Source of the DNA: Luteibacter sp. dw_328
GTDB taxonomy: Bacteria; Pseudomonadota; Gammaproteobacteria; Xanthomonadales; Rhodanobacteraceae
Length of the DNA stretch: 64,000 nucleotides
Direction: 5' to 3'
Assembly: GCF_018449605.1 (NCBI RefSeq)
Contig: NZ_JAAVUW010000001.1
Location: 310,001-374,000, forward strand
Numbering within the stretch: position 1 is the first letter of the stretch; each line of letters opens with the position of its first letter. This document shows, piece after piece, positions 1 through 64,000 of this stretch. The position numbers were made by a program, and so were the translations under genes. The notes under the pieces were generated by a model. The model worked only from the letters and a program-made list of their open reading frames with translations, did no database searches and was not told where the DNA came from.

Positions 1-1
1 G

Positions 2-958
2 ATCCACGTTGTTTCCGCGACGGACCATTCCCATGCAGCCCTTTCCATGGGTGCGGTGGGGTATCTGCTGAAACCGGTCAAGCGGGCGCAGCTGGCCGAG
101 GTGCTGGGCAAGCTGGACGCGAGGCTTTCGCAGGCGGTCCGGCGCGTACTCGTGGTCGAGGACGACGATGTGCAGCGCGACGCCATCCGCCAGTTGCTGG
201 CGTCCGCGGATGTCGAAACAGTGGCGGCGGCGACGGCGGCGGAGTGCCTCGATCACCTCAAGAACCAGACCTTCGACTGCATGGTGCTCGACCTATCCTT
301 GCCCGACGCTTCCGGCTTCACGCTGCTGGAAACGCTGAGCGCCGAGGGTATCTATGCTTTCCCGCCGGTAATTGTCTATACCGGTCGCGATCTGACGGCG
401 GACGAGGAGGCGCGACTGCGCGTCTACTCGCGCTCCATCATCATCAAGGGCGCGAAGTCGCCCGAGCGCCTGCTCGACGAGGTGTCCTTGTTCCTGCACC
501 AGGTCGTCACCGAACTGCCTCAGGAACACCAGCGGATGATCCAGGAGGCGCAGCATCGCGATGCGCTTCTGGAAGGTCGGCGGGTGCTGGTGGTCGAGGA
601 CGACGTGCGCAACGTCTATGCGCTGATCAACATCCTCGAGCCCAGAGGCTGCGTGCTCACTGTTGCCCGCAATGGCCAGGAGGCCATCGATGCCCTGAAC
701 AAGGCCAGCGATGGCTCCGGCAACGACATCGATCTGGTGCTGATGGACGTAATGATGCCGGTGATGGATGGCCTGACGGCGACGCGGCAGATTCGCGCCG
801 ATCCGCGCTGGAAGAAACTGCCGATCATTACGCTCACCGCCAAGGCCATGCCTGACGATCAGGAGACCTGCCTGCAGGCGGGGGCGAGCGATTACATGGC
901 CAAGCCGCTCGACGTTGACAAACTGCTCTCGCTCGTTCGTGTGTGGCTCTCGCAGTGA
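2..958 (+). CDS. Hybrid sensor kinase, C-terminal part with three receiver domains (5' truncated)
   Basis: The frame is open from base 2, so the gene begins upstream of the window and only its C-terminus is seen. The first residues (VSATDHSHAAL..GAVGYLLKPV) are the end of a receiver domain with its conserved K-P. Two further complete REC domains follow. One has acidic pair EDDD and acceptor Asp in VLDLSLPD; the other has VVEDD, acceptor in LMDVMMPVMDG, TLTAKA and the AKPLD lysine. REC-REC-REC tails are typical of large phosphorelay kinases with HAMP, GAF and HATPase parts. The next gene (CheR-type) overlaps the stop, so this is the front of a signalling operon. The kinase portion is inferred, not seen. 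Confidence 0.85.
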   Translation: MHVVSATDHSHAALSMGAVGYLLKPVKRAQLAEVLGKLDARLSQAVRRVLVVEDDDVQRDAIRQLLASADVETVAAATAAECLDHLKNQTFDCMVLDLSLPDASGFTLLETLSAEGIYAFPPVIVYTGRDLTADEEARLRVYSRSIIIKGAKSPERLLDEVSLFLHQVVTELPQEHQRMIQEAQHRDALLEGRRVLVVEDDVRNVYALINILEPRGCVLTVARNGQEAIDALNKASDGSGNDIDLVLMDVMMPVMDGLTATRQIRADPRWKKLPIITLTAKAMPDDQETCLQAGASDYMAKPLDVDKLLSLVRVWLSQ

Positions 959-1800
959 GCTACATGGAAGACAGCGCGGTGGGCCGCCTCGAAGCGATCG
1001 AGGTAGAGCTGATCCTGGAAGCCTTGTTCCAGCGGTTTCACTACGATTTTCGCGGGTACTCCAGGGCGTCGATCACACGACGCCTGAAGCAGCTCCGCGA
1101 TAAGCTCGGTTACCGTACGCACTCGGCCATGCTCGAAGCGCTTTTGCACGATCCGTCCGTGGGGCCCCACGTGGTCAGTTACCTCACGGTGCAGGTCAGC
1201 GAGATGTTTCGCGACCCCTCCTATTTTCGTGCGCTACGCGAGCACGTCGTGCCGCACCTGCGTACCTACCCGTCGCTTAAGGTCTGGGTCGCCGGGTGTA
1301 GCAGTGGCGAGGAGTTCTATTCGCTGGCGATTCTTTTCCGTGAGGAGGGGCTGGAACAGCGAACGATGTTCTACGCCACGGACATCAACGCGGGAGCACT
1401 GGAGGCAGCGTCGGCAGGGGTGTACAACCTGGACCGCATCCGCGGGTTCACGGAGAACCACCAACAGTCCGGTGGCCGCTCCTCACTGTCGGATTACTAC
1501 ACCGCGGCCTATGGGAAGGCCTCGTTCGATCGTTCGCTGCGGGAGAGGGTCGTGTTCGCCGACCATAGCCTGGTCACCGATGCCGTGTTCGGGGAGATGC
1601 ACCTCATCTCCTGCCGGAACGTGCTGATCTATTTCGACAACACCCTGCAGAACCGAACCATCAAGTTGTTCAGCGATTCGCTCGTACGCAAGGGGTTCCT
1701 GGGTCTTGGCTCGAAGGAAAGCCTCCGGTTCTCCGCTCATGCCGATGCCTTCCAGGACTTCGTCCAGGAAGAGAGGATTTACCAGAAGCAGGATCTTTGA
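955..1800 (+). CDS. CheR-type protein-glutamate O-methyltransferase
   Basis: The product is a SAM-dependent methyltransferase of the CheR family, about 281 residues and close to the usual size. The N-terminal all-alpha part (FSRASITRRLKQLRDKLG-like region) precedes the SAM-binding motif VWVAGCSSGEEFYSLAI and the terminal signature MHLISCRNVLIYF. CheR proteins methylate receptor glutamates. Here no chemoreceptor is adjacent, so the target is probably a sensor kinase of the same operon. I chose the GTG at 955 because it gives a GTGA overlap with the upstream stop; GTG 943 and ATG 964 are alternatives. The partner demethylase CheB, often found in such clusters, is absent between this gene and the next. 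Confidence 0.85.
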   Translation: MSYMEDSAVGRLEAIEVELILEALFQRFHYDFRGYSRASITRRLKQLRDKLGYRTHSAMLEALLHDPSVGPHVVSYLTVQVSEMFRDPSYFRALREHVVPHLRTYPSLKVWVAGCSSGEEFYSLAILFREEGLEQRTMFYATDINAGALEAASAGVYNLDRIRGFTENHQQSGGRSSLSDYYTAAYGKASFDRSLRERVVFADHSLVTDAVFGEMHLISCRNVLIYFDNTLQNRTIKLFSDSLVRKGFLGLGSKESLRFSAHADAFQDFVQEERIYQKQDL

Positions 1801-1801
1801 C

Positions 1802-3403
1802 ATGGCTACTCCCATCACTGGTAAGAACACGGCCGTCATGAGCCCGGTTCATTTTCTTCTCGTCGACGACCTCGAGGACAACCTCGTTGCCCTCGAGGCA
1901 CTCTTGCGCCGTGACGACCTGGTGTTGCTCAGGGCCCGCTCGGGAGAAGAGGCGCTGGAACTCCTGCTCATCCACGACGTGGCGTTGGGACTGCTCGATG
2001 TGCAGATGCCGGGCATGGATGGCTTCGAACTCGCCGAGCTGATGCGCGGCAACGAACGCACGCGTCATGTACCCATTATTTTCCTGACGGCGAGCAATAC
2101 CGACAGCCAGAGGAAGTTCAGGGGTTATGAAGCGGGTGCGGTCGATTTCATCCAGAAGCCGGTCGAGTGGGACATCCTGCGTAGCAAGACGAAGGTCTTT
2201 TTCGACCTGCACCGGCAGAAGCAGCAGCTTGCGGCACAGCGCGACGAGCTCGAAGTTTACGCCGAGACGCTCACCCGTTCTGACCGCTACAAGGACCAGT
2301 TCCTCGCCATTCTCGCCCATGAGTTGCGCAACCCGCTCACGCCATTGCGGATGGGTCTGGATGTCCTGCGGGGGCAGCCCTCGCCAGAGCGGACGGAACA
2401 GATCCACGGTGTCATGGACCGCCAGCTGGTGCACCTGGTGCGCCTTGTGGATGACCTGCTCGATGTGTCACGCGTCAGCCAGGGCAAGATCGTGCTGAAG
2501 CGCGAGAAGGTCGAGATCGCGGAGATCGTCCAGTCGGCGCTTGAAGCGAGCCAGCCGTTTGTCGAGGGTGGCAATCACACGCTCAGGGTCAATACGGGTG
2601 CCCGGTCGCTTTGGGTCAACGGCGACAAGACGCGCCTCACGCAGGTGGTGGCGAACCTGCTCAACAATGCGGCCAAGTACACCCCGACGGGCGGCACGCT
2701 CACGCTGGATACCTACCGGGACGACCAGGACGTCGTGATTGCCGTGTCCGATAATGGCATGGGTATTCCGAAGGCCATGCAGTCGAACATCTTCGAGCTG
2801 TTTACCCAGGTGGGCGAGCACCTGACCCGCTCGCAGGGCGGCCTGGGTATCGGTCTCGCGCTGGTGAAGCAGCTCGTATCGATGCACGAGGGATCGATCT
2901 CGGTGAGTAGCGACGGCGAGAACAAGGGCAGCACGTTTGCCGTTCGGCTGCCTCTTCTCGTGGTCAACGACGAGGAGGCCAGCGAGCGCACGGTGACGGA
3001 CCCCGGGACAAACGGTGGTCCGCTCAGCATCCTGGTCGTCGACGACAACGCGGACATCGCCGAGACCTTCGGCTGGCTGCTGAGCGACATGGGACATGAG
3101 TACCGGATCGTTCTCGATGGACGGACGGCGCTGGAGGCTGCCCGTGAGTTCCGGCCGGACGTGGTCCTGCTCGACATCGGGATGCCTTCGATCGACGGCT
3201 ACGCTGTCTGCCGGGCGTTTCGCGACGATCCCGGCCTCCGATACCTGCCCATCATCGCGCAGACCGGGTGGGGGCAGGAGGCCGACAAGGCCGCGACCGC
3301 CCGGGCCGGTTTCGACTACCACCTGGTCAAGCCGGTGGGCTACGGCGAGTTGCAGCAGGCCCTGGCCTTCGTCATGCATGCGGATAGGGCGCAGGCTGGC
3401 TGA
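1802..3403 (+). CDS. Hybrid histidine kinase, REC-HisKA-HATPase-REC
   Basis: This is a soluble two-component protein of about 533 residues. An N-terminal receiver (LLVDDLEDN, acceptor about D66 in LLDVQMPGMDG, K in IQKPVEW) is followed by a short coiled linker, HisKA with phospho-His H173 in LAHELRNPLTPLR, and a HATPase_c domain (NLLNNAAKYTPTGG, DNGMGIP, GLGIGLALVK). A second receiver ends the protein (D414 acidic pair, acceptor D458 in LLDIGMPSIDG, K in LVKPVGYGEL). It has no transmembrane segment, so input must come through the first REC, plausibly from the upstream hybrid kinase. It starts one base after the CheR stop; ATG 1838 is an alternative start. Confidence 0.9.
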   Translation: MATPITGKNTAVMSPVHFLLVDDLEDNLVALEALLRRDDLVLLRARSGEEALELLLIHDVALGLLDVQMPGMDGFELAELMRGNERTRHVPIIFLTASNTDSQRKFRGYEAGAVDFIQKPVEWDILRSKTKVFFDLHRQKQQLAAQRDELEVYAETLTRSDRYKDQFLAILAHELRNPLTPLRMGLDVLRGQPSPERTEQIHGVMDRQLVHLVRLVDDLLDVSRVSQGKIVLKREKVEIAEIVQSALEASQPFVEGGNHTLRVNTGARSLWVNGDKTRLTQVVANLLNNAAKYTPTGGTLTLDTYRDDQDVVIAVSDNGMGIPKAMQSNIFELFTQVGEHLTRSQGGLGIGLALVKQLVSMHEGSISVSSDGENKGSTFAVRLPLLVVNDEEASERTVTDPGTNGGPLSILVVDDNADIAETFGWLLSDMGHEYRIVLDGRTALEAAREFRPDVVLLDIGMPSIDGYAVCRAFRDDPGLRYLPIIAQTGWGQEADKAATARAGFDYHLVKPVGYGELQQALAFVMHADRAQAG

Positions 3404-3449
3404 GGGGTAAACCTTTCCGGCCTCCGCAGGCACTCACCGCTACCGTAGG

Positions 3450-3486
3450 CCGCTGCCGCGGGATCGCCGATGAATCGGCTCCTACA
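3450..3486 (-). repeat. REP-like palindromic element, copy 1
   Basis: It contains the perfect inverted repeat GCCGATGAATCGGC next to a GC-rich second stem (CCGC..GCGGG) and ends in CTCCTACA. The same unit, in the opposite orientation, occurs at 39602 and 52743, and a divergent pair lies at 54931-55000. Such intergenic GTAGGAGCCG..CGGCGATCCCGC units are common REP elements in Pseudomonas and Xanthomonadales and are thought to be mobilised by RAYT (Y1) transposases; no RAYT gene is in the window. This copy lies between the signalling operon and the acyltransferase. Confidence 0.75.
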
Positions 3487-3521
3487 ACAGACAGACGGAC
3501 GGACAGGGGCGCGGTGCCTGC

Positions 3522-4631
3522 ATGAAGATCGTCTTCGCCAACCAACTGCGAGCGGTCGCCGCGCTGTCGGTTGTGCTGAACCACTACTGGGGTATCTTCT
3601 TCGTGCCGGCCGTGCGCGCGATCGTCGGCGTGCCAGCGCGTTTCGTCGTGGAGCAACCGGCATATACGCGGCACGTGTTGTCGCCCGGGGCGGGCGGCTT
3701 TCTCTACGGCGCCTTCGGCGTTGGCGTGTTCTTCCTCATAAGCGGTTTCGTCATCCCGATCAGCCTCAGGCATCTGTCGGCGGGGCAATTCCTGGTGCGC
3801 CGGTTCTTTCGCATCTATCCCGTCTACTGGTTCTGTCTGCTAATCAGCCTCGCCCTGTACGTGGTGAGTTCGAGGTACTGGTCGACGCCGCTGTCGGGCA
3901 GGGTGAGCCTGTCGTTCGTGGCAGAAAATCTCCCGCTGCTTCACAGCGCGGTAGGCATACCGTCGCTGGACTTCGTCTGCTGGTCGTTGGCGGTGGAAGT
4001 AAAGTTCTACGTTGTCCTGGCCGTGATCTTCATGCTCGGAACGAGTGCGCACAAGGTGGTCATGCTTTGCGTGGGTTTCCTGGCTTTGGCTTGCCTTGCC
4101 ACCTACATCACCACGCATGGACAGTATCCGGATTCCGTCTTCTCGTACCTGGTATCCGACATGAAATACATGAGTTTCATGTTCCTCGGCTGCCTGTTCT
4201 ATTTTGTTCTTTACGGCGAGCTCGACGCGCGGTCGGCCATGGGTTACGGGGTGCTTATCTTTGGCCTGTTCGTCACGATCGGCTCGTTCCATGAAAGGGC
4301 GATTTTCGGGCCGCTGGTCAGGAACTACACGTACGCGCTCGTCCTTTTCTGGGCGTGCTATCTGCGCCGGAGTCGATTCAGGAAGAACAGGATCCTCGAC
4401 TTCCTGGCGGACATCAGCTTCCCGCTTTACCTGGTTCATTCGATGATCGGATACGTGACCATGCCGATCCTGATCGACCACGGCGTGCCCTACACATTGT
4501 CCTGGCTCGCGTGCGCGGCTTTGTCGGTGCTTGTCGCGTGTCTTGTCCATAAGTACGTCGAGTTGCCCGTCAATGCCTTCGGAAAGTCCACCTCAGAGGC
4601 CCTTGACCGCGGCATCCCGGCACGTATTTGA
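3522..4631 (+). CDS. Acyltransferase family 3 membrane protein
   Basis: This is a polytopic inner-membrane protein of 369 residues with about ten hydrophobic segments. The N-terminus matches acyltransferase_3 (OafA/ExoZ/NodX type): NQLRAVAALSVVLNHYW with the characteristic His, then GVGVFFLISGFVIPISLRH and a basic RFFRIYPVYW loop. A second signature, DISFPLYLVHSMIGYV, lies near the C-terminus. Family members move acetyl or other acyl groups onto exported polysaccharides or lipids; the acceptor here is unknown. The gene is monocistronic, between a REP element and the leader region of the TonB receptor. The ATG at 3522 places the first conserved motif at residue 7. Confidence 0.88.
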   Translation: MKIVFANQLRAVAALSVVLNHYWGIFFVPAVRAIVGVPARFVVEQPAYTRHVLSPGAGGFLYGAFGVGVFFLISGFVIPISLRHLSAGQFLVRRFFRIYPVYWFCLLISLALYVVSSRYWSTPLSGRVSLSFVAENLPLLHSAVGIPSLDFVCWSLAVEVKFYVVLAVIFMLGTSAHKVVMLCVGFLALACLATYITTHGQYPDSVFSYLVSDMKYMSFMFLGCLFYFVLYGELDARSAMGYGVLIFGLFVTIGSFHERAIFGPLVRNYTYALVLFWACYLRRSRFRKNRILDFLADISFPLYLVHSMIGYVTMPILIDHGVPYTLSWLACAALSVLVACLVHKYVELPVNAFGKSTSEALDRGIPARI

Positions 4632-4717
4632 CATTCGTAACTTCCTGAAGCAGCATGTGACAAGGTTCGGACATCTAAACGTCCCATCCCCTGGACACAT
4701 CGCGAGGCAACACCATC

Positions 4718-4801
4718 TTGATCCCGCAGCAGCTCACCAACACGCATTCCATGGCCATCGCCCCGTCGATCGCTGCGTGTTGTTGTTGCCGTACTGCCTG
4801 A
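4718..4801 (+). CDS. Putative cysteine-run leader peptide (uORF)
   Basis: A very short ORF sits in the 297-bp gap before the TonB receptor. From ATG 4751 it reads MAIAPSIAACCCCRTA and stops at 4799-4801. An in-frame TTG at 4718, preceded by GAGG at 4704-4707, would add 11 residues. Four consecutive Cys codons (TGT TGT TGT TGC) just before the stop are what one expects of a leader peptide whose translation senses cysteinyl-tRNA supply. The receptor's neighbours (flavin monooxygenase of the sulfonate/sulfone class) fit a sulfur-responsive role. Translation and attenuation are inference; only the ORF, its codons and its position are seen. Confidence 0.5.
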   Translation: MIPQQLTNTHSMAIAPSIAACCCCRTA

Positions 4802-4828
4802 TCCGCCAGTGCTGAAGCGCTGAGCCGG

Positions 4829-4845
4829 GCCGCCACCAAGGCGGC
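4829..4845 (+). promoter_or_regulatory. Hairpin downstream of the leader peptide
   Basis: GCCGCC-ACCAA-GGCGGC forms a six-pair stem 28 bases after the leader peptide stop and 84 bases before the receptor ATG. It has no U-tract, so it is not a classic intrinsic terminator. It could be part of an attenuator or a sequestering structure together with the flanking GAGCC/GGCTC alternatives. Function is inferred from position only. Confidence 0.3.
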
Positions 4846-4928
4846 TCTCGTTCGCTGATTCCACTCGCCTTTCGCGGCTAACTTGCCGCGTCGTTACGGC
4901 GTTGCCTGCAAAAACGAAGGAATATCCC

Positions 4929-7325
4929 ATGAGGCATCCCCAGCCCTCACGCGCTGCCCTGTCCGTGCTGATCGCGGCTGCCCTGTACGCCCACGCTGCC
5001 CAAGCCCAGGACAAACCCAGCGGCGATGCCGGCGATTCGGCCACGAAATTGCAGACGGTCGTGGTCACCGGCACCCGCTCGGTAAATCGTAGCCAGAGCA
5101 GCTCCCTGTCGCCGATCGACGTCGTCTCCTCGCAGGATCTCCAGTCCTTCGGCGATACCCAGCTTGGCGCGGTGCTGTCGCGTCTGGCCCCGTCGCTCAA
5201 CTTCCCCCGCGCCCCGGGCAACGATGGTTCGGGCATTGTCCGGCCGGCCGCGCTGCGCGGTCTTTCGCCCGATGAGACCCTGGTGCTGGTCAACGGGAAG
5301 CGCTGGCATACGGGCGCCCTGCTGAACCTGCAGGGCGCGCTTGGCCGGGGCTCAGCGCCTGCCGATCTCAATTCCATTCCGATCTCGGCGATCGACCACA
5401 TCGAGATCCTTCGCGACGGTGCATCCGCGCAATACGGTTCGGATGCCATCGCCGGTGTGATCAACATCGTTCTGAAGGGCGCTGCGGGGCCGGGTAGCAA
5501 CGAAGCCAGTGTCACGGCGGGGCGATACAGCGCGGGCGATGGAAAGCAGTGGCAGGGTGAGGCGAGCCTGGGTGTGCCGCTCGGAGGCAACAAGGGCTGG
5601 GCACGCCTGAGCGTGGTCGATGGGCATGCCGATGCGACCGACCGGGGAGGACGCGACTTCCGCGACCCCACGTCGCCTGTGTACGGGCAACGCACGCAGC
5701 GTATCGGTGAGCCGGACATCACCACTCACCAGGCTTTGTTGAACGTGCAGTACGCGCTGGCGTCGAACGTGGACTTCTACGCCTTCGCGGACACAAGCAG
5801 CCGTGAAGGAACGTCGCCCGCACTCTTTCGCACGTACAACAGCTCGCGCAATGTGCCGTCCATTTATCCGGACGGCTACCTGCCGCTCAACGACGTGCGC
5901 TCGATCGACAGTGCGGTCGTCGCCGGCGTTCGCGGTACGACAGACAACGGTTGGCGATGGGATATCAGCGGCAACTACGGTCGCAACCGGGTGAGCATCG
6001 ACCCGATCCATACGCTCAACGTCGACCTGGGCGCGGCCAGTCCCACGCAGTTCAATGCGGGTCGGCTTATCGCGACACAGAAAGCGTTCGACGTCGATAT
6101 CGCGCGCGATCTCACGCTGGGCTGGTTGGACAACCCGGTGACGCTAGCCTTTGGCGTGGAGTACCTGCATCAGGAATACGAGATCGAGCCGGGCGACCCG
6201 GCGTCGTATTTCGGTACGGGCTCGCAGGGATTTCCGGGCTTCCAGCCGGGCGACGCAGGCAAGCACACGCGGCATGACGTGGCCGAGTACCTGAGCCTGG
6301 AAAACCAGATCACGGACAAGCTCAGCGGCTCGCTGGCCTTGCGCCACGAGGACTATACGGACTTCGGCAACACGACATCCGGCACGTTATCGGCGCGCTA
6401 CGACTTCACCGATAGCTTCGCGCTTCGCGGTACGGCGGCCACCGGCTTTCGCGCGCCGTCCTTGCCACAGCAGTTCTATTCGACGACGTCGACCAACGTG
6501 ATCGGTGGCGTGCCGACGCAGATCCGCAACTTCGCGGTGAACGATCCGGTCGCACAGGCACTTGGCGCCGAGCCGCTGAAGGCGGAGAAGTCGCACAACT
6601 ACACCTTGGGCGCGGTGTACGCGCCAGGCGCGTGGACGCTGTCGCTGGACCTCTACCAGATCACCATTGGCGATCGTATCGTTCCCTCCGAAAACCTTGT
6701 CGGCGATCAGGTGCAAGGATTCCTCGAGAGCCGGGGCTTCTCGAACATCCAGGGTGGCAGTTATTTCACCAACGCCCTGAAGACGCGAACGCGTGGCGTG
6801 GACTTCAGCAGTGGCTATCGTCTCGACCTCGGAACGGCCGGAACACTGCAGTTCACTGCCGCGTACAATCGCAACCACACGTCGATCCTTTCCGTGGCGC
6901 CCAATCCGCCGCAGCTCGCGGCGAACGGCCTCGAGTTGGTGCGCGTGGGGCATATTGCGCAGGGTTACATCACGAACGGCGCGCCACGCGACAAGATTGC
7001 GCTGGGAACGGATTACGGTCTCGGCCATTGGAACTTCCATGGCGCGTTGACTCGCTATGGCCAATTCACCGTCAATCAGGATCCGGTCAGTAATCCCGGT
7101 TTCGACCAGGTGTTCCCCGCGCGTTGGCTGCTGGACCTGTCGGGCAGCTATGCGCTTCAGGGCTGGACCTTCACCGCAGGCGTCGACAACCTCACCAACG
7201 TCTATCCGCAGAAGTACAAGGCCGGAAGCGACGGTGCCGTGGGAGGCACCTGGCCGTATCCGGACTATTCCCCCTTCGGCTATAGCGGCAGGTATCTGTA
7301 CACGAGGGTCAGCTATCGCTGGTGA
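4929..7325 (+). CDS. TonB-dependent outer-membrane receptor
   Basis: This outer-membrane active transporter has about 798 residues. A signal peptide ends at AHAAQAQ, followed by a TonB-box-like LQTVVVTGTR, a plug domain (RGLSPDETLVLVNGKRWH, EILRDGASAQYGSDAIAGVINIVLK) and a long beta-barrel ending in the aromatic strand YLYTRVSYRW. Start chosen at ATG 4929 with GAAGGA eight bases upstream; a longer frame exists but would precede the signal peptide. The substrate cannot be read from sequence. The Cys-run leader upstream and the convergent ATP-grasp/flavin monooxygenase operon suggest an organosulfur compound or other nutrient. The 3' end overlaps the convergent monooxygenase by 17 bp. Confidence 0.93.
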   Translation: MRHPQPSRAALSVLIAAALYAHAAQAQDKPSGDAGDSATKLQTVVVTGTRSVNRSQSSSLSPIDVVSSQDLQSFGDTQLGAVLSRLAPSLNFPRAPGNDGSGIVRPAALRGLSPDETLVLVNGKRWHTGALLNLQGALGRGSAPADLNSIPISAIDHIEILRDGASAQYGSDAIAGVINIVLKGAAGPGSNEASVTAGRYSAGDGKQWQGEASLGVPLGGNKGWARLSVVDGHADATDRGGRDFRDPTSPVYGQRTQRIGEPDITTHQALLNVQYALASNVDFYAFADTSSREGTSPALFRTYNSSRNVPSIYPDGYLPLNDVRSIDSAVVAGVRGTTDNGWRWDISGNYGRNRVSIDPIHTLNVDLGAASPTQFNAGRLIATQKAFDVDIARDLTLGWLDNPVTLAFGVEYLHQEYEIEPGDPASYFGTGSQGFPGFQPGDAGKHTRHDVAEYLSLENQITDKLSGSLALRHEDYTDFGNTTSGTLSARYDFTDSFALRGTAATGFRAPSLPQQFYSTTSTNVIGGVPTQIRNFAVNDPVAQALGAEPLKAEKSHNYTLGAVYAPGAWTLSLDLYQITIGDRIVPSENLVGDQVQGFLESRGFSNIQGGSYFTNALKTRTRGVDFSSGYRLDLGTAGTLQFTAAYNRNHTSILSVAPNPPQLAANGLELVRVGHIAQGYITNGAPRDKIALGTDYGLGHWNFHGALTRYGQFTVNQDPVSNPGFDQVFPARWLLDLSGSYALQGWTFTAGVDNLTNVYPQKYKAGSDGAVGGTWPYPDYSPFGYSGRYLYTRVSYRW

Positions 7326-8340
7326 CCTGGATCACCTGCCGCGAGAAGCGTTCCATCTCCTCCAGCTGCGGGCTCATCTGCAACAACAGCAGATCAAGGC
7401 CCGCGGCGGAGAATTCGGCGATACGGGCGCGTACCTGCGCTGGCGTACCGACCAGCCCGGGACGCAGGCCACGGTTGGAAACCGAGTATTCCTTGATCTT
7501 CAGCTCGCGCTCGAGCTGCGTTCCTGAGAGCCACTGGTCGAAGTTGGCAAAGCCGGGCGCCTCGGTATCCAATGCCGTGATGCGCTCGACCTCGGCCAGC
7601 GCCTCTTCCTCGGTGTCGCGCACGATCGCATAGGCGGCCATGCCGTACTGCATCGGCGGCTGGCCATTGCGCTCCCTCCGGGCACGCATGTCGGCGATCT
7701 TCTCGGCAATGAACGCCGGCTCGTCGCCGTGCATGACATAAGCATCGCAGCGTTCGGCGATAAGCGTCTTGGCGGCCTCGGATTCCCCGCCGGCATAGAT
7801 GGTCGGCCGTGGTGACGAGAGCGGCTTCGGCTCGCAGATGGCGTCCTTCAGCTGGTATCGCTCACCGGTGAAAGTGAAGGGGGTTTGCGACCAGAGACCA
7901 TCGATCACCTGCAGCCACTCGTTGGTGCGCGCGTAACGGTCGTCGTGCTGGTCGAATTGCAGGCCGTACTGGTTGGCTTCGTCCGCCCACCAGGAGGAGA
8001 CGACGTTCAGCGCAAGCCGTCCGCCGGAGATGCGGTCGATATTGGCAGCCTGCTTGGCGAAGAGGGCCGGCTGGTGAAAGTTGGGGCGCACCGCCACCAT
8101 GATCTCGAGCTTCTTTGTGACGGCTGCCAGGGCCGCCGCACTCGACCAGGCGTCGAGCGCGGGCTCAGTGACGCCTTTGATGTCGTTGAGGTTCAATTCG
8201 GCGATGAGTGTGAGGTCATAGCCGATCTCCTCGGCGCGTAGACACAGCCGGCTGAGGTACTCCCAGCTCGCCTCCATGTTCTCGTCGCGGATGTTGCGTA
8301 GCCATCCGCCGAAGACAGGCGCCCAGAATCCGTACCTCAT
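7309..8340 (-). CDS. LLM-class flavin-dependent monooxygenase (SfnG/SsuD/RutA-like)
   Basis: This is a 343-residue bacterial-luciferase-type TIM-barrel enzyme that would use reduced FMN and oxygen. It begins MRYGFWAPVFGGWLR. Family motifs include VAVRPNFHQPALFAKQAANID, ISGGRLALNVVSSWW, the PTIYAGGESEAA phosphate-binding loop and a C-terminal LVGTPAQVRARI. Close relatives oxidise alkanesulfonates, dimethyl sulfone or pyrimidine rings; the exact substrate is not decidable here. Start ATG 8340 overlaps the ATP-grasp stop as ATGA, so the two are translationally coupled. The gene converges on and overlaps the TonB receptor, and no reductase is adjacent, so a separate FMN reductase must serve it. 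Confidence 0.88.
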   Translation of the reverse strand: MRYGFWAPVFGGWLRNIRDENMEASWEYLSRLCLRAEEIGYDLTLIAELNLNDIKGVTEPALDAWSSAAALAAVTKKLEIMVAVRPNFHQPALFAKQAANIDRISGGRLALNVVSSWWADEANQYGLQFDQHDDRYARTNEWLQVIDGLWSQTPFTFTGERYQLKDAICEPKPLSSPRPTIYAGGESEAAKTLIAERCDAYVMHGDEPAFIAEKIADMRARRERNGQPPMQYGMAAYAIVRDTEEEALAEVERITALDTEAPGFANFDQWLSGTQLERELKIKEYSVSNRGLRPGLVGTPAQVRARIAEFSAAGLDLLLLQMSPQLEEMERFSRQVIQVTSDS

Positions 8341-9266
8341 GCTGCTTTCCCCGTAGTGGCTTGGATGGCGTGGGACAGGTAGTCGACCAGTTTCTCGTGG
8401 GGATCCCATCCCAACACGTTGATCGGATCTGCCACGAAATTGGAAAGACCGTTGATGTCGTAGAACCGGCGCACGCCGTCGCGGTCGTCGATCATGAACT
8501 CGATGCCGCCGATGTCCAGCTTCGCGGCGCGCGCGATGGCCTCGGCGGCACGTATCGCTTCGGCATCGGGTTTGAATTCGCTCACGGTGACGGTCGGCTT
8601 GTCGATCAGGCAGACATCGGCGGGGCACAGATCGAAGGTGCCGCCATCGGTGTTGAGTGAAATGGCGTAAAGGAACTTGCCGTCGAGGGTTTCCATGCGA
8701 ACCATGCGCTGGTCGCGCGCCGGCACGTATTCCTGCACCAGGGTGACGCTGTCGATACCCCTGGGTGTGGTCCCGTTGGCGACGGCATGTTCGAGTTCTT
8801 CCCGCGTGTCGTAGCGCGACACGCCAGCGCCTGATCCGCCGATATTCACCTTGACGATGACGGGGAAGCGAAGCCCCCGGGTGGCCGCGACGATATCAGC
8901 CTGACGGTGGACGACGTGCGTGGCGGGGATATCCAGACCGAGCGACTTGATCACCGACATCTGCCGCGCCTTGGACGCATCGATGGCGAGGGAAGGTGTG
9001 CCGTTGATCACCCGTGCGCCGTTTAATTCCCAATGCGCATAGAGCGACTGGGCATAAAAGATGGGGTGTTCGTCCTGCCGCAGGAAGGAGCTCATTGCCA
9101 GGCGGCTGAATACCAGTGGGGCCGGAGCGGCTTTCTCGGCGATATCGAACCCATGATCCTCGAAGCGTATGGCCTGGTAAGCCACGCCGCGGCGGTCGAG
9201 CGCGGAGAAAAGCGGTTTGAACCATTCGGGGTGTTCGTAAACGATCGCCAGGGAGGGTGCGGACAT
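8337..9266 (-). CDS. ATP-grasp ligase (RimK-like)
   Basis: The 309-residue protein has an ATP-grasp fold: an N-terminal variable domain, then FPVIVKVNIGGSGAGVSR (ATP lysine and glycine loop), LVQEYVPARDQRMVRMETLDGKFLYAI, and the metal-binding stretch GGIEFMIDDRDGVRRFYDINGLSNFV. Such enzymes join a carboxylate to an amine, as RimK and other amino-acid ligases do. Pairing with a flavin monooxygenase suggests ligation of an amino acid to, or processing of, an imported compound that is then oxidised; this is inference. It is the first gene of the minus-strand operon, with a perfect palindrome at 9280-9297 just upstream. Confidence 0.85.
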   Translation of the reverse strand: MSAPSLAIVYEHPEWFKPLFSALDRRGVAYQAIRFEDHGFDIAEKAAPAPLVFSRLAMSSFLRQDEHPIFYAQSLYAHWELNGARVINGTPSLAIDASKARQMSVIKSLGLDIPATHVVHRQADIVAATRGLRFPVIVKVNIGGSGAGVSRYDTREELEHAVANGTTPRGIDSVTLVQEYVPARDQRMVRMETLDGKFLYAISLNTDGGTFDLCPADVCLIDKPTVTVSEFKPDAEAIRAAEAIARAAKLDIGGIEFMIDDRDGVRRFYDINGLSNFVADPINVLGWDPHEKLVDYLSHAIQATTGKAA

Positions 9267-9279
9267 GCGTTGGTTTCGA

Positions 9280-9297
9280 TCTGTAAGGACTTACAGA
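9280..9297. promoter_or_regulatory. Perfect palindrome, probable operator of the ATP-grasp/monooxygenase operon
   Basis: TCTGTAAG-GA-CTTACAGA has eight-base arms with no mismatch. It ends 14 bases before the ATG of the ATP-grasp gene, just downstream of a possible minus-strand -35 TTGACT (complement of 9321-9326). That is the expected place for a repressor site. No dedicated regulator gene lies next to it. Confidence 0.55.
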
Positions 9298-9503
9298 GAT
9301 TTCCCATGGTGCGTGATCAAAGTCAAGTGAAGATGGCAGTATGGACGTCTTAAAGTCCACACGAAGTCTCGCCGTGACGGTCGTCGCTTTGTTCATGCGA
9401 TCGCTTTCGTCCCCGGAATCAGGCGTTTCGTCCCCAGGCACTGGCACGCGGCCTCGCAAGGTAAGAAAGTGCGAATCGGGTCAGGGTTAAGGGACGGGCG
9501 CGC
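9298..9503. other. Intergenic region between divergent operons
   Basis: About 200 bp between the ATP-grasp operon (minus) and the serine hydrolase (plus). It holds the possible minus-strand promoter and two copies of TTTCGTCCCC about 21 bases apart near 9404-9440, of unknown meaning. No coding frame with convincing features was found. Confidence 0.4.
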
Positions 9504-10886
9504 ATGGCTTCTCGCAGCATCAAGATGGTCGGCGGCATGGTGGTGCTTCTCGCCGTGGCCACGGCCGCCTTTTATACGCTTTCCGTCGGGGATCTTTTCC
9601 GCACGGCTACCAACTCCGTCAGTCGATCGCTTTGCGGGGCGGCTTTCATCTCGCACGTGGATCCCGACCGTCTCTTCCGCGAAGAACAACTGCCGAACAT
9701 GCGCAGCATCGGCTGGGCCCTTCGTTACCGCGTGGACAGCGAGCACCGTGAGGTCCGCACGACGGTCCTCGGCGCGTTCGGCGCGCGGGCGGTCTTTCGG
9801 GAAGGATTGGGATGCCTGCTCGTGCATGGCGGCGAAGAGGTGCCCGATGTGGCCGGCGTCGTTGGCGTAGCGGCTAGCGATACGCCAGACCCGATGGGGC
9901 CGGACGTGGTCGAGCCGACCGACGCTGGCCTTCGCCAGGCCCTCGACCTGGCCTTCTCCGAGCCCAATCCCACGAGCCCACGGCTGACCAAGGGCCTCGT
10001 CGTACTCCACGACGGCAAGCTCATCGCTGAGCGATATGCACCCGGCTACGGGCCGGAAACGCCAATCTGGGGTCACTCCCTTTCGAAGTCGGTCACCAAT
10101 GCCCTGGTGGGCGTGCTCGTGCGCGAGGGCAAACTCCGGCTGGATCAGCGAGCGGGTATGCCGGCGGATCCGACGATCACCATCGACCAGTTGTTGCGCA
10201 TGGATAGCGGGCTGCCTTTCGACGAGACGGACGGGCCGCTCAATCCGATGTCGCGCATGTTCTTCCTCGAAAGCGACATGGCCCGCTATGCGGCGACGGT
10301 GCCACTCGTCCATGCACCCGGCATGGCCTGGGCCTATAGCAACCTCGGCTACGTATGGCTCTCTCGCGTGGCGATGGATGCCGCGGGCGCACGCGACGCC
10401 GTCGCGGCCGAAGGCTTCGTGCGCAAGGCGTTGTTCGCACCGCTGGGCATGCGTCATGCCGTGATCGAGACCGATGGCGCCGGCACGCCCGTGGGGTCGA
10501 GCCATGTTTACGCATCCACCCGCGACTTTGCGCGCTTCGGCCAGCTTTACCTCGACGATGGGGTGATCGACGGCCAGCGAATCCTGCCCGAGGGCTGGGT
10601 CGCTTACAGCCACTCGCAAACGCTCGATACCGGCTACGGCGCAGGCTTCTGGACCAACCTGGTCGACAAGGGCAGCGTGCCGGTGTGGGACGCGCCCTGG
10701 GGGCTGCCCGAGCTGCCTAAGGACATGTACTTCGCGCGTGGCGCGTTCGGTCAGTACATCGTCATCGTTCCGTCGGAACGGCTGGTCGTTGCGCGCCTGG
10801 GCATCAGTATCCGCGGCGGTACGGGCATCGGCGAGGTCGTCGCGAAGATCATCACGGCGCTGCACCGGCAGGCATCGTCGCAGTAA
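9504..10886 (+). CDS. Serine hydrolase, beta-lactamase class C / 6-aminohexanoate-dimer-hydrolase-like
   Basis: This 460-residue protein has an N-terminal hydrophobic anchor (GGMVVLLAVATAAFY) and a penicillin-binding/beta-lactamase-fold catalytic domain. The catalytic SxxK is S192-L-S-K195 within WGHSLSKSVTNALVG, and the second motif YxN is Y278-S-N280 in AWAYSNLGYVW. The family includes esterases, D-aminopeptidases and nylon-oligomer hydrolases, so true beta-lactamase activity should not be assumed. The active site probably faces the periplasm. It is monocistronic, with a 97-bp gap before the next gene. Confidence 0.87.
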   Translation: MASRSIKMVGGMVVLLAVATAAFYTLSVGDLFRTATNSVSRSLCGAAFISHVDPDRLFREEQLPNMRSIGWALRYRVDSEHREVRTTVLGAFGARAVFREGLGCLLVHGGEEVPDVAGVVGVAASDTPDPMGPDVVEPTDAGLRQALDLAFSEPNPTSPRLTKGLVVLHDGKLIAERYAPGYGPETPIWGHSLSKSVTNALVGVLVREGKLRLDQRAGMPADPTITIDQLLRMDSGLPFDETDGPLNPMSRMFFLESDMARYAATVPLVHAPGMAWAYSNLGYVWLSRVAMDAAGARDAVAAEGFVRKALFAPLGMRHAVIETDGAGTPVGSSHVYASTRDFARFGQLYLDDGVIDGQRILPEGWVAYSHSQTLDTGYGAGFWTNLVDKGSVPVWDAPWGLPELPKDMYFARGAFGQYIVIVPSERLVVARLGISIRGGTGIGEVVAKIITALHRQASSQ

Positions 10887-10983
10887 TCCTTGCGACATAC
10901 CTCTCCGACTCGGACTTTTGGGTGCTACCGGACCGCTTGCGTCGTCGCTACGCTCGTTCGTGGCACCTTTGCTGGGGATAAGC

Positions 10984-11709
10984 ATGAGCAGCGTGGAGAT
11001 CGGCCGGACCTCGTCGAGGGTCGTGCGGCCACCGTTCTATCTCGTCATGTCGTTGGCGATGGCGGCGGTCATCATCGCCGGCTTTTCGCGAACGGTGCCG
11101 GACGATTTCACCGCGGGGCCGGCGTTTCCGCTGCTTCTGGCCATCCATGGGACGGTCTTCACCCTCTGGATCGTTCTCTTCGTTGCCCAGCCGGCGATCG
11201 TCGCACGCGGCTCGCTCAAGCTTCATCGCCGTGTCGGATGGGTTGGCGCGGGCCTGGCGGCAGCGATGGTCGCGATGGGTCTGGCAGCGACCCTGTATGC
11301 GATCCACTCCAGTTCGGTCCCCTCGTTTTTCCCACCGCCCCTGTTCCTGGTGATGAATACGATTGGCATCCTGGTCTTCGGTGGCCTGGTCACCGCAGGC
11401 GTGATGTACCGCAAGAAGGCCGAGTGGCACAAGCGCCTGATGCTCTGCGCGACGATTTCCATCCTTGGGCCGGGCATCGGGCGGCTGTTGCCGATGGAAT
11501 CGTTCGGCCGCGCCGCGCCCCTGGTGATGTTCGCCGCCATCCTGGCCTTCGGACTGGCGGGGCCGATCTACGATGCGATCATCCGGCGTCGTGTGCACCC
11601 GGCCTACCTATGGGGCGTTTCGACCATCCTGGTCAGCATGATGATCACGGGGCCGATCGCGTTTACCCCAGCCGCTCGTGCGCTGGTCGCGTTCATTCGC
11701 TCGGTGTAG
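10984..11709 (+). CDS. Conserved integral membrane protein
   Basis: The product has 241 residues with about seven predicted membrane segments and no obvious signal peptide. Two short conserved-looking loops stand out: KLHRRVGWVGAGLAAAMVAMG and EWHKRLMLCATISILGPGIGRL, each with a His-Arg/Lys-Arg pair at the membrane boundary. I recognise the type as an uncharacterised bacterial membrane family but cannot assign a function. The start at ATG 10984 follows a GGGGAT; an open frame upstream has no membrane-protein character. Its 3' end overlaps the convergent gene at 11693 by 17 bp. Confidence 0.75.
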   Translation: MSSVEIGRTSSRVVRPPFYLVMSLAMAAVIIAGFSRTVPDDFTAGPAFPLLLAIHGTVFTLWIVLFVAQPAIVARGSLKLHRRVGWVGAGLAAAMVAMGLAATLYAIHSSSVPSFFPPPLFLVMNTIGILVFGGLVTAGVMYRKKAEWHKRLMLCATISILGPGIGRLLPMESFGRAAPLVMFAAILAFGLAGPIYDAIIRRRVHPAYLWGVSTILVSMMITGPIAFTPAARALVAFIRSV

Positions 11710-12091
11710 CAGCGCCGGTTAGCCACTGCGCGGCCTCGCGTCGGACCGCCGAGCGATCGAAGCGTGGTGCGACCCAGGCGGTCGATGACATGACACCGGT
11801 CGCGCGATAGCGCTTAACGATCTCGACATGGGGCGGCCACCTGACGAAGCGGCGCATGTCGCTCTCGGCTCGCCACACCGAGACCGAACCCGAGCTACGC
11901 TCGCCGATATCGACCCAAAGCCAGGTGCCGATGGCGCCGGGTAGTTCCCGCCAGTGGCGTTTCAAGGCAAAGCCGGCAAGAGCGATGCGGGGCAGGTCGG
12001 TGAGGCGGAAAGCCCGAAATCGAGTGACGCTCACGAAGACATCGTTGGCGTCGGGCGATTCCGGCCCGTTGCTCCAGCGAGACCAGATCAT
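11693..12091 (-). CDS. Small conserved hypothetical protein, possible dimeric alpha-beta barrel
   Basis: The 132-residue soluble protein begins MIWSRW. The stretch SVSVWRAESDMRRFVRWPPHVEIVKRYRATG resembles small DUF3291/monooxygenase-like ferredoxin-fold proteins, but I cannot name the family with certainty. A good ribosome site (AGGAG) precedes the ATG. It lies nine bases downstream of the SnoaL-like gene on the same strand, so the two form an operon that is probably controlled by the divergent TetR protein. Confidence 0.65.
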   Translation of the reverse strand: MIWSRWSNGPESPDANDVFVSVTRFRAFRLTDLPRIALAGFALKRHWRELPGAIGTWLWVDIGERSSGSVSVWRAESDMRRFVRWPPHVEIVKRYRATGVMSSTAWVAPRFDRSAVRREAAQWLTGAATPSE

Positions 12092-12100
12092 GGTGCACTC

Positions 12101-12466
12101 CTAACGACCGACCTGTTTGGGGTCGTAGAAGAACGTCTCTTCCCTGATGCGGTTGCCTTGCCAGGTCTGAAAGGCGATTTCCTCGAGAACCAGGTCTTTT
12201 CCATCCTTGGTCCGGATGTCGAATCGCCAGCGGATGGCGACATGATCGCCTTCGATCAGCGGCGGCGCCATCCGGTGGCCGGAGACGGAGACCATGCTTT
12301 CGAGGAACTGTTGCTCGCCCTTGACGAGAAGGGCGCGCCCGACGCGCGGTGCTTCGTTGTTCTCCTGGATCGAGGCGTCCGCATGGTAATAGCGCTCGAT
12401 GGCGGTCACGAAGTCGCCGCTTTCGATGGCATCCATGAAACTGAGAACAGTGGCTTGATTCGGCAT
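12101..12466 (-). CDS. SnoaL-like (NTF2-fold) protein
   Basis: The 121-residue protein starts MPNQATVLSFMDAIESGDFVTAIERYY and continues with DASIQENNEAPRVGRALLVKGEQQFL, the layout of SnoaL-like/NTF2-fold enzymes and binding proteins. WRFDIRTKDGKDLVLEEIAFQTW supplies the beta-sheet half. Such proteins may be isomerases, cyclases or ligand-binding domains; the substrate is unknown. GGAG lies a few bases before the ATG chosen here; a longer frame upstream runs through the operator and is rejected. It is first gene of a two-gene operon divergent from a TetR regulator. Confidence 0.75.
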   Translation of the reverse strand: MPNQATVLSFMDAIESGDFVTAIERYYHADASIQENNEAPRVGRALLVKGEQQFLESMVSVSGHRMAPPLIEGDHVAIRWRFDIRTKDGKDLVLEEIAFQTWQGNRIREETFFYDPKQVGR

Positions 12467-12498
12467 GTCGATCACTCCGTGCGTGGTTCGTTCGGAAA

Positions 12499-12540
12499 TA
12501 CAGACTGCGAGTCGGTAAAGTAACCGACCCGAAGTCTGTA
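12499..12540. promoter_or_regulatory. Concentric double palindrome, probable TetR operator
   Basis: Outer arms TACAGACT (12499-12506) and AGTCTGTA (12533-12540) match perfectly. Inner arms GTCGGT (12511-12516) and ACCGAC (12523-12528) also match perfectly and share the same centre. The site lies between the divergent SnoaL-like gene and the TetR gene, the classic position of an autoregulatory TetR-family operator. Confidence 0.65.
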
Positions 12541-12576
12541 AGTCAAATCCGCGCGCCTTTCGTGATAAAAAGGCGA

Positions 12577-13167
12577 ATGGCACGACAAATCGAACGAAGC
12601 GAAACCACGCGCGCCGCCATCATCGAAGCGGCTACCCGGCTCTTCGGCGAACAGGGGTTTGGCGAGACGTCCGTGGACCAGATCGCCGCCGCCGCCCATG
12701 TCGCCAAGGGCGCGGTTTACCATCACTTCGCCAGCAAGGAAGCGATCTTCGAACGGGTGTTAGATGCCATCTCCGCCAGCGTCGCCCGCGAAGTGGCGAT
12801 GGCGGGCCGCCGCGCTTCCGATGCGCTCGACGGCATCGCGCAGGGCACCCGGGCATACTTCCGGCTCTGCTCGAAGGGGCCGACGCGCCGTATCGTCCTG
12901 GGCGATGGTCCCGTGGTTCTCGGCTGGCAGCGCTGGCGTGAGATCGATGCCCAACATTTCGGAGCGATGCTTCCCGCTGCCGTGCAGGCAGCGGTGTCCC
13001 AGGGCCTCATTGCCAACCAACCCGTCGAGCCGCTGGCAAGGCTGTTGCTCGGTGCCGTCACGGAGGCGGCCATGGTGTGCGCGACCAGTCCATCGCCGTC
13101 GCAATCCATGCGGCAGTACAGCGATGCGCTGGAGCGCCTGCTTTCAGGGTTGCGCCTGAACGCCTGA
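12577..13167 (+). CDS. TetR family transcriptional regulator
   Basis: The product is 196 residues. The N-terminal HTH is textbook: TRAAIIEAATRLFGEQGFGETSVDQIAAAAHVAKGAVYHHFASKEAIFERVL. The C-terminal ligand-binding domain (TRRIVLGDGPVVLGWQRWREID) is of a common TetR type. ATG 12577 is preceded by AAGG; the GTG at 12562 is a less likely start. The gene is divergent from the SnoaL-like/hypothetical operon, with a strong double palindrome between them, so it probably represses that operon and itself. Confidence 0.9.
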   Translation: MARQIERSETTRAAIIEAATRLFGEQGFGETSVDQIAAAAHVAKGAVYHHFASKEAIFERVLDAISASVAREVAMAGRRASDALDGIAQGTRAYFRLCSKGPTRRIVLGDGPVVLGWQRWREIDAQHFGAMLPAAVQAAVSQGLIANQPVEPLARLLLGAVTEAAMVCATSPSPSQSMRQYSDALERLLSGLRLNA

Positions 13168-13182
13168 GCGACACCGCTGGAC

Positions 13183-13217
13183 GACCGCTCGACATGCATT
13201 CCGGACCGTTCGTCACG
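13183..13217 (+). promoter_or_regulatory. 21-bp-spaced direct repeat, candidate LytTR-binding site A
   Basis: GACCGCTCGACATG (13183-13196) and GACCGTTCGTCACG (13204-13217) are imperfect direct repeats whose starts are 21 bp apart, two helical turns. LytTR domains bind such paired direct repeats. The site lies between the TetR gene and the lytS-like gene, and related pairs occur at 15182 and 37583. Confidence 0.5.
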
Positions 13218-13354
13218 GGCGCCGCGCCGTCCATCCTGTCGCGCACTACACGCGTGCGTGTACGTTCTATCGTTGCACGATGGACCCGACTGACGGCACT
13301 GTTCTCGACGTGGAGCGTCTCGCATACTTGGCCCGTTCCGCCGGGGAAAACGCC

Positions 13355-14446
13355 GTGACCGATCCGATGACATGGCCCGTGTGGAAGAAGCGGGCACTGG
13401 TGCTGGCCCTGTGGACGGTGCTGGCCGTTTCGTACGCCGCGAGTGCCGTGATCTCCGCGCGTGCCGAAGGCCATCCGGCGGGCTGGACAAGGCCGCTGGT
13501 CTGGACCTTCGTCGACTTCTATCTCTGGATGTTCCTGACACCGGTGGTGGCCTGGCTTGGCAGGGCGACCGCGAAGGGCGGTTGGGGACGCTTCTTTGCG
13601 ATCCACATACCGGCTGGCGCGGTGCTGGCGACGGCGCAGGTACTGCTCACGCTGTCGCTGTACTGGGCGATCTGCGGGCCGTCGGCGTCCATGAAGGGCA
13701 TGACCTTCGCTGCCTTCGTGCTCATGCAGTTCGTCTACAACGCCCATCTGAGTTTCATCACTTACTGGGTGTTGCTGGTGTTGCTTCGCGCGATCGACTC
13801 GCAGCAGCGTCTGCGCGACGAACGACTGCGCAATTCGTACCTGGAAACCCAACTCGTGCAGTCCCAATTGCAGACGCTTCGCGTGCAGCTACAGCCGCAT
13901 TTCCTGTTCAATACGCTGAATGCGATCTCGGCGCTGGCACTCGCCGACCCGATGCAGGCACGCCTGATGATTTCCCGGTTGAGCGATTTCCTCCGGCTCA
14001 CGCTGGAGGAACGGCACGCGCAGCAGGTGCCGCTGTCACGCGAGCTCGAGTTCCTCGAGTGCTATCTCGGCATCCAGCAGGTGCGTTTCCAGGATCGCCT
14101 GGTGACGCACATGGACGTCGCCAGCGATACGGTGCGTGCCCTCGTGCCCAACATGATCCTGCAACCGCTCGTAGAGAACGCGTTACGCCATGGCCTGCTG
14201 GACAAACCCGAGCGCGGCACGTTGCACATCGTGACGCGTCGCCACGGTGACGACCTGCACGTCCAGGTCGACGACGACGGTCTGGGCCTGCCACCGGAAG
14301 GCGCGAAGGACGGCATCGGCCTGGGCAACACACGAACGCGGCTGGACATGCTGTTCGGCGGCTCGGCCACGCTGGAGCTGTCGCGGCGTGCCGACGGCGG
14401 CACGCGCGTCGAGATGCGCTTCCCCTACCGGGAGCAGACGGCATGA
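13355..14446 (+). CDS. LytS-type sensor histidine kinase, pair 1
   Basis: This membrane kinase has about 363 residues: four hydrophobic segments (residues about 10-135), a coiled linker (DSQQRLRDERLRNSYLETQLVQSQL), the His_kinase domain with phospho-His about H182 in LQPHFLFNTLNAIS, and a HATPase domain (PLVENALRHGL, DDDGLGLP, GIGLGNTRTRL). There is no large extracytoplasmic domain, so the signal is probably sensed in or at the membrane. GTG 13355 is chosen because GGGGAAA stands eight bases upstream; ATG 13280 in the same frame is the alternative. The stop overlaps the response regulator start as ATGA. Confidence 0.88.
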   Translation: MTDPMTWPVWKKRALVLALWTVLAVSYAASAVISARAEGHPAGWTRPLVWTFVDFYLWMFLTPVVAWLGRATAKGGWGRFFAIHIPAGAVLATAQVLLTLSLYWAICGPSASMKGMTFAAFVLMQFVYNAHLSFITYWVLLVLLRAIDSQQRLRDERLRNSYLETQLVQSQLQTLRVQLQPHFLFNTLNAISALALADPMQARLMISRLSDFLRLTLEERHAQQVPLSRELEFLECYLGIQQVRFQDRLVTHMDVASDTVRALVPNMILQPLVENALRHGLLDKPERGTLHIVTRRHGDDLHVQVDDDGLGLPPEGAKDGIGLGNTRTRLDMLFGGSATLELSRRADGGTRVEMRFPYREQTA

Positions 14447-15183
14447 GTGCGCCCGCTATTCGCGCTCTGCTGGTCGACGACGAGATGCTGGCCCGGCTCG
14501 CACTCCGCCAGGCGCTGGCATCGCATCCGGATATCGACGTCGTCGGCGAATGCGGCAACGCCACCGAGGCGAAGCAGGCTATCGCGGCCCTGGAGCCGGA
14601 GCTGCTGTTCCTGGACATCCGCATGCCGGGCATGGACGGCTTCCGTCTGCTGCACGGGATGCAGCGCAGTACCTTGCCGATGGTCGTTTTTGCGACGGCG
14701 TATGGGCAGCATGCCCTGCGCGCGTTCGACGCGAATGCCATCGATTACCTGCTGAAGCCCATCGACCAGGCACGTTTCGACCAGGCCATGTGTCGGGTGC
14801 GGCAGCATTGGCAGGGACTGAACGTCGCTTCGGTGAGCGCTCCGACGGCGTATCTCCAACGCATCAGTGTGCCCAGCGGCGAGCACATCCGGGTGATCGC
14901 CACCGCTGACATCGACTGGATTCGAGCCGATGGAAACTACGTCCGTATCCATGCCGCCGGTACCTCGCATCTGCACCGCGAGCCGCTGACGGGGCTGCTG
15001 GCGACGCTCGATCCCGCGCGCTTTCTGCGCATCCATCGTGGCATCGTGGTCAATGTCGACCGCATCGCCGAGGTGCATCCGCTGTTCCAGGGTAGTGCCG
15101 AAGTGGTCCTGCACGATGGCACGAGGCTCAACCTCAGCCGGCGCTTCCGCGCCAGTGCACGCCACGCGCTGGGTATGAGCTGA
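14443..15183 (+). CDS. LytTR response regulator, pair 1
   Basis: The 246-residue regulator has a receiver domain (LLVDDEMLARLALR, acceptor D58 in FLDIRMPGMDG, K in LLKPIDQARF) and a C-terminal LytTR DNA-binding domain (DIDWIRADGNYVRIH, FLRIHRGIVVNVDRI, LNLSRRFR). LytTR domains bind direct repeats about two turns apart. Matching repeats lie upstream of this operon (13183-13217) and just after this gene (15182-15216), before the beta-propeller gene. Translational coupling to the kinase is by an ATGA overlap. Confidence 0.92.
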   Translation: MSAPAIRALLVDDEMLARLALRQALASHPDIDVVGECGNATEAKQAIAALEPELLFLDIRMPGMDGFRLLHGMQRSTLPMVVFATAYGQHALRAFDANAIDYLLKPIDQARFDQAMCRVRQHWQGLNVASVSAPTAYLQRISVPSGEHIRVIATADIDWIRADGNYVRIHAAGTSHLHREPLTGLLATLDPARFLRIHRGIVVNVDRIAEVHPLFQGSAEVVLHDGTRLNLSRRFRASARHALGMS

Positions 15184-15216
15184 CCGTTCGTAACGTGCCG
15201 CTCGCCGCTCGTCCCA
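15182..15216 (+). promoter_or_regulatory. 21-bp-spaced direct repeat, candidate LytTR-binding site B
   Basis: GACCGTTCGTAACG (15182-15195) and CGCCGCTCGTCCCA (15203-15216) share CCGnTCGT with starts 21 bp apart. The first half is nearly identical to the second half of site A (13204). The site ends 94 bp before the ATG of the PD40 protein, a natural position for activation of that gene by the adjacent LytTR regulator. Confidence 0.45.
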
Positions 15217-15310
15217 CACGACACACCATCGATCACATTTCACATGCGCGGCCGTTCCGACAGGCTCATCGTTCATAGGGTCAAACATACCCCGTGACGA
15301 GGAACCCCTC

Positions 15311-16288
15311 ATGCGATCGAGCACGTACATCCTGACGACCACGCTTTTTCTCGGCCTCATCGGAGCCACGGCGATGGCCGGTGAACTCCTGGCCCCGGGC
15401 ATCATCTCGACGGGATTGCAGGAGACGTCGGCGGCGGTGACGCCGGACGGGAAGACGGTGTACTTCATGCGTTCGGACTTCGCCGAAAAGGACGATACGA
15501 TCCTGGTGTCGCATCGCGACGGAAAGCAATGGTCGGTACCTGAGGTCGCGCCGTTCTCCGGACAGTGGCACGATTCCGAGCCGGCCCTGTCACCTGATGG
15601 CAAGCGCCTCTACTTCGTGTCGAACCGTCCGCTGAAGGAGGGCGGTGAAGCCCTTGTCGCGGAGCTGGGCGGAAAGCAGTTTCCCGGCACCAACCTCTGG
15701 TACGTGGAGCAGCAGTCGAACGGCAAGTGGGGCACGCCGGTGCACATCGATGGCCAGATCAATGACGGTGCGCAGATCTACAACCCGTCCGTCGCCGCCA
15801 GCGGCAATATCTATTTCTCCGCGCACCGGCCCGACTCGGGCAAGCTGTACCAGATCTACGTCGCTCGCCGCACGGAATCGGGTTACGCAGCGCCCGAGCG
15901 TGTCGACCTCGGCGATGTGGCCCAGAACCGCATGGATCCCGGCATCGATCCCGACGAGCGTTACATCGTCTACTCGGGCAACGAGGGCGATTCGGTGGGC
16001 AGTACCGATATCTACATCAGCTTCCGCGGCGCGGACGGCAAATGGGCCAAGCCGGAACGTTTGCCGGGAGACATCAACAGCACGTCGCTCGACATCGCGC
16101 CGGTGCCGGGTCGTGTCTTCGGCGAGGTGTACCTTTCCAGCAATCGTTCCGACGGGCCGCGGTATCCGAAAGTGCGTGACGACCTCGGATCACTGCAGCA
16201 TCGCCTGTCGTCACCCGAGAACGGCTCACGAAACATCTGGCGTTTCGATATCTCGTTGACCTTGAAAGACCACGGGCTGGACCACTGA
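15311..16288 (+). CDS. Exported PD40/TolB-like beta-propeller protein
   Basis: The 325-residue protein starts with a signal peptide (YILTTTLFLGLIGATAMA, cut before GELLAPG). It continues with repeated WD40-like (PD40) blades: TPDGKTVYFMRSD, SPDGKRLYFVSNRP, ASGNIYFSAHRPDSGK, DPDERYIVYSGNEGD and GEVYLSSNRSDGP. Such propellers usually act in the periplasm as binding or scaffold proteins. It has no peptidase domain. It lies behind candidate LytTR site B and may be a target of LytTR pair 1. Its 3' end overlaps the convergent AraC gene by 63 bp. Confidence 0.82.
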   Translation: MRSSTYILTTTLFLGLIGATAMAGELLAPGIISTGLQETSAAVTPDGKTVYFMRSDFAEKDDTILVSHRDGKQWSVPEVAPFSGQWHDSEPALSPDGKRLYFVSNRPLKEGGEALVAELGGKQFPGTNLWYVEQQSNGKWGTPVHIDGQINDGAQIYNPSVAASGNIYFSAHRPDSGKLYQIYVARRTESGYAAPERVDLGDVAQNRMDPGIDPDERYIVYSGNEGDSVGSTDIYISFRGADGKWAKPERLPGDINSTSLDIAPVPGRVFGEVYLSSNRSDGPRYPKVRDDLGSLQHRLSSPENGSRNIWRFDISLTLKDHGLDH

Positions 16289-17155
16289 GGGAAGGCTCCC
16301 GCGCAGCGTCGAAGGCGACGCGCCGAGCAGGCGACGTGTCCATCGGGCGAGGTGGCTGGCGTCGGTAAAGCCTGTCTCCCACGCGGTATCCGCAAGGCTC
16401 GCGCCCTCGGCCAGTCGCAGGCGGGCTCGCTCGACTCTTCGTGAGACGACGAACTGATGGACCGATACACCCGTCGCCCGTTGGAACAGCGGCTTGAAAT
16501 GCGAGACGCTGTAACCGGCGATCCCCGCCAGTGCGGCCAGGCTCAGGTCGTCCGCCAGGTTCGCTTCGATGTACTCGATCACGCGTTGCAGACGCCACGG
16601 CGCGAGTACATGGCGGGCTGTCGGTTGACCGGCCATCGGTCGCGAGGACGATAGCGACAGCAGCCTCACCGCCAGTGCACTGGCGAGGCTGTCGGCAAAT
16701 AGTCGTCCGCCCGGATGGCCTTCGTCGGCTTCCGTCTTCATGAGCCATCCGATGCGTTCGACCTGCGGATCACGAATATGGATGGCCGGCGCGAGGTCGG
16801 CAGCGTCACCCTGATGCAGCGCTTCGGCGGCTTCCCGGAACAGGCTCGCCGGCATACGCAGCAGCAACGATCGGGCAGGGGCGGTGAGCGTCCAGCGCGT
16901 GGACGAACCCGCCGGCACGACGCAGAACTGCCCGTGCAGCCGGACACCCGATCGCTCCACGCGTCCCGCCCGGTAGGTGACCGGGACGGGTTCGCCGATG
17001 TGAAGGCAAAGCACGTGGCGATGATCGACCGGTGAGTCGAAGCGGCCTTCGGGTACCGGCGAGGTAAGGGCGTCCAGCAGGGCGACGCCATCGGCATGCC
17101 CGGCGGCGAGCAAGGCCTCGGGCGGCGGTGGATAGCAGGCGGGACGCGGCGTCAT
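16226..17155 (-). CDS. AraC family transcriptional regulator
   Basis: The 309-residue regulator has an N-terminal AraC-binding-type cupin (VDHRHVLCLHIGEPVPVTYRAG, QFCVVPAGSSTRWTL) and a C-terminal double HTH: VIEYIEANLADDLSLAALAGIAGYSVSHFKPLFQRATGVSVHQFVVSRRVERARLRL, then SLADTAWETGFTDASHLARWTRRLLGASPSTLR. The effector is unknown. It is divergent from the alpha/beta hydrolase at 17298, which is the obvious candidate target. Its last 63 bp overlap the end of the beta-propeller gene on the other strand. Confidence 0.9.
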   Translation of the reverse strand: MTPRPACYPPPPEALLAAGHADGVALLDALTSPVPEGRFDSPVDHRHVLCLHIGEPVPVTYRAGRVERSGVRLHGQFCVVPAGSSTRWTLTAPARSLLLRMPASLFREAAEALHQGDAADLAPAIHIRDPQVERIGWLMKTEADEGHPGGRLFADSLASALAVRLLSLSSSRPMAGQPTARHVLAPWRLQRVIEYIEANLADDLSLAALAGIAGYSVSHFKPLFQRATGVSVHQFVVSRRVERARLRLAEGASLADTAWETGFTDASHLARWTRRLLGASPSTLRGSLPSVVQPVVFQGQRDIETPDVS

Positions 17156-17297
17156 GGGCCGATCGTTCTACCAGGCGGGGTCCGATGCAAGTGCCTGACG
17201 CCGATCATCCGTTTGTACTCGTGGTCGTCCCTTTGTGCGGGCGCCGTGGCCCCGCCACGCGACAGCATGGCCCCATCATCCCTCTGAAGGCACTCCG

Positions 17298-18272
17298 ATG
17301 CAGCGTCGTGATTTCCTCCTGCGTACCGCGGCTGTCACCGCTGCCGCCCTGGTGGCGGGGCCGGTGTCGAAGCTGGCTCGTGCGTCATCCGTCACGCCAC
17401 CCGACCCGGGCATGAGCGAGGCCGCGTGGTTCGCGGCCAATCGCCGATACGCTTCACTGCCTTTCGGCCGCATCGCTTACGTCGAGCGGGGCAGAGGTCC
17501 AGCGGCGCTGTTTCTCCACGGCGCACCCTTGAATGGCTTCCAGTGGCGCGGTGCGATACAGCGACTGGCCTCCTTCCGGCGCTGCATCGCCCCGGACTTC
17601 ATGGGACTGGGGTACTCGGATATTCCGAAGGAGCAATCCCTGGCGCCACGGGCGCAGGCGCAGATGCTCGCCGCCCTGCTGGACAGCCTGGGTGTGACCT
17701 CGGTCGACATCGTCGCCAGCGACAGCGGCACGGCCGTGGCTCAACTATTCCTCTGGCACTACCCGCAGCGGGTCCGAACGCTCCTGCTGACCAATGGCGA
17801 TGTCGAAGTCGACAGCCCGCCGGCCGGCGTGAAGCCGGCGATCGACATGGCGAGGGCCGGCAAGCTCGCCGATGTCACGGCGATGTGGCTGACGGATCAA
17901 GCGTCGGCGCGATCCACCTTTGGCGCCGCCGTTTATCGTGACCCGTCCACACTGACAAATGCCTCGATCGCGTATTACGTGACGCCCTTGGTGAGCTCGC
18001 CGCTGCGACGTTCGCAGTACGAGTCGTATCACCTCGAACTCGCGACAAATCCCCTGGTCGGTGTCGAAGCTGTGCTTTCCCGCAGCCCGGTCCCTACGCG
18101 GATGGTATGGGGCGCGAAGGACACACTCTTCGCCGTGAGTGACGCCCGGTATCTCGAGCGGACGGCTGGACAGTCGCGAGGCGTTCGCCTCGTCCCCGAA
18201 GGGAAGCTGTTCTTCCAGGAGGAATACCCGGAGGTGATCGCCGACGAGGCGAGGCGACTCTGGGGTGCCTGA
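17298..18272 (+). CDS. Tat-exported alpha/beta hydrolase with non-canonical active site
   Basis: This alpha/beta-hydrolase-fold protein has 324 residues. The N-terminus QRRDFLLRTAAVTAAALVAG is a twin-arginine signal. The core shows FLHGAPLNGFQW (oxyanion HGxP), DFMGLGYSD, the nucleophile elbow VASDSGTAV with S143, and acid D275 in WGAKDTLF. The usual catalytic His of the GHF.QE motif is replaced: the sequence reads EGKLFFQEEYPE, with Leu at residue 304. It may use another base, be inactive, or belong to a divergent subfamily. The Ser nucleophile argues against haloalkane dehalogenase. It is divergent from the AraC gene. Start ATG 17298 places the Tat motif at residue 2. Confidence 0.82.
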   Translation: MQRRDFLLRTAAVTAAALVAGPVSKLARASSVTPPDPGMSEAAWFAANRRYASLPFGRIAYVERGRGPAALFLHGAPLNGFQWRGAIQRLASFRRCIAPDFMGLGYSDIPKEQSLAPRAQAQMLAALLDSLGVTSVDIVASDSGTAVAQLFLWHYPQRVRTLLLTNGDVEVDSPPAGVKPAIDMARAGKLADVTAMWLTDQASARSTFGAAVYRDPSTLTNASIAYYVTPLVSSPLRRSQYESYHLELATNPLVGVEAVLSRSPVPTRMVWGAKDTLFAVSDARYLERTAGQSRGVRLVPEGKLFFQEEYPEVIADEARRLWGA

Positions 18273-18279
18273 GTAACCC

Positions 18280-19653
18280 TCATGGCGATCGCGCAGGCAT
18301 CCCGGGGGCCGATTGACCGGTAGCCAACGCCAACGCCGCCGCGGCGGTGAACGCGTCGGCGCGCGCATCCTCATCGTCCGCTTGCGCCGTGCTCAGGGCA
18401 CTGGCTTCGCCAGCGAGGTCGTCGAAGGTGCCGAGACCGTTGCGAAAAGCGGCGAGCGCGGCATCGTGTGCGATGGTCGCCGTGCGCGTCACTTCGGCCG
18501 CCGCCGTTGCTGAAGCAAGGGCGGTTTGCAGGGTGCTGAAAGCCTCCGCGACCTGTTTGCCGGCGACGTCGCGGGAGTGGCGATACGCGTCTGTCGCGGC
18601 ATCGCGCTCGGCGGTGGCCAGCGCCAGCTTCGAACGCCGTGCGCCGCCGTCGAATAGCGTCCACGAGAACTGCAGGAAGATGGCGCCGCCGGGTCGGTGT
18701 ACGGACGACCAGGGGCCACCGTCCGAGCGCAACCTGCCGTCGTTGAAGAAGGCTTGCCCGGTGGCGCCGACAGTCGGTCGAAAATCGGCGGTCGCCTCGC
18801 GAATCGTCGCCTCGGCTGCTTCGATCTTGCCCCTGGCCGCGATGAGGTCCGGCCGCTCGGAGAGCGCTTCGTTGACGTACGTGTCGACGCGGGAGGCTGG
18901 CGGAAGAGGCAGGGCTTGTCCGGTGCTGCCGGCGACCTGAAGCGCGGTCCCCGCGGGCAGACCGATGTCGGCGATGAGGGTGGCCTGTGCAATATCCGCC
19001 GCTCCCTGGGCTCTTACGACGGCGAAGCGCGCCTGCGCGAGCTGACGGTCCGAGCGAGCCTGTTCGACCGAGGTGGCGACGCCACGGCGCCGGCGTTCGC
19101 TCACCGCCTCGTTGTCGATTCGAGCCGTTTCGAGTCCTTTCTTTGCTGCGCCAAGCTTGCCCGTGGATGCGCCGAGCGCGTAGTAATCGTGACTCACGGT
19201 GTAGACGAGCTTCTGGTGCGCTCCGGTGAAAGCGACATTGGCGACGAAGGTCTGCGCATTGGCGCGGTCGAGAACCGCATCGCGCCGGCCGAAGTCGAAA
19301 AGCAGCCATTTAGCCGTCAAGGTCGGAAGCACTTCGCGCGTGTCGGAGATGAAATAGCCCTTGGGAACCAGATTGGACGGCGCAGCCAACGGCGTTCGCT
19401 GCGCACCACCGAGCGCCTCGATGGCGAGCTGTGGAAGATACGCACTACGGGCGATGCCGGCAGCGGCTGCCGCGGCGCGCGCTTCGTTCCAGGCTTCGCT
19501 CGTTTCGGGGCTGAGTTGCTCGGCCATGTCGATGAGCGCTGCCAGGTCGTAGCTTTGTCCCGGAATGACCGCAGGCGGAGGTGCGGCCGGGGCCGGCAGA
19601 GGTAGCAGCGCCAGTACTAACGCGCACCGGCGCAGACGGGCTTCAGCGTGCAT
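18280..19653 (-). CDS. TolC-like outer-membrane efflux protein
   Basis: The product is about 457 residues with a signal peptide (CALVLALLPLPAPAAP) and two TolC/OEP repeats rich in heptad helices, for example ETSEAWNEARAAAAAAGIARSAYLPQLAIE and AKKGLETARIDNEAVSERRRRGVATSVEQARSD, then the duplicated half near ERPDLIAARGKIEAAEATIRE. It forms the outer-membrane channel of a tripartite pump. Start chosen at ATG 19653; a longer frame upstream lies inside the FUSC gene. It overlaps the FUSC stop by 11 bases and is the last gene of the five-gene efflux operon. Confidence 0.9.
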   Translation of the reverse strand: MHAEARLRRCALVLALLPLPAPAAPPPAVIPGQSYDLAALIDMAEQLSPETSEAWNEARAAAAAAGIARSAYLPQLAIEALGGAQRTPLAAPSNLVPKGYFISDTREVLPTLTAKWLLFDFGRRDAVLDRANAQTFVANVAFTGAHQKLVYTVSHDYYALGASTGKLGAAKKGLETARIDNEAVSERRRRGVATSVEQARSDRQLAQARFAVVRAQGAADIAQATLIADIGLPAGTALQVAGSTGQALPLPPASRVDTYVNEALSERPDLIAARGKIEAAEATIREATADFRPTVGATGQAFFNDGRLRSDGGPWSSVHRPGGAIFLQFSWTLFDGGARRSKLALATAERDAATDAYRHSRDVAGKQVAEAFSTLQTALASATAAAEVTRTATIAHDAALAAFRNGLGTFDDLAGEASALSTAQADDEDARADAFTAAAALALATGQSAPGMPARSP

Positions 19654-21238
19654 CAGTCGTCTCCCGATCGAGCGCATCCAGCGCCTCCAGCAGCGACATA
19701 CGCCGGACGTCGTCCACGGGTTGCTCGGCGAGGCACGCGTTGGACCACCCGACCACGTGCGCAAGCGGCATGAGTACACGTCGTGGCGCTAGCAGGGTGT
19801 CTGGCGACGTACCGATATCAAACGATGCCAGGAGACACAGTCGGGAGGCCTCTTCCAGATCGCCGGCCACCGCGACGATGTCGACCGCTGCGGGCGGCCT
19901 CGCGGCGTCGAGCAAGCGCCTTTGCCGCCCGATCAGGCGGGCAAGCACAGCCCTCGCCGATGCCTTCGTGCCGACAGGCCATAGCGTCGAGAAGACCAGC
20001 GACATGGCGATATTCCCCAGTACGATGCCAACCAGACGGTCACGCAGGATCGTCAGGTCGTCCGTCGGGCCGGTGTCCTGAAGCACGCCGAGATAGAAGG
20101 CAAAGGCCATCTGCAAGCCGGCGTAGGCGAGCAGGGGGCTGGACGTAGCCACCCAGGTGCAGAGCAGGGTCACCGACGCGAAGAGCACGACGAAACCGCC
20201 GATATCGTCCATCACGGGGAACAGGAATACGATCGACACGCCGGCGAGTACGCCGCCGATAAGCGCACCGGAGAGGCGAAGGCCGAGCTTGTGAATCGTT
20301 TCGCCCGTACTACTGAGGGCAACGAAGAAGCACGTGATGATCGACGTGCGAAGGCCCGACCAGTCCAGCCCGGAGTAGATGATGTAGCAGGCCATCGCCG
20401 CCAGCGTGGCCTTGAACGCGAATCGCACACCCGCGATGTGGTCTTGACGGCTGGGCGTGGCCGGAAGAGGGGTCGCGTTTTCATCGGCGGGGTGTTCCAA
20501 CTGCCGTTCGAGATCCCGGCGGGTGCGCTCGAGAAGCGTCTTGTCCCCCTGACTCGCGCCCAGCGACGCCACTTGCTCGAGCTGCACGACAACAGCCAGG
20601 CGACGGAGCGCCTGCGGGCCGAGGCGTGAGGCCAGGCTGGCCAGTTCGCGCAAGGAAATCGACGGTGTTGCCCCGCTCACGCGCTCCTGCAGGCCATCGG
20701 CAAACACCAGGGCGGGCCTGCGTCCGATGAGCAGTTCGACCAGGGGCACCAGGGTGCAGGCGCAGAAAACCAGCAGCAATAGCCAGAGCAGCAGGTGCGT
20801 CAGCGCCTCGGTATCCGGTATCTGGTCGACCAGCGTCTGCGTGACGACGAGCAGGAAGCCGCTGAGGAACAGCACGGGTCCCAGCTTCGGTATGCGTGAG
20901 AAGTACATCGCGCCGAACATCACCACGGTCATGGCGGGTATACGAAGCGCGGGCTCGTCGACGTCCAGCATGTACAACACGATGCTGAAGGCGATCGCCA
21001 CGGTCGCGGCGGCGAGCGCCCCGATGGACAGCGTGATCGATGTGACGAGGTCGCGCTGCGATGCCATCAGCACCACGTAGGCGCCGTAAGCAGGCAAGGG
21101 CACGCGGTAGACGAGGAACACGGTCGCGAGGAAGGTCGCGCAGCCGGTCATGCTGGCCATACGCGCCCAGCGAGCACGGTTCATTCCCAGCTCGTGGCGC
21201 ACGAGACTCATCCATGCGGGCGGTGCATCAGCGAACAT
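19643..21238 (-). CDS. FUSC family inner-membrane transporter (AaeB/YccS-like)
   Basis: The 531-residue protein has two sets of membrane segments separated by a cytoplasmic stretch with ERTRRDLERQLEHPADE. The second half (MACYIIYSGLDWSGLRTSIITCFFVALSSTGETIHKLGLRLSGALIGG) is a clear FUSC/aromatic-acid-exporter signature. In the aae systems this subunit drives export of hydroxylated aromatic carboxylic acids. Here the substrate is inferred only from the operon with DUF1656, HlyD and a TolC-like protein. Its start overlaps the HlyD stop by 11 bases. Confidence 0.88.
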   Translation of the reverse strand: MFADAPPAWMSLVRHELGMNRARWARMASMTGCATFLATVFLVYRVPLPAYGAYVVLMASQRDLVTSITLSIGALAAATVAIAFSIVLYMLDVDEPALRIPAMTVVMFGAMYFSRIPKLGPVLFLSGFLLVVTQTLVDQIPDTEALTHLLLWLLLLVFCACTLVPLVELLIGRRPALVFADGLQERVSGATPSISLRELASLASRLGPQALRRLAVVVQLEQVASLGASQGDKTLLERTRRDLERQLEHPADENATPLPATPSRQDHIAGVRFAFKATLAAMACYIIYSGLDWSGLRTSIITCFFVALSSTGETIHKLGLRLSGALIGGVLAGVSIVFLFPVMDDIGGFVVLFASVTLLCTWVATSSPLLAYAGLQMAFAFYLGVLQDTGPTDDLTILRDRLVGIVLGNIAMSLVFSTLWPVGTKASARAVLARLIGRQRRLLDAARPPAAVDIVAVAGDLEEASRLCLLASFDIGTSPDTLLAPRRVLMPLAHVVGWSNACLAEQPVDDVRRMSLLEALDALDRETTDAR

Positions 21239-22256
21239 GCGGGCCTCGCACGACGACCGTCACCGTCGCGCCGATGCGCATCAGCGCAGGCGGGGGATTG
21301 TCCAGGAGGATCCGTACCGGGAAGCGCTGGGCGATGACGACCCATTTCAGTGACCGCTCCACGGTCGGCAAACCGGGTCCGCCACCCACCTCGCCCTGCA
21401 CGCCGGGACTAAGGCTTTCCACGTGGCCAGGCACGCTGCGCGCCGTATCGCCGAGCAGCCAGACGGAAGCGCGGTCGCCCACGGCCATGCCGGACAGATC
21501 GGTTTCACGGAAGTCCGCCACGGCGTACCAACGGCGCGCGTCGACCAGGGTGAACAGCGGGTGTCCGGCGACGGCGTACGTTCCCTCGGCAATCTGCAGG
21601 CCGGTCACGACGCCGTCGAACGGGGCGACGAGGCGTGTCATGCGCAGGTCGCGCTCGGCCAGCAACAGGGAGGCTCGCGATCCCTCCAGTTGGGCTTCCA
21701 GCGTGTGGGTGTCGCTGACGCCCTGCCGCGCCTGGTCGGCCTGACTCGACGCGGCGTCCAATGCGGCGGCGGCGGAACGTTGGTTGGCGATGGCTTCATC
21801 CAGCTTTTGCTGGGTGACATAGCCGGGCGCCACCATCGGTTGCAGCCGTGCGAGCGTTTCGTCGGCCAGCTTCAACTGGGTCCGGGCGCGAACGACATTG
21901 GTTTGTGCGGCCTGGGCGCCCGAATTCTGCGACGTGACCTGACGGCCCGCGAGACTCACCTGCGCTTCGAGCGCGGCGACCTGGGCATGCGCTTGCCGCA
22001 GATGCAGCTCGTAAGGCTCCGGATCGATCTCGATCAGCAGGTCGCCCGCGTGCACCGCCTGGTTGTCGTGCGTGTGGATGGCAACGATGCGCCCGCCTAC
22101 GTCCGGCGCGAGCGCGGTGGTATCGGCATACAGGTAAGCCACGTGGGTGCGGGGCTGCGCATCGATGCGGAGAAGCACCAGGGTAAAGAACAGGACGGCG
22201 AGGACGACCGCGATAGCGGTCGCCACGATACCGGCACGGCGCGAGGGCGCGGTCAT
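21228..22256 (-). CDS. HlyD/AaeA-type membrane-fusion protein
   Basis: This periplasmic adaptor has 342 residues: one N-terminal membrane segment (GIVATAIAVVLAVLFFTLVLL), a split biotinyl-lipoyl domain (ALAPDVGGRIVAIHTHDNQAVHAGDLLIEIDP and TRLVAPFDGVVTGLQIAEGTYA), and an alpha-hairpin between them (AQAAQTNVVRARTQLKLADETLARL). It links the FUSC pump to the outer-membrane channel. ATG 22256 is chosen because it overlaps the DUF1656 stop as ATGA; ATG 22265 is an alternative. Confidence 0.92.
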   Translation of the reverse strand: MTAPSRRAGIVATAIAVVLAVLFFTLVLLRIDAQPRTHVAYLYADTTALAPDVGGRIVAIHTHDNQAVHAGDLLIEIDPEPYELHLRQAHAQVAALEAQVSLAGRQVTSQNSGAQAAQTNVVRARTQLKLADETLARLQPMVAPGYVTQQKLDEAIANQRSAAAALDAASSQADQARQGVSDTHTLEAQLEGSRASLLLAERDLRMTRLVAPFDGVVTGLQIAEGTYAVAGHPLFTLVDARRWYAVADFRETDLSGMAVGDRASVWLLGDTARSVPGHVESLSPGVQGEVGGGPGLPTVERSLKWVVIAQRFPVRILLDNPPPALMRIGATVTVVVRGPHVR

Positions 22257-22456
22257 GCCAGCCACACGAGGTAGCTACCGAACGTAAACGCCGCGGCGCA
22301 GGCCAGGTAAAAAAGGACGGGCATGGGCAGGGCGACATCCCAATGGCGCCTGACGCAGATCGCGCGCACCACGAAGGCGAAGATCACGCCCAGCAGGGCG
22401 AACAGCAGCCACGTAGGAAAGAACGAGCCGAAGACGGAAAGGGTCGGTGACATCAT
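22253..22456 (-). CDS. DUF1656 (AaeX-like) small membrane protein
   Basis: This small inner-membrane protein has 67 residues and two membrane helices (FFPTWLLFALLGVIFAFVVRAI and MPVLFYLACAAAFTFGSYLVWLA). DUF1656/AaeX proteins are the constant small partner of AaeA/AaeB-type pumps. It starts with two consecutive Met codons; the first overlaps the upstream regulator's stop codon as ATGA. Its stop likewise overlaps the HlyD start, so translation of regulator, DUF1656 and HlyD is coupled. Confidence 0.88.
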   Translation of the reverse strand: MMSPTLSVFGSFFPTWLLFALLGVIFAFVVRAICVRRHWDVALPMPVLFYLACAAAFTFGSYLVWLA

Positions 22457-23721
22457 GGTCGCTCCGGGGTAGCGGTTCGGTCGCTGACCTGCCGCAGTTG
22501 AATAGCCACGTGCAGCCTGGCCAGCCAGTTCATGTCGCTCAGGTCCGCCCAGAGGATTTCCTCGATGCGGCCGAGTCGGTAATTGAGGGTGTTGGGATGA
22601 ATGCCCAGGTGCTCCGAGGTTTGCTTGCGGTGCTGGCCGTGTTCGAAGAACGCGGAGAGCGTCTGCAGGAGTTCCTGCTCGTGAGAGAGGCGGTCGATCA
22701 GCGCCTCGAGGTAGCGAAGCGCGTTGTCCGAGCGCAGCGCGCTTTCCTCGAGGACAAAGTCGGAATAGGAGGAGATCGGAGCGCCGGCCCCTGCGAGTCG
22801 GCTCGACTCCAGGGCACGCAAGGCCTCGTTGACGCTCGCCGCCCAGCCTGCCGCGCCGGCGTTCATCAGGCCGATCCCGATCGCGCGGACATCGCGCGTA
22901 CTGTCCATGACTTCCCTGGCATAGGCACGCATGAAGGTATCGGTCGCGAGTACCGAATCGCCCCGGACCGTCGGCAGCCAGATCACCACGTGGCCGCGAT
23001 GAAAGGTACGGACGAGGTCGCCGGCGGAAACCTTGAGGCAACGCGAGACAGACAGCACGATGCGGTCGAGCTCGCCTTCCATGCGCGAGGGCAGTACTTC
23101 GGGCAGGTCCACCTCGAGCGCGAGGGCCACCCGTGGCGTTTCGGGGTCCAGTCCCAGGGCTTCGGTCGTACGTCGGAAGGCTGCCGCATCGTCGGAGAAG
23201 CTGAAGATGATGCTGAGCAGTTCATAGCGCAGCGCGTCCCGCCAGCGCGCTCGTTGGTACTGCTCGTCGACATAGGCCGACGCCAGCCGTTGCGACAGTG
23301 CGTCGAAGAAGTCGAGCAGGAATGGCGAGAACAGTCTGAGCAGTTGCTCGCGGGATTCCGGTCCCGTGCCGCACTGCTCGAGCAAGGCATGCCAGAGTTC
23401 GCGCGAGCCCAGGCGCACGGCGTGCAGGAGACTGGAGAGGGGAACGCCTTGATGGACGCGACGTCGGCCCGATTCGGCCACGGTCAGCAGTTCTTCATCG
23501 CTGGGCGCGCGGCCGTCCACGATCGCTGTCAGCCATAGCCGTGCCGCGAACTCGACGGCATCACGGACATCCGCGCGGATGGATGCGGGGAGGGCCGCGT
23601 AGGCGGGATCGCCATGAAGCAGCGCATGGCTCGCGCGCTCGACGATGGCCTGCGGATGCCGGGCCAGTGCGATCGCTACATCGGCAAGCCTGCCGCTTGC
23701 CTGCGGCACGAAGTGGTCCAT
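22453..23721 (-). CDS. CdaR/PucR-type transcriptional regulator, paralogue 1
   Basis: The 422-residue regulator has three parts: an RsbRD-like N-terminal helical domain (AAYAALPASIRADVRDAVEFAARLW, GRRRVHQGVPLSSLLHAVRLGSRELW), a degenerate middle sensor domain around ALEVDLPEVLPSR to IWLPTVRGDS, and a C-terminal HTH_30 (FFEHGQHRKQTSEHLGIHPNTLNYRLGRIEEIL). It is the first gene of the efflux operon and overlaps DUF1656, so it probably controls its own operon in response to a pump substrate. The palindrome TTAAGCGCTTAA lies 38 bases upstream of its ATG. Paralogues follow at 23815 and 25227. Confidence 0.88.
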   Translation of the reverse strand: MDHFVPQASGRLADVAIALARHPQAIVERASHALLHGDPAYAALPASIRADVRDAVEFAARLWLTAIVDGRAPSDEELLTVAESGRRRVHQGVPLSSLLHAVRLGSRELWHALLEQCGTGPESREQLLRLFSPFLLDFFDALSQRLASAYVDEQYQRARWRDALRYELLSIIFSFSDDAAAFRRTTEALGLDPETPRVALALEVDLPEVLPSRMEGELDRIVLSVSRCLKVSAGDLVRTFHRGHVVIWLPTVRGDSVLATDTFMRAYAREVMDSTRDVRAIGIGLMNAGAAGWAASVNEALRALESSRLAGAGAPISSYSDFVLEESALRSDNALRYLEALIDRLSHEQELLQTLSAFFEHGQHRKQTSEHLGIHPNTLNYRLGRIEEILWADLSDMNWLARLHVAIQLRQVSDRTATPERP

Positions 23722-23758
23722 GTGGGATCCCCACGGCGGAGCGCCGATGGGGAGGGAT

Positions 23759-23770
23759 TTAAGCGCTTAA
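23759..23770. promoter_or_regulatory. Perfect 12-bp palindrome upstream of the efflux operon
   Basis: TTAAGCGCTTAA is a perfect palindrome with a central CG, a form typical of LacI/GalR-family operators. It lies 38 bases upstream of the ATG of the first CdaR/PucR-type gene, in a 93-bp gap. Binding by a regulator is inferred. Confidence 0.4.
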
Positions 23771-23787
23771 TGGCTCGAACGGGCATC

Positions 23788-23820
23788 GTGTAAACGCACA
23801 ATGCGGATGTGTTTTTACAC
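23788..23820. promoter_or_regulatory. Inverted repeat at the end of CdaR/PucR-type paralogue 2
   Basis: GTGTAAA (23788-23794) and TTTACAC (23814-23820) are perfect arms with a 19-base spacer. The second arm contains the stop codon of paralogue 2. It could be an operator for the efflux operon or a weak terminator; the long spacer and absent U-tract favour an operator. Confidence 0.35.
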
Positions 23821-25068
23821 AGGAGGGTCGCGCTCGCTGGCGCGGCGAAGCGTCAGCGCCACGTGCAGGCGAGAGAGCCACGCGGCATCGTCGAACGAAC
23901 CACCGAGGATGTCCTCGATCCGGCCCAACCGGTAGTTGAGCGTATTGGGATGGATACCCAACTGTTCCGACGCATGCTTGCGGTGCTGACCGCCGTCAAA
24001 GAACGCGGCGAGCGTCGTGAGCAGTTCGGATTCGTGGGAAAGGCGTTCCATCAGGGCGTCGAGGTAGCGCAAGGCATTCCCGCTTCGAAGCACGCTTTCG
24101 TTGAGCACCATGTCGGAGAACGCGTAGACGTGACGCTGCGGCGCCGTTCGCGGGCCCTGGTCGAGCGCGCGGAACGCTTCCTCCATGCTGGTCGACCAGC
24201 CACGGGCGCCCTGGTTCATCAGGCCGATGCCGACCTTCCTTACGCAGGTGACGGCGCCCACGAGCTCGGCGGCCTGGTGTAGCACGAGGTTGTCGGCCGC
24301 CAGCACCGAGTCGCCACGGGCCACCGGCAGCCAGATCACCAGGCGTCCGCGATACAGCGAACGGACAAGATCGTCCGCCGGTACCCCGATGCTGCGGGAA
24401 ATGGCCAGGAGAGTCCGGTCCAGTTCGCCCTCCCTGTGCGAAGGGAGCGTTTCGGGCAGCTTCACGTCCAGAGCAAGGCAGACCCGCGGTGCCGCGGGAT
24501 CCAGGCCGAGTGCTGCGGCGGCCCGGTGGAAGGCTGCGTCATCATCGGGAAAGCTGAAAATGACGCTCATCAGCTCGTAGCGCAGGGCATCCCGCCAGCG
24601 CGCGTGCTGGAACTGCTCGTCGAGGTAGGTCGAAGCGATCCGCTCGGCCAGATCGTCGAAATAATCGAGCAGGTAGGTCGAAAAGACGAGGACCAGTTCG
24701 TCCCGTGCCCCGGTGTCGTCCCGGGCCACCTCCAGCAGCGTCGACCAAAGCTCGCGTGAGCCCAGGCGAACGGCGCGAAGAATGGACGTGAGGCTGATGC
24801 CCTGATGCACCCGACGACGTACCGTGTCGCTCAATACCTGACGTTCGGCGTCGGTGGGAGGATCGCCGTCCAGCAGTGTGCGAAACCATACACCCGCGGA
24901 AAACGCGAGGAAATCGCGGACGTCCTGCTTGATGGCGGGCGAGAGGGCTGCATAGCTTTCGTCGTTGTCGATCAGCGTACGGCCGATCCGCGCAACGATG
25001 GGGGCAGGGTCCTCGGCGATCCCCCGGGCCATGTCCCGGAGGCGACCGTGCAGGCGCGGGGTGTGCAT
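23815..25068 (-). CDS. CdaR/PucR-type transcriptional regulator, paralogue 2
   Basis: The 417-residue protein has the same three-part architecture as its neighbour at 22453. The N-terminal helices carry ESYAALSPAIKQDVRDFLAFSAGVWFRTLLDGDPPTDAERQ and RRRVHQGISLTSILRAVRLGSRELW. The middle domain carries LALDVKLPETLPSH and VIWLPVARGDS. The C-terminal HTH is GQHRKHASEQLGIHPNTLNYRLGRIEDIL. Start chosen at ATG 25068 by alignment with the paralogues; a longer frame exists upstream. It is transcribed toward the efflux operon with a 93-bp gap, so read-through is possible, and it is divergent from paralogue 3. Confidence 0.86.
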   Translation of the reverse strand: MHTPRLHGRLRDMARGIAEDPAPIVARIGRTLIDNDESYAALSPAIKQDVRDFLAFSAGVWFRTLLDGDPPTDAERQVLSDTVRRRVHQGISLTSILRAVRLGSRELWSTLLEVARDDTGARDELVLVFSTYLLDYFDDLAERIASTYLDEQFQHARWRDALRYELMSVIFSFPDDDAAFHRAAAALGLDPAAPRVCLALDVKLPETLPSHREGELDRTLLAISRSIGVPADDLVRSLYRGRLVIWLPVARGDSVLAADNLVLHQAAELVGAVTCVRKVGIGLMNQGARGWSTSMEEAFRALDQGPRTAPQRHVYAFSDMVLNESVLRSGNALRYLDALMERLSHESELLTTLAAFFDGGQHRKHASEQLGIHPNTLNYRLGRIEDILGGSFDDAAWLSRLHVALTLRRASERDPPV

Positions 25069-25226
25069 AGACAAACGGATCCTCCCGGACATCGTGGATG
25101 AGTATGCGCGCGGGCGACTGTGAAACTCCACAAGTCGAACCACGTTTTTCACGATGGGCCGGCTGTGCGTCAACTGCTACAACAGGCGTTGAGCGCGAGA
25201 CGACGCGACGGGATGCAAGGGATGTT

Positions 25227-26492
25227 GTGCGGATATTGGTAACGGCTCCCGAACTGGGGCCAAAGCTGCGGGCGAAAACCGAGCAACTGGCTGGCGAGCA
25301 TGCCCGCATCGTCGAGCGGGTGTATGCGGCGATCACCGTGTCGGACGAGGCGTATCGCGCACTGCCCGAGGCGCACCGGGAAGACGTGAGAGCGCATGTC
25401 GCCTTCTCCGTGACACTCTGGTTCAAGACATTGCTCGGTGGAAGGGCCCCCACCCGGGGGGACCGCGAGCTTCTCGAAGCGTACGGCCGGCGCCGCGTGC
25501 ACCTGGGTGTACCTCTCACCGCGTTGCTCACGGCTATCCGCATCGGCTCGCTGGAGCTATGGCAGGCGATGGTAGAGGTTGGCCTTGAAGATCGCGAGGT
25601 TCTCGAGGGACTCCTCACGACGGTATGTCCCAGCCTGCTCGGATTCTTCGATCAGCTGGCGCAATCGGTCGGTGTTGCCTACGTGGACGAACAGTACCGG
25701 CAGGCCAGATGGCGCCAGTCGCTCCGCAACGAACTGGTCTGCGTGGTGTTCAGTTTCCCCGAAGACGCCGCGGGCTTCCGCCGCGCCTGCGATTCGCTTG
25801 GGCTGGACTCGACCATGCCACGCGTGGCACTGGCGCTCGACCTCGCCATTCCGGACATCCTGGCGTCCCGGCACGAGAGCGAGGTGGAACAACTCGTCCT
25901 GGCCATTGCCCGGCAACTGAAACTGGCGACCGACGATCTGGTCAGCGCGGTCCATCAGGGCCGCCTCGTCATATGGGTGCCGGCCGTACGCGGCGAATCC
26001 ATGCTCACGACGGATCTGCGCATGCGGACGCACGCCCATTCGCTGGTGCGTTCCGTTTCGCAAGTTCATGGGGTCGGGGTCGGGCTGATGAACGAGGGTG
26101 CTGCGGGATGGGCGACGTCGGTCGACGAAGCTTTCAAGGCATTGCAAGCCGGGCGCAACCGCAGTGACGGTCCGGCGGTGTTCCTGTATTCCGATCAGGC
26201 AGTGACGGACAGCGTGCTCGGCACCGACAACGTACTGCGTTACCTCAACTCGCTGCTCGAACGGATAGCGATCGAGCCCGAGCTGCTTTTCACCCTCGCG
26301 ACGTACTTCGACCAGGGCCAGCACCGGAAACTCACCGCCAGCGCCCTGGGCATCCACCCGAACACGCTCAACTACCGGCTGGCGCGGCTCGAGTCGATCC
26401 TCGGTGCGCAGTTGGACAATCCCGGATGGATATCGAAACTGGATCTGGTGATCCAGCTTCGCCGGCTCAGCCGGCACACCGGGACCTTGTGA
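25227..26492 (+). CDS. CdaR/PucR-type transcriptional regulator, paralogue 3
   Basis: The product is about 421 residues from the GTG chosen here, with the same domains as its two neighbours: SDEAYRALPEAHREDVRAHVAFSVTLWFKTLL, RRRVHLGVPLTALLTAIRIGSLELW, a middle LALDLAIPDILASR to VIWVPAVRGES, and a final GQHRKLTASALGIHPNTLNYRLARLESIL. GTG 25227 follows AGGGAT and aligns with the paralogues' starts; the frame is open back to 25098, so the start is uncertain. It is divergent from paralogue 2 over a gap of about 160 bp. Its ligand and targets are unknown. Confidence 0.82.
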   Translation: MRILVTAPELGPKLRAKTEQLAGEHARIVERVYAAITVSDEAYRALPEAHREDVRAHVAFSVTLWFKTLLGGRAPTRGDRELLEAYGRRRVHLGVPLTALLTAIRIGSLELWQAMVEVGLEDREVLEGLLTTVCPSLLGFFDQLAQSVGVAYVDEQYRQARWRQSLRNELVCVVFSFPEDAAGFRRACDSLGLDSTMPRVALALDLAIPDILASRHESEVEQLVLAIARQLKLATDDLVSAVHQGRLVIWVPAVRGESMLTTDLRMRTHAHSLVRSVSQVHGVGVGLMNEGAAGWATSVDEAFKALQAGRNRSDGPAVFLYSDQAVTDSVLGTDNVLRYLNSLLERIAIEPELLFTLATYFDQGQHRKLTASALGIHPNTLNYRLARLESILGAQLDNPGWISKLDLVIQLRRLSRHTGTL

Positions 26493-26496
26493 AAAA

Positions 26497-26519
26497 GCAT
26501 AGCCAGCTTGTCGCTATGC
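26497..26519. terminator. Hairpin between paralogue 3 and the MscS gene
   Basis: GCATAGC (26497-26503) and GCTATGC (26513-26519) are perfect seven-base arms around a nine-base loop, starting four bases after the stop codon. The A-run before it gives a U-run only on the minus strand, so termination is weak at best on the plus strand. An operator is the alternative. Confidence 0.35.
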
Positions 26520-26557
26520 ACGATTCCGTGAAACGATGGCTCCATTAGTCTGAAAGC

Positions 26558-28066
26558 ATGGACGCTGCCATCCAAGCCCCTGGGGGAGAACACGTGACCT
26601 TCCTCGATAGCGCGATGCTGCTCGGCGTCGGCGTCCTCGCCCTCGACTTCCTGTCTTGGCGTTTCCTGCGCTTCGGCGGCAGGAAAGGCCACACGTTCGT
26701 GCGGATTCCACTCTTCCTCCTGCTGTCTTATGTCCTTTGGACACATGGCTTGGTGCCGTTCGACGAGGCGCCCTGGAAAGGCGAGCCGCTGCGGCACTTT
26801 GTTGCCCAGGTGCTGGAACTGATGTGGTGGCTGCAGTTCGCGCAGATCGCCACGGCCTTGATGAGTGCCTTCGTCCTTCCGCAGGGGCTGCGCGAAAAAC
26901 TCTTCCGCGACGTCGTGCGCGCCCTTACGTTCATGGGCGCCCTGGTCGCCGGCCTGGTTTTTGTCGTCAACCTTCCGATCGGCGGTCTCCTCGCGACCTC
27001 GGGCGCCGTGGCCATCGTTATCGGCCTCGCGGTGCAGAGCACGCTCGCGGATGTTTTCTCCGGCGTCGTGCTCAGCGCGACAGAACCTTTCAGCATTGGC
27101 GATTCGGTCACCATCGGCGATATCCAGGGCGAGGTCATCGAGAGCAACTGGCGTGCGACCACCCTGCTCAACGGCGACGGCAACACGGTCATCGTGCCGA
27201 ACAGCTCCGCGGCCAAGTCGAACATCATCAACCAGAGCCGTCCGGAGAAGACCCACGGCGTGGATGTGCCTGTGCAGGTCACGACGCACGCCCGACCGGC
27301 CAGCGTGATCGCCGCGCTGACCGATGCGGTGACCAGCACCCGCGGCATTCTCGCGACGCCCGCGCCGACGGTGACCGCGATCGGACTCCACGGGAAACAT
27401 GTCGATTACCGCGTGGTCGTCTACGTCGACGCGATGAGCGCGAAGGTGAAAGTGCGCAATCAACTCATCGACCAGATCCATCGGCACTTCCTTGCCAACG
27501 GCATCCCGCTTTCTTCTGGCCAGCCGGTGCATGACCTGTCCAAGGACGCGGTCAGCCTGCTTCGCGAGATCGAAATGTTCCGTTCGCTCAGCGAGGCGGA
27601 GCTGGGCCAGCTCGCCGACGCGATGGACAGAAAGCAGTTCGAGCCGGGCCAGATGATCTACGAGGTGGGCGTGCAGTGCCCGGACGAGCGCCGCGCGCTT
27701 TACATCGTCACCTCCGGCGTGGCCGGCCTGCTCGCGGAACACGCCGGACGCTACGTCGAGATCGCGCGTCTTTCACCGGGCGACGCCGTGGGCAGGGCAG
27801 GAGTGCTCACGGGTGAGAGTGTGCCCATCAAGCTGCGCGCCATCGGTCACGTGTCGGTTGCCTGGGTTCCCAAAGCAGCATTGACGCCGATCCTGCAAGC
27901 CAATCCAGCTGCCGGACAGGACATGCTGGACGGACTCGTCGCCTTCCAGGCGATCGCCTCCGAGGCGTTCAAGGACCTGCCCGTGCAAACCGATTCGCAC
28001 GCGGATATCTTCCACCGGTTGCTTGCGGGCATGCGTCGCCTGCATGGCCTTTCGCAAAGGCATTGA
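26558..28066 (+). CDS. MscS-type mechanosensitive channel with C-terminal cyclic-nucleotide-binding domain
   Basis: The 502-residue inner-membrane protein has about four N-terminal helices, then the MscS pore and beta domain (VVNLPIGGLLATSGAVAIVIGLAVQSTLADVFSGVVLSATEPFSIGDSVTI, VIESNWRATTLLNGDGNTVIVPNS). A cNMP-binding fold follows from about residue 340 (FRSLSEAELGQLADAMDRKQFEPGQMIYEVG, LYIVTSGVAGLLAEHAGRYVEIARLSPGDAVGRAGVLTGE). bCNG-type channels of this layout can be gated by cyclic nucleotides rather than by tension. The stop overlaps the start of the AraC-like gene, suggesting co-expression. Confidence 0.88.
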   Translation: MDAAIQAPGGEHVTFLDSAMLLGVGVLALDFLSWRFLRFGGRKGHTFVRIPLFLLLSYVLWTHGLVPFDEAPWKGEPLRHFVAQVLELMWWLQFAQIATALMSAFVLPQGLREKLFRDVVRALTFMGALVAGLVFVVNLPIGGLLATSGAVAIVIGLAVQSTLADVFSGVVLSATEPFSIGDSVTIGDIQGEVIESNWRATTLLNGDGNTVIVPNSSAAKSNIINQSRPEKTHGVDVPVQVTTHARPASVIAALTDAVTSTRGILATPAPTVTAIGLHGKHVDYRVVVYVDAMSAKVKVRNQLIDQIHRHFLANGIPLSSGQPVHDLSKDAVSLLREIEMFRSLSEAELGQLADAMDRKQFEPGQMIYEVGVQCPDERRALYIVTSGVAGLLAEHAGRYVEIARLSPGDAVGRAGVLTGESVPIKLRAIGHVSVAWVPKAALTPILQANPAAGQDMLDGLVAFQAIASEAFKDLPVQTDSHADIFHRLLAGMRRLHGLSQRH

Positions 28067-28461
28067 ACGTGGCTTATGTCAGGCCGGAAGCCCGGCTTAG
28101 CGAACTGCAGGCGCGACGCATCGCCGCTTTCATGGAAGCGAACCTCGGCGCGCAGGTGCCGTTGCACCAGCTCGCAGGCCTCGTGCATCTCTCGGTCGGA
28201 CACTTCTGCCGCGCCTTCAAGGGAAGCTTTGGCGAGCGGCCGCGGGCCTATCTGATGCGCCGTCGCGTCGCCTACGCCATGCGGTTGATGCTCTCGACCG
28301 ATCAGCCGCTGAGCGAGATAGCGCTCGCCTGCGGCATGGCCGACCAGCCGCACTTCTCCAACGTGTTCCGGCGCATGACCGGCGAGACGCCAAGCCGCTG
28401 GCGGCTGGACAACAGGCCCCCCGTGCTCCGCGTGCTCACGTCCCAAGCGTCGCGAACATGA
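28063..28461 (+). CDS. Minimal AraC-type DNA-binding protein
   Basis: The 132-residue protein is only the AraC double HTH with a short N-terminal tail. HTH1 is IAAFMEANLGAQVPLHQLAGLVHLSVGHFCRAFKGSFGERPRAYLMRRRVAYAMRLM; HTH2 is PLSEIALACGMADQPHFSNVFRRMTGETPSRW. It has no sensor domain, so control may come from its level or from a partner. TTG 28063 overlaps the MscS stop; GTG 28069 is an alternative start. The 3' end overlaps the convergent Nramp-like gene by 26 bp. Confidence 0.85.
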   Translation: MNVAYVRPEARLSELQARRIAAFMEANLGAQVPLHQLAGLVHLSVGHFCRAFKGSFGERPRAYLMRRRVAYAMRLMLSTDQPLSEIALACGMADQPHFSNVFRRMTGETPSRWRLDNRPPVLRVLTSQASRT

Positions 28462-29734
28462 CGACGGCGGCGACGCCCATCACGGCCGTCGCGGTCCAGC
28501 CCAGCCAACGTAGCCAGCCGCGTACGGCAAACGTGCCCATGACGCTGGTTCGCTGGGCGAGCACGAGGATGGCGATCATCATCGGCACGGCGCATACGCC
28601 GTTGATGACAGCGCTCCAGTAAAGCGCCTTGATGGGATCGACGGGGGTGAGATTCAGTGCGGCGCCGCCGAGCATCGAAACCACCAGCACGCCATAAAAG
28701 AAGGTCGCTTGCTTCGGCGTGTATTCGAGGCCGTAGACGTGGCGCGTGGCACCGCTGCAGGCGAATGCCGTCGCCCCCGCAAGGACCGGCACGGCCAACA
28801 ATCCGGTGCCGATGATGCCTGCGGCGAAGAGAACGAAGGCGAAACGTCCTGCCAGTGGCTTGAGTGCCAGCGCGGCGTCGGCCGAGGTCTGGATGTCGGT
28901 CTTGCCATGCGCGTGCAGTACCGCTGCCGCCGTCAGCATGATGAAGAACGCGACGACGTTGGAAAGGAGCATGCCTACCGACGTATCGATGTTGATCCGC
29001 CGCAAGGCATCGGGTCCCTGCGCGGCTTTCTGGAGCAGGGGTTCGCGCTGGTGGCTGGCGCGTATCTCTTCCACCTCCTGCGCAGCTTGCCAGCAAAAGA
29101 GGTAAGGGCTGATGGTGGTGCCCAGTATGGCGACGATCGCGACGGCGTATTCCCTGTTCCATTGGAACGCCGGCACGAAGGCGCCGTGGAACGCTTCGGC
29201 CCATGGCACCCGGGCGACGAACACGGTGGCGACGTAGGCGAACAGGCTGGCCGTAAGCAGCTTGAGAATCGGCGAGTAACGGGCAAAGGGAATGAAAATC
29301 TGCAGCAGGAGCGACAGCAAGGCGAAGGCCATGCCGTAGGCAATCGCAGGACCGCCGATCAGGAGCTGGAGTGCCGCACCCATCGCGGCGACATCGGCGC
29401 CGATGTTGATGAAGTTTGCGATGACCAGGAGGCCGATGGTGGCAACCACCAGCCAGCGAGGCAGGTGGTCGCGCATGTTCTGGCCCAGACCCATGCCGGT
29501 GACCCGACCGATCCGCGCGCTGATGATCTGAATGCCGATCATCAGTGGCAACGAGAACAGGAGTGACCACAGCGTGGCGTAGCCGAACTTCGCGCCCACC
29601 TGCGAATACGTGGCTACACCGCTGGGGTCGTCATCTGCCGCACCGGTGATGAGGCCCCCGCTCAGTCGCTTGAACCATGAGCCGTGATGGATGCGGGGCA
29701 GCGACGGAATGCGAACGGATCGTGGCAACGGCAC
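28436..29734 (-). CDS. Nramp-related divalent metal transporter, non-canonical motifs
   Basis: The 432-residue protein has 11 or so membrane helices with the Nramp/APC fold. In helix 1 the metal-binding DPGN of true MntH is replaced by GAADDDPSGVATYSQVG. In helix 6 the MPHN region reads TTISPYLFCWQAAQEVEE, so the metal-ligating Met-Pro-His is missing. Proteins of this branch are annotated as Nramp-family but their ion is uncertain and could be Mg, Mn or Al. The start is GTG 29734, with GAGGAG six bases upstream. The 5' leader carries a strong hairpin at 29755-29774. Confidence 0.82.
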   Translation of the reverse strand: MPLPRSVRIPSLPRIHHGSWFKRLSGGLITGAADDDPSGVATYSQVGAKFGYATLWSLLFSLPLMIGIQIISARIGRVTGMGLGQNMRDHLPRWLVVATIGLLVIANFINIGADVAAMGAALQLLIGGPAIAYGMAFALLSLLLQIFIPFARYSPILKLLTASLFAYVATVFVARVPWAEAFHGAFVPAFQWNREYAVAIVAILGTTISPYLFCWQAAQEVEEIRASHQREPLLQKAAQGPDALRRINIDTSVGMLLSNVVAFFIMLTAAAVLHAHGKTDIQTSADAALALKPLAGRFAFVLFAAGIIGTGLLAVPVLAGATAFACSGATRHVYGLEYTPKQATFFYGVLVVSMLGGAALNLTPVDPIKALYWSAVINGVCAVPMMIAILVLAQRTSVMGTFAVRGWLRWLGWTATAVMGVAAVVMFATLGT

Positions 29735-29754
29735 GTGGCACTCCTCGGGTGGAG

Positions 29755-29774
29755 CGCCGGGCCGTTGCCCGGCG
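29755..29774 (-). promoter_or_regulatory. Perfect GC-rich hairpin in the 5' leader of the Nramp-like gene
   Basis: CGCCGGGC-CGTT-GCCCGGCG is a perfect eight-pair stem with a four-base loop, ending 20 bases before the start codon and just ahead of the ribosome-binding site. It could influence translation of the transporter. It does not match the yybP-ykoY manganese riboswitch as far as I can see. Confidence 0.4.
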
Positions 29775-29830
29775 AAGCTGCCACACCCTCATGGTGCGCC
29801 AGCGCGCCGAAGGAACAGTGAAGGTGGGGA

Positions 29831-30955
29831 TCAGCCGCCTTGCAGTGCCGGTTCGGCCGCTCGCAATTTCCTGCCGGGGCGGCTGGGCAGCGCGTGCCGC
29901 CAGATACGCCAGATGACCTGGCCGAACTGACGGGGCAGGGAGCCTGTGTTGTAGTGCTGGCCGTAGCGTGCGCAGATCTCTTTCACTTCAACGGCGATCG
30001 TGGCGTAGCGATTGGCCGGCAGGTCGGGGTAGAAGTGATGTTCGATCTGGTGGCTGAGGTTGCCCGACAGCACGTTCAGCAGCTTGCCGCCCGAGATGTT
30101 GGACGAGCCGCGAAGCTGGCGCAGGTACCAGTGACCACGCGATTCGTTGCGGATCGATTCCTTCGGAAACACTTCGGCGTCAGCGGTGAAGTGGCCGCAG
30201 AAAATGATGACGAAGGTCCAGATGCTGCGCAGCGTGTTGGCAAGCATGTTGCCCAGCAGCACCGGCAGGAAGAACGGGCCGGCCAGCAGCGGGAACACCA
30301 CGTAATCCTTGAGCAGCTGGCGACCCATCTTGCGGCGCACCGGGCGGAAATCTTCGCGCATCTGCGCGGTGGATTTCTTGCCGGCGAACCAGCGGCCCAC
30401 ACGAAGCTCCTGGATGGCCACGCCCCACTGGAACAGCACCATGAACACCATGGCGATGACCGGCTGCATCAGGTAGAACGGGCGCCAACGCTGCTCAGGG
30501 AAAATACGCAGCAAGCCATAGCCGATGTCGTCGTCCATGCCGCGGACGTTCGTATAGGTGTGGTGCTGGAAGTTATGCGTCTTGCGCCAGTTGTCACCGG
30601 TCGCGACGATGTCCCACTCATAGGTATGGCCGTTGAGCTTGGGATCGTTCATCCAGTCGTACTGGCCGTGCATGACGTTGTGGCCCAGCTCCATGTTCTC
30701 GAGGATCTTCGACAGGGCGAGCAACACGACGCCGGCGATCCACGCAGGAATCAGCACACTGTGGACGAAGGCGCCGAGGAACAGGAGTGCGCGGCCGGCA
30801 ACGCCGCACCAGCGCACGGAGGCCACGATTTTCCGGATGTACTTCGCGTCACGCTGGCCGATATCGGCCGTGACCCGGGCGCGGATGGCGTCGAGTTCAT
30901 CACCGAAGGCCTGCAGGTCGGCGGGCGAGAGAGTGCGGTTGCGGACACGGCTCAT
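29831..30955 (-). CDS. Membrane fatty-acid (acyl-CoA) desaturase, DesB-like
   Basis: The 374-residue membrane di-iron enzyme has the three histidine boxes in order: H92NVMH, H127NFQHH and the late HQIEHH. Hydrophobic pairs lie before and between them (ALLFLGAFVHSVLIPAWIAGVVLLAL, YLMQPVIAMVFMVLFQWG). It introduces a double bond into acyl chains using electrons from the adjacent reductase. The gene order desaturase, reductase, divergent TetR matches the Pseudomonas aeruginosa desCB/desT locus. Start at ATG 30955; a longer frame overlaps the upstream gene and has no homologous look. Confidence 0.9.
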   Translation of the reverse strand: MSRVRNRTLSPADLQAFGDELDAIRARVTADIGQRDAKYIRKIVASVRWCGVAGRALLFLGAFVHSVLIPAWIAGVVLLALSKILENMELGHNVMHGQYDWMNDPKLNGHTYEWDIVATGDNWRKTHNFQHHTYTNVRGMDDDIGYGLLRIFPEQRWRPFYLMQPVIAMVFMVLFQWGVAIQELRVGRWFAGKKSTAQMREDFRPVRRKMGRQLLKDYVVFPLLAGPFFLPVLLGNMLANTLRSIWTFVIIFCGHFTADAEVFPKESIRNESRGHWYLRQLRGSSNISGGKLLNVLSGNLSHQIEHHFYPDLPANRYATIAVEVKEICARYGQHYNTGSLPRQFGQVIWRIWRHALPSRPGRKLRAAEPALQGG

Positions 30956-30963
30956 AAGGGTAC

Positions 30964-32034
30964 TCAGAGGTCCAGAATCAGGTCGGTGCTCGGCGCGCTG
31001 ATGCACAGGCGCACTTGCGAAGAAGGTTCGCTGCTGAGATCACCGGTAAGGAGTTGGCGCGTGGTGCCCGACTGGCGCCCACAGGCACAGGTGTTGCAGA
31101 TGCCCATGCGGCAGCCGTGGCGCGGACGAATGCCCTGCGCTTCGAGGCCTTCCAGCAGCGACTTCCCGCGAGGCAGTTGCAGCGTGCGACCGCTGCGCGC
31201 GAGATGCACCTCCACGTCGCCTTCGTCACCGTCGACGCGTACAGGAACGCTGAAAGCTTCAGCGTCGAAGTGGGCGACCTTGCCGTCCAGGCGGCTGCGA
31301 GCGGCCTGCACGAAGCCACCCGGGCCGCACGCAAGAACGCGACGCCCGGCGAGCGCGGCGATCGCATCCAGCGACACGGTGTCGATGCGCGGATCCGGCG
31401 AGGCGTCCTCGCGGGTGAGCAAATAACGCACACGCAGGCGAGGATGGGCGGCCGCCAGGGCGTCCAGCTCGTCGACGAAGCACAGCTCGTCGCGGCGGCG
31501 TGCCCAGTACATCAGATCCACGTTGACCGGCATGCCGCGCGCCGCCAGCGAGCGAAGCAGCGCACGCATCGGCGTGATGCCGCTACCGGCGGCCAGGAGC
31601 AGGAGGTCGTCCTTCCCGTTCGGCAGCACCATGTCGCCGAAGGCCGCTCCCAGCGCCACTACCTCACCGATCCGCGCGTCGCGAGCCAGATGGCCGCTGA
31701 CCCGGCCGCCGGTGATCGCCTTGACCGTGATCTCAAGGTTCCCGTCGTCCAGGACGGTGGGGCTATAGCTGCGTTGCAAACGTCGCCCTTCGATCTCGAC
31801 ATCCACGTTGACGTGCTGGCCGGGGAGCAATCCCCGCCAATGGCGATTGGGCCGGAGAACGAGCGTGACCGCATCGCGGCTGGCCTGCGAGCGGGACACG
31901 AGCCTTGCCAGCGGCTGCTCCAGGGTCCACAGCGGGTTGATCCGCGTGGACCAGAAGTCGAACAGGGCCGGCGAGACCACGCGCCGGGCCAGGCGGACGG
32001 GCCACAGGGGCCGGGGGGCGAGAATCGCGTTCAT
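30964..32034 (-). CDS. Ferredoxin-NAD(P)H reductase partner of the desaturase, DesC-like
   Basis: The 356-residue electron-transfer protein has an FAD-binding barrel (GLLPGQHVNVDVEIEGRRLQRSYSPT), an NAD(P)-binding part (LLLAAGSGITPMRALLRSLA, VLACGPGGFVQAARS) and a C-terminal plant-type [2Fe-2S] domain with cysteines in HGCRMGICNTCACG and a distal Cys in VRLCISAP. It should pass electrons from NAD(P)H to the desaturase eight bases downstream. ATG 32034 is preferred; upstream in-frame Met codons (32052, 32082) run into the operator region. Confidence 0.9.
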   Translation of the reverse strand: MNAILAPRPLWPVRLARRVVSPALFDFWSTRINPLWTLEQPLARLVSRSQASRDAVTLVLRPNRHWRGLLPGQHVNVDVEIEGRRLQRSYSPTVLDDGNLEITVKAITGGRVSGHLARDARIGEVVALGAAFGDMVLPNGKDDLLLLAAGSGITPMRALLRSLAARGMPVNVDLMYWARRRDELCFVDELDALAAAHPRLRVRYLLTREDASPDPRIDTVSLDAIAALAGRRVLACGPGGFVQAARSRLDGKVAHFDAEAFSVPVRVDGDEGDVEVHLARSGRTLQLPRGKSLLEGLEAQGIRPRHGCRMGICNTCACGRQSGTTRQLLTGDLSSEPSSQVRLCISAPSTDLILDL

Positions 32035-32056
32035 GGGGGTCACTATACGCATGCTC

Positions 32057-32070
32057 ATACACCTGTGTAT
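32057..32070. promoter_or_regulatory. Palindrome between desaturase operon and divergent TetR gene
   Basis: ATACAC-CT-GTGTAT is a perfect inverted repeat in the 95-bp gap between the divergent reductase and FabR/DesT-like genes. A further GTATAC and TGTGCA follow at once. This is the natural binding place for the neighbouring repressor. Confidence 0.55.
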
Positions 32071-32129
32071 ACAGTTGTGCATTGGTGTCGACGGGTTATG
32101 ATTGACCCTGCTTCCTTCATCGCCGCCCC

Positions 32130-32780
32130 ATGACCTCGATCATCCTGACCCCGTCATCCGTCCTTCCGCTGCCGCGGAAGCCGGCGATTGCGCGTGAGGA
32201 CCTGATCGTGGCCGCCCTCAAGCTGATCGGGCCGCACCGCAGCCTGTCGACGGTGAGCCTGCGCGAGGTAACGCGTGAAGCCGGCATCTCGCCGAACAGC
32301 TTCTATCGCCAGTTCCGCGACATGGACGAACTGGCCATCGCCCTGATCGACCTGGCCGGCCGCTCGCTGCGCACCATCATCGGCCAGGCGCGCGAGCGCG
32401 CCACGTCCACCGATCGCAGCGTGATCCGTGTGTCTGTCGAGACGTTCATGGAACAGCTGCGCGCGGACGACAAGCTGCTGCATGTGCTCCTGCGCGAAGG
32501 CGCGGTTGGCTCCGATGCCTTCAAGCAGGCGGTCGAACGCGAATTGAGCTACTTCGAGGACGAGCTGCGGGTCGACCTGATCCGGCTGGCGGCCGCCGAG
32601 CGCGCCAGGCTGCATGAGCCCGCACTGGTGTCCAAGGCGATTACCCGCCTCGTGTTCGCCATGGGTGCTGTGGCGATGGACCAGCCGCCCGAGCGCGACC
32701 CCGAGCTGATCGAACAGATCTCGCAGATGCTGCGCATGATCATTACCGGGGCTCGCGTGCTGGATACCTCGGCGTCCTGA
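32130..32780 (+). CDS. FabR/DesT-like TetR repressor of unsaturated fatty-acid synthesis
   Basis: The 216-residue regulator has the HTH IVAALKLIGPHRSLSTVSLREVTREAGISPNSFYRQFRDMDELAIALIDLAGRSLR, in which SPNSFYRQFRDMDEL is characteristic of FabR and DesT. These proteins sense acyl-CoA or acyl-ACP saturation and repress fab or desaturase genes. Divergence from a desaturase/reductase operon strongly supports a DesT-type role. The C-terminal domain begins near DRSVIRVSVETFMEQLRADDKLLHVLLREG. The identification rests on motif and context. Confidence 0.88.
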   Translation: MTSIILTPSSVLPLPRKPAIAREDLIVAALKLIGPHRSLSTVSLREVTREAGISPNSFYRQFRDMDELAIALIDLAGRSLRTIIGQARERATSTDRSVIRVSVETFMEQLRADDKLLHVLLREGAVGSDAFKQAVERELSYFEDELRVDLIRLAAAERARLHEPALVSKAITRLVFAMGAVAMDQPPERDPELIEQISQMLRMIITGARVLDTSAS

Positions 32781-32895
32781 CCTCGCCGTCCTGAACCGCG
32801 CGGTCGATCCACGTGCAAAATCGGCAGGTTCCCGGCAGGTCCGGTGACTCCCGCTCCCCCCGACGCCATGATGGCGCTGGGGACAGGGAGACCGT

Positions 32896-33150
32896 ATGCC
32901 AGGGCAACACCGATCACCACGCGGCGGCGAGTGCACGCTGCCGACCGACGCACTCGACGAACTGGACGTGGCCACACTGCGTCAACTCGACGACACCAGC
33001 TTTCTGGCCATCGGCCATCTCGACTGCGCCGCATGCGCTCGCCTTGCCCGCTTCGGGCTGGTCGCCAGGGAAGCGGACGAGTACTGGAAGATCACGCCAG
33101 CTGGCCGGCGCATCGCGCGGGCCAAGAATGTCAAACGGGCTAACGGCTAG
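32896..33150 (+). CDS. Small winged-helix-like hypothetical protein
   Basis: The 84-residue protein starts at ATG 32896 with GGGAG five bases upstream. The C-terminal part (ARLARFGLVAREADEYWKITPAGRRIARAKNV) looks like a winged-helix wing and recognition segment, as in small MarR/PadR-like proteins. The N-terminal half has C-A-A-C (LDCAACARLARF), a possible metal or redox pair. It stands alone after the DesT-like gene and meets the convergent USP gene with a four-base overlap. Confidence 0.6.
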   Translation: MPGQHRSPRGGECTLPTDALDELDVATLRQLDDTSFLAIGHLDCAACARLARFGLVAREADEYWKITPAGRRIARAKNVKRANG

Positions 33151-33581
33151 TGGCACACAAGCACGGAGATGTCCGTGCTCAAGAGCACTTTATGTGTCTC
33201 GCTGCCAAGCAATAGGCGGTCCAGCCCACGGGTACCGTGCGAACCCATGACGATGAGGTCGCAATGCTCACGCGCGGCGATGCTGACGATCTCGCAGTAA
33301 GGCCGACTGTCGATCACGGTCTGGCTACTGAAAGGCACGCCGGCCGCCTGGGCCTTCGCGCATACATCGCTCAGGCAACCCTGTGTACGTTTCGCCGTTG
33401 CTGCCGGCAACGCGTCCGCGCCCTGTATGGCTTCGGCGATATAGACGAAGGCAGGCGTGGGGGGCTCCACGCACAGCACCAGGACCTTGGACCCGAGTTG
33501 TGCCGCCAGGCCGATGGCCTGGTCCGCCGCGCGGGTGGACGCGTCCGAGCCGTCCGTCGCAATGAGAATGTGCTTGAACAT
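33147..33581 (-). CDS. Universal stress protein (UspA family)
   Basis: The single-domain Usp has 144 residues. It begins MFKHILIATDGSDASTRAADQAIGLA and ends with the ATP-binding type signature DLIVMGSHGTRGLDRLLLGSETHKVLLSTDISVLVCH (G-x2-G..G-S). Usp proteins support survival under starvation, redox or respiratory stress. Start at ATG 33581; an upstream in-frame extension lacks the fold. It ends against the small convergent winged-helix gene. Confidence 0.93.
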   Translation of the reverse strand: MFKHILIATDGSDASTRAADQAIGLAAQLGSKVLVLCVEPPTPAFVYIAEAIQGADALPAATAKRTQGCLSDVCAKAQAAGVPFSSQTVIDSRPYCEIVSIAAREHCDLIVMGSHGTRGLDRLLLGSETHKVLLSTDISVLVCH

Positions 33582-33672
33582 GATCGCCCTCACAGTGGTG
33601 ACTTTGGCTAACGTACTCCTGGCATCGTCCGTCAGGGGTTGTTCGTTTGTCGCAGCCTCCTGACCGGGCGTC

Positions 33673-34413
33673 CTAGCGCGCATCCCGGGCCAGTCTCAGG
33701 TCGTTGAATTTCCGCCGCTCGATCACCTCATCGACTTTTCCGTCGGCATCACGGTGAAAGATAAGCAGGTTCCGTTCGTCGTCGCTGCCCATGAAAATAT
33801 CCTCGCCCAACGGCTGGAGCACGTTGGGCGTGCCGCCAGGATGCGTCGTGTAGCTGAGTTCGCCACCCGTGTTCACAACGGTCCATGCGCGCGTGGGGGC
33901 GTAGCGATAGGTTCCGGTGTAGTCGTCGGCGTGTATGTTCTTGACGACGAGCCTGGGTGGTTCGGTCGGCAGGGTGACATCTGCGTAGCCGACGACCTTC
34001 CAGTCGTTGCCTTCTTTCACGTAAGTGAGCAGCGCCTGGTACCGCACCGTGAGTTTCTGGCCGAAGACGGTCTCCTGCTCGTATTCCTCCACTTGCAGGG
34101 TCGCTGTATTGCCGTGTTGCGTGGCGTGCGGATCCCGCAACTCGATGCTGCCTGAAAAGCCCTCTGGAAAAGGATGAAGGGACGCGATGGTGTCTGCCTT
34201 GTGCGTCACCCGCCCGAATTCGTCGATCAGCACGGCATCGTCCGTAAGCAGTCGCTGCCATGGCGCCTTGTCGCCTTTCGGGAGCGCGTCCACGAGGGCT
34301 TGTGTGGACGCGACCAGCTCCCTGGTCAGCGCCGGGGGCGCTTCCGCTGCTGAAAGGGAGACGCAGCAAATGAGCAGGGGAAGGGCAAAAACAGCAGGGT
34401 TTCGCGTCGCCAT
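33673..34413 (-). CDS. Exported DUF4440/SnoaL-like protein
   Basis: The 246-residue protein has a signal peptide (VFALPLLICCVSLSAAEA). An NTF2-fold (DUF4440-like) domain follows: TRELVASTQALVDALPKGDKAPWQRLLTDDAVLIDEFGRVTHKADTI through VRYQALLTYVKEGNDWKVVGYADV. The C-terminal part (DDYTGTYRYAPTRAWTVVNTGGELSYTTHPGGTPNVLQPLGEDIFM) resembles the beta-rich tail seen after beta-lactamase-like and DUF3471-type domains. The function is unknown; a periplasmic binding or hydrolase-accessory role is possible. Confidence 0.72.
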   Translation of the reverse strand: MATRNPAVFALPLLICCVSLSAAEAPPALTRELVASTQALVDALPKGDKAPWQRLLTDDAVLIDEFGRVTHKADTIASLHPFPEGFSGSIELRDPHATQHGNTATLQVEEYEQETVFGQKLTVRYQALLTYVKEGNDWKVVGYADVTLPTEPPRLVVKNIHADDYTGTYRYAPTRAWTVVNTGGELSYTTHPGGTPNVLQPLGEDIFMGSDDERNLLIFHRDADGKVDEVIERRKFNDLRLARDAR

Positions 34414-34452
34414 ACGAGCCTCCTCGGGGAGAGAAAACCGGGACGACCGCGC

Positions 34453-35145
34453 CTAGGCTTCGCTTCGGGCTTCGTCCCTTGCGAGGGTCAGTGTAAAGAC
34501 GAGGACCGTCGCGCCGGCAAGTGCCAGAGGAGGGGCGAGGCCCCAGCGCAGCACCATGAACGCGCCCACGGCGGCACCGACGAACAAGGAGAGGATGGCG
34601 CGCAGTCGTCGGCCGAGATTGTGCCCGGGTCCGCCCGCGAGGCGGGAATCGGCGGCCAGGCCAGTGATGGTGCGGGTGACGACCGTCGTGGTCAGATCGG
34701 GGATATTGAGTTGACGAACCGTCGCGTTGCGGGCGCCCATGGCAATCGCAACGAGGGCGATAAGTATCGATCGGAGGCTCGCACCGGTATCCGAGGGCAT
34801 GGCGAAGGCGCAGCCAGCTGCGATCCAGAGCAGGCTCGCTTCCAGCGCGGCGGAGGCGATGAGCCAGCGGCGCCGGCTGCGACCGATGAAATAGCGACCC
34901 AGACGTCCGGACCCGATCGCGCCCAGGCCGAACGCGAGGAGCGCGAGCACGTAAAGCTCCCAGTGGAACCCGGGCGCCCCCGCAGCGGCGAACCCCAGGA
35001 ACACGACGTTGCCAGTCATGTTCGCGGTAAACACCTTGCCCAGGCCGAGCACACTCGTCGCGTCGACGATACCCGTGGTCAGCGAAAGCAAGGTGAGCAG
35101 GACGACCAGCGGGTCCCGATCGGTTATCGGCGCTGGTGCAGGCAT
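34453..35145 (-). CDS. YoaK/DUF1275 family membrane protein
   Basis: The 230-residue membrane protein has about six helices. Family marks are LLSLTTGIVDATSVLGLGKVFTANMTGNVVFLGFA near the N-terminus and GARNATVRQLNIPDLTTTVVTRTITGLAADS in the middle. DUF1275/YoaK proteins are widespread and of unknown transport function. The N-terminal Asp and the T-A-N-M-T-G-N motif are conserved. ATG 35145 is chosen; the longer frame overlaps the pirin gene upstream. The two genes are separated by only four bases and are likely co-transcribed. Confidence 0.88.
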   Translation of the reverse strand: MPAPAPITDRDPLVVLLTLLSLTTGIVDATSVLGLGKVFTANMTGNVVFLGFAAAGAPGFHWELYVLALLAFGLGAIGSGRLGRYFIGRSRRRWLIASAALEASLLWIAAGCAFAMPSDTGASLRSILIALVAIAMGARNATVRQLNIPDLTTTVVTRTITGLAADSRLAGGPGHNLGRRLRAILSLFVGAAVGAFMVLRWGLAPPLALAGATVLVFTLTLARDEARSEA

Positions 35146-35149
35146 GGGC

Positions 35150-35854
35150 TCATTCCAGTGGCGCCATATCGAACACCAGCACCTCGCTGTCGACGCCATC
35201 GCTCAGGACCACGCGTTGCTCGGCGGTGATCTTCGCCGCGTCGCCTGCCGATAGCGGATGGCCGTTGACGTGCACCGTACCGCGTACGACGTGCACGTAC
35301 ACCAGCCGCTCGTAGTCGATATTGTGATGCGCGGTTTCGTCCGGACCGAACAGGCCTGCGTAGATCCGTACGTCCTGGTGCACGGTCACCGAGCCGTGTT
35401 CGCCGCTCTGGCTGGCAACCAGGCGCAGCTTGCCGCGCTTTTCAGAGTCCGGGTAGGTCTTCTGCTCGTATCCGGGCTTCAGGTGCAGTTCGTTGGGGAT
35501 GATCCAGATCTGCAGGAAGTGGGTCAGCGTCTTCGCGTGGTTCTCTTCCGAGTGGGTCACGCCGCTGCCCGCAGACATGATTTGCACTTCGCCGGGGCGG
35601 ATCACGACCTTGTTGCCCATGGAATCGCTGTGGGCCAGTTCGCCATCGAGCACGTAGCTGATGATTTCCATGTCGCGGTGGGAGTGCGTGCCGAAGCCGG
35701 CGCCGGCAGCGACCCGGTCTTCGTTGATGACGCGAAGCGGCCCGAAGTGCATGTGGTCCTCGTCGCGATAGTCGGCAAACGAGAAGCTGTGGTGCGAATC
35801 GAGCCAGCCATGGTTGGCGTGGCCGCGGTCGGCTGCGTGGCGGATGACGAACAT
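35150..35854 (-). CDS. Pirin-family bicupin (quercetin 2,3-dioxygenase-like)
   Basis: The 234-residue bicupin begins with the pirin signature MFVIRHAADRGHANHGWLDSHHSFSFADYRD and continues HMHFGPLRVINEDRVAAGAGFGTHSHRDMEIISYVLDGELAHSDSMGN. Metal-binding His residues lie in HFGP and THSHRDME, and the later E in GVTHSEEN completes the site. YhhW-type pirins can cleave quercetin and respond to stress. It is first gene of a likely two-gene unit with the YoaK protein. Confidence 0.93.
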   Translation of the reverse strand: MFVIRHAADRGHANHGWLDSHHSFSFADYRDEDHMHFGPLRVINEDRVAAGAGFGTHSHRDMEIISYVLDGELAHSDSMGNKVVIRPGEVQIMSAGSGVTHSEENHAKTLTHFLQIWIIPNELHLKPGYEQKTYPDSEKRGKLRLVASQSGEHGSVTVHQDVRIYAGLFGPDETAHHNIDYERLVYVHVVRGTVHVNGHPLSAGDAAKITAEQRVVLSDGVDSEVLVFDMAPLE

Positions 35855-35929
35855 GGGTTAACTCCGGAGGGCGCAAGGGGATGGCCGGATCTACGACCAG
35901 CATACCCGCGTTAAGCTAGCGGAGCAGGC

Positions 35930-37156
35930 TTGCAAGCTCTTGCACAAAGCACTGCTTTACCGGCCGATGGCGGCGGAGTGTCACGAAGCGGGACTAAACT
36001 GGGTCGTCCTTTGCTTCAGGTTGCCTCGGTGCCATCTCTCGAACCGATTGTCTCTTCCGGTGAACTGACCGCGCTGCGGTTGATAGATATCGCTTACACC
36101 ATCGATCTCGTGCAAGCCCAGACGCTCTGGGCCGCGCGGGCGAGCAGTGCATTCAGCCGTTCGTACCTGTCCAGCACACCGCCCAAGGCGGTGGCTTTTG
36201 GCGTGGCCCCGTTATGGCTTGCGCTGGGCGAAGTCGAGTTGATGCTGGGGTCGGGGCCTGTCGCGGTGCAGCTTTCCGTGCGCCTCTACGACTTCGGCGT
36301 GGCGGCGCTGGCGGCACGGGTCAAGGTCAAGGACCAGTCATGGAGCCAGTTTGTCGCCGACTTCGACGCACTCGACCGTCTGCTCGGCCCGGCCGGTCCC
36401 CTGGACTTCTGGACGGAGCTGCTCGCCCGCGTTCGCGACATCATTTCACCCGCGCTGGACCGTCCCGCGATCGATGCTTCCCTGGAAGAGGACTACCTGA
36501 TCGGCACGGTGCATGCGTTCGACGAACCGATGGATGCCGTCGCCCTGAAGGAACGCGTCGACCTGACCAGCCTTCTCTCCGGCGAAAAACGGCGCCTGTC
36601 GCCTGCTGCCCGGAAGGAACTGATGTCGCGCAGTTTTTCCTACTACGCGGACGACCTGGTGGTGCTCACCTGGGATCGTGCCTTCATCTACGAGCCCCGC
36701 CGCGATTCCGACGTGGCCGACGTGATCGAAGTGGCCAACGCCCAGCTCGTCGAATTCCGCTACTACGACACCTTGCTCGACGACGAGCTGCCGCGGATGT
36801 ACGACAGGGTGGAGAACGCGCGGAGCGCCGCGTCGGTGTTCGCGTCGCGCCGCTTCGCCAACCTGGCCCGCCGGCTATACACGCTCGTTGCTGAGGTGAC
36901 CGAGCTGACCGAGCGCGTGGACAACGCCTTGCAGGTCACCGAGGACGTCTACCTGGCGCGCGTCTACAGCACCGCCCTGGGGCTGTTCCGCGTGCCGACG
37001 CTGGGCGCCTCCGTGGACCGCAAGCTCGCCATCATCCGCGACACCTATGCGGCACTTTACGAGGAAGCCTCCAGCCGCCGCGCCGAGCTGCTGGAGATCT
37101 CCATCGTCGTGCTGATCATGCTGGAAATCACCATCACGTTAGTGCGCGGCTGGTAG
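35930..37156 (+). CDS. RMD1/DUF155-like protein with C-terminal membrane anchor
   Basis: The 408-residue protein has a YccV/RMD1-like core. The conserved part is ADDLVVLTWDRAFIYEPRRDSDVADVIEVANAQLVEFRYYDTLLDDELPRMYDRVE, with a final hydrophobic helix (LEISIVVLIMLEITITLV). Eukaryotic RMD1/RMND1 relatives act in mitochondria; bacterial members are uncharacterised. A coiled region (LYTLVAEVTELTERVDNALQVTEDVYLARVY) precedes the tail anchor. TTG 35930 has GGAG five bases upstream; GTG 36029 would begin just before the first conserved stretch. It overlaps the convergent gene at 37139 by 18 bp. Confidence 0.78.
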   Translation: MQALAQSTALPADGGGVSRSGTKLGRPLLQVASVPSLEPIVSSGELTALRLIDIAYTIDLVQAQTLWAARASSAFSRSYLSSTPPKAVAFGVAPLWLALGEVELMLGSGPVAVQLSVRLYDFGVAALAARVKVKDQSWSQFVADFDALDRLLGPAGPLDFWTELLARVRDIISPALDRPAIDASLEEDYLIGTVHAFDEPMDAVALKERVDLTSLLSGEKRRLSPAARKELMSRSFSYYADDLVVLTWDRAFIYEPRRDSDVADVIEVANAQLVEFRYYDTLLDDELPRMYDRVENARSAASVFASRRFANLARRLYTLVAEVTELTERVDNALQVTEDVYLARVYSTALGLFRVPTLGASVDRKLAIIRDTYAALYEEASSRRAELLEISIVVLIMLEITITLVRGW

Positions 37157-37516
37157 ACGGTTCGCGGACAGGCGAAGGCCGGTGGCCTTGCAGACATCGA
37201 TATCGCGGTAGACCTGGCTTCGCCCATCGCGAAACGTGACCTGCACATCGCGAAGGCATGCGCCCCCGGGCAGCCGCACCGTGGTCGAGGTGAGTCCGCC
37301 CTGGAGGGGTTCACGCAGGTCGATGGGCTCGTAGCTGGCGGCAGAACCCGTCGTGACCGCGAGCGCCGTGACGCTGTCGAAGCTGCCATTGACGATGCGG
37401 AAGAGGCGTCCCGGGCTTGCCGGCGGCTGAAAGTCGGCGGCGATGACGGGACCTGCCAAGGCAAGGATGGCCAGGGCCGCGAGGGTACGGGCGAAACGAA
37501 TCGGGCGCATGTGCAT
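37139..37516 (-). CDS. Small exported hypothetical protein
   Basis: The 125-residue protein has a signal peptide (ARTLAALAILALAGPVIAA) and a compact mature domain: RLFRIVNGSFDSVTALAVTTGSAASYEPIDLREPLQGGLTSTTVRLPGGACLRDVQVTFRDG. Two cysteines (in GGACLRD and DVCKATG) could form a disulfide. I do not recognise the family. AAGGAG precedes the ATG. A LytTR-like repeat pair lies 67-97 bases upstream, oriented toward this gene, making it a candidate target of LytTR pair 2. Confidence 0.72.
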   Translation of the reverse strand: MHMRPIRFARTLAALAILALAGPVIAADFQPPASPGRLFRIVNGSFDSVTALAVTTGSAASYEPIDLREPLQGGLTSTTVRLPGGACLRDVQVTFRDGRSQVYRDIDVCKATGLRLSANRLPAAH

Positions 37517-37582
37517 GGGGCTCTCCTTGGCTGATCGAGGCTCCAGGGAAGCGCTTCGGGCGCCATGCGGAAAGCGATTCGG

Positions 37583-37613
37583 GACGAATCGTCGTAGCGC
37601 GCTGACGAATCGT
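37583..37613 (-). promoter_or_regulatory. 21-bp-spaced direct repeat, candidate LytTR-binding site C
   Basis: GACGAATCGT occurs twice without mismatch, at 37583-37592 and 37604-37613, with starts 21 bp apart. Read on the minus strand it is ACGATTCGTC, close to ACCGTTCGTC in site A. It sits in the gap between the small exported protein (minus) and the second LytS/LytTR operon (plus), so it can serve either. Confidence 0.55.
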
Positions 37614-37691
37614 AGTGGGCCATACGTCACGCTTCCCGGCGTCGCGGGCACGGCCTAACATGGCTCGCTATCCCAGATCGGACGCATCGCC

Positions 37692-38813
37692 ATGAAGGTT
37701 CGACTCGGTACCGCACAGATCGGACTCGCCCGTTACATCGGCCTGTGGACCATCGTCGCCGTGGTGTTCGCCGAGCAGCACTACCTGCAGGACGACCTCT
37801 CGGGTCATACGTGGAGCATCTTCGATTACCTGCGCTGGTCGCTGATCCAGTGGTACACCTGGGCCGCACTGGCGCCGCAGGTGTTCCGGCTGGCGGCGAG
37901 GTATCCCATTCGCCCACCCGTGCGATTGCGCGGACTGGGCATGCAGCTGCCCTTGAGTTTTGGCGTGACGCTGCTGGCGCAGATCATCGGTGCGTTCATC
38001 TCGATGTTCACCGAAGGCAGCTCCCTTGGCGAGCAGCTGAGTCAGTTTGTCGGGCAGCACTTCGCCACGGGATTGCTTACCTATTGGGCGCTGTTTGCGA
38101 TCCAGCAAGCCATGCACTTCCACGACGAGAAGACGCGCCGCGAAGTCGAGACCGGGCGTCTTGCCACCGAGCTCGCACAATCACGACTGCAGGCTCTGAA
38201 ATCGCAGTTGCAGCCGCATTTCCTGTTCAACACGCTGCATGCCATCGCCACCTTGCTCAAGGAAGACGCACTCTCGGCAGAAGATATGCTGCTGCGCCTG
38301 AGTGAGCTGCTTCGTGCCTTTCTCGAAGACTACGATGGCCAGGAAATAAGCTTGCGGCGCGAGCTGGTGTTGCTGGACCTCTATCTCGGCATCCAGCAGA
38401 TGCGCTTCAAGGACCGCCTGACCACGCGAATCTATGTGTCGCCGGATACGCTCGACTGTGCGGTCCCCAGCCTGATCCTCCAACCCATCGTCGAGAACGC
38501 CATTCGACACGGTATCGGGGAACGACTGGGCGTCGACTGTATCGAGATCGAGAGTCGCCGCGACGGCGATACGCTTCGCATCGAGGTGCGCAATCGAAAC
38601 AGCACGCTCGAAAAGGAAGGACAAACCATCGGCAAGAGTGCAGGGCACGGCATTGGCTTGTCCAACACGGAGTTACGTTTGCGCGAACTCTATGGAGACG
38701 CCGCCCACGTCCGTCTGGACATGATCTGGCCACAGGGTGTGGTTTGCCGGATCCAGCTGCCGTTTCGTGAGATCGAGGAAATCGATGACGCACCCGAGGT
38801 CGTGACTGCATGA
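37692..38813 (+). CDS. LytS-type sensor histidine kinase, pair 2
   Basis: The 373-residue kinase has four membrane segments (residues about 10-140), a coiled linker (DEKTRREVETGRLATELAQSRLQALKSQ), the His_kinase domain with phospho-His H176 in LQPHFLFNTLHAIATLL, and a HATPase domain (PIVENAIRHGI, GHGIGLSNTELRLRELYGD). It is a paralogue of the kinase at 13355, with the same membrane layout and no large sensor domain. Its stop overlaps the regulator start as ATGA. Site C lies 79 bases upstream. Confidence 0.9.
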   Translation: MKVRLGTAQIGLARYIGLWTIVAVVFAEQHYLQDDLSGHTWSIFDYLRWSLIQWYTWAALAPQVFRLAARYPIRPPVRLRGLGMQLPLSFGVTLLAQIIGAFISMFTEGSSLGEQLSQFVGQHFATGLLTYWALFAIQQAMHFHDEKTRREVETGRLATELAQSRLQALKSQLQPHFLFNTLHAIATLLKEDALSAEDMLLRLSELLRAFLEDYDGQEISLRRELVLLDLYLGIQQMRFKDRLTTRIYVSPDTLDCAVPSLILQPIVENAIRHGIGERLGVDCIEIESRRDGDTLRIEVRNRNSTLEKEGQTIGKSAGHGIGLSNTELRLRELYGDAAHVRLDMIWPQGVVCRIQLPFREIEEIDDAPEVVTA

Positions 38814-39595
38814 CGATCACCGCGCTGGTCGTCGATGACGAGCCGCTCGCCCGCAGCGCCATCGTGCGCCTGCTGCGCGACGATCCGGACATCGAGATAC
38901 TGGGCGAATGCGGCGACGGCGTCTCCGCCGTGCAGGCTATCCGCAACCAGTCGCCGGACCTCGTTTTCCTCGATATCCAGATGCCCGGCATCCAGGGCAT
39001 GGATGTCGTGGCGACCATCGGCGCGGCACGGATGCCGGCCACCGTTTTCGTCACCGCGTTTGAGCACTACGCCGTCAAGGCGTTCGAGGCAAACGCCGTG
39101 GACTACCTCGTCAAGCCCTTCAGCCGGCAGCGTTTCACTGAAACCCTGCAGCGCGCGAAGGCGCGGTTGTCCGCCGTTGCGGTGCATGCGGCGGCCGGTT
39201 CCGGCATACAACAGGTGCTCGACGCGCTCAAACAGCGCGACAACTATCTCGAGCGCATCCCGGTACGTACCGACGAACACGTGGCCTTCGTCGACGTGAG
39301 CGACATCGTCTGGATCAAGGCTGACGGCAATGTCGTGCAGATCCATCTCGCTGACCGGCAGTACGAACTGCGGGAAACCATGGCGGCCCTCGCCGAGCGG
39401 CTCAACCCGAATCAGTTCGCCCGCATCCACCGCTCGGCGATTATCAACGTCCGGCGCGTACAGGCCATCCATCCGTGGTTCAACGGCCACCATGTAGTCA
39501 CCATGGACACCGGACAAAAGCTACGCATGAGCCGCTACCAACACGAAGCCTTCCTCCGCCTCGTCTCGACGCGCACCGATCCACGCCCCGGCTAG
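38810..39595 (+). CDS. LytTR response regulator, pair 2
   Basis: The 261-residue regulator has a receiver (LVVDDEPLARSAIVRLL, acceptor D55 in FLDIQMPGIQG, K in YLVKPFSRQRF) and a LytTR DNA-binding domain (DIVWIKADGNVVQIH, FARIHRSAIINVRRVQAIHPWFNGHHVV, LRMSRYQH). It is paralogous to the regulator at 14443. The shared half-site seen at sites A, B and C suggests the two may have overlapping DNA specificity. A REP-like element follows the gene immediately. Confidence 0.92.
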   Translation: MTITALVVDDEPLARSAIVRLLRDDPDIEILGECGDGVSAVQAIRNQSPDLVFLDIQMPGIQGMDVVATIGAARMPATVFVTAFEHYAVKAFEANAVDYLVKPFSRQRFTETLQRAKARLSAVAVHAAAGSGIQQVLDALKQRDNYLERIPVRTDEHVAFVDVSDIVWIKADGNVVQIHLADRQYELRETMAALAERLNPNQFARIHRSAIINVRRVQAIHPWFNGHHVVTMDTGQKLRMSRYQHEAFLRLVSTRTDPRPG

Positions 39596-39601
39596 CACCA
39601 G

Positions 39602-39639
39602 TGTAGGAGCCGATTCATCGGCGATCCCGCGCCAGCGGG
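39602..39639 (+). repeat. REP-like palindromic element, copy 2
   Basis: TGTAGGAGCC is followed by the perfect GCCGATTCATCGGC stem and a second stem CCCGC-GCCA-GCGGG. It lies seven bases after the LytTR stop codon, where it may also terminate transcription. It is inverted relative to the copy at 3450. Confidence 0.78.
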
Positions 39640-39738
39640 CCCGTTCTCCTTCACCTCGCAATCGCTTCACGCGACCCACGACACGCTGCCTCGTTATACG
39701 CGCTCACCATTGATGCGCAAGAACTTACGAGGCGCGCC

Positions 39739-40932
39739 ATGCCAGTCAAGGGAACCGTTGAACCGGAAGATCGCGCAGCACGCCTGACGGCGCTACGTAA
39801 CCTCAAGATGGCGCGCTCGGCACACGCGTTCGTCCGCGGCAATACGGTGCAGTTCTACGACTGGCTCGAACATGGCGGACGTACGCTGCCGAAGGGGCCG
39901 GACATCTGGATATGCGGTGACTGCCACGTCAGCAACATCGGGCCGGTGGCGGACAACAACGGCGGCATCGACATCCAGATCCGCGATCTCGACCAGACCG
40001 TCATGGGCAATCCCGCGCATGACATCGTGCGACTGGCCGTGTCGCTCGCCACCGCCGCCCGTGGTTCCGATCTCCCAGGCGTGATTACGGCGCGCATGGT
40101 CGAGCAGCTCATCGACGGCTATGAGCGCGCCATGGGAAGCGGACGCAAGGACTATCGCCTCGTCGAGCGTCCCTCGTGCATCGGCCTGGTCATGAAGGCG
40201 GCGACCAGGCGCCGCTGGAAGCATCTGGCCGAGGAACGCATCGCGGGCCCGAAGCCGTCCATTCCGCTGGGCCGCCGCTTCTGGGCAGTCACCGATGAAG
40301 AGCGCGCCGAGCTCGAGGCATTGGCGTCGGGTGCCGACATGCAGAAGCTGGTCGCGCAACTCGTGCATCGCAAGGACGATGCCACGGTCGAGCTCGTCGA
40401 CGCCAAGTACTGGGTCAAGGGCTGCAGTTCGCTGGGACGGCTTCGCTACGCGTTGCTGATGCGCGTGAGCGGCGGCAAGGAGCTCTGCCTGGTCGACGTC
40501 AAGGAGGCACTGCGCGCGGCCGCGCCACGAAGTGCGACGGCGGATATGCCTCGCGACAACGCTCTCCGCGTAAAGGAGGGCGCGCTCCATCTTGCGCCCA
40601 ACCTGGGCCAACGGATGATGGCCTCGCGCATCCAGGGCAAGACAGTTTTCATTCGCGAGCTGCGTCCGCAGGACCTGAAGATCGACCTCGAACAGATGGA
40701 ACCCGCCGATGCCATGGAGGTCGCCCGTTATCTGGGCAACGTGGTGGGCAGGGCACACGCAGCCCAGTTGAATCGCGACCAGCGCAAGAGCTGGCTCGCC
40801 GAACTCGCGCGCAACCGCCCGCAGAACATCGAGGCGCCATCGTGGCTATGGCGTAGCGTGGTGGAGCTGGTTCAGGCGCACGAGGGCGGGTACCTCGAGC
40901 ATTGCCGGAAATACGCTGGAGCGCTCGCCTAG
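39739..40932 (+). CDS. DUF2252 family protein
   Basis: The 397-residue soluble protein of the DUF2252 family has a kinase-like layout. Recognisable blocks are KMARSAHAFVRGNTVQFYDWL, DIWICGDCHVSNIGPVADNNGGIDIQIRDLDQTVMGNPAHDIVRLAVSLATAARGSD and VARYLGNVVGRAHAAQL. GDCHVSN followed by DLDQ is reminiscent of the catalytic and metal-binding loops of aminoglycoside-phosphotransferase-type kinases. The substrate is unknown. ATG 39739 is the start. The stop overlaps the convergent DUF3224 gene by four bases. Confidence 0.87.
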   Translation: MPVKGTVEPEDRAARLTALRNLKMARSAHAFVRGNTVQFYDWLEHGGRTLPKGPDIWICGDCHVSNIGPVADNNGGIDIQIRDLDQTVMGNPAHDIVRLAVSLATAARGSDLPGVITARMVEQLIDGYERAMGSGRKDYRLVERPSCIGLVMKAATRRRWKHLAEERIAGPKPSIPLGRRFWAVTDEERAELEALASGADMQKLVAQLVHRKDDATVELVDAKYWVKGCSSLGRLRYALLMRVSGGKELCLVDVKEALRAAAPRSATADMPRDNALRVKEGALHLAPNLGQRMMASRIQGKTVFIRELRPQDLKIDLEQMEPADAMEVARYLGNVVGRAHAAQLNRDQRKSWLAELARNRPQNIEAPSWLWRSVVELVQAHEGGYLEHCRKYAGALA

Positions 40933-41342
40933 GTGAACGAATACGCGAAGTCGTAGCTGTGCTTGCCGTCGGCGATGATGATTTTCATCGAGCCGCTCAG
41001 CCCCCTCAGTTCGTCGGTGCCCGATTCGGGGACCACGACGATCGTCCATTCCGTCGGAGCACCACCCACCATCAAGGCGCGGTGGATCATGACGAAGCTG
41101 CCCCTGCGACCACCCAGCGTGCCGCTGATTTTCTCCAGCGCCACGTAACCGCCTGAGGTCTTGCCGTCGCCAGCGCCAAGCATCTCGCCCTGGCCGGTAC
41201 CTTCGAGGTCTCCCTGGAACTGCTTCTGCAGTGACAGGCGCGATAGCCCGGATCCCTCGGCGGCGGGGTTATCCGGCGTCTGCGGTTTGACCTCGACGCT
41301 GAAGTTGCCTCTGGCCTGTTGCAAGGATGCGTTGCTGTTCAT
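40929..41342 (-). CDS. DUF3224 family protein
   Basis: The 137-residue cytoplasmic beta-barrel protein of the DUF3224 type has the blocks RGNFSVEVKPQTPDNPAAEGSGLSRLSLQKQFQGDLEGTGQGEML, GGYVALEKISGTLGGRRGSFVMIHRALMVGG and SGTDELRGLSGSMKIIIADGKHSYDFAYSF. The fold resembles allene-oxide-cyclase-like barrels; no activity is known. ATG 41342 is used; an upstream Met in the same frame is less likely. Confidence 0.85.
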   Translation of the reverse strand: MNSNASLQQARGNFSVEVKPQTPDNPAAEGSGLSRLSLQKQFQGDLEGTGQGEMLGAGDGKTSGGYVALEKISGTLGGRRGSFVMIHRALMVGGAPTEWTIVVVPESGTDELRGLSGSMKIIIADGKHSYDFAYSFT

Positions 41343-41461
41343 GGGATCTCCGGGCGTGGCGAATGTGACTGCCTTCACGGGTTATACGCTCCCCGGGCGC
41401 CAGGGACGATATCTGCCCTACCATACGGTCAACATCCCGGCACAAGGCCCCAGGTCCGCCC

Positions 41462-42415
41462 ATGCAAGCCCTCCTGTTCGACCGCTTCGGCGGCACCGAC
41501 GTCCTGCGCTGGGACACCATCGCCGACCCGGTTCCCGGCCCTGGCCAGGTGCTCGTCCGTACGCAAGCCGTAGGCCTGAACTTCGCAGACGTGTATCGCC
41601 GCAACGGCACCTATCATCTCTCGGGCGCCGCGCCCTGGATCCTCGGCTACGAAGGGGCAGGTGTCGTCGTGTCGCCCGGGAGCCCCTATCCCCAAGGCAG
41701 CCGGGTCGGCTTCGCCGACATGCCGTTCGCCAACGCCGAACTGGTCGCCGTCGACGTGGACAAGCTGATTCCGTTGCCGGACGACATTTCGGCAGAGACG
41801 GCCGCGGCCGTCCTGCTGCAGGGCCTCACCGCGCAATACCTGGTGACCGATAGCTCGAATCCCCAGCCGGGCCAGGTGGCACTGGTGCATGCCGCCGCCG
41901 GCGGCGTTGGCCTCCTGCTGGTGCAGATGCTGCGTGCCAAGGGCGTACTCGTGGTCGGTGTCGCCTCGTCCGACGCCAAGCGTGACGCCGCGCGGCGCGC
42001 GGGCGCCGACATGGTCATGGGCTACGAAGACCTCGTCGAGCGTGTACAGGACGCGACCGAGGGGGCGGGCGTGCACGTCACCTACGATTCCGTCGGGCGC
42101 ACGTTAGGCGACAGCCTCGCCGCCACGCGCACGGGCGGTACCGTGGTCTTTTACGGCATGGCCGGCGGCGATCCGGACCCCGTCGATCCGCGCCTGCTGA
42201 TGGACCGTTCGCTGACCCTCACCGGCGGCGACCTATGGAACGTGCTCGTCAACGCCGAGGTGCGCAGGCAGCGCGCCTCTGAACTGTTCGCTCTTATCCG
42301 CAAAGGCTCGCTGGTTCCGACGATCGCCGGCACGTTTCCCCTGCGCGATGGCGGCAAAGCACACGCGTTCCTGGAGAGCCGCGGAGCGATCGGCAAAGTG
42401 GTGATGCTCACTTGA
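41462..42415 (+). CDS. NADPH:quinone oxidoreductase (zeta-crystallin-like MDR)
   Basis: The 317-residue zinc-free MDR enzyme has an N-terminal GroES-like domain (VRTQAVGLNFADVYRRNGTYHL, GYEGAGVVV) and an NADPH-binding Rossmann domain (QVALVHAAAGGVGLLLVQMLRAKGVLVVGVASSDAKRDAARRAGAD). It lacks the zinc-binding cysteines of alcohol dehydrogenases. It should reduce quinones or other electrophiles with NADPH. The last codons overlap the TTG start of the diguanylate cyclase, so the two are translationally linked. Confidence 0.9.
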   Translation: MQALLFDRFGGTDVLRWDTIADPVPGPGQVLVRTQAVGLNFADVYRRNGTYHLSGAAPWILGYEGAGVVVSPGSPYPQGSRVGFADMPFANAELVAVDVDKLIPLPDDISAETAAAVLLQGLTAQYLVTDSSNPQPGQVALVHAAAGGVGLLLVQMLRAKGVLVVGVASSDAKRDAARRAGADMVMGYEDLVERVQDATEGAGVHVTYDSVGRTLGDSLAATRTGGTVVFYGMAGGDPDPVDPRLLMDRSLTLTGGDLWNVLVNAEVRRQRASELFALIRKGSLVPTIAGTFPLRDGGKAHAFLESRGAIGKVVMLT

Positions 42416-43869
42416 TAACCCAGCGCTGGACACCCCGCGTGTCGGCGTTGCTCCTGGGTGTGCACGCGGGCATCGCGATGTTCGTCACCGTGCGGACCCT
42501 GAGCTGGAGTTATGCGGCGGTGCTCGTCATCGCCGTGCTGGCGTTGTACCTCTGCTGGCGTCGCAGCATCCAGGCGGTGGAGCACAACAAACCGCTGTGG
42601 TGGATCCTGTTTGGCGCCATCCTGGCGAAAACGACGGCACTGGCCCTGTTGTTCGCGGATTCGCTCCTGAATGCCGAAGGCACGCTGGTGATGGTCGATC
42701 CCAGCTTCTATTTCTGCATGGCGAGCCTGCTGATGATCGCGGCAGCGACGTACAACCCGACGGGACCGATGTTCCGCTGGACGACGGCAGCGGATACGCT
42801 GCTGGCCATCGCGCTGGCGGCGATGTTTTACGTGACCTTGCATCATGCCGTCGATCCATCTTCGCCGGCTGCTTCGGCCTCGTTCCTCATCCTGCTGTTC
42901 GACGGCCTCGATGCCCTCGTCGCCCTGTTCGCCACCATCCGCCTGCTCGGCACACGTCGCAAGGACGAACGCCGGTTCTTCTTCGTGCTGGCGACGTTCG
43001 CGTGGGTGGATGGCATCTGCGCCGCGGCGCACAACCGCTTGCTGTCGCTCACCGAGTCCTACCTGCCTGAACTGCTCCTTTCGATTCCGCTCCTGGTGCT
43101 CGGTGTGCTCGTCAGCCGCAGGAGTATCGGCTGGCTTCGCGGCTATCGGCCCTCACGCACTGCCATCTACCTGTCCGGCAGCGTCAGCCCGTTCGTGCTC
43201 TGCCTGGCCTTATGCGCTCTGGTGTTCTTCCTGTTGAAATCCCAGCCGGTGCTTGCCATGGTCATCCTCGCCGTGGCCTTGACCGTCTACGCGGCGCGCA
43301 ACGCGATCGTGATCGGCTATCACCTGGCCGTGGAAGACGAGCTGCGCCTCTTAAGGCGCGGCCTCCAGTACACGGCCAACCACGACGAGCTGACTGGCCT
43401 GCAGAATCGTCGCGGCCTGTTCCTGGCGCTCAGGCGTGCGCTCGATCGCACCGACGATGAGAAGCCCTGCGTCAGCCTGGCGATGCTCGATGTGGATCGG
43501 TTCAAAGGCTTCAACGACGCCTATGGCCACCTCGCCGGCGATGCATGCCTTACCCTCGTCGCCCAGGCCTTGCGTGCGGCGCTGACGGTCGTACCAGGCT
43601 CGGTCGTGGCGCGGTATGGCGGTGAGGAGTTCGTGGTCGTGTTGCCCGGCATCGATGCCAGCGAGGCGTTGGGCATCATTGAAACGGTTCGGCAGGATGT
43701 CTACACCCTAGGCATCGCCAACCGTCACGGCATCGACGGCCTGGTAACGATCAGTGCGGGCATCGCCACGCATTGCGCGCCGAACCCGGTGAGCGCGGAA
43801 ACGTTGCTGAACCTCGCCGACGAGGCGGTGTACCGGGCAAAAGCGGCCGGGCGCAACCGCACGATGTGA
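42412..43869 (+). CDS. Membrane-bound diguanylate cyclase (GGDEF)
   Basis: The 485-residue protein has about eight N-terminal membrane helices (residues about 10-310) and a C-terminal GGDEF domain: TANHDELTGLQNRRGLFLAL, LAMLDVDRFKGFNDAYGHLAGDACL and VVARYGGEEFVVVLPG. The catalytic motif is GGEEF, so it should make cyclic di-GMP. The inhibitory RxxD I-site that normally lies just upstream is missing (VVPGSVVARYGGEEF), so product feedback is probably absent. The start is TTG 42412, overlapping the oxidoreductase stop. Confidence 0.9.
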   Translation: MITQRWTPRVSALLLGVHAGIAMFVTVRTLSWSYAAVLVIAVLALYLCWRRSIQAVEHNKPLWWILFGAILAKTTALALLFADSLLNAEGTLVMVDPSFYFCMASLLMIAAATYNPTGPMFRWTTAADTLLAIALAAMFYVTLHHAVDPSSPAASASFLILLFDGLDALVALFATIRLLGTRRKDERRFFFVLATFAWVDGICAAAHNRLLSLTESYLPELLLSIPLLVLGVLVSRRSIGWLRGYRPSRTAIYLSGSVSPFVLCLALCALVFFLLKSQPVLAMVILAVALTVYAARNAIVIGYHLAVEDELRLLRRGLQYTANHDELTGLQNRRGLFLALRRALDRTDDEKPCVSLAMLDVDRFKGFNDAYGHLAGDACLTLVAQALRAALTVVPGSVVARYGGEEFVVVLPGIDASEALGIIETVRQDVYTLGIANRHGIDGLVTISAGIATHCAPNPVSAETLLNLADEAVYRAKAAGRNRTM

Positions 43870-43953
43870 CAGCTATCGGCGAGTTCACACCGGTGAAGGC
43901 TGCTTTGACGGCACGTAGTGCATGTTAGGCGCCCGACCAAGCCGAGGTGTGCC

Positions 43954-46062
43954 ATGGCCAAGAAAGCCCCGTCGGCGGCAAGTGCTGCCGCTCAGAAGAA
44001 CACTGCAGAATTCCCGAAAGACCGACGTGGGCAAGGCGATGAACTCCACCAGACGGCCGGTGGCGAGCATGCATCGCTGACAACGAACCAGGGCCTGGTG
44101 ATCGGAGACAACCAGAACTCGCTGAAAGCCAACGCCCGCGGTCCCACGCTGTTGGAAGACTTCATCCTTCGCGAGAAGATCACCCACTTCGACCATGAGC
44201 GCATTCCGGAGCGGATCGTGCACGCGCGCGGTTCGGCGGCGCACGGCTTCTTCGAGCTGACAGCCTCGCTGGCCGAGTACACCACCGCTCGTGTCCTTAC
44301 CGAGGTCGGCGAGCGCACACCGTTGTTCACGCGGTTCTCCACGGTCGCCGGTGGCTCGGGCTCGGTGGACACCCCGCGCGACGTGCGTGGCTTCGCCGTG
44401 AAGCTCTACACGAAGGAGGGCAACTGGGACCTGGTTGGCAACAACATCCCGGTGTTCTTCATCCAGGACGCGATCAAGTTTCCCGACCTGATTCATGCCG
44501 TAAAGATGGAACCCGACCGCGGCTTCCCGCAGGCGGCGAGCGCGCACGACACGTTCTGGGATTTCATCTCTCTCACGCCCGAGTCGATGCACATGATCCA
44601 GTGGGCGATGTCCGATCGGACCATTCCGCGCTCGCTGCGCATGATGGAAGGCTTTGGGATCCATTCGTTCCGCCTGCTGAATGCGAAGGGCAAGTCCACC
44701 TTCGTCAAGTTCCACTGGCGGCCGAAGCTTGGCCTGCAATCGACGGTGTGGGACGAGGCAGTGAAACTCGCCGGCGCCGATCCGGACTTCCATCGTCGCG
44801 ACCTGTTCGAGGCGATCCAGGCGGGCAACTTCCCCGAGTGGGAGCTCGGCGTGCAGCTCTTCACGGAGGCGCAGGCGGCGAAGTTCCCATTCGATCACCT
44901 CGACTCGACCAAGCTCATCCCCGAAGAACTCATCCCGCTGAAGATCATCGGCCGGATGGTGCTGGACCGCCGGCCGGACAACTTCTTCGCCGAGACCGAG
45001 CAGGTCGCGTTCTGTCCGTCGCACCTGGTGCCCGGCATCGACTTCAGCAACGACCCGCTGCTTCAGGGGCGCCTGTTCTCCTACCTCGACACGCAGTTGT
45101 CGCGCCTGGGTTCGCCGAACTTCCACCAGCTGCCCATCAACGCACCGAAGTGCCCCTTCGCCAACCAGCAGCGCGACGGCCACATGCAAACGCAGGTCCC
45201 CAAGGGACGTGTCGCCTATGAGCCGAGCTCGTTGCAGGCCGACTCGCCGCGCGAAGATCCCGCCCTCGGTTTCCGCAGCGCCGCCGTGCAGGAAGAAGGA
45301 ACGCGAGAGCGCGTCCGTGCCGAAACCTTCGCCGATCACTACAGCCAGGCCCGTTTGTTCTTCACCAGCCAGACAGCGTTCGAGCAGGCGCACATCGCCT
45401 CGGCCTTCGTGTTCGAGCTGTCGAAGGTGGATGCGGTGCACGTGCGTGAAGCGATCGTCGGACACCTCCGTCATGTCGACGAGGATCTGGCCAGGCGCGT
45501 CGCGGCTGGACTGGCCATGTCGCCTTTACCGAAGGCGCCCAAAGCGGCCGCTCCCGTCGTGCCGATGAAGCCCTCTCCCGCCTTGCAGATCATCGGCAAG
45601 ATGAAGGCGACCCTGCAGGGACGTGTCGTGGGTATCCTCATCAACGACGGCTCGGACGGCGTTGCGGTGGCGAAGCTGCGTAAAGCGATCGAAGGCGCGG
45701 GAGCCACCGTGAAGATCGTTGCGCCGAAGGTCGGCGGGGCGAAGCTGGCCGATGGCACGCTGCTCGTTGCCGACGGGCAGCTGGCTGGTACGCCGTCGAT
45801 CAACTTCGATGCCGTGGCCATCCTGCTGTCGGCGGAGGGTGCTGCCGCACTCACGAAGGAAGCCGCCGCGATCGACTTCGTTCGCGATGCCTTCGGGCAC
45901 CTGAAAGCCCTGGCCCTGGACGATGGTGGACGCGCGCTCTTTGCCAAGGCGGGACTGGAAGCCGATGCGGGTGTGGTCAAGGCGTCGGACGCGGATGCGT
46001 TCGTCACCTTGGCATCCACCCGGCAATTTGCGCGAGAGGCGAAGGTGCGTACGCTGGCGTGA
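43954..46062 (+). CDS. katE: Large-subunit (clade 2) catalase, HPII/KatE type
   Basis: The 702-residue haem catalase has catalytic His H90 in [16 protein letters not shown], the distal Asn in [19 protein letters not shown], and the haem-ligand Tyr region [14 protein letters not shown]. The C-terminal extension from about residue 540 is a flavodoxin/DJ-1-like domain ([42 protein letters not shown]), which defines the large-subunit clade. It degrades hydrogen peroxide, usually in stationary phase. ATG 43954 follows GAGG; a frame extension upstream is rejected. It is monocistronic. Confidence 0.95.
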
Positions 46063-46135
46063 ATCGGCCCCTCCGGGGTTGACCGCAGCACGGCCTGGCG
46101 CTAATGGTGTCGTTCGTCCACGTCACGAGTTGCCC

Positions 46136-46591
46136 ATGAACGCCAGGCCCTTCGCTACCTTAGCCATGACCGTGCTTGGTCTGTCGACCACCATGCCCTC
46201 GTCAGCCGCCGATGCTGACAACAAGGCGGTGCTTGCACCTGTCCAGGCGTTCTTCGACGGCATGGCGAAGTACGACAGCGCCGCCATACGCGCCACCGTG
46301 CAGCCGGAAGGCAGCGTCGCCTTGTTGCGTAAAGGCAAGGTGGTGCGCATGACCCTGGGCGAATTCGCCGATCACATGAAGCCCGCGAAGGATCGCATCG
46401 AGGAGCGCATCTACGATCCGCTCGTCAGGGTCGACGGTGATATTGCGTTCGTGTGGGCGCCGTACGATTTTCTGGTCAACGGCCAGGTGAAACATTGCGG
46501 AACGGATGCGGTGAACCTCATCCGTATCGACGGTCGCTGGCTGATCGCCGGTATTGCGGACAACAGCCGGGATACGTGTCCCGCCCGCTAG
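46136..46591 (+). CDS. Exported NTF2/SnoaL-like protein
   Basis: The 151-residue protein has a signal peptide (FATLAMTVLGLSTTMPSSAA) and an NTF2-like fold: NKAVLAPVQAFFDGMAKYDSAAIRATVQPEGSVALLRKGKVVRMTLGEFADHM, then VDGDIAFVWAPYDFLVNGQVKHCGTDAVNLIRIDGRWLIAGIADN. It may bind or convert a small periplasmic molecule. ATG 46136 is selected because the signal peptide starts there; the frame is open further upstream into the catalase gene. Confidence 0.82.
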   Translation: MNARPFATLAMTVLGLSTTMPSSAADADNKAVLAPVQAFFDGMAKYDSAAIRATVQPEGSVALLRKGKVVRMTLGEFADHMKPAKDRIEERIYDPLVRVDGDIAFVWAPYDFLVNGQVKHCGTDAVNLIRIDGRWLIAGIADNSRDTCPAR

Positions 46592-46601
46592 GGTAGGGTA
46601 C

Positions 46602-46850
46602 TCAGGCGTCGCCGAAGGCCAGGTCGATCTCGTTGGAGATGGCCACCATGGCGGCGCCATACCCCGGTTGAGGCTCACTGCCGGGTGGTCCGAGCAGACG
46701 GCTGAGATGCGAAGCGGCGTCGGCGATACCGTCGTAGCCTTCAGGTGCGGCCAGGGATGCGATGCGACGCGCACGGAAGCGGCTTTCGTCAAGGTCGCCG
46801 GCCACCGCGGCCTCGTTCATGGCCACGGCGTCGAAGATGATGTCGCCCAT
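46602..46850 (-). CDS. Small hypothetical protein
   Basis: The 82-residue acidic soluble protein begins MGDIIFDAVAMNEAAVAGDLDESRFRARRIASL and ends with GYGAAMVAISNEIDLAFGDA. It is mostly helical by composition, and I do not recognise the family. The start could be ATG 46850 or the upstream Met at 46928 in the same frame. It stands between the NTF2-like gene and the M3 peptidase, with no clear partner. Confidence 0.5.
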   Translation of the reverse strand: MGDIIFDAVAMNEAAVAGDLDESRFRARRIASLAAPEGYDGIADAASHLSRLLGPPGSEPQPGYGAAMVAISNEIDLAFGDA

Positions 46851-46969
46851 GGTGAGGCTATCGGTTTCCTGGCGGCGCACGGCGTAAGTCCCTGATTCGA
46901 CCCGGGGGAAGCATACAGCGGGCGGCACGGCGCGGGCGTCATCAAAATGTGAAACAGACCGCCCTTTGG

Positions 46970-48802
46970 CTAATTGCCGTAGATATTGCCCAGCGCGGCC
47001 ATCTTGCCTTTGATTACGTCCATATCGGCGTTCACCAGGTCCGACGGGCTCAGGTCGTGACCGAAGAAGCGCTTGAGGATTTCCTTCGGGGGCGCATCGA
47101 AGCCGGACGCCATCATCGCCTCGTAGCGCTTCTGGAAATCGCGTGGATCGCTTGTCGCCATGGCAAACATCTTCGTTGCCAACAGCCCGGCATACAGGTA
47201 ATTGGCGAGGTAAAGAGGATCCTGGTACATCAGCCGTTTGCCGATCCAGGCATGTTTCAGTTCCGGATCGATGCCGGGCCAGATCTCAAAGCGGCCGGTG
47301 GTAGCCAGCGTGAGCGCGTCCAGGTCGGCCGCCTTGCGGATCTTGCCGGCCATCACCCCGTCGTAGATGGCTTCCTCGAGTTGGGCTTCTTCGGCGGAGG
47401 TGAAGATTTCGAAGGTCATCTCGTCCAGCTGGGCTTGCAGGTAGTACGCCCGCGTGGGCGCATCGGGCGCATGTTTGTAGAGGTGCTCGTAGAACAGCAT
47501 TTCGTTGAGAATGGCGATGGCCTCGTGCATCCAGCTGGGGCCGTGGTTGTAGAACGGCGAGACGCCGTGCGCATTCATCAACTCGCTGTGCAGCGCGTGG
47601 CCACCTTCGTGCGCGACGACACTGGCGCCTTTCAGGTCCGACTGCCACTGGCCGAGAAAAAGGCCCGGTGGTACGCCGGGAGCAGCGATCGAGAACGCGT
47701 CGTTGACACGACTGCCGCTGGCGTCGCCGAGGTCTGTACGGTGCGCCGCCGGATCCAGCAATGCCGTGAAACGCGCCACGTAATCGCGTCCCAGCGGCGC
47801 GAGCGCTGCCGGAACGATGCGACGAATCTGCGCATAGTCGAAGACCGGCGCCGTGAAGCCCGATGGCGGCAGCGTCATGTCCCAGCTGTGCACGTCGGCG
47901 ATCTTTGCCACACGGCTGACTTGGCTGGCCCGCAGTCGCTGGTAATCCATGAGCACGGCGGCGCGCTGCTGCACAGCTTGTGCCGTCGCGTCGACGTCGG
48001 CGCGGTCGAACTGGCGACCGAAGTAAACGGCCTCGGGCGCATCGGCGAAGTGCTGCAGGTGCGCGGTCTTGTCGTTGAGACGCACGATGCCGATCAGCAG
48101 GGAGGCGTAGGTTTCTGCGTTGAGGGCGTTGGCCGCCTGTTTCTGCTGCCACGCCTGTTGCCTCACGGCGCGATCCGGATCGGTGCCGAGGCGCTCCGCG
48201 TCCTTGCCCGCGTCGAAGTCGCCCGCGCTCGTGTGCACCGTGCCGTAGACGGTCGCCCGGCGCGTCTTCTGATAGGCGTTGCGCAGCGCCGTACTACCCT
48301 GGTCCGAGACCTCGTCCATGATCGTCTGTTGCTCGGGCGGGAGCTCGTGCGGCAGGCCGCGAAGGGCGCGATCCAGCACATAGGCATAGTGCTTCAGCTC
48401 AGGCGTTTCCCGGGCCGCCTGGTCGAACCCGGGCTCACCCAAGGCACGCAACGTGTTGCGAACCGTCATGACGAGGTTGCCCTCGTCGGTCTGCACCGCG
48501 CTGAGCGCGTCCGCGGCCGCGTGATCGTCGATATCGAGGGCGGTGAGCAGGTGCAGGTACGCGATATGCCGCTGGCCGCGGGCCAGCAACGCCTCCGCGC
48601 GGCGCAGATACGCAAGCAGGTCGCCGGGCGAAGAAGCGGCCAGGACGGGCAGGGCCGTCATGTCGGCTTCGAGGGCGACCCGATCGGTCGCTTCACCGGC
48701 GGGGGACGCGAAGTACGCCGTCGGATCGATGTGATACGTGTCGGCGACCGCAAGGCCGGGGACGCAGAGGAGCAGGGTAACGAGCAGGCGAGGTGTGCGC
48801 AT
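46970..48802 (-). CDS. Exported M3-family oligoendopeptidase
   Basis: The 610-residue protein has a signal peptide (LLVTLLLCVPGLAVA) and a thimet-oligopeptidase/PepF catalytic domain. The zinc site is H398-E399-G-G-H402 in VVAHEGGHALHSEL, with a downstream glutamate in WMHEAIAILNEMLFYEH. Other M3 marks are HALHSELMNAHGVSPFYNHGPSW and DPLYLANYLYAGLLATKMFA. It should cut short peptides in the periplasm, whereas most PepF proteins are cytoplasmic. It is monocistronic, 168 bases before the next minus-strand gene. Confidence 0.9.
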   Translation of the reverse strand: MRTPRLLVTLLLCVPGLAVADTYHIDPTAYFASPAGEATDRVALEADMTALPVLAASSPGDLLAYLRRAEALLARGQRHIAYLHLLTALDIDDHAAADALSAVQTDEGNLVMTVRNTLRALGEPGFDQAARETPELKHYAYVLDRALRGLPHELPPEQQTIMDEVSDQGSTALRNAYQKTRRATVYGTVHTSAGDFDAGKDAERLGTDPDRAVRQQAWQQKQAANALNAETYASLLIGIVRLNDKTAHLQHFADAPEAVYFGRQFDRADVDATAQAVQQRAAVLMDYQRLRASQVSRVAKIADVHSWDMTLPPSGFTAPVFDYAQIRRIVPAALAPLGRDYVARFTALLDPAAHRTDLGDASGSRVNDAFSIAAPGVPPGLFLGQWQSDLKGASVVAHEGGHALHSELMNAHGVSPFYNHGPSWMHEAIAILNEMLFYEHLYKHAPDAPTRAYYLQAQLDEMTFEIFTSAEEAQLEEAIYDGVMAGKIRKAADLDALTLATTGRFEIWPGIDPELKHAWIGKRLMYQDPLYLANYLYAGLLATKMFAMATSDPRDFQKRYEAMMASGFDAPPKEILKRFFGHDLSPSDLVNADMDVIKGKMAALGNIYGN

Positions 48803-48865
48803 GGCCCAACGGTAGCAACCGCGACGGCAGGCTGCTTTACCGGGATTAACGTGCGTTGCCTGCGC

Positions 48866-49627
48866 TTAGCGGACGGCCTGCCGCCATGCCGTCGGCGTGG
48901 TGGCATGGACGGCACGGAACGAGCGCGAGAACTGCGTCGCGCCGGCGAAACCGCATTCCAGCGCGATATCCAGGAGAGGACGCCGTGTGGCGCGGAGCAA
49001 CTCGGCAGCACGCTCCACCCGCAGGCGGCGCACGTAATCGCCGATGGTGCATTCGTGAACGGTGCGGAAGGTGCGGGCCAGGTGAACAGGGTGACGTCCG
49101 GCGATGCCCGCGAGCTGGTCGAGCGTCATCTCGCGCGTCGGGTCGTCGTGCAGGAAGTCGCGTACGCGTCGAAGCCACGCGGGCTCGTTGTGCGTTCGCT
49201 GGTCCAGCCCACGCGCGGCCAGCGCCAGCGCTTCCATCGTCAGCCCCTGGGCGGATAGCCCCGCAAAGGCGTCGCCGAGCGCAAGCTGTTCGACGATGCG
49301 CCGTCCCAGCCCGAGCAGCTCCCTGGAGCGGCGAAGCAGTGGGCGTCCGTCGAGCCGCGCCGACTGGCCGGCGAGCAGCTCGGTGGTTTCGGTGTCGGGG
49401 GAGAAAATGACCTTGCGCGCGCCGTCGCGGCCAAAGCGCTGGGCGTGTGTCGCATGGGCTGGGCAGAACAGAAGGTCGCCCGGTTCGTGTTCGTTGATTT
49501 GCCCGAGGATGCGCTCTTCGTAGCCGCCGGCGATGACGAGACAGAACCAGGCTTCGTCGTGGGCGTGAGCGGCCATGTCGCCATGGGGGACGTAGTCGGA
49601 CACGTGCAGCTCGGTAATGCCGCTCAT
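48866..49627 (-). CDS. AraC family transcriptional regulator
   Basis: The 253-residue regulator has an N-terminal cupin (HAHDEAWFCLVIAGGYEERI, EPGDLLFCPAHATHAQRFG) and a C-terminal AraC HTH pair (EMTLDQLAGIAGRHPVHLARTFRTVHECTIGDYVRRLRVERAAELLRATRRPLLDIALECGFAGATQFSRSFRAVHATTPTAWR). GGAG precedes ATG 49627. It lies 19 bases downstream of the cioAB-DUF2474 operon on the same strand and may be co-transcribed with it. Confidence 0.88.
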   Translation of the reverse strand: MSGITELHVSDYVPHGDMAAHAHDEAWFCLVIAGGYEERILGQINEHEPGDLLFCPAHATHAQRFGRDGARKVIFSPDTETTELLAGQSARLDGRPLLRRSRELLGLGRRIVEQLALGDAFAGLSAQGLTMEALALAARGLDQRTHNEPAWLRRVRDFLHDDPTREMTLDQLAGIAGRHPVHLARTFRTVHECTIGDYVRRLRVERAAELLRATRRPLLDIALECGFAGATQFSRSFRAVHATTPTAWRQAVR

Positions 49628-49646
49628 CCAGTGCTCCTTGCGTTGC

Positions 49647-49760
49647 TCAGTGCGGTACCAGCAGCCGGAAGAGCCCGGCGACACAGGCTACCGCGGCGAC
49701 GCCTCCCAGATAAAGCGCCACGAACCAGGCCGCCTGGCGCAGGCGTGGATGCTTCGCCAT
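49647..49760 (-). CDS. DUF2474 small membrane subunit of bd oxidase
   Basis: The 37-residue single-helix protein begins MAKHPRLRQAAWFVALYLGGVAAVACVAG, with a basic N-terminus followed by a hydrophobic segment. DUF2474 proteins follow cydB in CIO-type operons and are analogous to CydX, which stabilises the oxidase. Its ATG overlaps the CydB stop (TGATG), so expression is coupled. It is below the size usually reported by ORF finders. Confidence 0.85.
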   Translation of the reverse strand: MAKHPRLRQAAWFVALYLGGVAAVACVAGLFRLLVPH

Positions 49761-50767
49761 CAGTGATAGCCCTCGTCGCCGTGCCGCACCTTTCCGCGAA
49801 AAACCCAGTACGCAAGGACGGTATACGAAAGGATGATCGGAATGACGATGGCGGCGCCGACCAGCGTGAACACCTGGCTGGAACGCGGCGCGGACGCTTC
49901 CCAGATGCTCAGCGAGGGCGGAATGATGTTGGGGAAGATGCTGATCAGCAGTCCGCTGTAGCCAAGGAACACGATGGCCAGGGTGAGCAGGAAGGGCGCC
50001 CGGTCCGCGCCGCGCCGCACGCTCGTCAGGATGCCGATGACGCAGGCGAGCACCAGGACGGGCACCGGCAGGAAGAAAAGCAGGTTGGGCATGGTCAGCC
50101 ACCGGGCGGCCACACCGGGCTGGCCCAGCAGGGTCCAGATGCTGACGATGCCGACGGCAGCGGCCAGGCACAGTGTCAGCGGACGCATCAGCACCGCCAT
50201 GCGACGTTGCAGCTCGCCCTCGGTCTTCATCAACAGCCAGCCACAACCCAGCGTGGCGTAGGTCAGTAGCAGGCCGATGCCGGTGAACAGGTTGAAGGGT
50301 GAGAACCAGTCGAAGGGACCGCCGACGAACTTGCCGTCGCGCACGTCGATACCCTGCAGCAGGCTGCCCAGGATCACACCCTGGGCGAACGTCGCCACGC
50401 CCGAGCCGGCGATGAAGGCGAGATCCCACAGGTGCTGCGTGCGCCGGGCCTTCGCCCTGATTTCGAAGGCCACGCCGCGGAAGATCAATCCGCACAGCAT
50501 CGCGATGATCGGCAGGTAGGTGGCCGGAAGAAGCACCGAGTAGGCCACGGGAAACACCGCGTAGAGGCAGGCACCCCCCAGCACCATCCAGGTTTCGTTG
50601 CCGTCCCACACCGGGGCGACGGTGTTGAGCATGACTTCGCGCTCGCCTTCGCGATCGAAGAACGGAAAGATCAGGCCGATGCCAAGGTCGAACCCATCTA
50701 GCATGACGTAGAGGAACACGCCGAAGCCGATGATGGCCGCCCAGATCACGGGCAAGTCGATATGCAT
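49760..50767 (-). CDS. cioB: Cytochrome bd ubiquinol oxidase subunit II
   Basis: The 335-residue inner-membrane subunit II has about eight helices. It starts MHIDLPVIWAAIIGFGVFLYVMLDGFDLGIGLIFPFF and includes APVWDGNETWMVLGGACLYAVFPVAYSVLLPATYLPIIAML and the late IFPNIIPPSLSIWEASA, all typical of CydB/CioB. With subunit I it oxidises ubiquinol and reduces oxygen. It lies seven bases after the subunit I stop. Confidence 0.93.
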   Translation of the reverse strand: MHIDLPVIWAAIIGFGVFLYVMLDGFDLGIGLIFPFFDREGEREVMLNTVAPVWDGNETWMVLGGACLYAVFPVAYSVLLPATYLPIIAMLCGLIFRGVAFEIRAKARRTQHLWDLAFIAGSGVATFAQGVILGSLLQGIDVRDGKFVGGPFDWFSPFNLFTGIGLLLTYATLGCGWLLMKTEGELQRRMAVLMRPLTLCLAAAVGIVSIWTLLGQPGVAARWLTMPNLLFFLPVPVLVLACVIGILTSVRRGADRAPFLLTLAIVFLGYSGLLISIFPNIIPPSLSIWEASAPRSSQVFTLVGAAIVIPIILSYTVLAYWVFRGKVRHGDEGYH

Positions 50768-50774
50768 GGCGTGG

Positions 50775-52196
50775 TTACTCGTCGATGGGATCGGTGGGGC
50801 GGGAAAGCGGACGATGGTCGAAGCGATCGCGTCCCCGGCCGGTGTCGCCCGAAGAGCCTTCGGCTTCGTCGCGCGGGAGGTCGGGACCCTTCGCCATCAG
50901 CTTGAGCATGTAGTAAATGCCCGTGCCGAAGACCAGGAAGTACACCATGATGAAAATCATCAGCGAGGTGCCGACCTGGTCCACCGTCAAGGAGGTCGAT
51001 ACCGCGTCGCGGGTGCGCATCACGCCGTAGACCACCCAGGGCTGGCGACCGGCTTCGGTCGTGATCCAGCCTGCGAGTAGCGCGATCAATCCGCTCGGAC
51101 CCATGAGCAGGACGAAGCGCTGGAACCAGCGCGCTTCGTAGAGTTGCGCGTTACGTCGCAGCAGCAGGCCAAGCAGGGCGAGCAACAGCATCAGCAGGCC
51201 CATGCCGACCATGATGCGGAAGCTCCAGAAAACGATGGTCGAGTTGGGCCGGTCTTCGCGCGGGAACGACTTCAGCCCCTGGATCTCGCCGTTCCAGCTA
51301 TGCGTGAGGATCAGGCTGCCCAGGTGGGGCACCTTGATGGCGAAGTGCGTCGTCTCGTTCTCCATGTCGGGCCAGCCGACCAGGTTGAGCGAGGTGCCGC
51401 CGTGTTCGGTTTCCCAAAGGCCTTCGATGGCGGCGATCTTTGCGGGCTGGTGTTCGCGCGTGTTGAGGCCGTGCGCGTCCCCGGCGGCGATCTGGATCGG
51501 CACGACGACAAGGATCATCCACAGCGCCATGGAGAACGACTTGCGGATGCCCGCATCGCGCCGGCCACGCAACAGGTGCCACGCCGCGCAGGCGCCGACG
51601 AGCATCGCGGCCACGATGAAGGCGGCCAGTGCCATGTGCACGAGGCGGTACGGGAACGAGGGGTTGAAGACGATTTTCAGCCAGTCGACCGGTACGATCC
51701 GGCCGCCGATCACCTCATAACCCTGTGGCGTCTGCATCCAGCTGTTGGACGACAGGATCCAGAAGGTGGAGATGAGCGTGCCGGTAGCCACCATGAGCGT
51801 GGCGAAGAAATGGGCCTTCGGGCCGACCCGGGTCCAGCCGAACAGCATGATGCCGAGGAAGCCGGCTTCGAGAAAGAATGCCGTCATCACCTCGAAGGCG
51901 AGCAGGGGGCCGGTGACCGAACCGGCGAACGCGGAAAAGCCGGACCAGTTGGTACCGAATTCGTAGCTCATCACCACGCCCGAGACCACGCCCATGCCGA
52001 AGCCCACGGCGAAGATCTTCGACCAGAAGAAAAACAGCTCCTTGTAGACCACCTTGCCGGTCTTCAGCCACAGCCCCTCCAGCACCGCGAGGAAGCTGGC
52101 CAGGCCGATGCTGATCGCCGGGAACATGATGTGGAAGGACACGGTGAAGGCGAACTGCCACCGGGCAAGAAGAAGCGCCGTGTCGGATACGTTCAC
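50775..52196 (-). CDS. cioA: Cytochrome bd ubiquinol oxidase subunit I, cyanide-insensitive type
   Basis: The 473-residue subunit I carries haem ligands in LLARWQFAFTVSFHIMFPA (His), the GWITTEAGRQPWVVYGVMRTRDAVS quinol-oxidase signature, and a short Q-loop (AAGDAHGLNTREHQPAKIAAIEGLW) lacking the long insertion of E. coli CydA. Short Q-loop enzymes include the cyanide-insensitive CIO. The GTG at 52196 gives the standard N-terminus NVSDTALLLARWQF; an upstream ATG at 52244 is an alternative. No cydDC genes are nearby. Confidence 0.93.
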   Translation of the reverse strand: MNVSDTALLLARWQFAFTVSFHIMFPAISIGLASFLAVLEGLWLKTGKVVYKELFFFWSKIFAVGFGMGVVSGVVMSYEFGTNWSGFSAFAGSVTGPLLAFEVMTAFFLEAGFLGIMLFGWTRVGPKAHFFATLMVATGTLISTFWILSSNSWMQTPQGYEVIGGRIVPVDWLKIVFNPSFPYRLVHMALAAFIVAAMLVGACAAWHLLRGRRDAGIRKSFSMALWMILVVVPIQIAAGDAHGLNTREHQPAKIAAIEGLWETEHGGTSLNLVGWPDMENETTHFAIKVPHLGSLILTHSWNGEIQGLKSFPREDRPNSTIVFWSFRIMVGMGLLMLLLALLGLLLRRNAQLYEARWFQRFVLLMGPSGLIALLAGWITTEAGRQPWVVYGVMRTRDAVSTSLTVDQVGTSLMIFIMVYFLVFGTGIYYMLKLMAKGPDLPRDEAEGSSGDTGRGRDRFDHRPLSRPTDPIDE

Positions 52197-52366
52197 GCGA
52201 ATGTCCGTGCATGGGGGGCTGGCCGCCAGTATCCCAAGCCGCATGCCCCCATGGATTGTGCAAATCAGGCACGCCAGCGCGGCTTATCGTCACGCCGATT
52301 CGGCAGCCTCACTAAAGCTTGAGGTTGCGGAGCCGATGATCCTGCGACCTTGCACAAGGAAACACC

Positions 52367-52714
52367 GTGAAGCCTCGCCTCCTGCCGCTCGTCTGCTGCC
52401 TTGTCCTTGTTGTCGCAGGCTGCCGTGGAGACGACCTCCACCTCTCGGGTAAATCCGCGGACGGCGCCGATATCGTCGTCGATGGCCAGCGCGGCACGGT
52501 GAGCTGGCGCTGGGGCCCCAAAGCCTATTCGCAGCCTTTTACGCTGGAAAAAAAGGATGTCTCGCACGCACCGAGTGGCTGGGACGGCAGCATGGACCTG
52601 AAACTGAGCGGCGGCCGCCGTCTTTCCCTTAAAGGCGAGCACGGCACCTTCATCTGCGAGCACGGCTGCGACGACCTGCACCTCCCCCTGCTATGGACCG
52701 TCGCGGACAAATAG
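52367..52714 (+). CDS. Small lipoprotein of unknown function
   Basis: The 115-residue protein has a lipoprotein signal (LLPLVCCLVLVVAGC) whose lipobox LVVAGC places the lipidated Cys at residue 19. The mature part (GDDLHLSGKSADGADIVVDGQRGTVSWRWGPKAYSQPFTL, LKLSGGRRLSLKGEHGTFICEHGCDDLHLP) contains two further cysteines close together (C-E-H-G-C), possibly metal binding. I do not recognise the family. AAGGA lies upstream of the ATG. A REP-like element follows. Confidence 0.78.
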   Translation: MKPRLLPLVCCLVLVVAGCRGDDLHLSGKSADGADIVVDGQRGTVSWRWGPKAYSQPFTLEKKDVSHAPSGWDGSMDLKLSGGRRLSLKGEHGTFICEHGCDDLHLPLLWTVADK

Positions 52715-52742
52715 CCCGCCCACGGCCCGTAGCGCCGCCCCT

Positions 52743-52780
52743 TGTGGGAGCCGATTCATCGGCGATCCCGCGCAGCGGGC
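52743..52780 (+). repeat. REP-like palindromic element, copy 3
   Basis: TGTGGGAGCC is followed by the perfect stem GCCGATTCATCGGC and a second stem CCCGC-GCA-GCGGG. Orientation is the same as the copy at 39602. It lies between the lipoprotein and MFS genes and may terminate the former. Confidence 0.78.
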
Positions 52781-52811
52781 ATAATCGGCCAAACCGCGGA
52801 GCCGTTTGACG

Positions 52812-53990
52812 ATGGACAATCCCACCCCGGCGCGAGTCCTGACTCGCGGCACCCTTTATGCGATGGCGCTGGCGGCCGGCCTGGCCGTCGCCAACATCTA
52901 TTACAACCAACCCATGCTCGGCATCATGGGGCGCGACCTTCACGACGGCGGCGTGGAGCGCTGGATTCCGATGCTTACCCAGCTCGGCTATGCAGCGGGT
53001 CTGCTCTTCCTGGTGCCACTAGGCGATGCGCTGGAACGCCGTCAGCTCATCGTCGGGCAGTTCGCGGTGTTGGCCATCGCACTGGTCGGGGCCGCGCTTG
53101 CGCCCGGGCTGACAACACTCGCGATTGCCTCTGTACTGATCGGTGCTATGGCGACCGCTGCGCAGCAAATCGTTCCCTTCGCGACTCTTCTTGCTGAGCC
53201 ATCCAAAAGGGGTGCGGCGGTCGGTACCGTGATGAGCGGTTTGCTGACGGGCATTCTGCTCAGTCGCACGATTGCCGGTTTCGTCTCCAGTGCCGCAGGA
53301 TGGCGGGCCATGTTCTGGCTCGGCGTGCCCATTGCACTGATGGGCGCCGTGCTGATGCGCCTGCGCCTGCCCGAACACCATCCAGCGCGGCGCGTCAGTT
53401 ACGGCGAACTGATGTCCTCGCTGGTCGGTCTTTGGCGACGCGAGCCCTTGCTGCGTCGTGCGTCGTTGACCCAGGCCGTGATCTTCGCCTCATTTTCCGC
53501 GTTCTGGACGGTGCTGGCGCTCCGCCTGGAACAGCCGCCACTGAATCTGGGCGCGGCGTCGGCGGGCCTGTTCGGCGTGGTCGGCGCCGTCGGCGTGGCG
53601 ATGGCACCGCTGGCCGGACGCGTCGCGGATCGACGCGGACCCTGGCTGGTGATCGCCGCTGGTGCGCTGTCGACCGTCGTTGCCTGGGCCGTCTTCGCGC
53701 TGTGGCCATCGTTGGCGGGGCTCATCGTTGGCGTCATCTTGCTCGACTTCGGCGTGCAGATCGCCTTGGTGTCGCACCAGCACCTGGTCTACGGGCTGCA
53801 CCCGGAATTCAAGAGTCGGCTCAACACCCTGTTCATGACGACCATGTTCCTCGGCGGCGCGGCGGGTTCGTTCGTTGCTGCCGAAACCTGGCGGCATGCC
53901 GGCTGGCTGGGCGTGTGCATCCTGGGCGGCGGGCTTGCTGGCATCGCGCTGGTTTCGCGCTTGTTGCATCGCGTGCCAGCGGCGCACTGA
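52812..53990 (+). CDS. Major facilitator superfamily transporter
   Basis: The 392-residue MFS protein has 12 predicted helices. The N-terminal half has AMALAAGLAVANIYYNQPMLGIMGRDL (an IYYNQP mark of a sugar/drug-type MFS subgroup), the loop 2-3 region PLGDALERRQLIV, and VMSGLLTGILLSRTIAGFVSS. The C-terminal half has PLAGRVADRRGPWLVI. No substrate is predicted. ATG 52812 is preferred over a TTG two codons upstream. It is monocistronic. Confidence 0.88.
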   Translation: MDNPTPARVLTRGTLYAMALAAGLAVANIYYNQPMLGIMGRDLHDGGVERWIPMLTQLGYAAGLLFLVPLGDALERRQLIVGQFAVLAIALVGAALAPGLTTLAIASVLIGAMATAAQQIVPFATLLAEPSKRGAAVGTVMSGLLTGILLSRTIAGFVSSAAGWRAMFWLGVPIALMGAVLMRLRLPEHHPARRVSYGELMSSLVGLWRREPLLRRASLTQAVIFASFSAFWTVLALRLEQPPLNLGAASAGLFGVVGAVGVAMAPLAGRVADRRGPWLVIAAGALSTVVAWAVFALWPSLAGLIVGVILLDFGVQIALVSHQHLVYGLHPEFKSRLNTLFMTTMFLGGAAGSFVAAETWRHAGWLGVCILGGGLAGIALVSRLLHRVPAAH

Positions 53991-54045
53991 CGCTCCACAC
54001 AGGTGCACCGTCGATTTATCTCCTTTACTCTGCAGGAAAACGTCT

Positions 54046-54927
54046 ATGCGCCTTCGCGCCTTGTTTCTTGGTTGCGCCCTGGTTATCACCGCGCCGGACT
54101 GCGCCTTCGCCGCGACAACGCCCGATTTCTCCGTGGGGCCGCAGTACGACACCACGCATGTTTACGTCGCGCCGCAGGATGTCGATGCCTTCGTACGCAG
54201 CTTCGCCGCCACGTTCGAAGGGCAATCGACGAAGCAAGGCATCGCCACCGTGACGCCGACGCCGTCGAGCACGTCGACTCAGCTGGTGCAGAGTCCTTCC
54301 GGCGCCGTGTCCGTGTTCGGCTTCCGGACGCCCGTGCCGTATCCCTTCGGACTCGAGCGCACGGGTTATCTGGTCACTGACCTCGACGCGGCGATCAAGG
54401 CAGCCGAACAGGCCGGCGCCGCCACGGTCGTGACCGCCTTCGACGATCCGATCGGTCGTGATGCCGTGATCAGCTGGCCCGGCGGAGTGAACATGCAGCT
54501 CTACTGGCATACGAAGAAGCCGAGCTACGAGGCGTTGCGTCATGTGCCGGAGAATCGTATCTACCTGCCGGCGGCCAGCGCGGCGACGTTCGTGAAGGCA
54601 TTCACGCAGTTTGCGCATGGCAAGGTCGTGTCCGATGACGCGAAGGCACCGGCGACGGAACTTGGCGGCACGTCGGGCACGTACCGGCGCATCCGCCTCG
54701 AGTCCGGCTACGGCAAGGCGACGGTCCTGGTGACGGATGGCCATCTCGCGTGGCCGTATGGCACGGAGGTCACCGGATACGAGGTTGACGACCTCGACGC
54801 CGCGCTGGCCCGCGCGACGCAATCCGGCGCAAAGATCGTCGTGCCCGCGCACGACGAAAGCGACCGGCATGCAGCGATGCTGCAGTTTCCCGGCGGCTAC
54901 GTCGCCGAGATCCACGCCGCCCGGTAA
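54046..54927 (+). CDS. Exported VOC (glyoxalase/bleomycin-resistance fold) protein
   Basis: The 293-residue protein has a signal peptide (LRALFLGCALVITAPDCAFAA) and two VOC-type repeats: THVYVAPQDVDAFVRSFAATF .. GYLVTDLDAAIKAAEQAGAATVV .. DAVISWPGGVNMQLYWH, then RIYLPAASAATFVKAFTQF .. GYEVDDLDAALARATQSGAKIVV .. AAMLQFPGGYVAEIHA. Duplicated VOC modules often bind a metal and act on small molecules. Export makes a detoxification or sensing role in the periplasm possible. ATG 54046 follows AGGAAA. Confidence 0.85.
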   Translation: MRLRALFLGCALVITAPDCAFAATTPDFSVGPQYDTTHVYVAPQDVDAFVRSFAATFEGQSTKQGIATVTPTPSSTSTQLVQSPSGAVSVFGFRTPVPYPFGLERTGYLVTDLDAAIKAAEQAGAATVVTAFDDPIGRDAVISWPGGVNMQLYWHTKKPSYEALRHVPENRIYLPAASAATFVKAFTQFAHGKVVSDDAKAPATELGGTSGTYRRIRLESGYGKATVLVTDGHLAWPYGTEVTGYEVDDLDAALARATQSGAKIVVPAHDESDRHAAMLQFPGGYVAEIHAAR

Positions 54928-54930
54928 AAC

Positions 54931-55000
54931 TGTGGGAGCCGCTTCAGCGGCGATAGGGTGCTCGCAATAGCCTCCATCGCCGATGAAGCGGCTCCCACAA
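54931..55000. repeat. Inverted pair of REP-like elements
   Basis: TGTGGGAGCCGCTTCAGCGGCGAT (54931-54954) and its near-complement ATCGCCGATGAAGCGGCTCCCACA (54975-54999) face each other over 20 bases. Each also has its own small hairpin. The pair lies exactly between two convergent genes (VOC protein and siderophore receptor), so it can act as a bidirectional terminator. This is the BIME-like arrangement of REP elements. Confidence 0.75.
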
Positions 55001-55027
55001 AGATCAGAGCGCTGCGACGCGGTTCGA

Positions 55028-57253
55028 TCAGAAGTCGAACGTCGCCGAGACCAGGAACGTGCGCGGCGTGCCCTGGGTGAGGTAACCACCCGTGGCCGAG
55101 GCCCAGTAGCCCTTGTTCGTGAGGTTCTGCAGTGTAAGGCGGAACGTCACCGGCACGCCTTCCAGCGTGCTGGAAGCGCGGGCGCCCACGTCGAACGTGG
55201 TCCACGCCGGGATGTTCAGCGTGTTGGTCACGTTGACGTACTGCTTGCCCGTACGAACCGCGCGAGCGCTTAGGGTGATGTCCGGCGTGTTCGGAATATC
55301 CCACTCTGCGCCGAGGTTAGCCTGGAAGCGCGGCACGCCGATGGCGTCGTTGCCGTTGTCCAGGCCACCCTGGGTCTTGGTCAGCTCGGGCTGGATGTAG
55401 TTGGCGCCGCCGAGCACGCGAACGCCCTGGGTGGGCTCGCCGAAGAAGCTCCACTCGGCGCCGCGGTTACGCTGCTCGCCGGCGATCGTATAGGTGTTCG
55501 TGGTCGCGTCTACATAGCCGCTGGGCTGCTTGATCTGGTACAGGCCGAACGTACTGCCGAAGGTGCCTGCATCCCACTTCACACCGACTTCGTTCTGCTT
55601 TGACTTATACGGGGCGAAGACCTGGCCAGCATTGGTCACCGGCGCGCCGTTGAACAGGGTCGGCGCGGTGTCGCCCTGCGTCAGCGCTTCGATGTGGTTG
55701 GCGTAGACCGAGAACTGTTCGTTGATGCGGTAGTTGATACCGAAGATCGGGCTGTTGGTGTACCGCGAGTATTCCGAGGTCCTGGCACCATTCACGCCGT
55801 CGACCGCATAGGCGTAGCCGAGCGAAAGAAGCTTCTGCCGACGTGCGCCCACGGTGACCTGCAGCTTGTCGTCCATGAAGCCGAGCGTGTCGGAGAACGC
55901 AAGGCTGCGCAGCTGCGTGCGGCCCGTGTAGCCCGGGTCGCTGATCGGGCCGACGTTGTAGATGTAGTCAGGGCGGGCGACCTGCACGGGATTGTAGATG
56001 TTCGTGTTGAACGTCGACGAGCCCGCGTAGGCGGCCTTCTTATTAGTATCCAGCGCCGAGAAACCGAGCGTGATGCGATGGCTTACCTCACCGGTATCGA
56101 AGTGGGCATTGAAGCCGGCCTCACCGGTGCCGGTATTCGCAATGTACGGCACGGTGAAACGCGACTCCGTCGCATCACCTGCCGCGTTGCTGACAGTCGG
56201 GCTGACGTAGTCACCGAACTCGTTGCCGTGATGCGCGCCGACGGCTGCATAGGCGGTCAACCAGTCGCTGATGTCGTATTCGGCGCGTACGACACCGAAG
56301 GTGTCCTCCAGCGACGAGCCCGACCAGGACTGCGTGTAGTTCTTGGTGGCGCTGGGTGCCTTCGGCACCACGTTGCCGACGAAGACGACCGAGCGGCCGC
56401 CGTTGATCGTCTGCTTCTGGTAGCCGAGGTCGGTCGTGATGCGAAGGCGCTCGCCGGTGTAGTCGAAGCCGATCGCGATGGCGTTGACGCGGCGGTTCTC
56501 ACCGTCGACCGCGGTGCTGCCGTCACGGGAGACGGCGTTCACGCGGATGCCGAACTCGTTGTTGGCGCCGAAACGGCGGCCGATGTCCACGGTGCCACCG
56601 ATCTGGCCGTCGCTACCGTAGTCCAGGCCGATGCGGGTGATCGGGTCGACCGTGGCGCGTTTAGGCGCAATGTTGATGCTGCCGCCGACACCCGACCCGC
56701 CCGGCGAAATGCCGTTGAGGAAGGCGCTGGCACCCTTGAACACTTCTACGCGGCTGACCAGTTCCGGGGCCAGAAGCTGGCGCGGCAGCAGGCCGTAGAG
56801 GCCGTCGAAGCCGATGTCGTCGGAATTGAGCTGGAACCCGCGAATCACGAACGTCTGCGAGTAGTTGCCATAACCGAAGCCCGTGCGCACGGCCGGGTCG
56901 TTCGCGACCACGTCGCCCAGGGTATGGGCCTGCTGGTCGCGGATGAGCTTGTCCGTGTAGCTCGTCATGGCAAACGGCACGTTCATCATGTCCTGGTTGC
57001 CCAGCACACCGAAGCGGCCACCCTGGGCCACCTGACCACCGGCGTAAGCCGCCGTGGGAGCGGCAACGTCAGCCTTCACCTGGATGCCGGACAGCGTCGT
57101 CGTATTGTCCTGCGGCTTGCGCTGGGTGTCGTCGGCATCGTCGGCGGCGTGGGCCGCACCGGCGACGAGGAGGGTACCGAGCACAGCAGCGCGGATCGAA
57201 AGAGTGAGGCGGCGACGAGCCGGGAGCGCGGTATGCATGGTGGTCCTGGGCAT
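55028..57253 (-). CDS. TonB-dependent siderophore receptor
   Basis: The 741-residue receptor has a signal peptide (RAAVLGTLLVAGAAHA), a TonB-box region (TTLSGIQVKADV), and a FpvA/FhuE-type plug (GRFGVLGNQDMMNVPFAMTSYTDKLIRDQQAHTLGDVVANDPAVRTGFGYGNYSQTFVIRGFQL, EVFKGASAFLNGISPGGSGVGGSINIAPKRA). The barrel ends with the aromatic terminal strand RTFLVSATFDF. It imports a ferric siderophore; no synthesis genes are nearby. ATG 57253 has GAGG six bases upstream. A 13/19 match to a Fur box lies in front, consistent with iron repression. Confidence 0.92.
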   Translation of the reverse strand: MPRTTMHTALPARRRLTLSIRAAVLGTLLVAGAAHAADDADDTQRKPQDNTTTLSGIQVKADVAAPTAAYAGGQVAQGGRFGVLGNQDMMNVPFAMTSYTDKLIRDQQAHTLGDVVANDPAVRTGFGYGNYSQTFVIRGFQLNSDDIGFDGLYGLLPRQLLAPELVSRVEVFKGASAFLNGISPGGSGVGGSINIAPKRATVDPITRIGLDYGSDGQIGGTVDIGRRFGANNEFGIRVNAVSRDGSTAVDGENRRVNAIAIGFDYTGERLRITTDLGYQKQTINGGRSVVFVGNVVPKAPSATKNYTQSWSGSSLEDTFGVVRAEYDISDWLTAYAAVGAHHGNEFGDYVSPTVSNAAGDATESRFTVPYIANTGTGEAGFNAHFDTGEVSHRITLGFSALDTNKKAAYAGSSTFNTNIYNPVQVARPDYIYNVGPISDPGYTGRTQLRSLAFSDTLGFMDDKLQVTVGARRQKLLSLGYAYAVDGVNGARTSEYSRYTNSPIFGINYRINEQFSVYANHIEALTQGDTAPTLFNGAPVTNAGQVFAPYKSKQNEVGVKWDAGTFGSTFGLYQIKQPSGYVDATTNTYTIAGEQRNRGAEWSFFGEPTQGVRVLGGANYIQPELTKTQGGLDNGNDAIGVPRFQANLGAEWDIPNTPDITLSARAVRTGKQYVNVTNTLNIPAWTTFDVGARASSTLEGVPVTFRLTLQNLTNKGYWASATGGYLTQGTPRTFLVSATFDF

Positions 57254-57279
57254 GGAAGCCTCGATCAAAGGCGAATAGA

Positions 57280-57298
57280 AATGAGAATCGCTCGTATT
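57280..57298 (-). promoter_or_regulatory. Candidate Fur box upstream of the siderophore receptor
   Basis: AATGAGAATCGCTCGTATT matches the Fur consensus AATGATAATCATTATCATT at 13 of 19 positions, including the first half almost completely. It lies 27-45 bases upstream of the receptor ATG, in its likely promoter. The second half is weak, so this is a partial site. Confidence 0.5.
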
Positions 57299-57342
57299 AT
57301 GATCGAGATTGTCACGGACGCCTAGGGGTCATGCCTGCTGCA

Positions 57343-57371
57343 GGTCCAGACGGGCCAGGCCCGTCTGGACC
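57343..57371 (-). terminator. Strong hairpin after the fasciclin gene
   Basis: GGTCCAGACGGGC (57343-57355) and GCCCGTCTGGACC (57359-57371) are perfect 13-base arms with a three-base loop. It starts six bases past the stop codon of the fasciclin gene on the minus strand. On the plus strand it is followed by TTCGTTTTA. It also insulates the divergent region ahead of the siderophore receptor. Confidence 0.7.
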
Positions 57372-57377
57372 TTCGTT

Positions 57378-57962
57378 TTACGGCATCAGGACTTTGTCGA
57401 CGACGTGGATGACGCCGTTGGACTGCATGACATCGCCGATGGTGACGTGGGCGACGCCACCCTTGGCGTCGGTTACGTCGAGCGTCTTGCCGGTCTGGCT
57501 GACAGTGAGGGGCTCGCCTTCGACCGTGGTCAGGCTGGCCTTGCCATTGCCCTTGCTCACGAGAGTCATGAGGTCGGAAGCGGTGTAGCGGCCGGATACC
57601 ACGTGGTAGGTGAGGATCTTGGTCAGCGTCGCCTTGTTCTCGGGCTTGACCAGGGTGTCGACGGTGCCCGCCGGAAGCGCGTTGAACGCTTCATTGGTGG
57701 GGGCGAAGACGGTGAACGGGCCCGGGCCGGAGAGGGTGTCGACCAGGCCAGCGGCTTTTACGGCGGCAACGAGGGTGGTGTGATCCTTCGAGTTGACGGC
57801 GTTCTGGATGATGTTCTTGCTTGGGTACATCGCGGCGCCACCGACCATGACGGACTTCTGCATGGCCATGCCGTCGTCGGCAAAGGCGAGGTCCGCCACG
57901 CCGAACGCGGCGGTCAGGGCAAGAGCGATGTGCAGCGTGCGGGAGAGCGTGCGGCTTTTCAT
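57378..57962 (-). CDS. Exported fasciclin (FAS1) domain protein
   Basis: The 194-residue protein has a signal peptide (LHIALALTAAFGVADLAFA) and one FAS1 domain. It carries both conserved boxes: DTLSGPGPFTVFAPTNEAFNALPAGTVDTLVKPENKATLTKILTYHVVSGRYTASDL and the terminal NGVIHVVDKVLMP. FAS1 proteins mediate adhesion or surface interactions; a role in biofilm or host contact is possible. ATG 57962 matches the signal peptide start. Strong hairpins lie on both sides of the gene, so it is transcribed alone. Confidence 0.92.
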   Translation of the reverse strand: MKSRTLSRTLHIALALTAAFGVADLAFADDGMAMQKSVMVGGAAMYPSKNIIQNAVNSKDHTTLVAAVKAAGLVDTLSGPGPFTVFAPTNEAFNALPAGTVDTLVKPENKATLTKILTYHVVSGRYTASDLMTLVSKGNGKASLTTVEGEPLTVSQTGKTLDVTDAKGGVAHVTIGDVMQSNGVIHVVDKVLMP

Positions 57963-58008
57963 GGCGAATCCTCGGTCCCCGTGATTGGGGTACCAAGTGA
58001 TACGCAGC

Positions 58009-58041
58009 CTTGCCGCGTCCGGATGCAACGGACGCGGCAAG
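58009..58041 (-). terminator. Strong hairpin between the MDR oxidoreductase and fasciclin genes
   Basis: CTTGCCGCGTCCG (58009-58021) and CGGACGCGGCAAG (58029-58041) are perfect 13-base arms around a seven-base loop, located 16 bases after the oxidoreductase stop on the minus strand. There is no clear U-tract. A terminator is the likeliest role. Confidence 0.6.
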
Positions 58042-58057
58042 CGCTCACTCCGGATCG

Positions 58058-59047
58058 TCACACGGTGACGACAATACGCCCGGTGTGTTCGTTCTTTTCC
58101 AGCGTGCGATGCGCCTCGACGATGTCGTCGAAGGCAAAGGTCTGCGCGATGCGCGGCTTCAGTTTGCCGCTTGCAAGGCCTTCGCTGATGAACTTCACGG
58201 CGCGCGCCTGGCGCTCCGGATCCGTCGTCGTGCCGAACAGGTTATAGCCACGAATCACCGGCTCGTTCGGAATGACGTCGAGCAATGGCAGCGGCGTGAC
58301 TTCATCGCTCAAGGCGCCGTAGACGAACACGGTTGCGCCATGGGCCAACGCAGCGAGCAGTGTCGGAAACTGGGAGCCACCGACCGCTTCGAAGGCGAAC
58401 GTCGCGCCTTTCCCGCCGGTGAGGCGTTTCACCTCGGCGACAAGATCCTGCTCCCCCGTGGCGATGACGTGTTTCGCGCCCGCAGCGAGGAGCGCCTCAC
58501 GCTTCGCACTCGTGCGGGTGAGGGCGATCGGTGTCGCGCCGAGCATGTTGATCATCTCGATCGCGCCCAGGCCCACACTGCTCGAGGCGGACGAGACGAG
58601 GACCACGTCGTCTTTCGTGAGCGGGTGGCGTTCGGCAAACGCACCGTACGGTGTGATGTACGGATTCCAGATGGCCGTGGCTTCTTCGAAGGAAAGCCCG
58701 GCGGGAATCGCGACCACCGCATGCGCCGGCGCGAGGACGACTTCACCATAGAGACCGTAGTCGTTCTGCGAGAACGAAGGGATGGTCGTGACGGCGTCGC
58801 CCGGTTTGACGTGGGAGACCTCGGCGCCGACCGCGTCGACGATACCGGCGACCTCATACCCCAGTCGCGCAGGCAGGCGGACTTCCTCGACATAGCTGCC
58901 TTTGCGCCACATGGACTCGGCGCGATTCAGGCCGATGGCACGCACGGTGATGCGAACTTCGCGCGGCCCCGGGGCGGCGACCTCTACCTCGCGGAACTGG
59001 AGCACTTCGGGTGCGCCATAGCTTTCGAACATGACGATGCGTGACAT
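58058..59047 (-). CDS. Zinc-free MDR oxidoreductase (quinone reductase-like)
   Basis: The 329-residue MDR enzyme has a GroES-like N-terminus (VRITVRAIGLNRAESMWRKGSY, GYEVAGIVDAVGAEVSHVKPGDAV) and an NAD(P)H domain (DDVVLVSSASSSVGLGAIEMINMLGATPIALTRTSAKREALLAAGAKHVI). The structural and catalytic zinc ligands are missing, so it is a reductase of quinones, enones or similar compounds. ATG 59047 is the start; a long upstream in-frame extension crosses the operator and is rejected. A perfect nine-base inverted repeat lies 69 bases upstream. Confidence 0.88.
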   Translation of the reverse strand: MSRIVMFESYGAPEVLQFREVEVAAPGPREVRITVRAIGLNRAESMWRKGSYVEEVRLPARLGYEVAGIVDAVGAEVSHVKPGDAVTTIPSFSQNDYGLYGEVVLAPAHAVVAIPAGLSFEEATAIWNPYITPYGAFAERHPLTKDDVVLVSSASSSVGLGAIEMINMLGATPIALTRTSAKREALLAAGAKHVIATGEQDLVAEVKRLTGGKGATFAFEAVGGSQFPTLLAALAHGATVFVYGALSDEVTPLPLLDVIPNEPVIRGYNLFGTTTDPERQARAVKFISEGLASGKLKPRIAQTFAFDDIVEAHRTLEKNEHTGRIVVTV

Positions 59048-59115
59048 GGAGAAACCTCGGACAGAAGGGATGTACCCAAACATGTGTCCGGGGCTTGCAT
59101 AGAGAAGTTGCGGCG

Positions 59116-59136
59116 ATGTCCGAACACTTCGGACAT
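59116..59136. promoter_or_regulatory. Perfect inverted repeat, probable operator of the MDR oxidoreductase
   Basis: ATGTCCGAA-CAC-TTCGGACAT has nine-base arms with no mismatch and a three-base spacer. A partial third half-site (TGTCCG, on the plus strand at 59092-59097) lies closer to the gene. This looks like a repressor site of the TetR, HxlR or LysR kind, but no regulator gene is adjacent. Confidence 0.6.
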
Positions 59137-59167
59137 GGGCGGCGTGGGTGACCCCCCGTAAAGCGAT

Positions 59168-59202
59168 GTGCCCCTGGGTCCCGTTGCGGGATCCAGGGGC
59201 AC
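59168..59202 (-). terminator. Terminator hairpin after the chitinase gene
   Basis: GTGCCCCTGGGTCCC (59168-59182) pairs with GGGATCCAGGGGCAC (59188-59202) with one G-T mismatch and a five-base loop. It starts 34 bases after the chitinase stop on the minus strand and is followed there by CTTTA, a weak U-tract. Confidence 0.65.
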
Positions 59203-59236
59203 GGGTGCCAGCCATGAGGGTTGGCCGGGTTTTCGA

Positions 59237-60541
59237 TCAGCGACCGAGATCGCTCAGGAAGCGCTTCGTGTACTGCAGCGCCGTCGTGCTGGGGACGGAA
59301 TTGCAGGTCGGCGAGGCGGACCCGCCGGCACACGGCGTGTCCCGGTCAAGCGACCAGAAGTGCACGCCCGCGAGCTTGTTGGTCGACGCGTAGGCCGTGA
59401 TCTTGTCGACATTGGCAAGGCTGACCACTTCGCTTGAGGCATCGTTTACGCCGATCATCGGCGTGATCTCGATCTTGCTCAGGGGAATGCCGTAGGTGTG
59501 CTGCAGGTTGGTCACCGCCTGGATGGCGGACTGGCCCATGTCGCAGCTGCCATTGGCGACGACGCAGATGCCCGAGCTCGCACCGGAGCCATAGTCCATC
59601 GCCATCAGGTTGATGGTGTAGTTCACCAGTGCGGAGGCCTTGACCGCGCGGACCACCATGTCGCCTGTCGTGTTGACGCCGCCGAAGCTACCGTCCGACG
59701 CGGCGAGCGTGGCCAGCGTGAACGAGAAGCGCAGGTTGGGATACTGGCCTTGCGCGGCGACGGCACCGGCGATCAACGCGTTGATCTGCGCGGGTGTCTG
59801 TCCGGCCTCGATATCGAAATCGACGCCGACCATGTGTGGGCTCATGTAGGTCGAAATGAACTTGGCCATGCCCGCGTTGCTGCCGCAGGTAAAGGAACCC
59901 GCCTGGCCGCCGGTGGACACGACATAGTTGATGCCGGCACTGTTCAGGCGGCTGATATTAGCGCCGGCGAACGATGCGGCGGGTAGGCCGCCCCAGTTCT
60001 CGCTACCGCATTCGCCGGTGGCGAAGGCGAGGGTAATCGCACCAAGGTTAGGCACCTGCGTGGAGACGAGGCTGCCGCTGCCGACGACCGGAATGCGTGT
60101 CCCGGTGACCAGCGTCGACATGATGTTGGTGTTCCAGTCGAGGTTGATCGTGATGTCCTTGTACGGACTGAACAACAGATCGCCTGCGGCCGGCGGCGGA
60201 TTGGTCGGCGGCGGCGGATCGACAGGCGGGGGTGTGGTGCCGCCGCCCGTACATGAGCCTTGCGAGGTCCAGGGCTGTCCTGAGCCACTCGCGCCACTGT
60301 GGGTCGCGGGGTCGTCGCCCTGGGTCCACCAGTTGGCGCTGTAGTTCACCCCGTTTTCGCTAGCCGTGCTGCCGCCCGTATAGACCGAGCCGGCATTCCA
60401 CGGCGCCGCGCACGCGCCGGCGGCATGGGCCGTCTGCATCGGCACGACGGAAGAAAGGGCGAGGGCAATCGCTACCCCCAACGTACCGGAGCAGCCACCG
60501 AGCAACGCATGGGATCGCTTGCTTGTCGTCTTCGTGAACAT
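59237..60541 (-). CDS. Secreted GH18 chitinase with N-terminal carbohydrate-binding module
   Basis: The 434-residue secreted protein has a signal peptide (GVAIALALSSVVPMQTAHA), a CBM5/12-type chitin-binding module (residues about 45-97: AAPWNAGSVYTGGSTASENGVNYSANWWTQGDDP), a proline-rich linker (GGGTTPPPVDPPPPTNPPP), and a GH18 catalytic barrel. The catalytic DxxDxDxE motif reads GVDFDIEAG with D241, D243 and acid E245. It hydrolyses chitin or related glucosamine polymers outside the cell. ATG 60541 places the signal sequence properly. A perfect inverted repeat at 60706 lies upstream. Confidence 0.92.
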   Translation of the reverse strand: MFTKTTSKRSHALLGGCSGTLGVAIALALSSVVPMQTAHAAGACAAPWNAGSVYTGGSTASENGVNYSANWWTQGDDPATHSGASGSGQPWTSQGSCTGGGTTPPPVDPPPPTNPPPAAGDLLFSPYKDITINLDWNTNIMSTLVTGTRIPVVGSGSLVSTQVPNLGAITLAFATGECGSENWGGLPAASFAGANISRLNSAGINYVVSTGGQAGSFTCGSNAGMAKFISTYMSPHMVGVDFDIEAGQTPAQINALIAGAVAAQGQYPNLRFSFTLATLAASDGSFGGVNTTGDMVVRAVKASALVNYTINLMAMDYGSGASSGICVVANGSCDMGQSAIQAVTNLQHTYGIPLSKIEITPMIGVNDASSEVVSLANVDKITAYASTNKLAGVHFWSLDRDTPCAGGSASPTCNSVPSTTALQYTKRFLSDLGR

Positions 60542-60879
60542 CGAACGCCTCCTGCCTGGGTTGGTGGCGTCTGATGTAGTCCTCGATGACAACGTTGTCT
60601 ATTTGGAATGTGACGAAATGTGACATGCGACGTGAAGAGCGTTTTAACACCCCATGCGGCGGTGCAATGGCGTCAGGGCGCCGTTTGCGCCTGTTGCGCC
60701 GAACGCGCATCAAAGCGGTTTGATGCGTCGCGGCAGCTGCCTGAAAATGTCTTGTCTCGTCGCGCTGTCCGTAATGACAACGAAAGCCACCTTTTCGGCA
60801 GGGCAGGTAGGCGCGAAGCACCGGATATGTCACCGTGCGACGGATCCCGGCACCCGATCCGGCACAGGAGCAGTGACGC
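60542..60879. other. 338-bp divergent intergenic region
   Basis: Apart from the inverted repeat at 60706-60727, it holds a tandem AATGTGAC near 60606-60625, ahead of the chitinase. That resembles one half of a CRP/Clp site repeated head-to-tail rather than a full palindrome. No credible coding frame is present. Confidence 0.4.
60706..60727. promoter_or_regulatory. Perfect inverted repeat upstream of the chitinase
   Basis: CGCATCAAA-GCGG-TTTGATGCG has nine-base arms without mismatch. It lies 165 bases upstream of the chitinase ATG and 150 bases upstream of the divergent gene at 60880, so it could control either. It is a candidate operator; no regulator gene is next to it. Confidence 0.45.
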
Positions 60880-61380
60880 ATGCCGTCTCGTTTAAACATG
60901 ACCGTCGCCGGTCTCATTGCAAGCATCGCCCTATCCGTGGCGTCGGCCGCCGACGCGCCGGCCCGCCCGGCCCCCGCCGATCCCCAGTTCGAGGCGGCGA
61001 AGAACTTCGTTTCGTTCTATACGTTCAATCGCCTGGCCTACAAACAGGTGTGCGACAAGCAAGCGGTCGACGTCCGCGTCTTCGTGAGCACCTTTGTCGA
61101 CGAAAACGCGGGAGCCTATGCCAAAGCCCTGGCGGTCCTGCAGGCACACGGTCTGTCTGAGGCGAAGGTGTTGGCGAAACTGCAGCCGACGATCGCTTCC
61201 TCGGAACCGGATGTGCGTCAGGCGCTGTCGGACAGCGCGGCGAGGGAGAACGCCGGCACCACGCCCCTGGACGGCTGCCGTTTCCTGGCCATCCATGGAG
61301 AGAAGCTCGCTGGCGACCTCGATCTTGCCAAGTCGCACCCGGAAGTCATCCAGGCGCTCAACGGTCCGGCCAAGCCCTGA
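60880..61380 (+). CDS. Exported hypothetical protein
   Basis: The 166-residue protein has a signal peptide (TVAGLIASIALSVASAADA). The mature part is largely helical: PQFEAAKNFVSFYTFNRLAYKQVCDKQAVDVRVFVSTFVDENAGAYAKALAVLQAHGLSEAKVLAKLQ, then a second segment with DGCRFLAIHGEKL. The two cysteines (K-Q-V-C and D-G-C) may form a disulfide. I do not recognise the family. AGGAG precedes ATG 60880; ATG 60898 is an alternative start. Confidence 0.72.
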   Translation: MPSRLNMTVAGLIASIALSVASAADAPARPAPADPQFEAAKNFVSFYTFNRLAYKQVCDKQAVDVRVFVSTFVDENAGAYAKALAVLQAHGLSEAKVLAKLQPTIASSEPDVRQALSDSAARENAGTTPLDGCRFLAIHGEKLAGDLDLAKSHPEVIQALNGPAKP

Positions 61381-61410
61381 GCCATGGCTGCAGGGCTCGC
61401 GCTCAAGCGC

Positions 61411-61737
61411 TCAGGCTTCGGGATTCGCCGCGAGCCATGCCGTGACATACGCCTCGAGTGAAAGGCGCGTCGGCACCTTCAGTGCCGCCTCGCGGACGAA
61501 GGTGGTCGATGCCATGAGGAACGACTGCTTGGCGTGGTTGGAGGCCTGACGCACCCGCGCCTGGCTCTGCCGCACCTGCACGAGATGGGGCGAAGGCTGG
61601 CCGGGCTTTGCGAACTTCTGGTAGCGGCGCAGCTCATCAGCCACCGTCGCGGTGTCCGTGGCGGCCTGCTTCATGGCCTGGGCGGCCTTACGTACGTCGA
61701 TCAAGGCCGTGGTGGCGGCGGGGGAAAGGTTGGTCAT
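61411..61737 (-). CDS. Small helical hypothetical protein
   Basis: The 108-residue protein is rich in Ala, Gln and Lys and probably forms a helical bundle or coiled coil: MTNLSPAATTALIDVRKAAQAMKQAATDTATVADELRRYQKFAKPGQPSPHLVQVRQSQARVRQASNHAKQSFLMAS. It has no signal peptide or membrane segment. I do not recognise the family. It lies 29 bases downstream of the CHAD gene on the same strand and could be co-transcribed with it. Confidence 0.6.
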   Translation of the reverse strand: MTNLSPAATTALIDVRKAAQAMKQAATDTATVADELRRYQKFAKPGQPSPHLVQVRQSQARVRQASNHAKQSFLMASTTFVREAALKVPTRLSLEAYVTAWLAANPEA

Positions 61738-61766
61738 CCGGCGATCTTAGGGCATCGCGGCCGCGA

Positions 61767-62579
61767 TCAGCCGATCTTTCGTCGTGCCTTGAGCTCATGG
61801 GCGATGCGTTCGAGCAGCGGATCCAGCGAAAGCGGGGCCTTCAGCGTGCGCAACGTCGCGCGCAACGCGCGCAGATCCTGCTTGGCGCCGAGGGCATCAG
61901 AGAGTTTCGTCATGGCCTGCACCGCCGCCTTGTCCTTCGGGCCGCGCTTATGGGCGGATTTACCGTTGGCTTTCAACACCTTGCGCCAGAATTCCAGCTG
62001 CATGCGCAGGCGCCGTGCACGCCGCCGCCAGCGGTGCAGGTTGGCGACCGAGCCGTCCTTGCGTACCCGCTTTTCGGCACGAGCCACCCGTTGCTCCGAG
62101 CGTGCGATGGCTTGTTCGATCGCGCGACGCGTGACCGTCTTCCAGGGCAGGACTTCGATAGCGTCACCGAGGTCGCGAACCTGGTGGCGCCGCTTGAGAA
62201 AGCGCGGATCCTTGGTCAGCGCCGCGGCAAGCCGCCCGTCCCGGCGATTTTCCAGGGCGTGGATAGCCTGCTGCCATTCGGCGGAGGGTCCCGGGCCCGC
62301 CAGGGTCTGCGCTGTATGTACCGCTACATGGGCATCGCGAAGCGGGGACAGTCCGGTAGCCAGTTTGCCGATCCGCTCATTGAGGGTTGGCAGTTGATTC
62401 GCGAAAGGTTCCGCCCCGAGCGCAAGTAGGCTCTTGAGTCGCCGTAGGGATTTTCGGGCCTCGTGGATGCCGCGATGGCGGTCCTTCACGTCGGCCAGGG
62501 CGCGAGCGGCGCCGCGACATTCCCGTCCTGCCAGAGCGGCGAGGGCGGCTTGGATGCTGGGCGCGGGGGTCTGTGGCAT
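61767..62579 (-). CDS. CHAD domain protein
   Basis: The 270-residue protein is a CHAD domain: paired helices rich in conserved His and Arg, such as VHKLR-like IHEARKSLRRLKSLLAL, RDAHVAVHTAQTLAG, NLHRWRRRARRLRMQLEFWRKVL and LSDALGAKQDLRALRATL. CHAD domains bind inorganic polyphosphate and often accompany triphosphatases of the CYTH family; no CYTH gene is in view. ATG 62579 is the start. Confidence 0.88.
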   Translation of the reverse strand: MPQTPAPSIQAALAALAGRECRGAARALADVKDRHRGIHEARKSLRRLKSLLALGAEPFANQLPTLNERIGKLATGLSPLRDAHVAVHTAQTLAGPGPSAEWQQAIHALENRRDGRLAAALTKDPRFLKRRHQVRDLGDAIEVLPWKTVTRRAIEQAIARSEQRVARAEKRVRKDGSVANLHRWRRRARRLRMQLEFWRKVLKANGKSAHKRGPKDKAAVQAMTKLSDALGAKQDLRALRATLRTLKAPLSLDPLLERIAHELKARRKIG

Positions 62580-62718
62580 CGGGATTAAATACCACGAGAT
62601 GCCGCGGCAAGCTCGTGTTGTGTGCCAGGTGGCGGTCCATTACCATGCCGCACGTTTTGCGCGGCGCTTGCTCGGACCAGCGCAGGCGACACAAGAAAAT
62701 CTACAGGGATGCGAGGAA

Positions 62719-63252
62719 ATGAAAGGCCATGGAACCGGCATGCGAATTGAAGGCTGGGACATTCGGAACTGGCTGATAGCAGGGGTAGGGGTGTTATGGC
62801 TATCGGCGATGGTCTACGCCTTGTTCAACCCCGCCGCAGCTGATGGAAGCGTCTTCTTTCACCACTTGTCCAAAATGAAAATAGAGTCGATCGAAGTGAC
62901 ATCGCTAGACGGTGGAATCGCTCAGGGGAGCACCGTGGAGATCGTCGATAAGAACGACCTAGACAAATTTATCGACGCTTGGCGTGGCATGGATACCTTT
63001 TTTCCGAACCATCCAAAAATTACATCGTCAGACCGGGTCACATTTCACACCTCTAAAGGTAGGTACTCAGGGGTACTCCAAAGAACGAGCAATCAGGGTG
63101 TCATGTTTATCTTCGACGACAGTCCCACAGGCTGGCCCGTCAGTCGTTCTTATCAACTTGTCGGTACGCCGGAACACATGGATGCTGTGCTGCGAAGCCT
63201 GACCAGCTCGCGCATCAGGACGAAGCGCCCCACGTCTCCTCCCTATCTTTGA
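62719..63252 (+). CDS. Membrane-anchored hypothetical protein
   Basis: The product is 177 residues: one N-terminal membrane segment (NWLIAGVGVLWLSAMVYALF) and a soluble domain (SKMKIESIEVTSLDGGIAQGSTVEIVDKNDLDKFIDAWRGMDTFFPNHPKITSSDRVTFHTSKGRYSGVLQRTSNQGVMFIFDD). The latter looks like a small beta-rich ligand or lipid-binding fold. Base composition and codon use are clearly more AT-rich than in neighbouring genes. ATG 62719 is likely, with ATG 62740 as an alternative. Unrecognised family. Confidence 0.65.
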   Translation: MKGHGTGMRIEGWDIRNWLIAGVGVLWLSAMVYALFNPAAADGSVFFHHLSKMKIESIEVTSLDGGIAQGSTVEIVDKNDLDKFIDAWRGMDTFFPNHPKITSSDRVTFHTSKGRYSGVLQRTSNQGVMFIFDDSPTGWPVSRSYQLVGTPEHMDAVLRSLTSSRIRTKRPTSPPYL

Positions 63253-63498
63253 GTATCGCGACGACACGTGCGCGCTGCTCTAAGGGCGAAAGCGTCGTCG
63301 GCGTCGTGATGGATTGTTCGAGCGGGAGTATCTCGCGGTGCTCTTCCTAGCGAGCCTGCCGCGATGTATGACACCAGAGCTCCGACAAGCGGGCGTAGAA
63401 CGCAAGGAGATATTCGTTGGAGATTTCGGCCGCTCAAGACAGAGCAATTGGCGACTTCGTCGCGCAAAGCGCTGAATCGAATTGAAAGAAGGAACTTA
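63253..63498. other. Intergenic region with no supported gene
   Basis: About 246 bp between two unrecognised genes. An open frame reaches from the downstream gene back to 63364 but has no start signal or protein-like character. I see no RNA or repeat here. Confidence 0.4.
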
Positions 63499-63930
63499 AT
63501 GTCAATGACGGCTAACTACGCAGGCGCTCTCATACCATCGGTAGGATCGCTGCTGATTCCGTATCTTTTACTTGTACTGGTCTTGTACGTTGTCCCTCCG
63601 TACTTGGCGCGATGCCTCTGTCGATTCGAATATAAGCAGATCTTCGCTGGCGGGATTGCGGTGTTCTATGTGGTCTTCTGGGCTTTGTGCAAGGCGCACA
63701 AGCAACTGCCGGGTGCGATATACGCTTTCTACACCTATGCCCGATCGCCGTTCGTTGTGTTGCTCGCGGTCGCATGTAGCGGGTTCCTGGTTTTCACCGT
63801 ATGGGTGTTTTCATCCCGCACGACATCGCGCAGGGAAGCTGTTCGCACTGGAAGCGCCATTGAGAGCGCTGCAGAAGCTATATCGTCAGATTGTGGCGTG
63901 ACAGCTAGCGAAGAACCCAGAGCGCATTGA
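63499..63930 (+). CDS. Small multi-pass hypothetical membrane protein
   Basis: The 143-residue protein has three strong hydrophobic segments (VGSLLIPYLLLVLVLYVV, IFAGGIAVFYVVFWALC and FVVLLAVACSGFLVFTVWVF) and a hydrophilic acidic tail. AAGGA lies six bases before ATG 63499, which fixes the start. Composition is more AT-rich than most of the window. I do not recognise the family; an immunity-like or accessory membrane protein is conceivable but unsupported. Confidence 0.6.
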   Translation: MSMTANYAGALIPSVGSLLIPYLLLVLVLYVVPPYLARCLCRFEYKQIFAGGIAVFYVVFWALCKAHKQLPGAIYAFYTYARSPFVVLLAVACSGFLVFTVWVFSSRTTSRREAVRTGSAIESAAEAISSDCGVTASEEPRAH

Positions 63931-63997
63931 AACCTTTCGCTCGCACGTGATGGGCTTCATCGCGGCGGAGCATCGATCACTTTCCCAGCAGATGTAG
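63902..63997 (+). pseudogene. Possible coding remnant at the window end
   Basis: The frame ending at TAG 63995-63997 reads QLAKNPERIETFRSHVMGFI and on to AAEHRSLSQQM, which looks like real protein. Upstream in the same frame, interrupted only by the TGA at 63899-63901, comes LFALEAPLRALQKLYRQIVA. That second stretch overlaps the tail of the membrane-protein gene. This may be the end of a decayed gene, but the evidence is only visual. Confidence 0.2.
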
Positions 63998-64000
63998 TCT

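Follow-up and report, generated by a model that had tools for sequence, protein, structure and literature searches.

A cysteine-codon leader ORF and MetJ-like boxes in front of a TonB-dependent receptor gene of Luteibacter suggest two-level control by sulfur amino acids

Attenuators of the trp, his and leu type are characterized by a leader ORF with a run of codons for the regulated amino acid and by a hairpin which overlaps this ORF. For cysteine, short poly-cysteine ORFs of mycobacteria reportedly act as cysteine-responsive attenuators, as described by Canestrari et al. in 2020. In these mycobacterial attenuators a ribosome-binding site is masked, in place of which the Luteibacter locus described here has a C-rich spacer. 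The cysteine response of the mycobacterial short ORFs is treated in PMC9094748, and PMC13236596 names a paper on it in its reference list. A different system is CruR of Bordetella pertussis, encoded by the upstream ORF of bfrG. According to the sections of PMC9426467 used here, this DUF2946 protein with CXXC and RAPP motifs senses copper, and its control involves arrest and Rho-dependent termination. At the level of initiation, MetJ is treated in excerpts of PMC4239095 and PMC5343134. The former describes MetJ in six gamma-proteobacterial groups, with btuB, coding for a component of the B12 transporter, as a core target, and reports SamR, not MetJ, for its four Xanthomonadales genomes.

We analyzed a stretch of 64,000 nucleotides (the window) from the 5.05 Mb genome of Luteibacter sp. 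dw_328, in which a short ORF with clustered cysteine codons lies in front of a gene for a TonB-dependent receptor (Table 1). With the mycobacterial poly-cysteine ORFs it has in common the cysteine run directly upstream of the gene and cysteine supply as the proposed signal. It differs from them by its host, which belongs to another phylum, by a Shine-Dalgarno-like sequence in 12/15 orthologs, by a start codon which the predicted promoter would place about 50 nt into the RNA, whereas the mycobacterial ORFs are leaderless, and by the MetJ-like boxes in front and the TonB receptor downstream. An upstream ORF with cysteines before a gene for a TonB-dependent transporter is shared with CruR, as far as described in PMC9426467, but the Luteibacter leaders have only 25-33 codons, with clustered cysteine codons and no RAPP motif, and a role of Rho, part of the CruR mechanism, would be suggested here by an excess of C over G in 15/15 orthologs. 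The short ORF, the clustered cysteine codons and the ORF-overlapping hairpin correspond to the trp, his and leu attenuators, and the ORF and its codon cluster are conserved in 15/15 orthologs; a pair of intrinsic terminator and antiterminator, in contrast, was not found (terminators were scanned for in the window). Control by MetJ plus leader resembles TrpR plus trp attenuation in its logic only. The mycobacterial short ORFs are the closest system in signal and CruR is the closest in architecture. Among the matches listed from the open-licence literature, no cysteine leader peptide of Proteobacteria was found.

Table 1. Features at the receptor locus (positions within the window).
Feature	Position	Strand	Remarks
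Predicted promoter	4628..4656	+	TTGACA (4628-4633), 17 nt, CAGCAT (4651-4656; weak -10); conserved in orthologs
Two tandem MetJ-like boxes, GGACATCT-AAACGTCC	4669..4684	+	12/16 to AGACGTCT x2; just after promoter
Shine-Dalgarno AGG of leader ORF	4705..4707	+	AGG or GGAG before start in 12/15
Leader ORF, 27 codons, LIPQQLTNTHSMAIAPSIAACCCCRTA	4718..4801	+	TTG start, TGA stop; similar ORF in 15/15 orthologs
ORF-internal hairpin, CAACACGCA / TGCGTGTTG plus inner stem	4738..4782	+	First Cys codons in 3' arm
Four consecutive Cys codons, TGT TGT TGT TGC	4778..4789	+	3-5 Cys at matching place in 15/15
C-over-G-rich untranslated stretch, leader stop to receptor start	4802..4928	+	Candidate Rho-loading region; GC hairpin 4829-4845
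TonB-dependent receptor (Plug + beta-barrel)	4929..7325	+	Pfam PF07715, PF00593
Luciferase-like flavin monooxygenase	7309..8340	-	SfnG/SsuD-like, below cut-offs; convergent with receptor
RimK-like ATP-grasp protein	8337..9266	-	In front of monooxygenase; Pfam PF08443
MetJ-like boxes upstream of RimK-monooxygenase genes	9335..9358	-	11/16 in two registers

Orthologs of the receptor were identified in 15 of 23 Luteibacter genomes, that of the window included; the other 14 show 84-95% identity. Close orthologs occur in seven named Luteibacter records, e.g., L. jiangsuensis, L. anthropi and L. yeojuensis. The remaining eight genomes hold at best receptor homologs of about 54% or less, and no leader ORF was found in them. 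All 15 ortholog loci, read in the same orientation, carry a leader ORF of 25-33 codons, which ends in clustered cysteine codons 99-203 nt before the receptor start. In the window CCCC is encoded just before the leader stop, which is separated by 127 nt from the receptor ATG (4929). Examples of the endings are AACCCCRTA, GACCCCRLA, VACRCCRS, VAACCCCCRA, QACCRCMA and ASCLCCRR; the cysteine run is uninterrupted in 8/15 leaders and broken by Arg, Gly or Leu in 7/15. At the aligned start, the position of 4718, the 15 loci have TTG, ATG or GTG. A preliminary description of this DNA had named the ORF, the four cysteine codons, the gap of 127 nt and a hairpin behind the ORF, and all of these are present in the sequence, the hairpin as a GC hairpin after the stop. 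Of the range of 16 to 27 codons given there, the 27-codon version with TTG agrees with the aligned start, but the 16-codon reading from ATG 4751 was rejected, as this ATG is absent from the two nearest relatives. Conservation in related genomes had been proposed as a check on the idea: the short ORF and its cysteine codons are kept in 15/15 Luteibacter orthologs, whereas no credible counterpart from other genera is among the matches listed. In two genomes the receptor gene contains an internal stop while the leader is intact (TAG in G021, locus L035; TGA in G017, locus L045, where the contig also ends early).

The cysteine codons of the 15 leaders comprise 43 TGT and 15 TGC, versus 7:40 in 18 genes of the window. 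In seven close pairs of leaders, differences at the three codon positions amount to 33, 27 and 18, with no excess at the third position, so the leader peptide as such is not protected. Conservation is limited to the clustered cysteines, the hairpin inside the ORF and the TGT codon, which is rare elsewhere; the rest of the peptide is not conserved.

In front of the leader, TTGACA is followed by an NAGCAT hexamer at a spacing of 17 nt in 14/15 and 18 nt in 1/15 orthologs. A scan for consensus promoters reported none at 4628-4656 because the -10 hexamer is poor. Tandem 8-bp boxes similar to AGACGTCT near a promoter, together with a MetJ protein, are also found in the gamma-proteobacterial MetJ regulon as far as described in PMC4239095. 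The best MetJ-like 16-mer upstream of the receptor agrees in 11-14 of 16 positions in 15/15 orthologs (11 in two); the background per position is 1.8e-4 for at least 11 and 5e-5 for at least 12, the receptor boxes themselves included. A 16-mer with at least 11 also precedes 13/15 other receptors (9 in L057 and L060). When a pattern was built from the receptor boxes, two perfect matches were obtained in the genome, one at the receptor and the other ahead of a metX-like gene, where it is part of a tandem array. With one mismatch allowed, 34 matches stand against 31 for the reversed control, which is the chance level, and therefore only the perfect sites and their conservation carry weight. The genome of the window encodes a MetJ-family protein (PF01340, 130.8 bits versus a cut-off of 25), and MetJ was identified in 22 of 23 Luteibacter genomes, missing from G007, which is 80% complete. 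Binding of MetJ at the receptor boxes may thus be proposed from the sequence.

Of 117 sampled genomes of the host family, 116 encode MetJ, which extends the distribution described in the portions of PMC4239095 used here. It was also found in some genomes of families f9 and f12 of the order, but family f2 had it in 0/13, a pattern suggestive of loss or transfer. The MetJ of the window's genome (L121, G000:C2:194736-194990, minus strand) continues past its normal end in a long lysine/alanine-rich tail similar to histone H1, within an open frame of 234 codons. MetJ matches of the same family mostly lie in open frames of 126-399 codons, compared to 98-143 in family f9. At L092 (1484-1666) a tandem MetJ-like array is followed by a SAM riboswitch (RF00162) and the metX-like gene, i.e., two SAM sensors in series; the name metX is a reading of the sequence with no profile match behind it.

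We consider it probable that the receptor is under two-level control by sulfur amino acids, with MetJ and S-adenosylmethionine acting on initiation and a cysteine-responsive leader acting by attenuation that is probably Rho-dependent. MetJ with S-adenosylmethionine would repress the receptor promoter, and transcripts that do start would carry the leader ORF with its late cluster of rare cysteine codons. If Cys-tRNA is ample, the ribosome would finish the leader and leave, and Rho could act on the C-rich, G-poor RNA and terminate transcription either ahead of the receptor gene or within it. If cysteine is scarce, the ribosome would stall on the cysteine codons and either shield the RNA or remain in contact with the polymerase, which would allow synthesis of the receptor. 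The hairpin inside the ORF probably serves as a pause site for the polymerase and gives the ribosome time to catch up. The direction of control, in which lack of cysteine would raise expression, is taken from the logic of known leader peptides. In this scheme the reading of the leader as a cysteine attenuator has a good probability of its own, and cysteine-dependent control of the leader, the central idea of the preliminary description, thus appears likely from the sequence. For the Rho step the balance is about even.

The step between leader and receptor was analyzed in the spacer RNA. Behind the ORF the excess of C over G is above zero in 15/15 orthologs, with a mean of +0.171 versus a background of 0.000 (sd 0.065). 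The window, at +0.071, is the weakest of the 15 and still in the top 14%; before other receptors the excess is mostly lower, up to 0.133. An intrinsic terminator with a U-run was not found on the plus strand of the window at 4500-5100, and Rfam gave only one chance match over the same region (sraL, E 0.92, below gathering). In a folding model of the 15 orthologs, accessibility of the receptor start has the same mean of 0.50 in every state: in free RNA and with a ribosome masking the first Cys codon, the last Cys codon or the stop. Masking of the first Cys codon gives a higher value than free RNA in 10/15, mostly by little, and masking of the last Cys codon gives a higher value than masking of the stop in 5/15. 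For the hairpin arm that a stall would free, no common partner and no consistent alternative pairing were predicted in the 15 sequences. A pairing of the cysteine codons with the receptor start, drawn by RNAalifold from seven post-leader regions, is broken in several rows and was rejected. With mean accessibility unchanged and no consistent alternative pairing, the predicted folds do not explain how a stall would help. Taken together, the missing U-run terminator, the flat accessibility, the missing common partner and the excess of C favour Rho-dependent termination, opposed by a ribosome on the cysteine codons.

The same results bear on a switch in which the stalled ribosome frees the ribosome-binding site of the receptor, i.e., translational control, or leads to an antiterminator. 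Unmasking of the ribosome-binding site is the mechanism of the mycobacterial poly-cysteine ORFs, which counts for such a switch, as do the GC-rich hairpins that the folded sequences show between ORF and receptor. However, masking of the cysteine region barely alters the predicted accessibility of the start, the freed arm has no common partner in the 15 sequences, and a U-run terminator is missing on the plus strand of the window. Classical attenuation by terminator and antiterminator is not supported by these results, and a switch of either kind is rather unlikely, although it is the strongest of the alternatives to the Rho-dependent attenuator.

It might also be assumed that the RNA hairpin itself is the conserved element and that the cysteine codons are a by-product of base pairing without any sensing of cysteine. 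In the conserved stem CAACACGC pairs with GCGTGTTG, and an inner stem is added; the first two codons of the cysteine cluster lie inside the hairpin. Over the alignment 87.4% of the cells are paired, compared to 24.8-50.4% in slid controls. The covariation score is 0.224 versus 0.122 after shuffling, with values as high in 0/500 shuffles, and cells changed on both sides of a pair number 20 versus 8.3; these figures support the stem, although the structure was drawn from the same sequences that were tested, and relatedness among the rows can by itself lift such values above those of shuffles. Pairs with change on both sides (5 versus 4.0) and further pair types (14 versus 12.1) show no clear excess over the shuffles. 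The arm is paired in 15/15 predicted ensembles of the free RNA, with a mean probability of 0.58-1.00. The lack of a third-position excess in the peptide also fits a conserved RNA. However, all 15 leaders have 1-3 more cysteine codons past the stem, and base pairing alone does not explain these. They show the same TGT bias, with a TGT:TGC ratio of 20:10 versus 7:40 in the 18 window genes (Fisher p 6e-6, a guide only, as the rows are related). In addition, in the alignment of the 15 leaders the gaps within the ORF all have lengths divisible by three and a start codon is kept, and AGG or GGAG precedes the start in most of them, but the trimmed alignment used for the hairpin has gaps of 1 nt in two rows (L042, L045). 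A hairpin without cysteine sensing therefore seems improbable, and the cysteine attenuator, with the hairpin as part of it, is preferred.

The neighbourhood of the receptor gives indications of its possible role. A link to sulfur had been suggested from the flavin monooxygenase, but this clue proved weak: the gene is convergent with the receptor, reaches 228.7 bits against the SfnG cut-off of 382.95, and occurs together with the RimK-like gene in only 3 of 23 Luteibacter genomes, so it cannot explain the leader. Support for a link to sulfur amino acids comes from features that had not been foreseen, the MetJ-like boxes and, in a minority of genomes, metH in the neighbourhood. The link to MetJ, which is absent from the preliminary description, is stronger than that to the monooxygenase. 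In 5/15 orthologs (L137, L139, L140, L143, L144) a gene for an ArsR-methyltransferase protein lies close by, here called samR-like after SamR in the portions of PMC4239095 used; metH genes were called in 4 of these 5 loci, with domains checked in L143. MetJ-like 16-mers are also located before the RimK-monooxygenase pair, with 11 positions in the window and 11 and 13 in the other two genomes, at the same place, just before TTGACTTTG. From these boxes in three genomes it is plausible that the pair and the receptor share control by MetJ.

For the substrate of the receptor, import of a sulfur compound may be proposed. The closest sequence matches in the PDB are receptors for siderophores, colicin I and vitamin B12, all of them distant. 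The receptor is not BtuB by NCBIfam score (96.1 versus 599.7 bits), in contrast to the btuB target of the MetJ regulon as far as described in PMC4239095. Five cobalamin riboswitches were identified in the genome of the window, none of them in a search of 4500-5100. Homologs of about 54% in other genera (L177, L180, L149) are located beside cobalamin synthesis genes and have MetJ-like boxes without the Cys leader. Because such homologs adjoin cobalamin genes in some genomes, a B12-type substrate remains conceivable, and for that branch it is possible. In Pseudomonas sp. JUb42 (L174, 6920-16696) the genes downstream of a 47% homolog code for a polar amino-acid ABC transporter with solute-binding protein, permeases and ATPase; a luciferase-like monooxygenase gene lies about 3 kb upstream of this homolog.

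The nascent cysteine-rich peptide could also bind a metal such as copper and report this metal instead of cysteine, in the manner of CruR, which is likewise encoded ahead of a TonB receptor and whose action involves Rho according to the sections of PMC9426467 used here. However, the Luteibacter leaders have only 25-33 residues, the RAPP motif occurs in 0/15 and a long hydrophobic stretch, judged by eye, in 0/15, and both the minority neighbourhood and the MetJ-like boxes speak for sulfur amino acids. Sensing of a metal is thus quite improbable at this locus.

The distribution of the leader was analyzed with a profile of the 15 peptides. One strong site (E 6e-8 or better) was obtained in each Luteibacter genome with the ortholog, and no further site better than E 0.02 in any of the 23 genomes. 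No credible match from the other 210 genomes of the family or from a sample of 369 genomes of the class was among the matches listed. Of the weak matches listed, ten came from other genera, with E 0.001-0.02, and eight from the class sample, with E 3e-4 to 0.009; they were rejected because their scores were low, their starts were late or missing and a fitting downstream gene was lacking. All 18 stretches, two of which (L131, L186, on cut contigs) are probably misplaced, fall within an open frame of 202-1019 codons or are located opposite one, which is not decisive against them because the window ORF shares this trait; 6/18 have at least three Cys in four codons. Conservation of the leader thus appears restricted to Luteibacter, without reaching other genera. 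In a tree, the 15 leader-bearing receptors form one side of a single branch with a support of 100/100, so that one origin of the leader is the simplest reading.

To estimate the chance level, ORFs of up to 60 codons with at least three Cys in four codons were counted within 450 nt upstream. Such ORFs occur in the sense strand of 15/15 ortholog upstream regions, which are related and hence not 15 independent trials, and in the antisense strand of 0/15. They were found in 1.7% of dinucleotide shuffles and in 1/15 upstream regions of other homologous receptors (antisense 1/15). When both strands of twenty loci were divided into 1716 consecutive pieces of 450 nt, 50 pieces contained such an ORF, with most leaders among them. 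A further ORF of 24 codons in the genome of the window (L025, about 1440-1540) ends in EARCCCRL and is located 19 nt upstream of a dehydrogenase-like ORF. This genome has 54 CCCR matches; 30 were inspected, and none apart from the window ORF was convincing. A chance ORF without function is very improbable: poly-cysteine frames are not rare in GC-rich DNA (the 54 CCCR matches compare with 92 for a reversed control pattern) and the window ORF lies opposite an open frame of 411 codons, as is common in such DNA, but the ORF occurs in 15/15 orthologs versus about 1.7% expected and was kept while the surrounding leader diverged.

The complete picture combines initiation governed by MetJ, a cysteine-counting leader with Rho-dependent elongation, a single origin inside Luteibacter and the first cysteine attenuator outside mycobacteria found in the literature searched. 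As a whole it is tentative and falls slightly short of an even chance. If it is true, ribosome-based cysteine sensing would have arisen independently in gamma-proteobacteria, layered on a methionine repressor, and its young origin could be placed on a tree. The substrate of the orphan TonB receptor should then be a source of sulfur amino acids or a cofactor of methionine synthesis. The fifteen divergent natural leaders would provide material on how many cysteine codons, and which hairpin, are needed.
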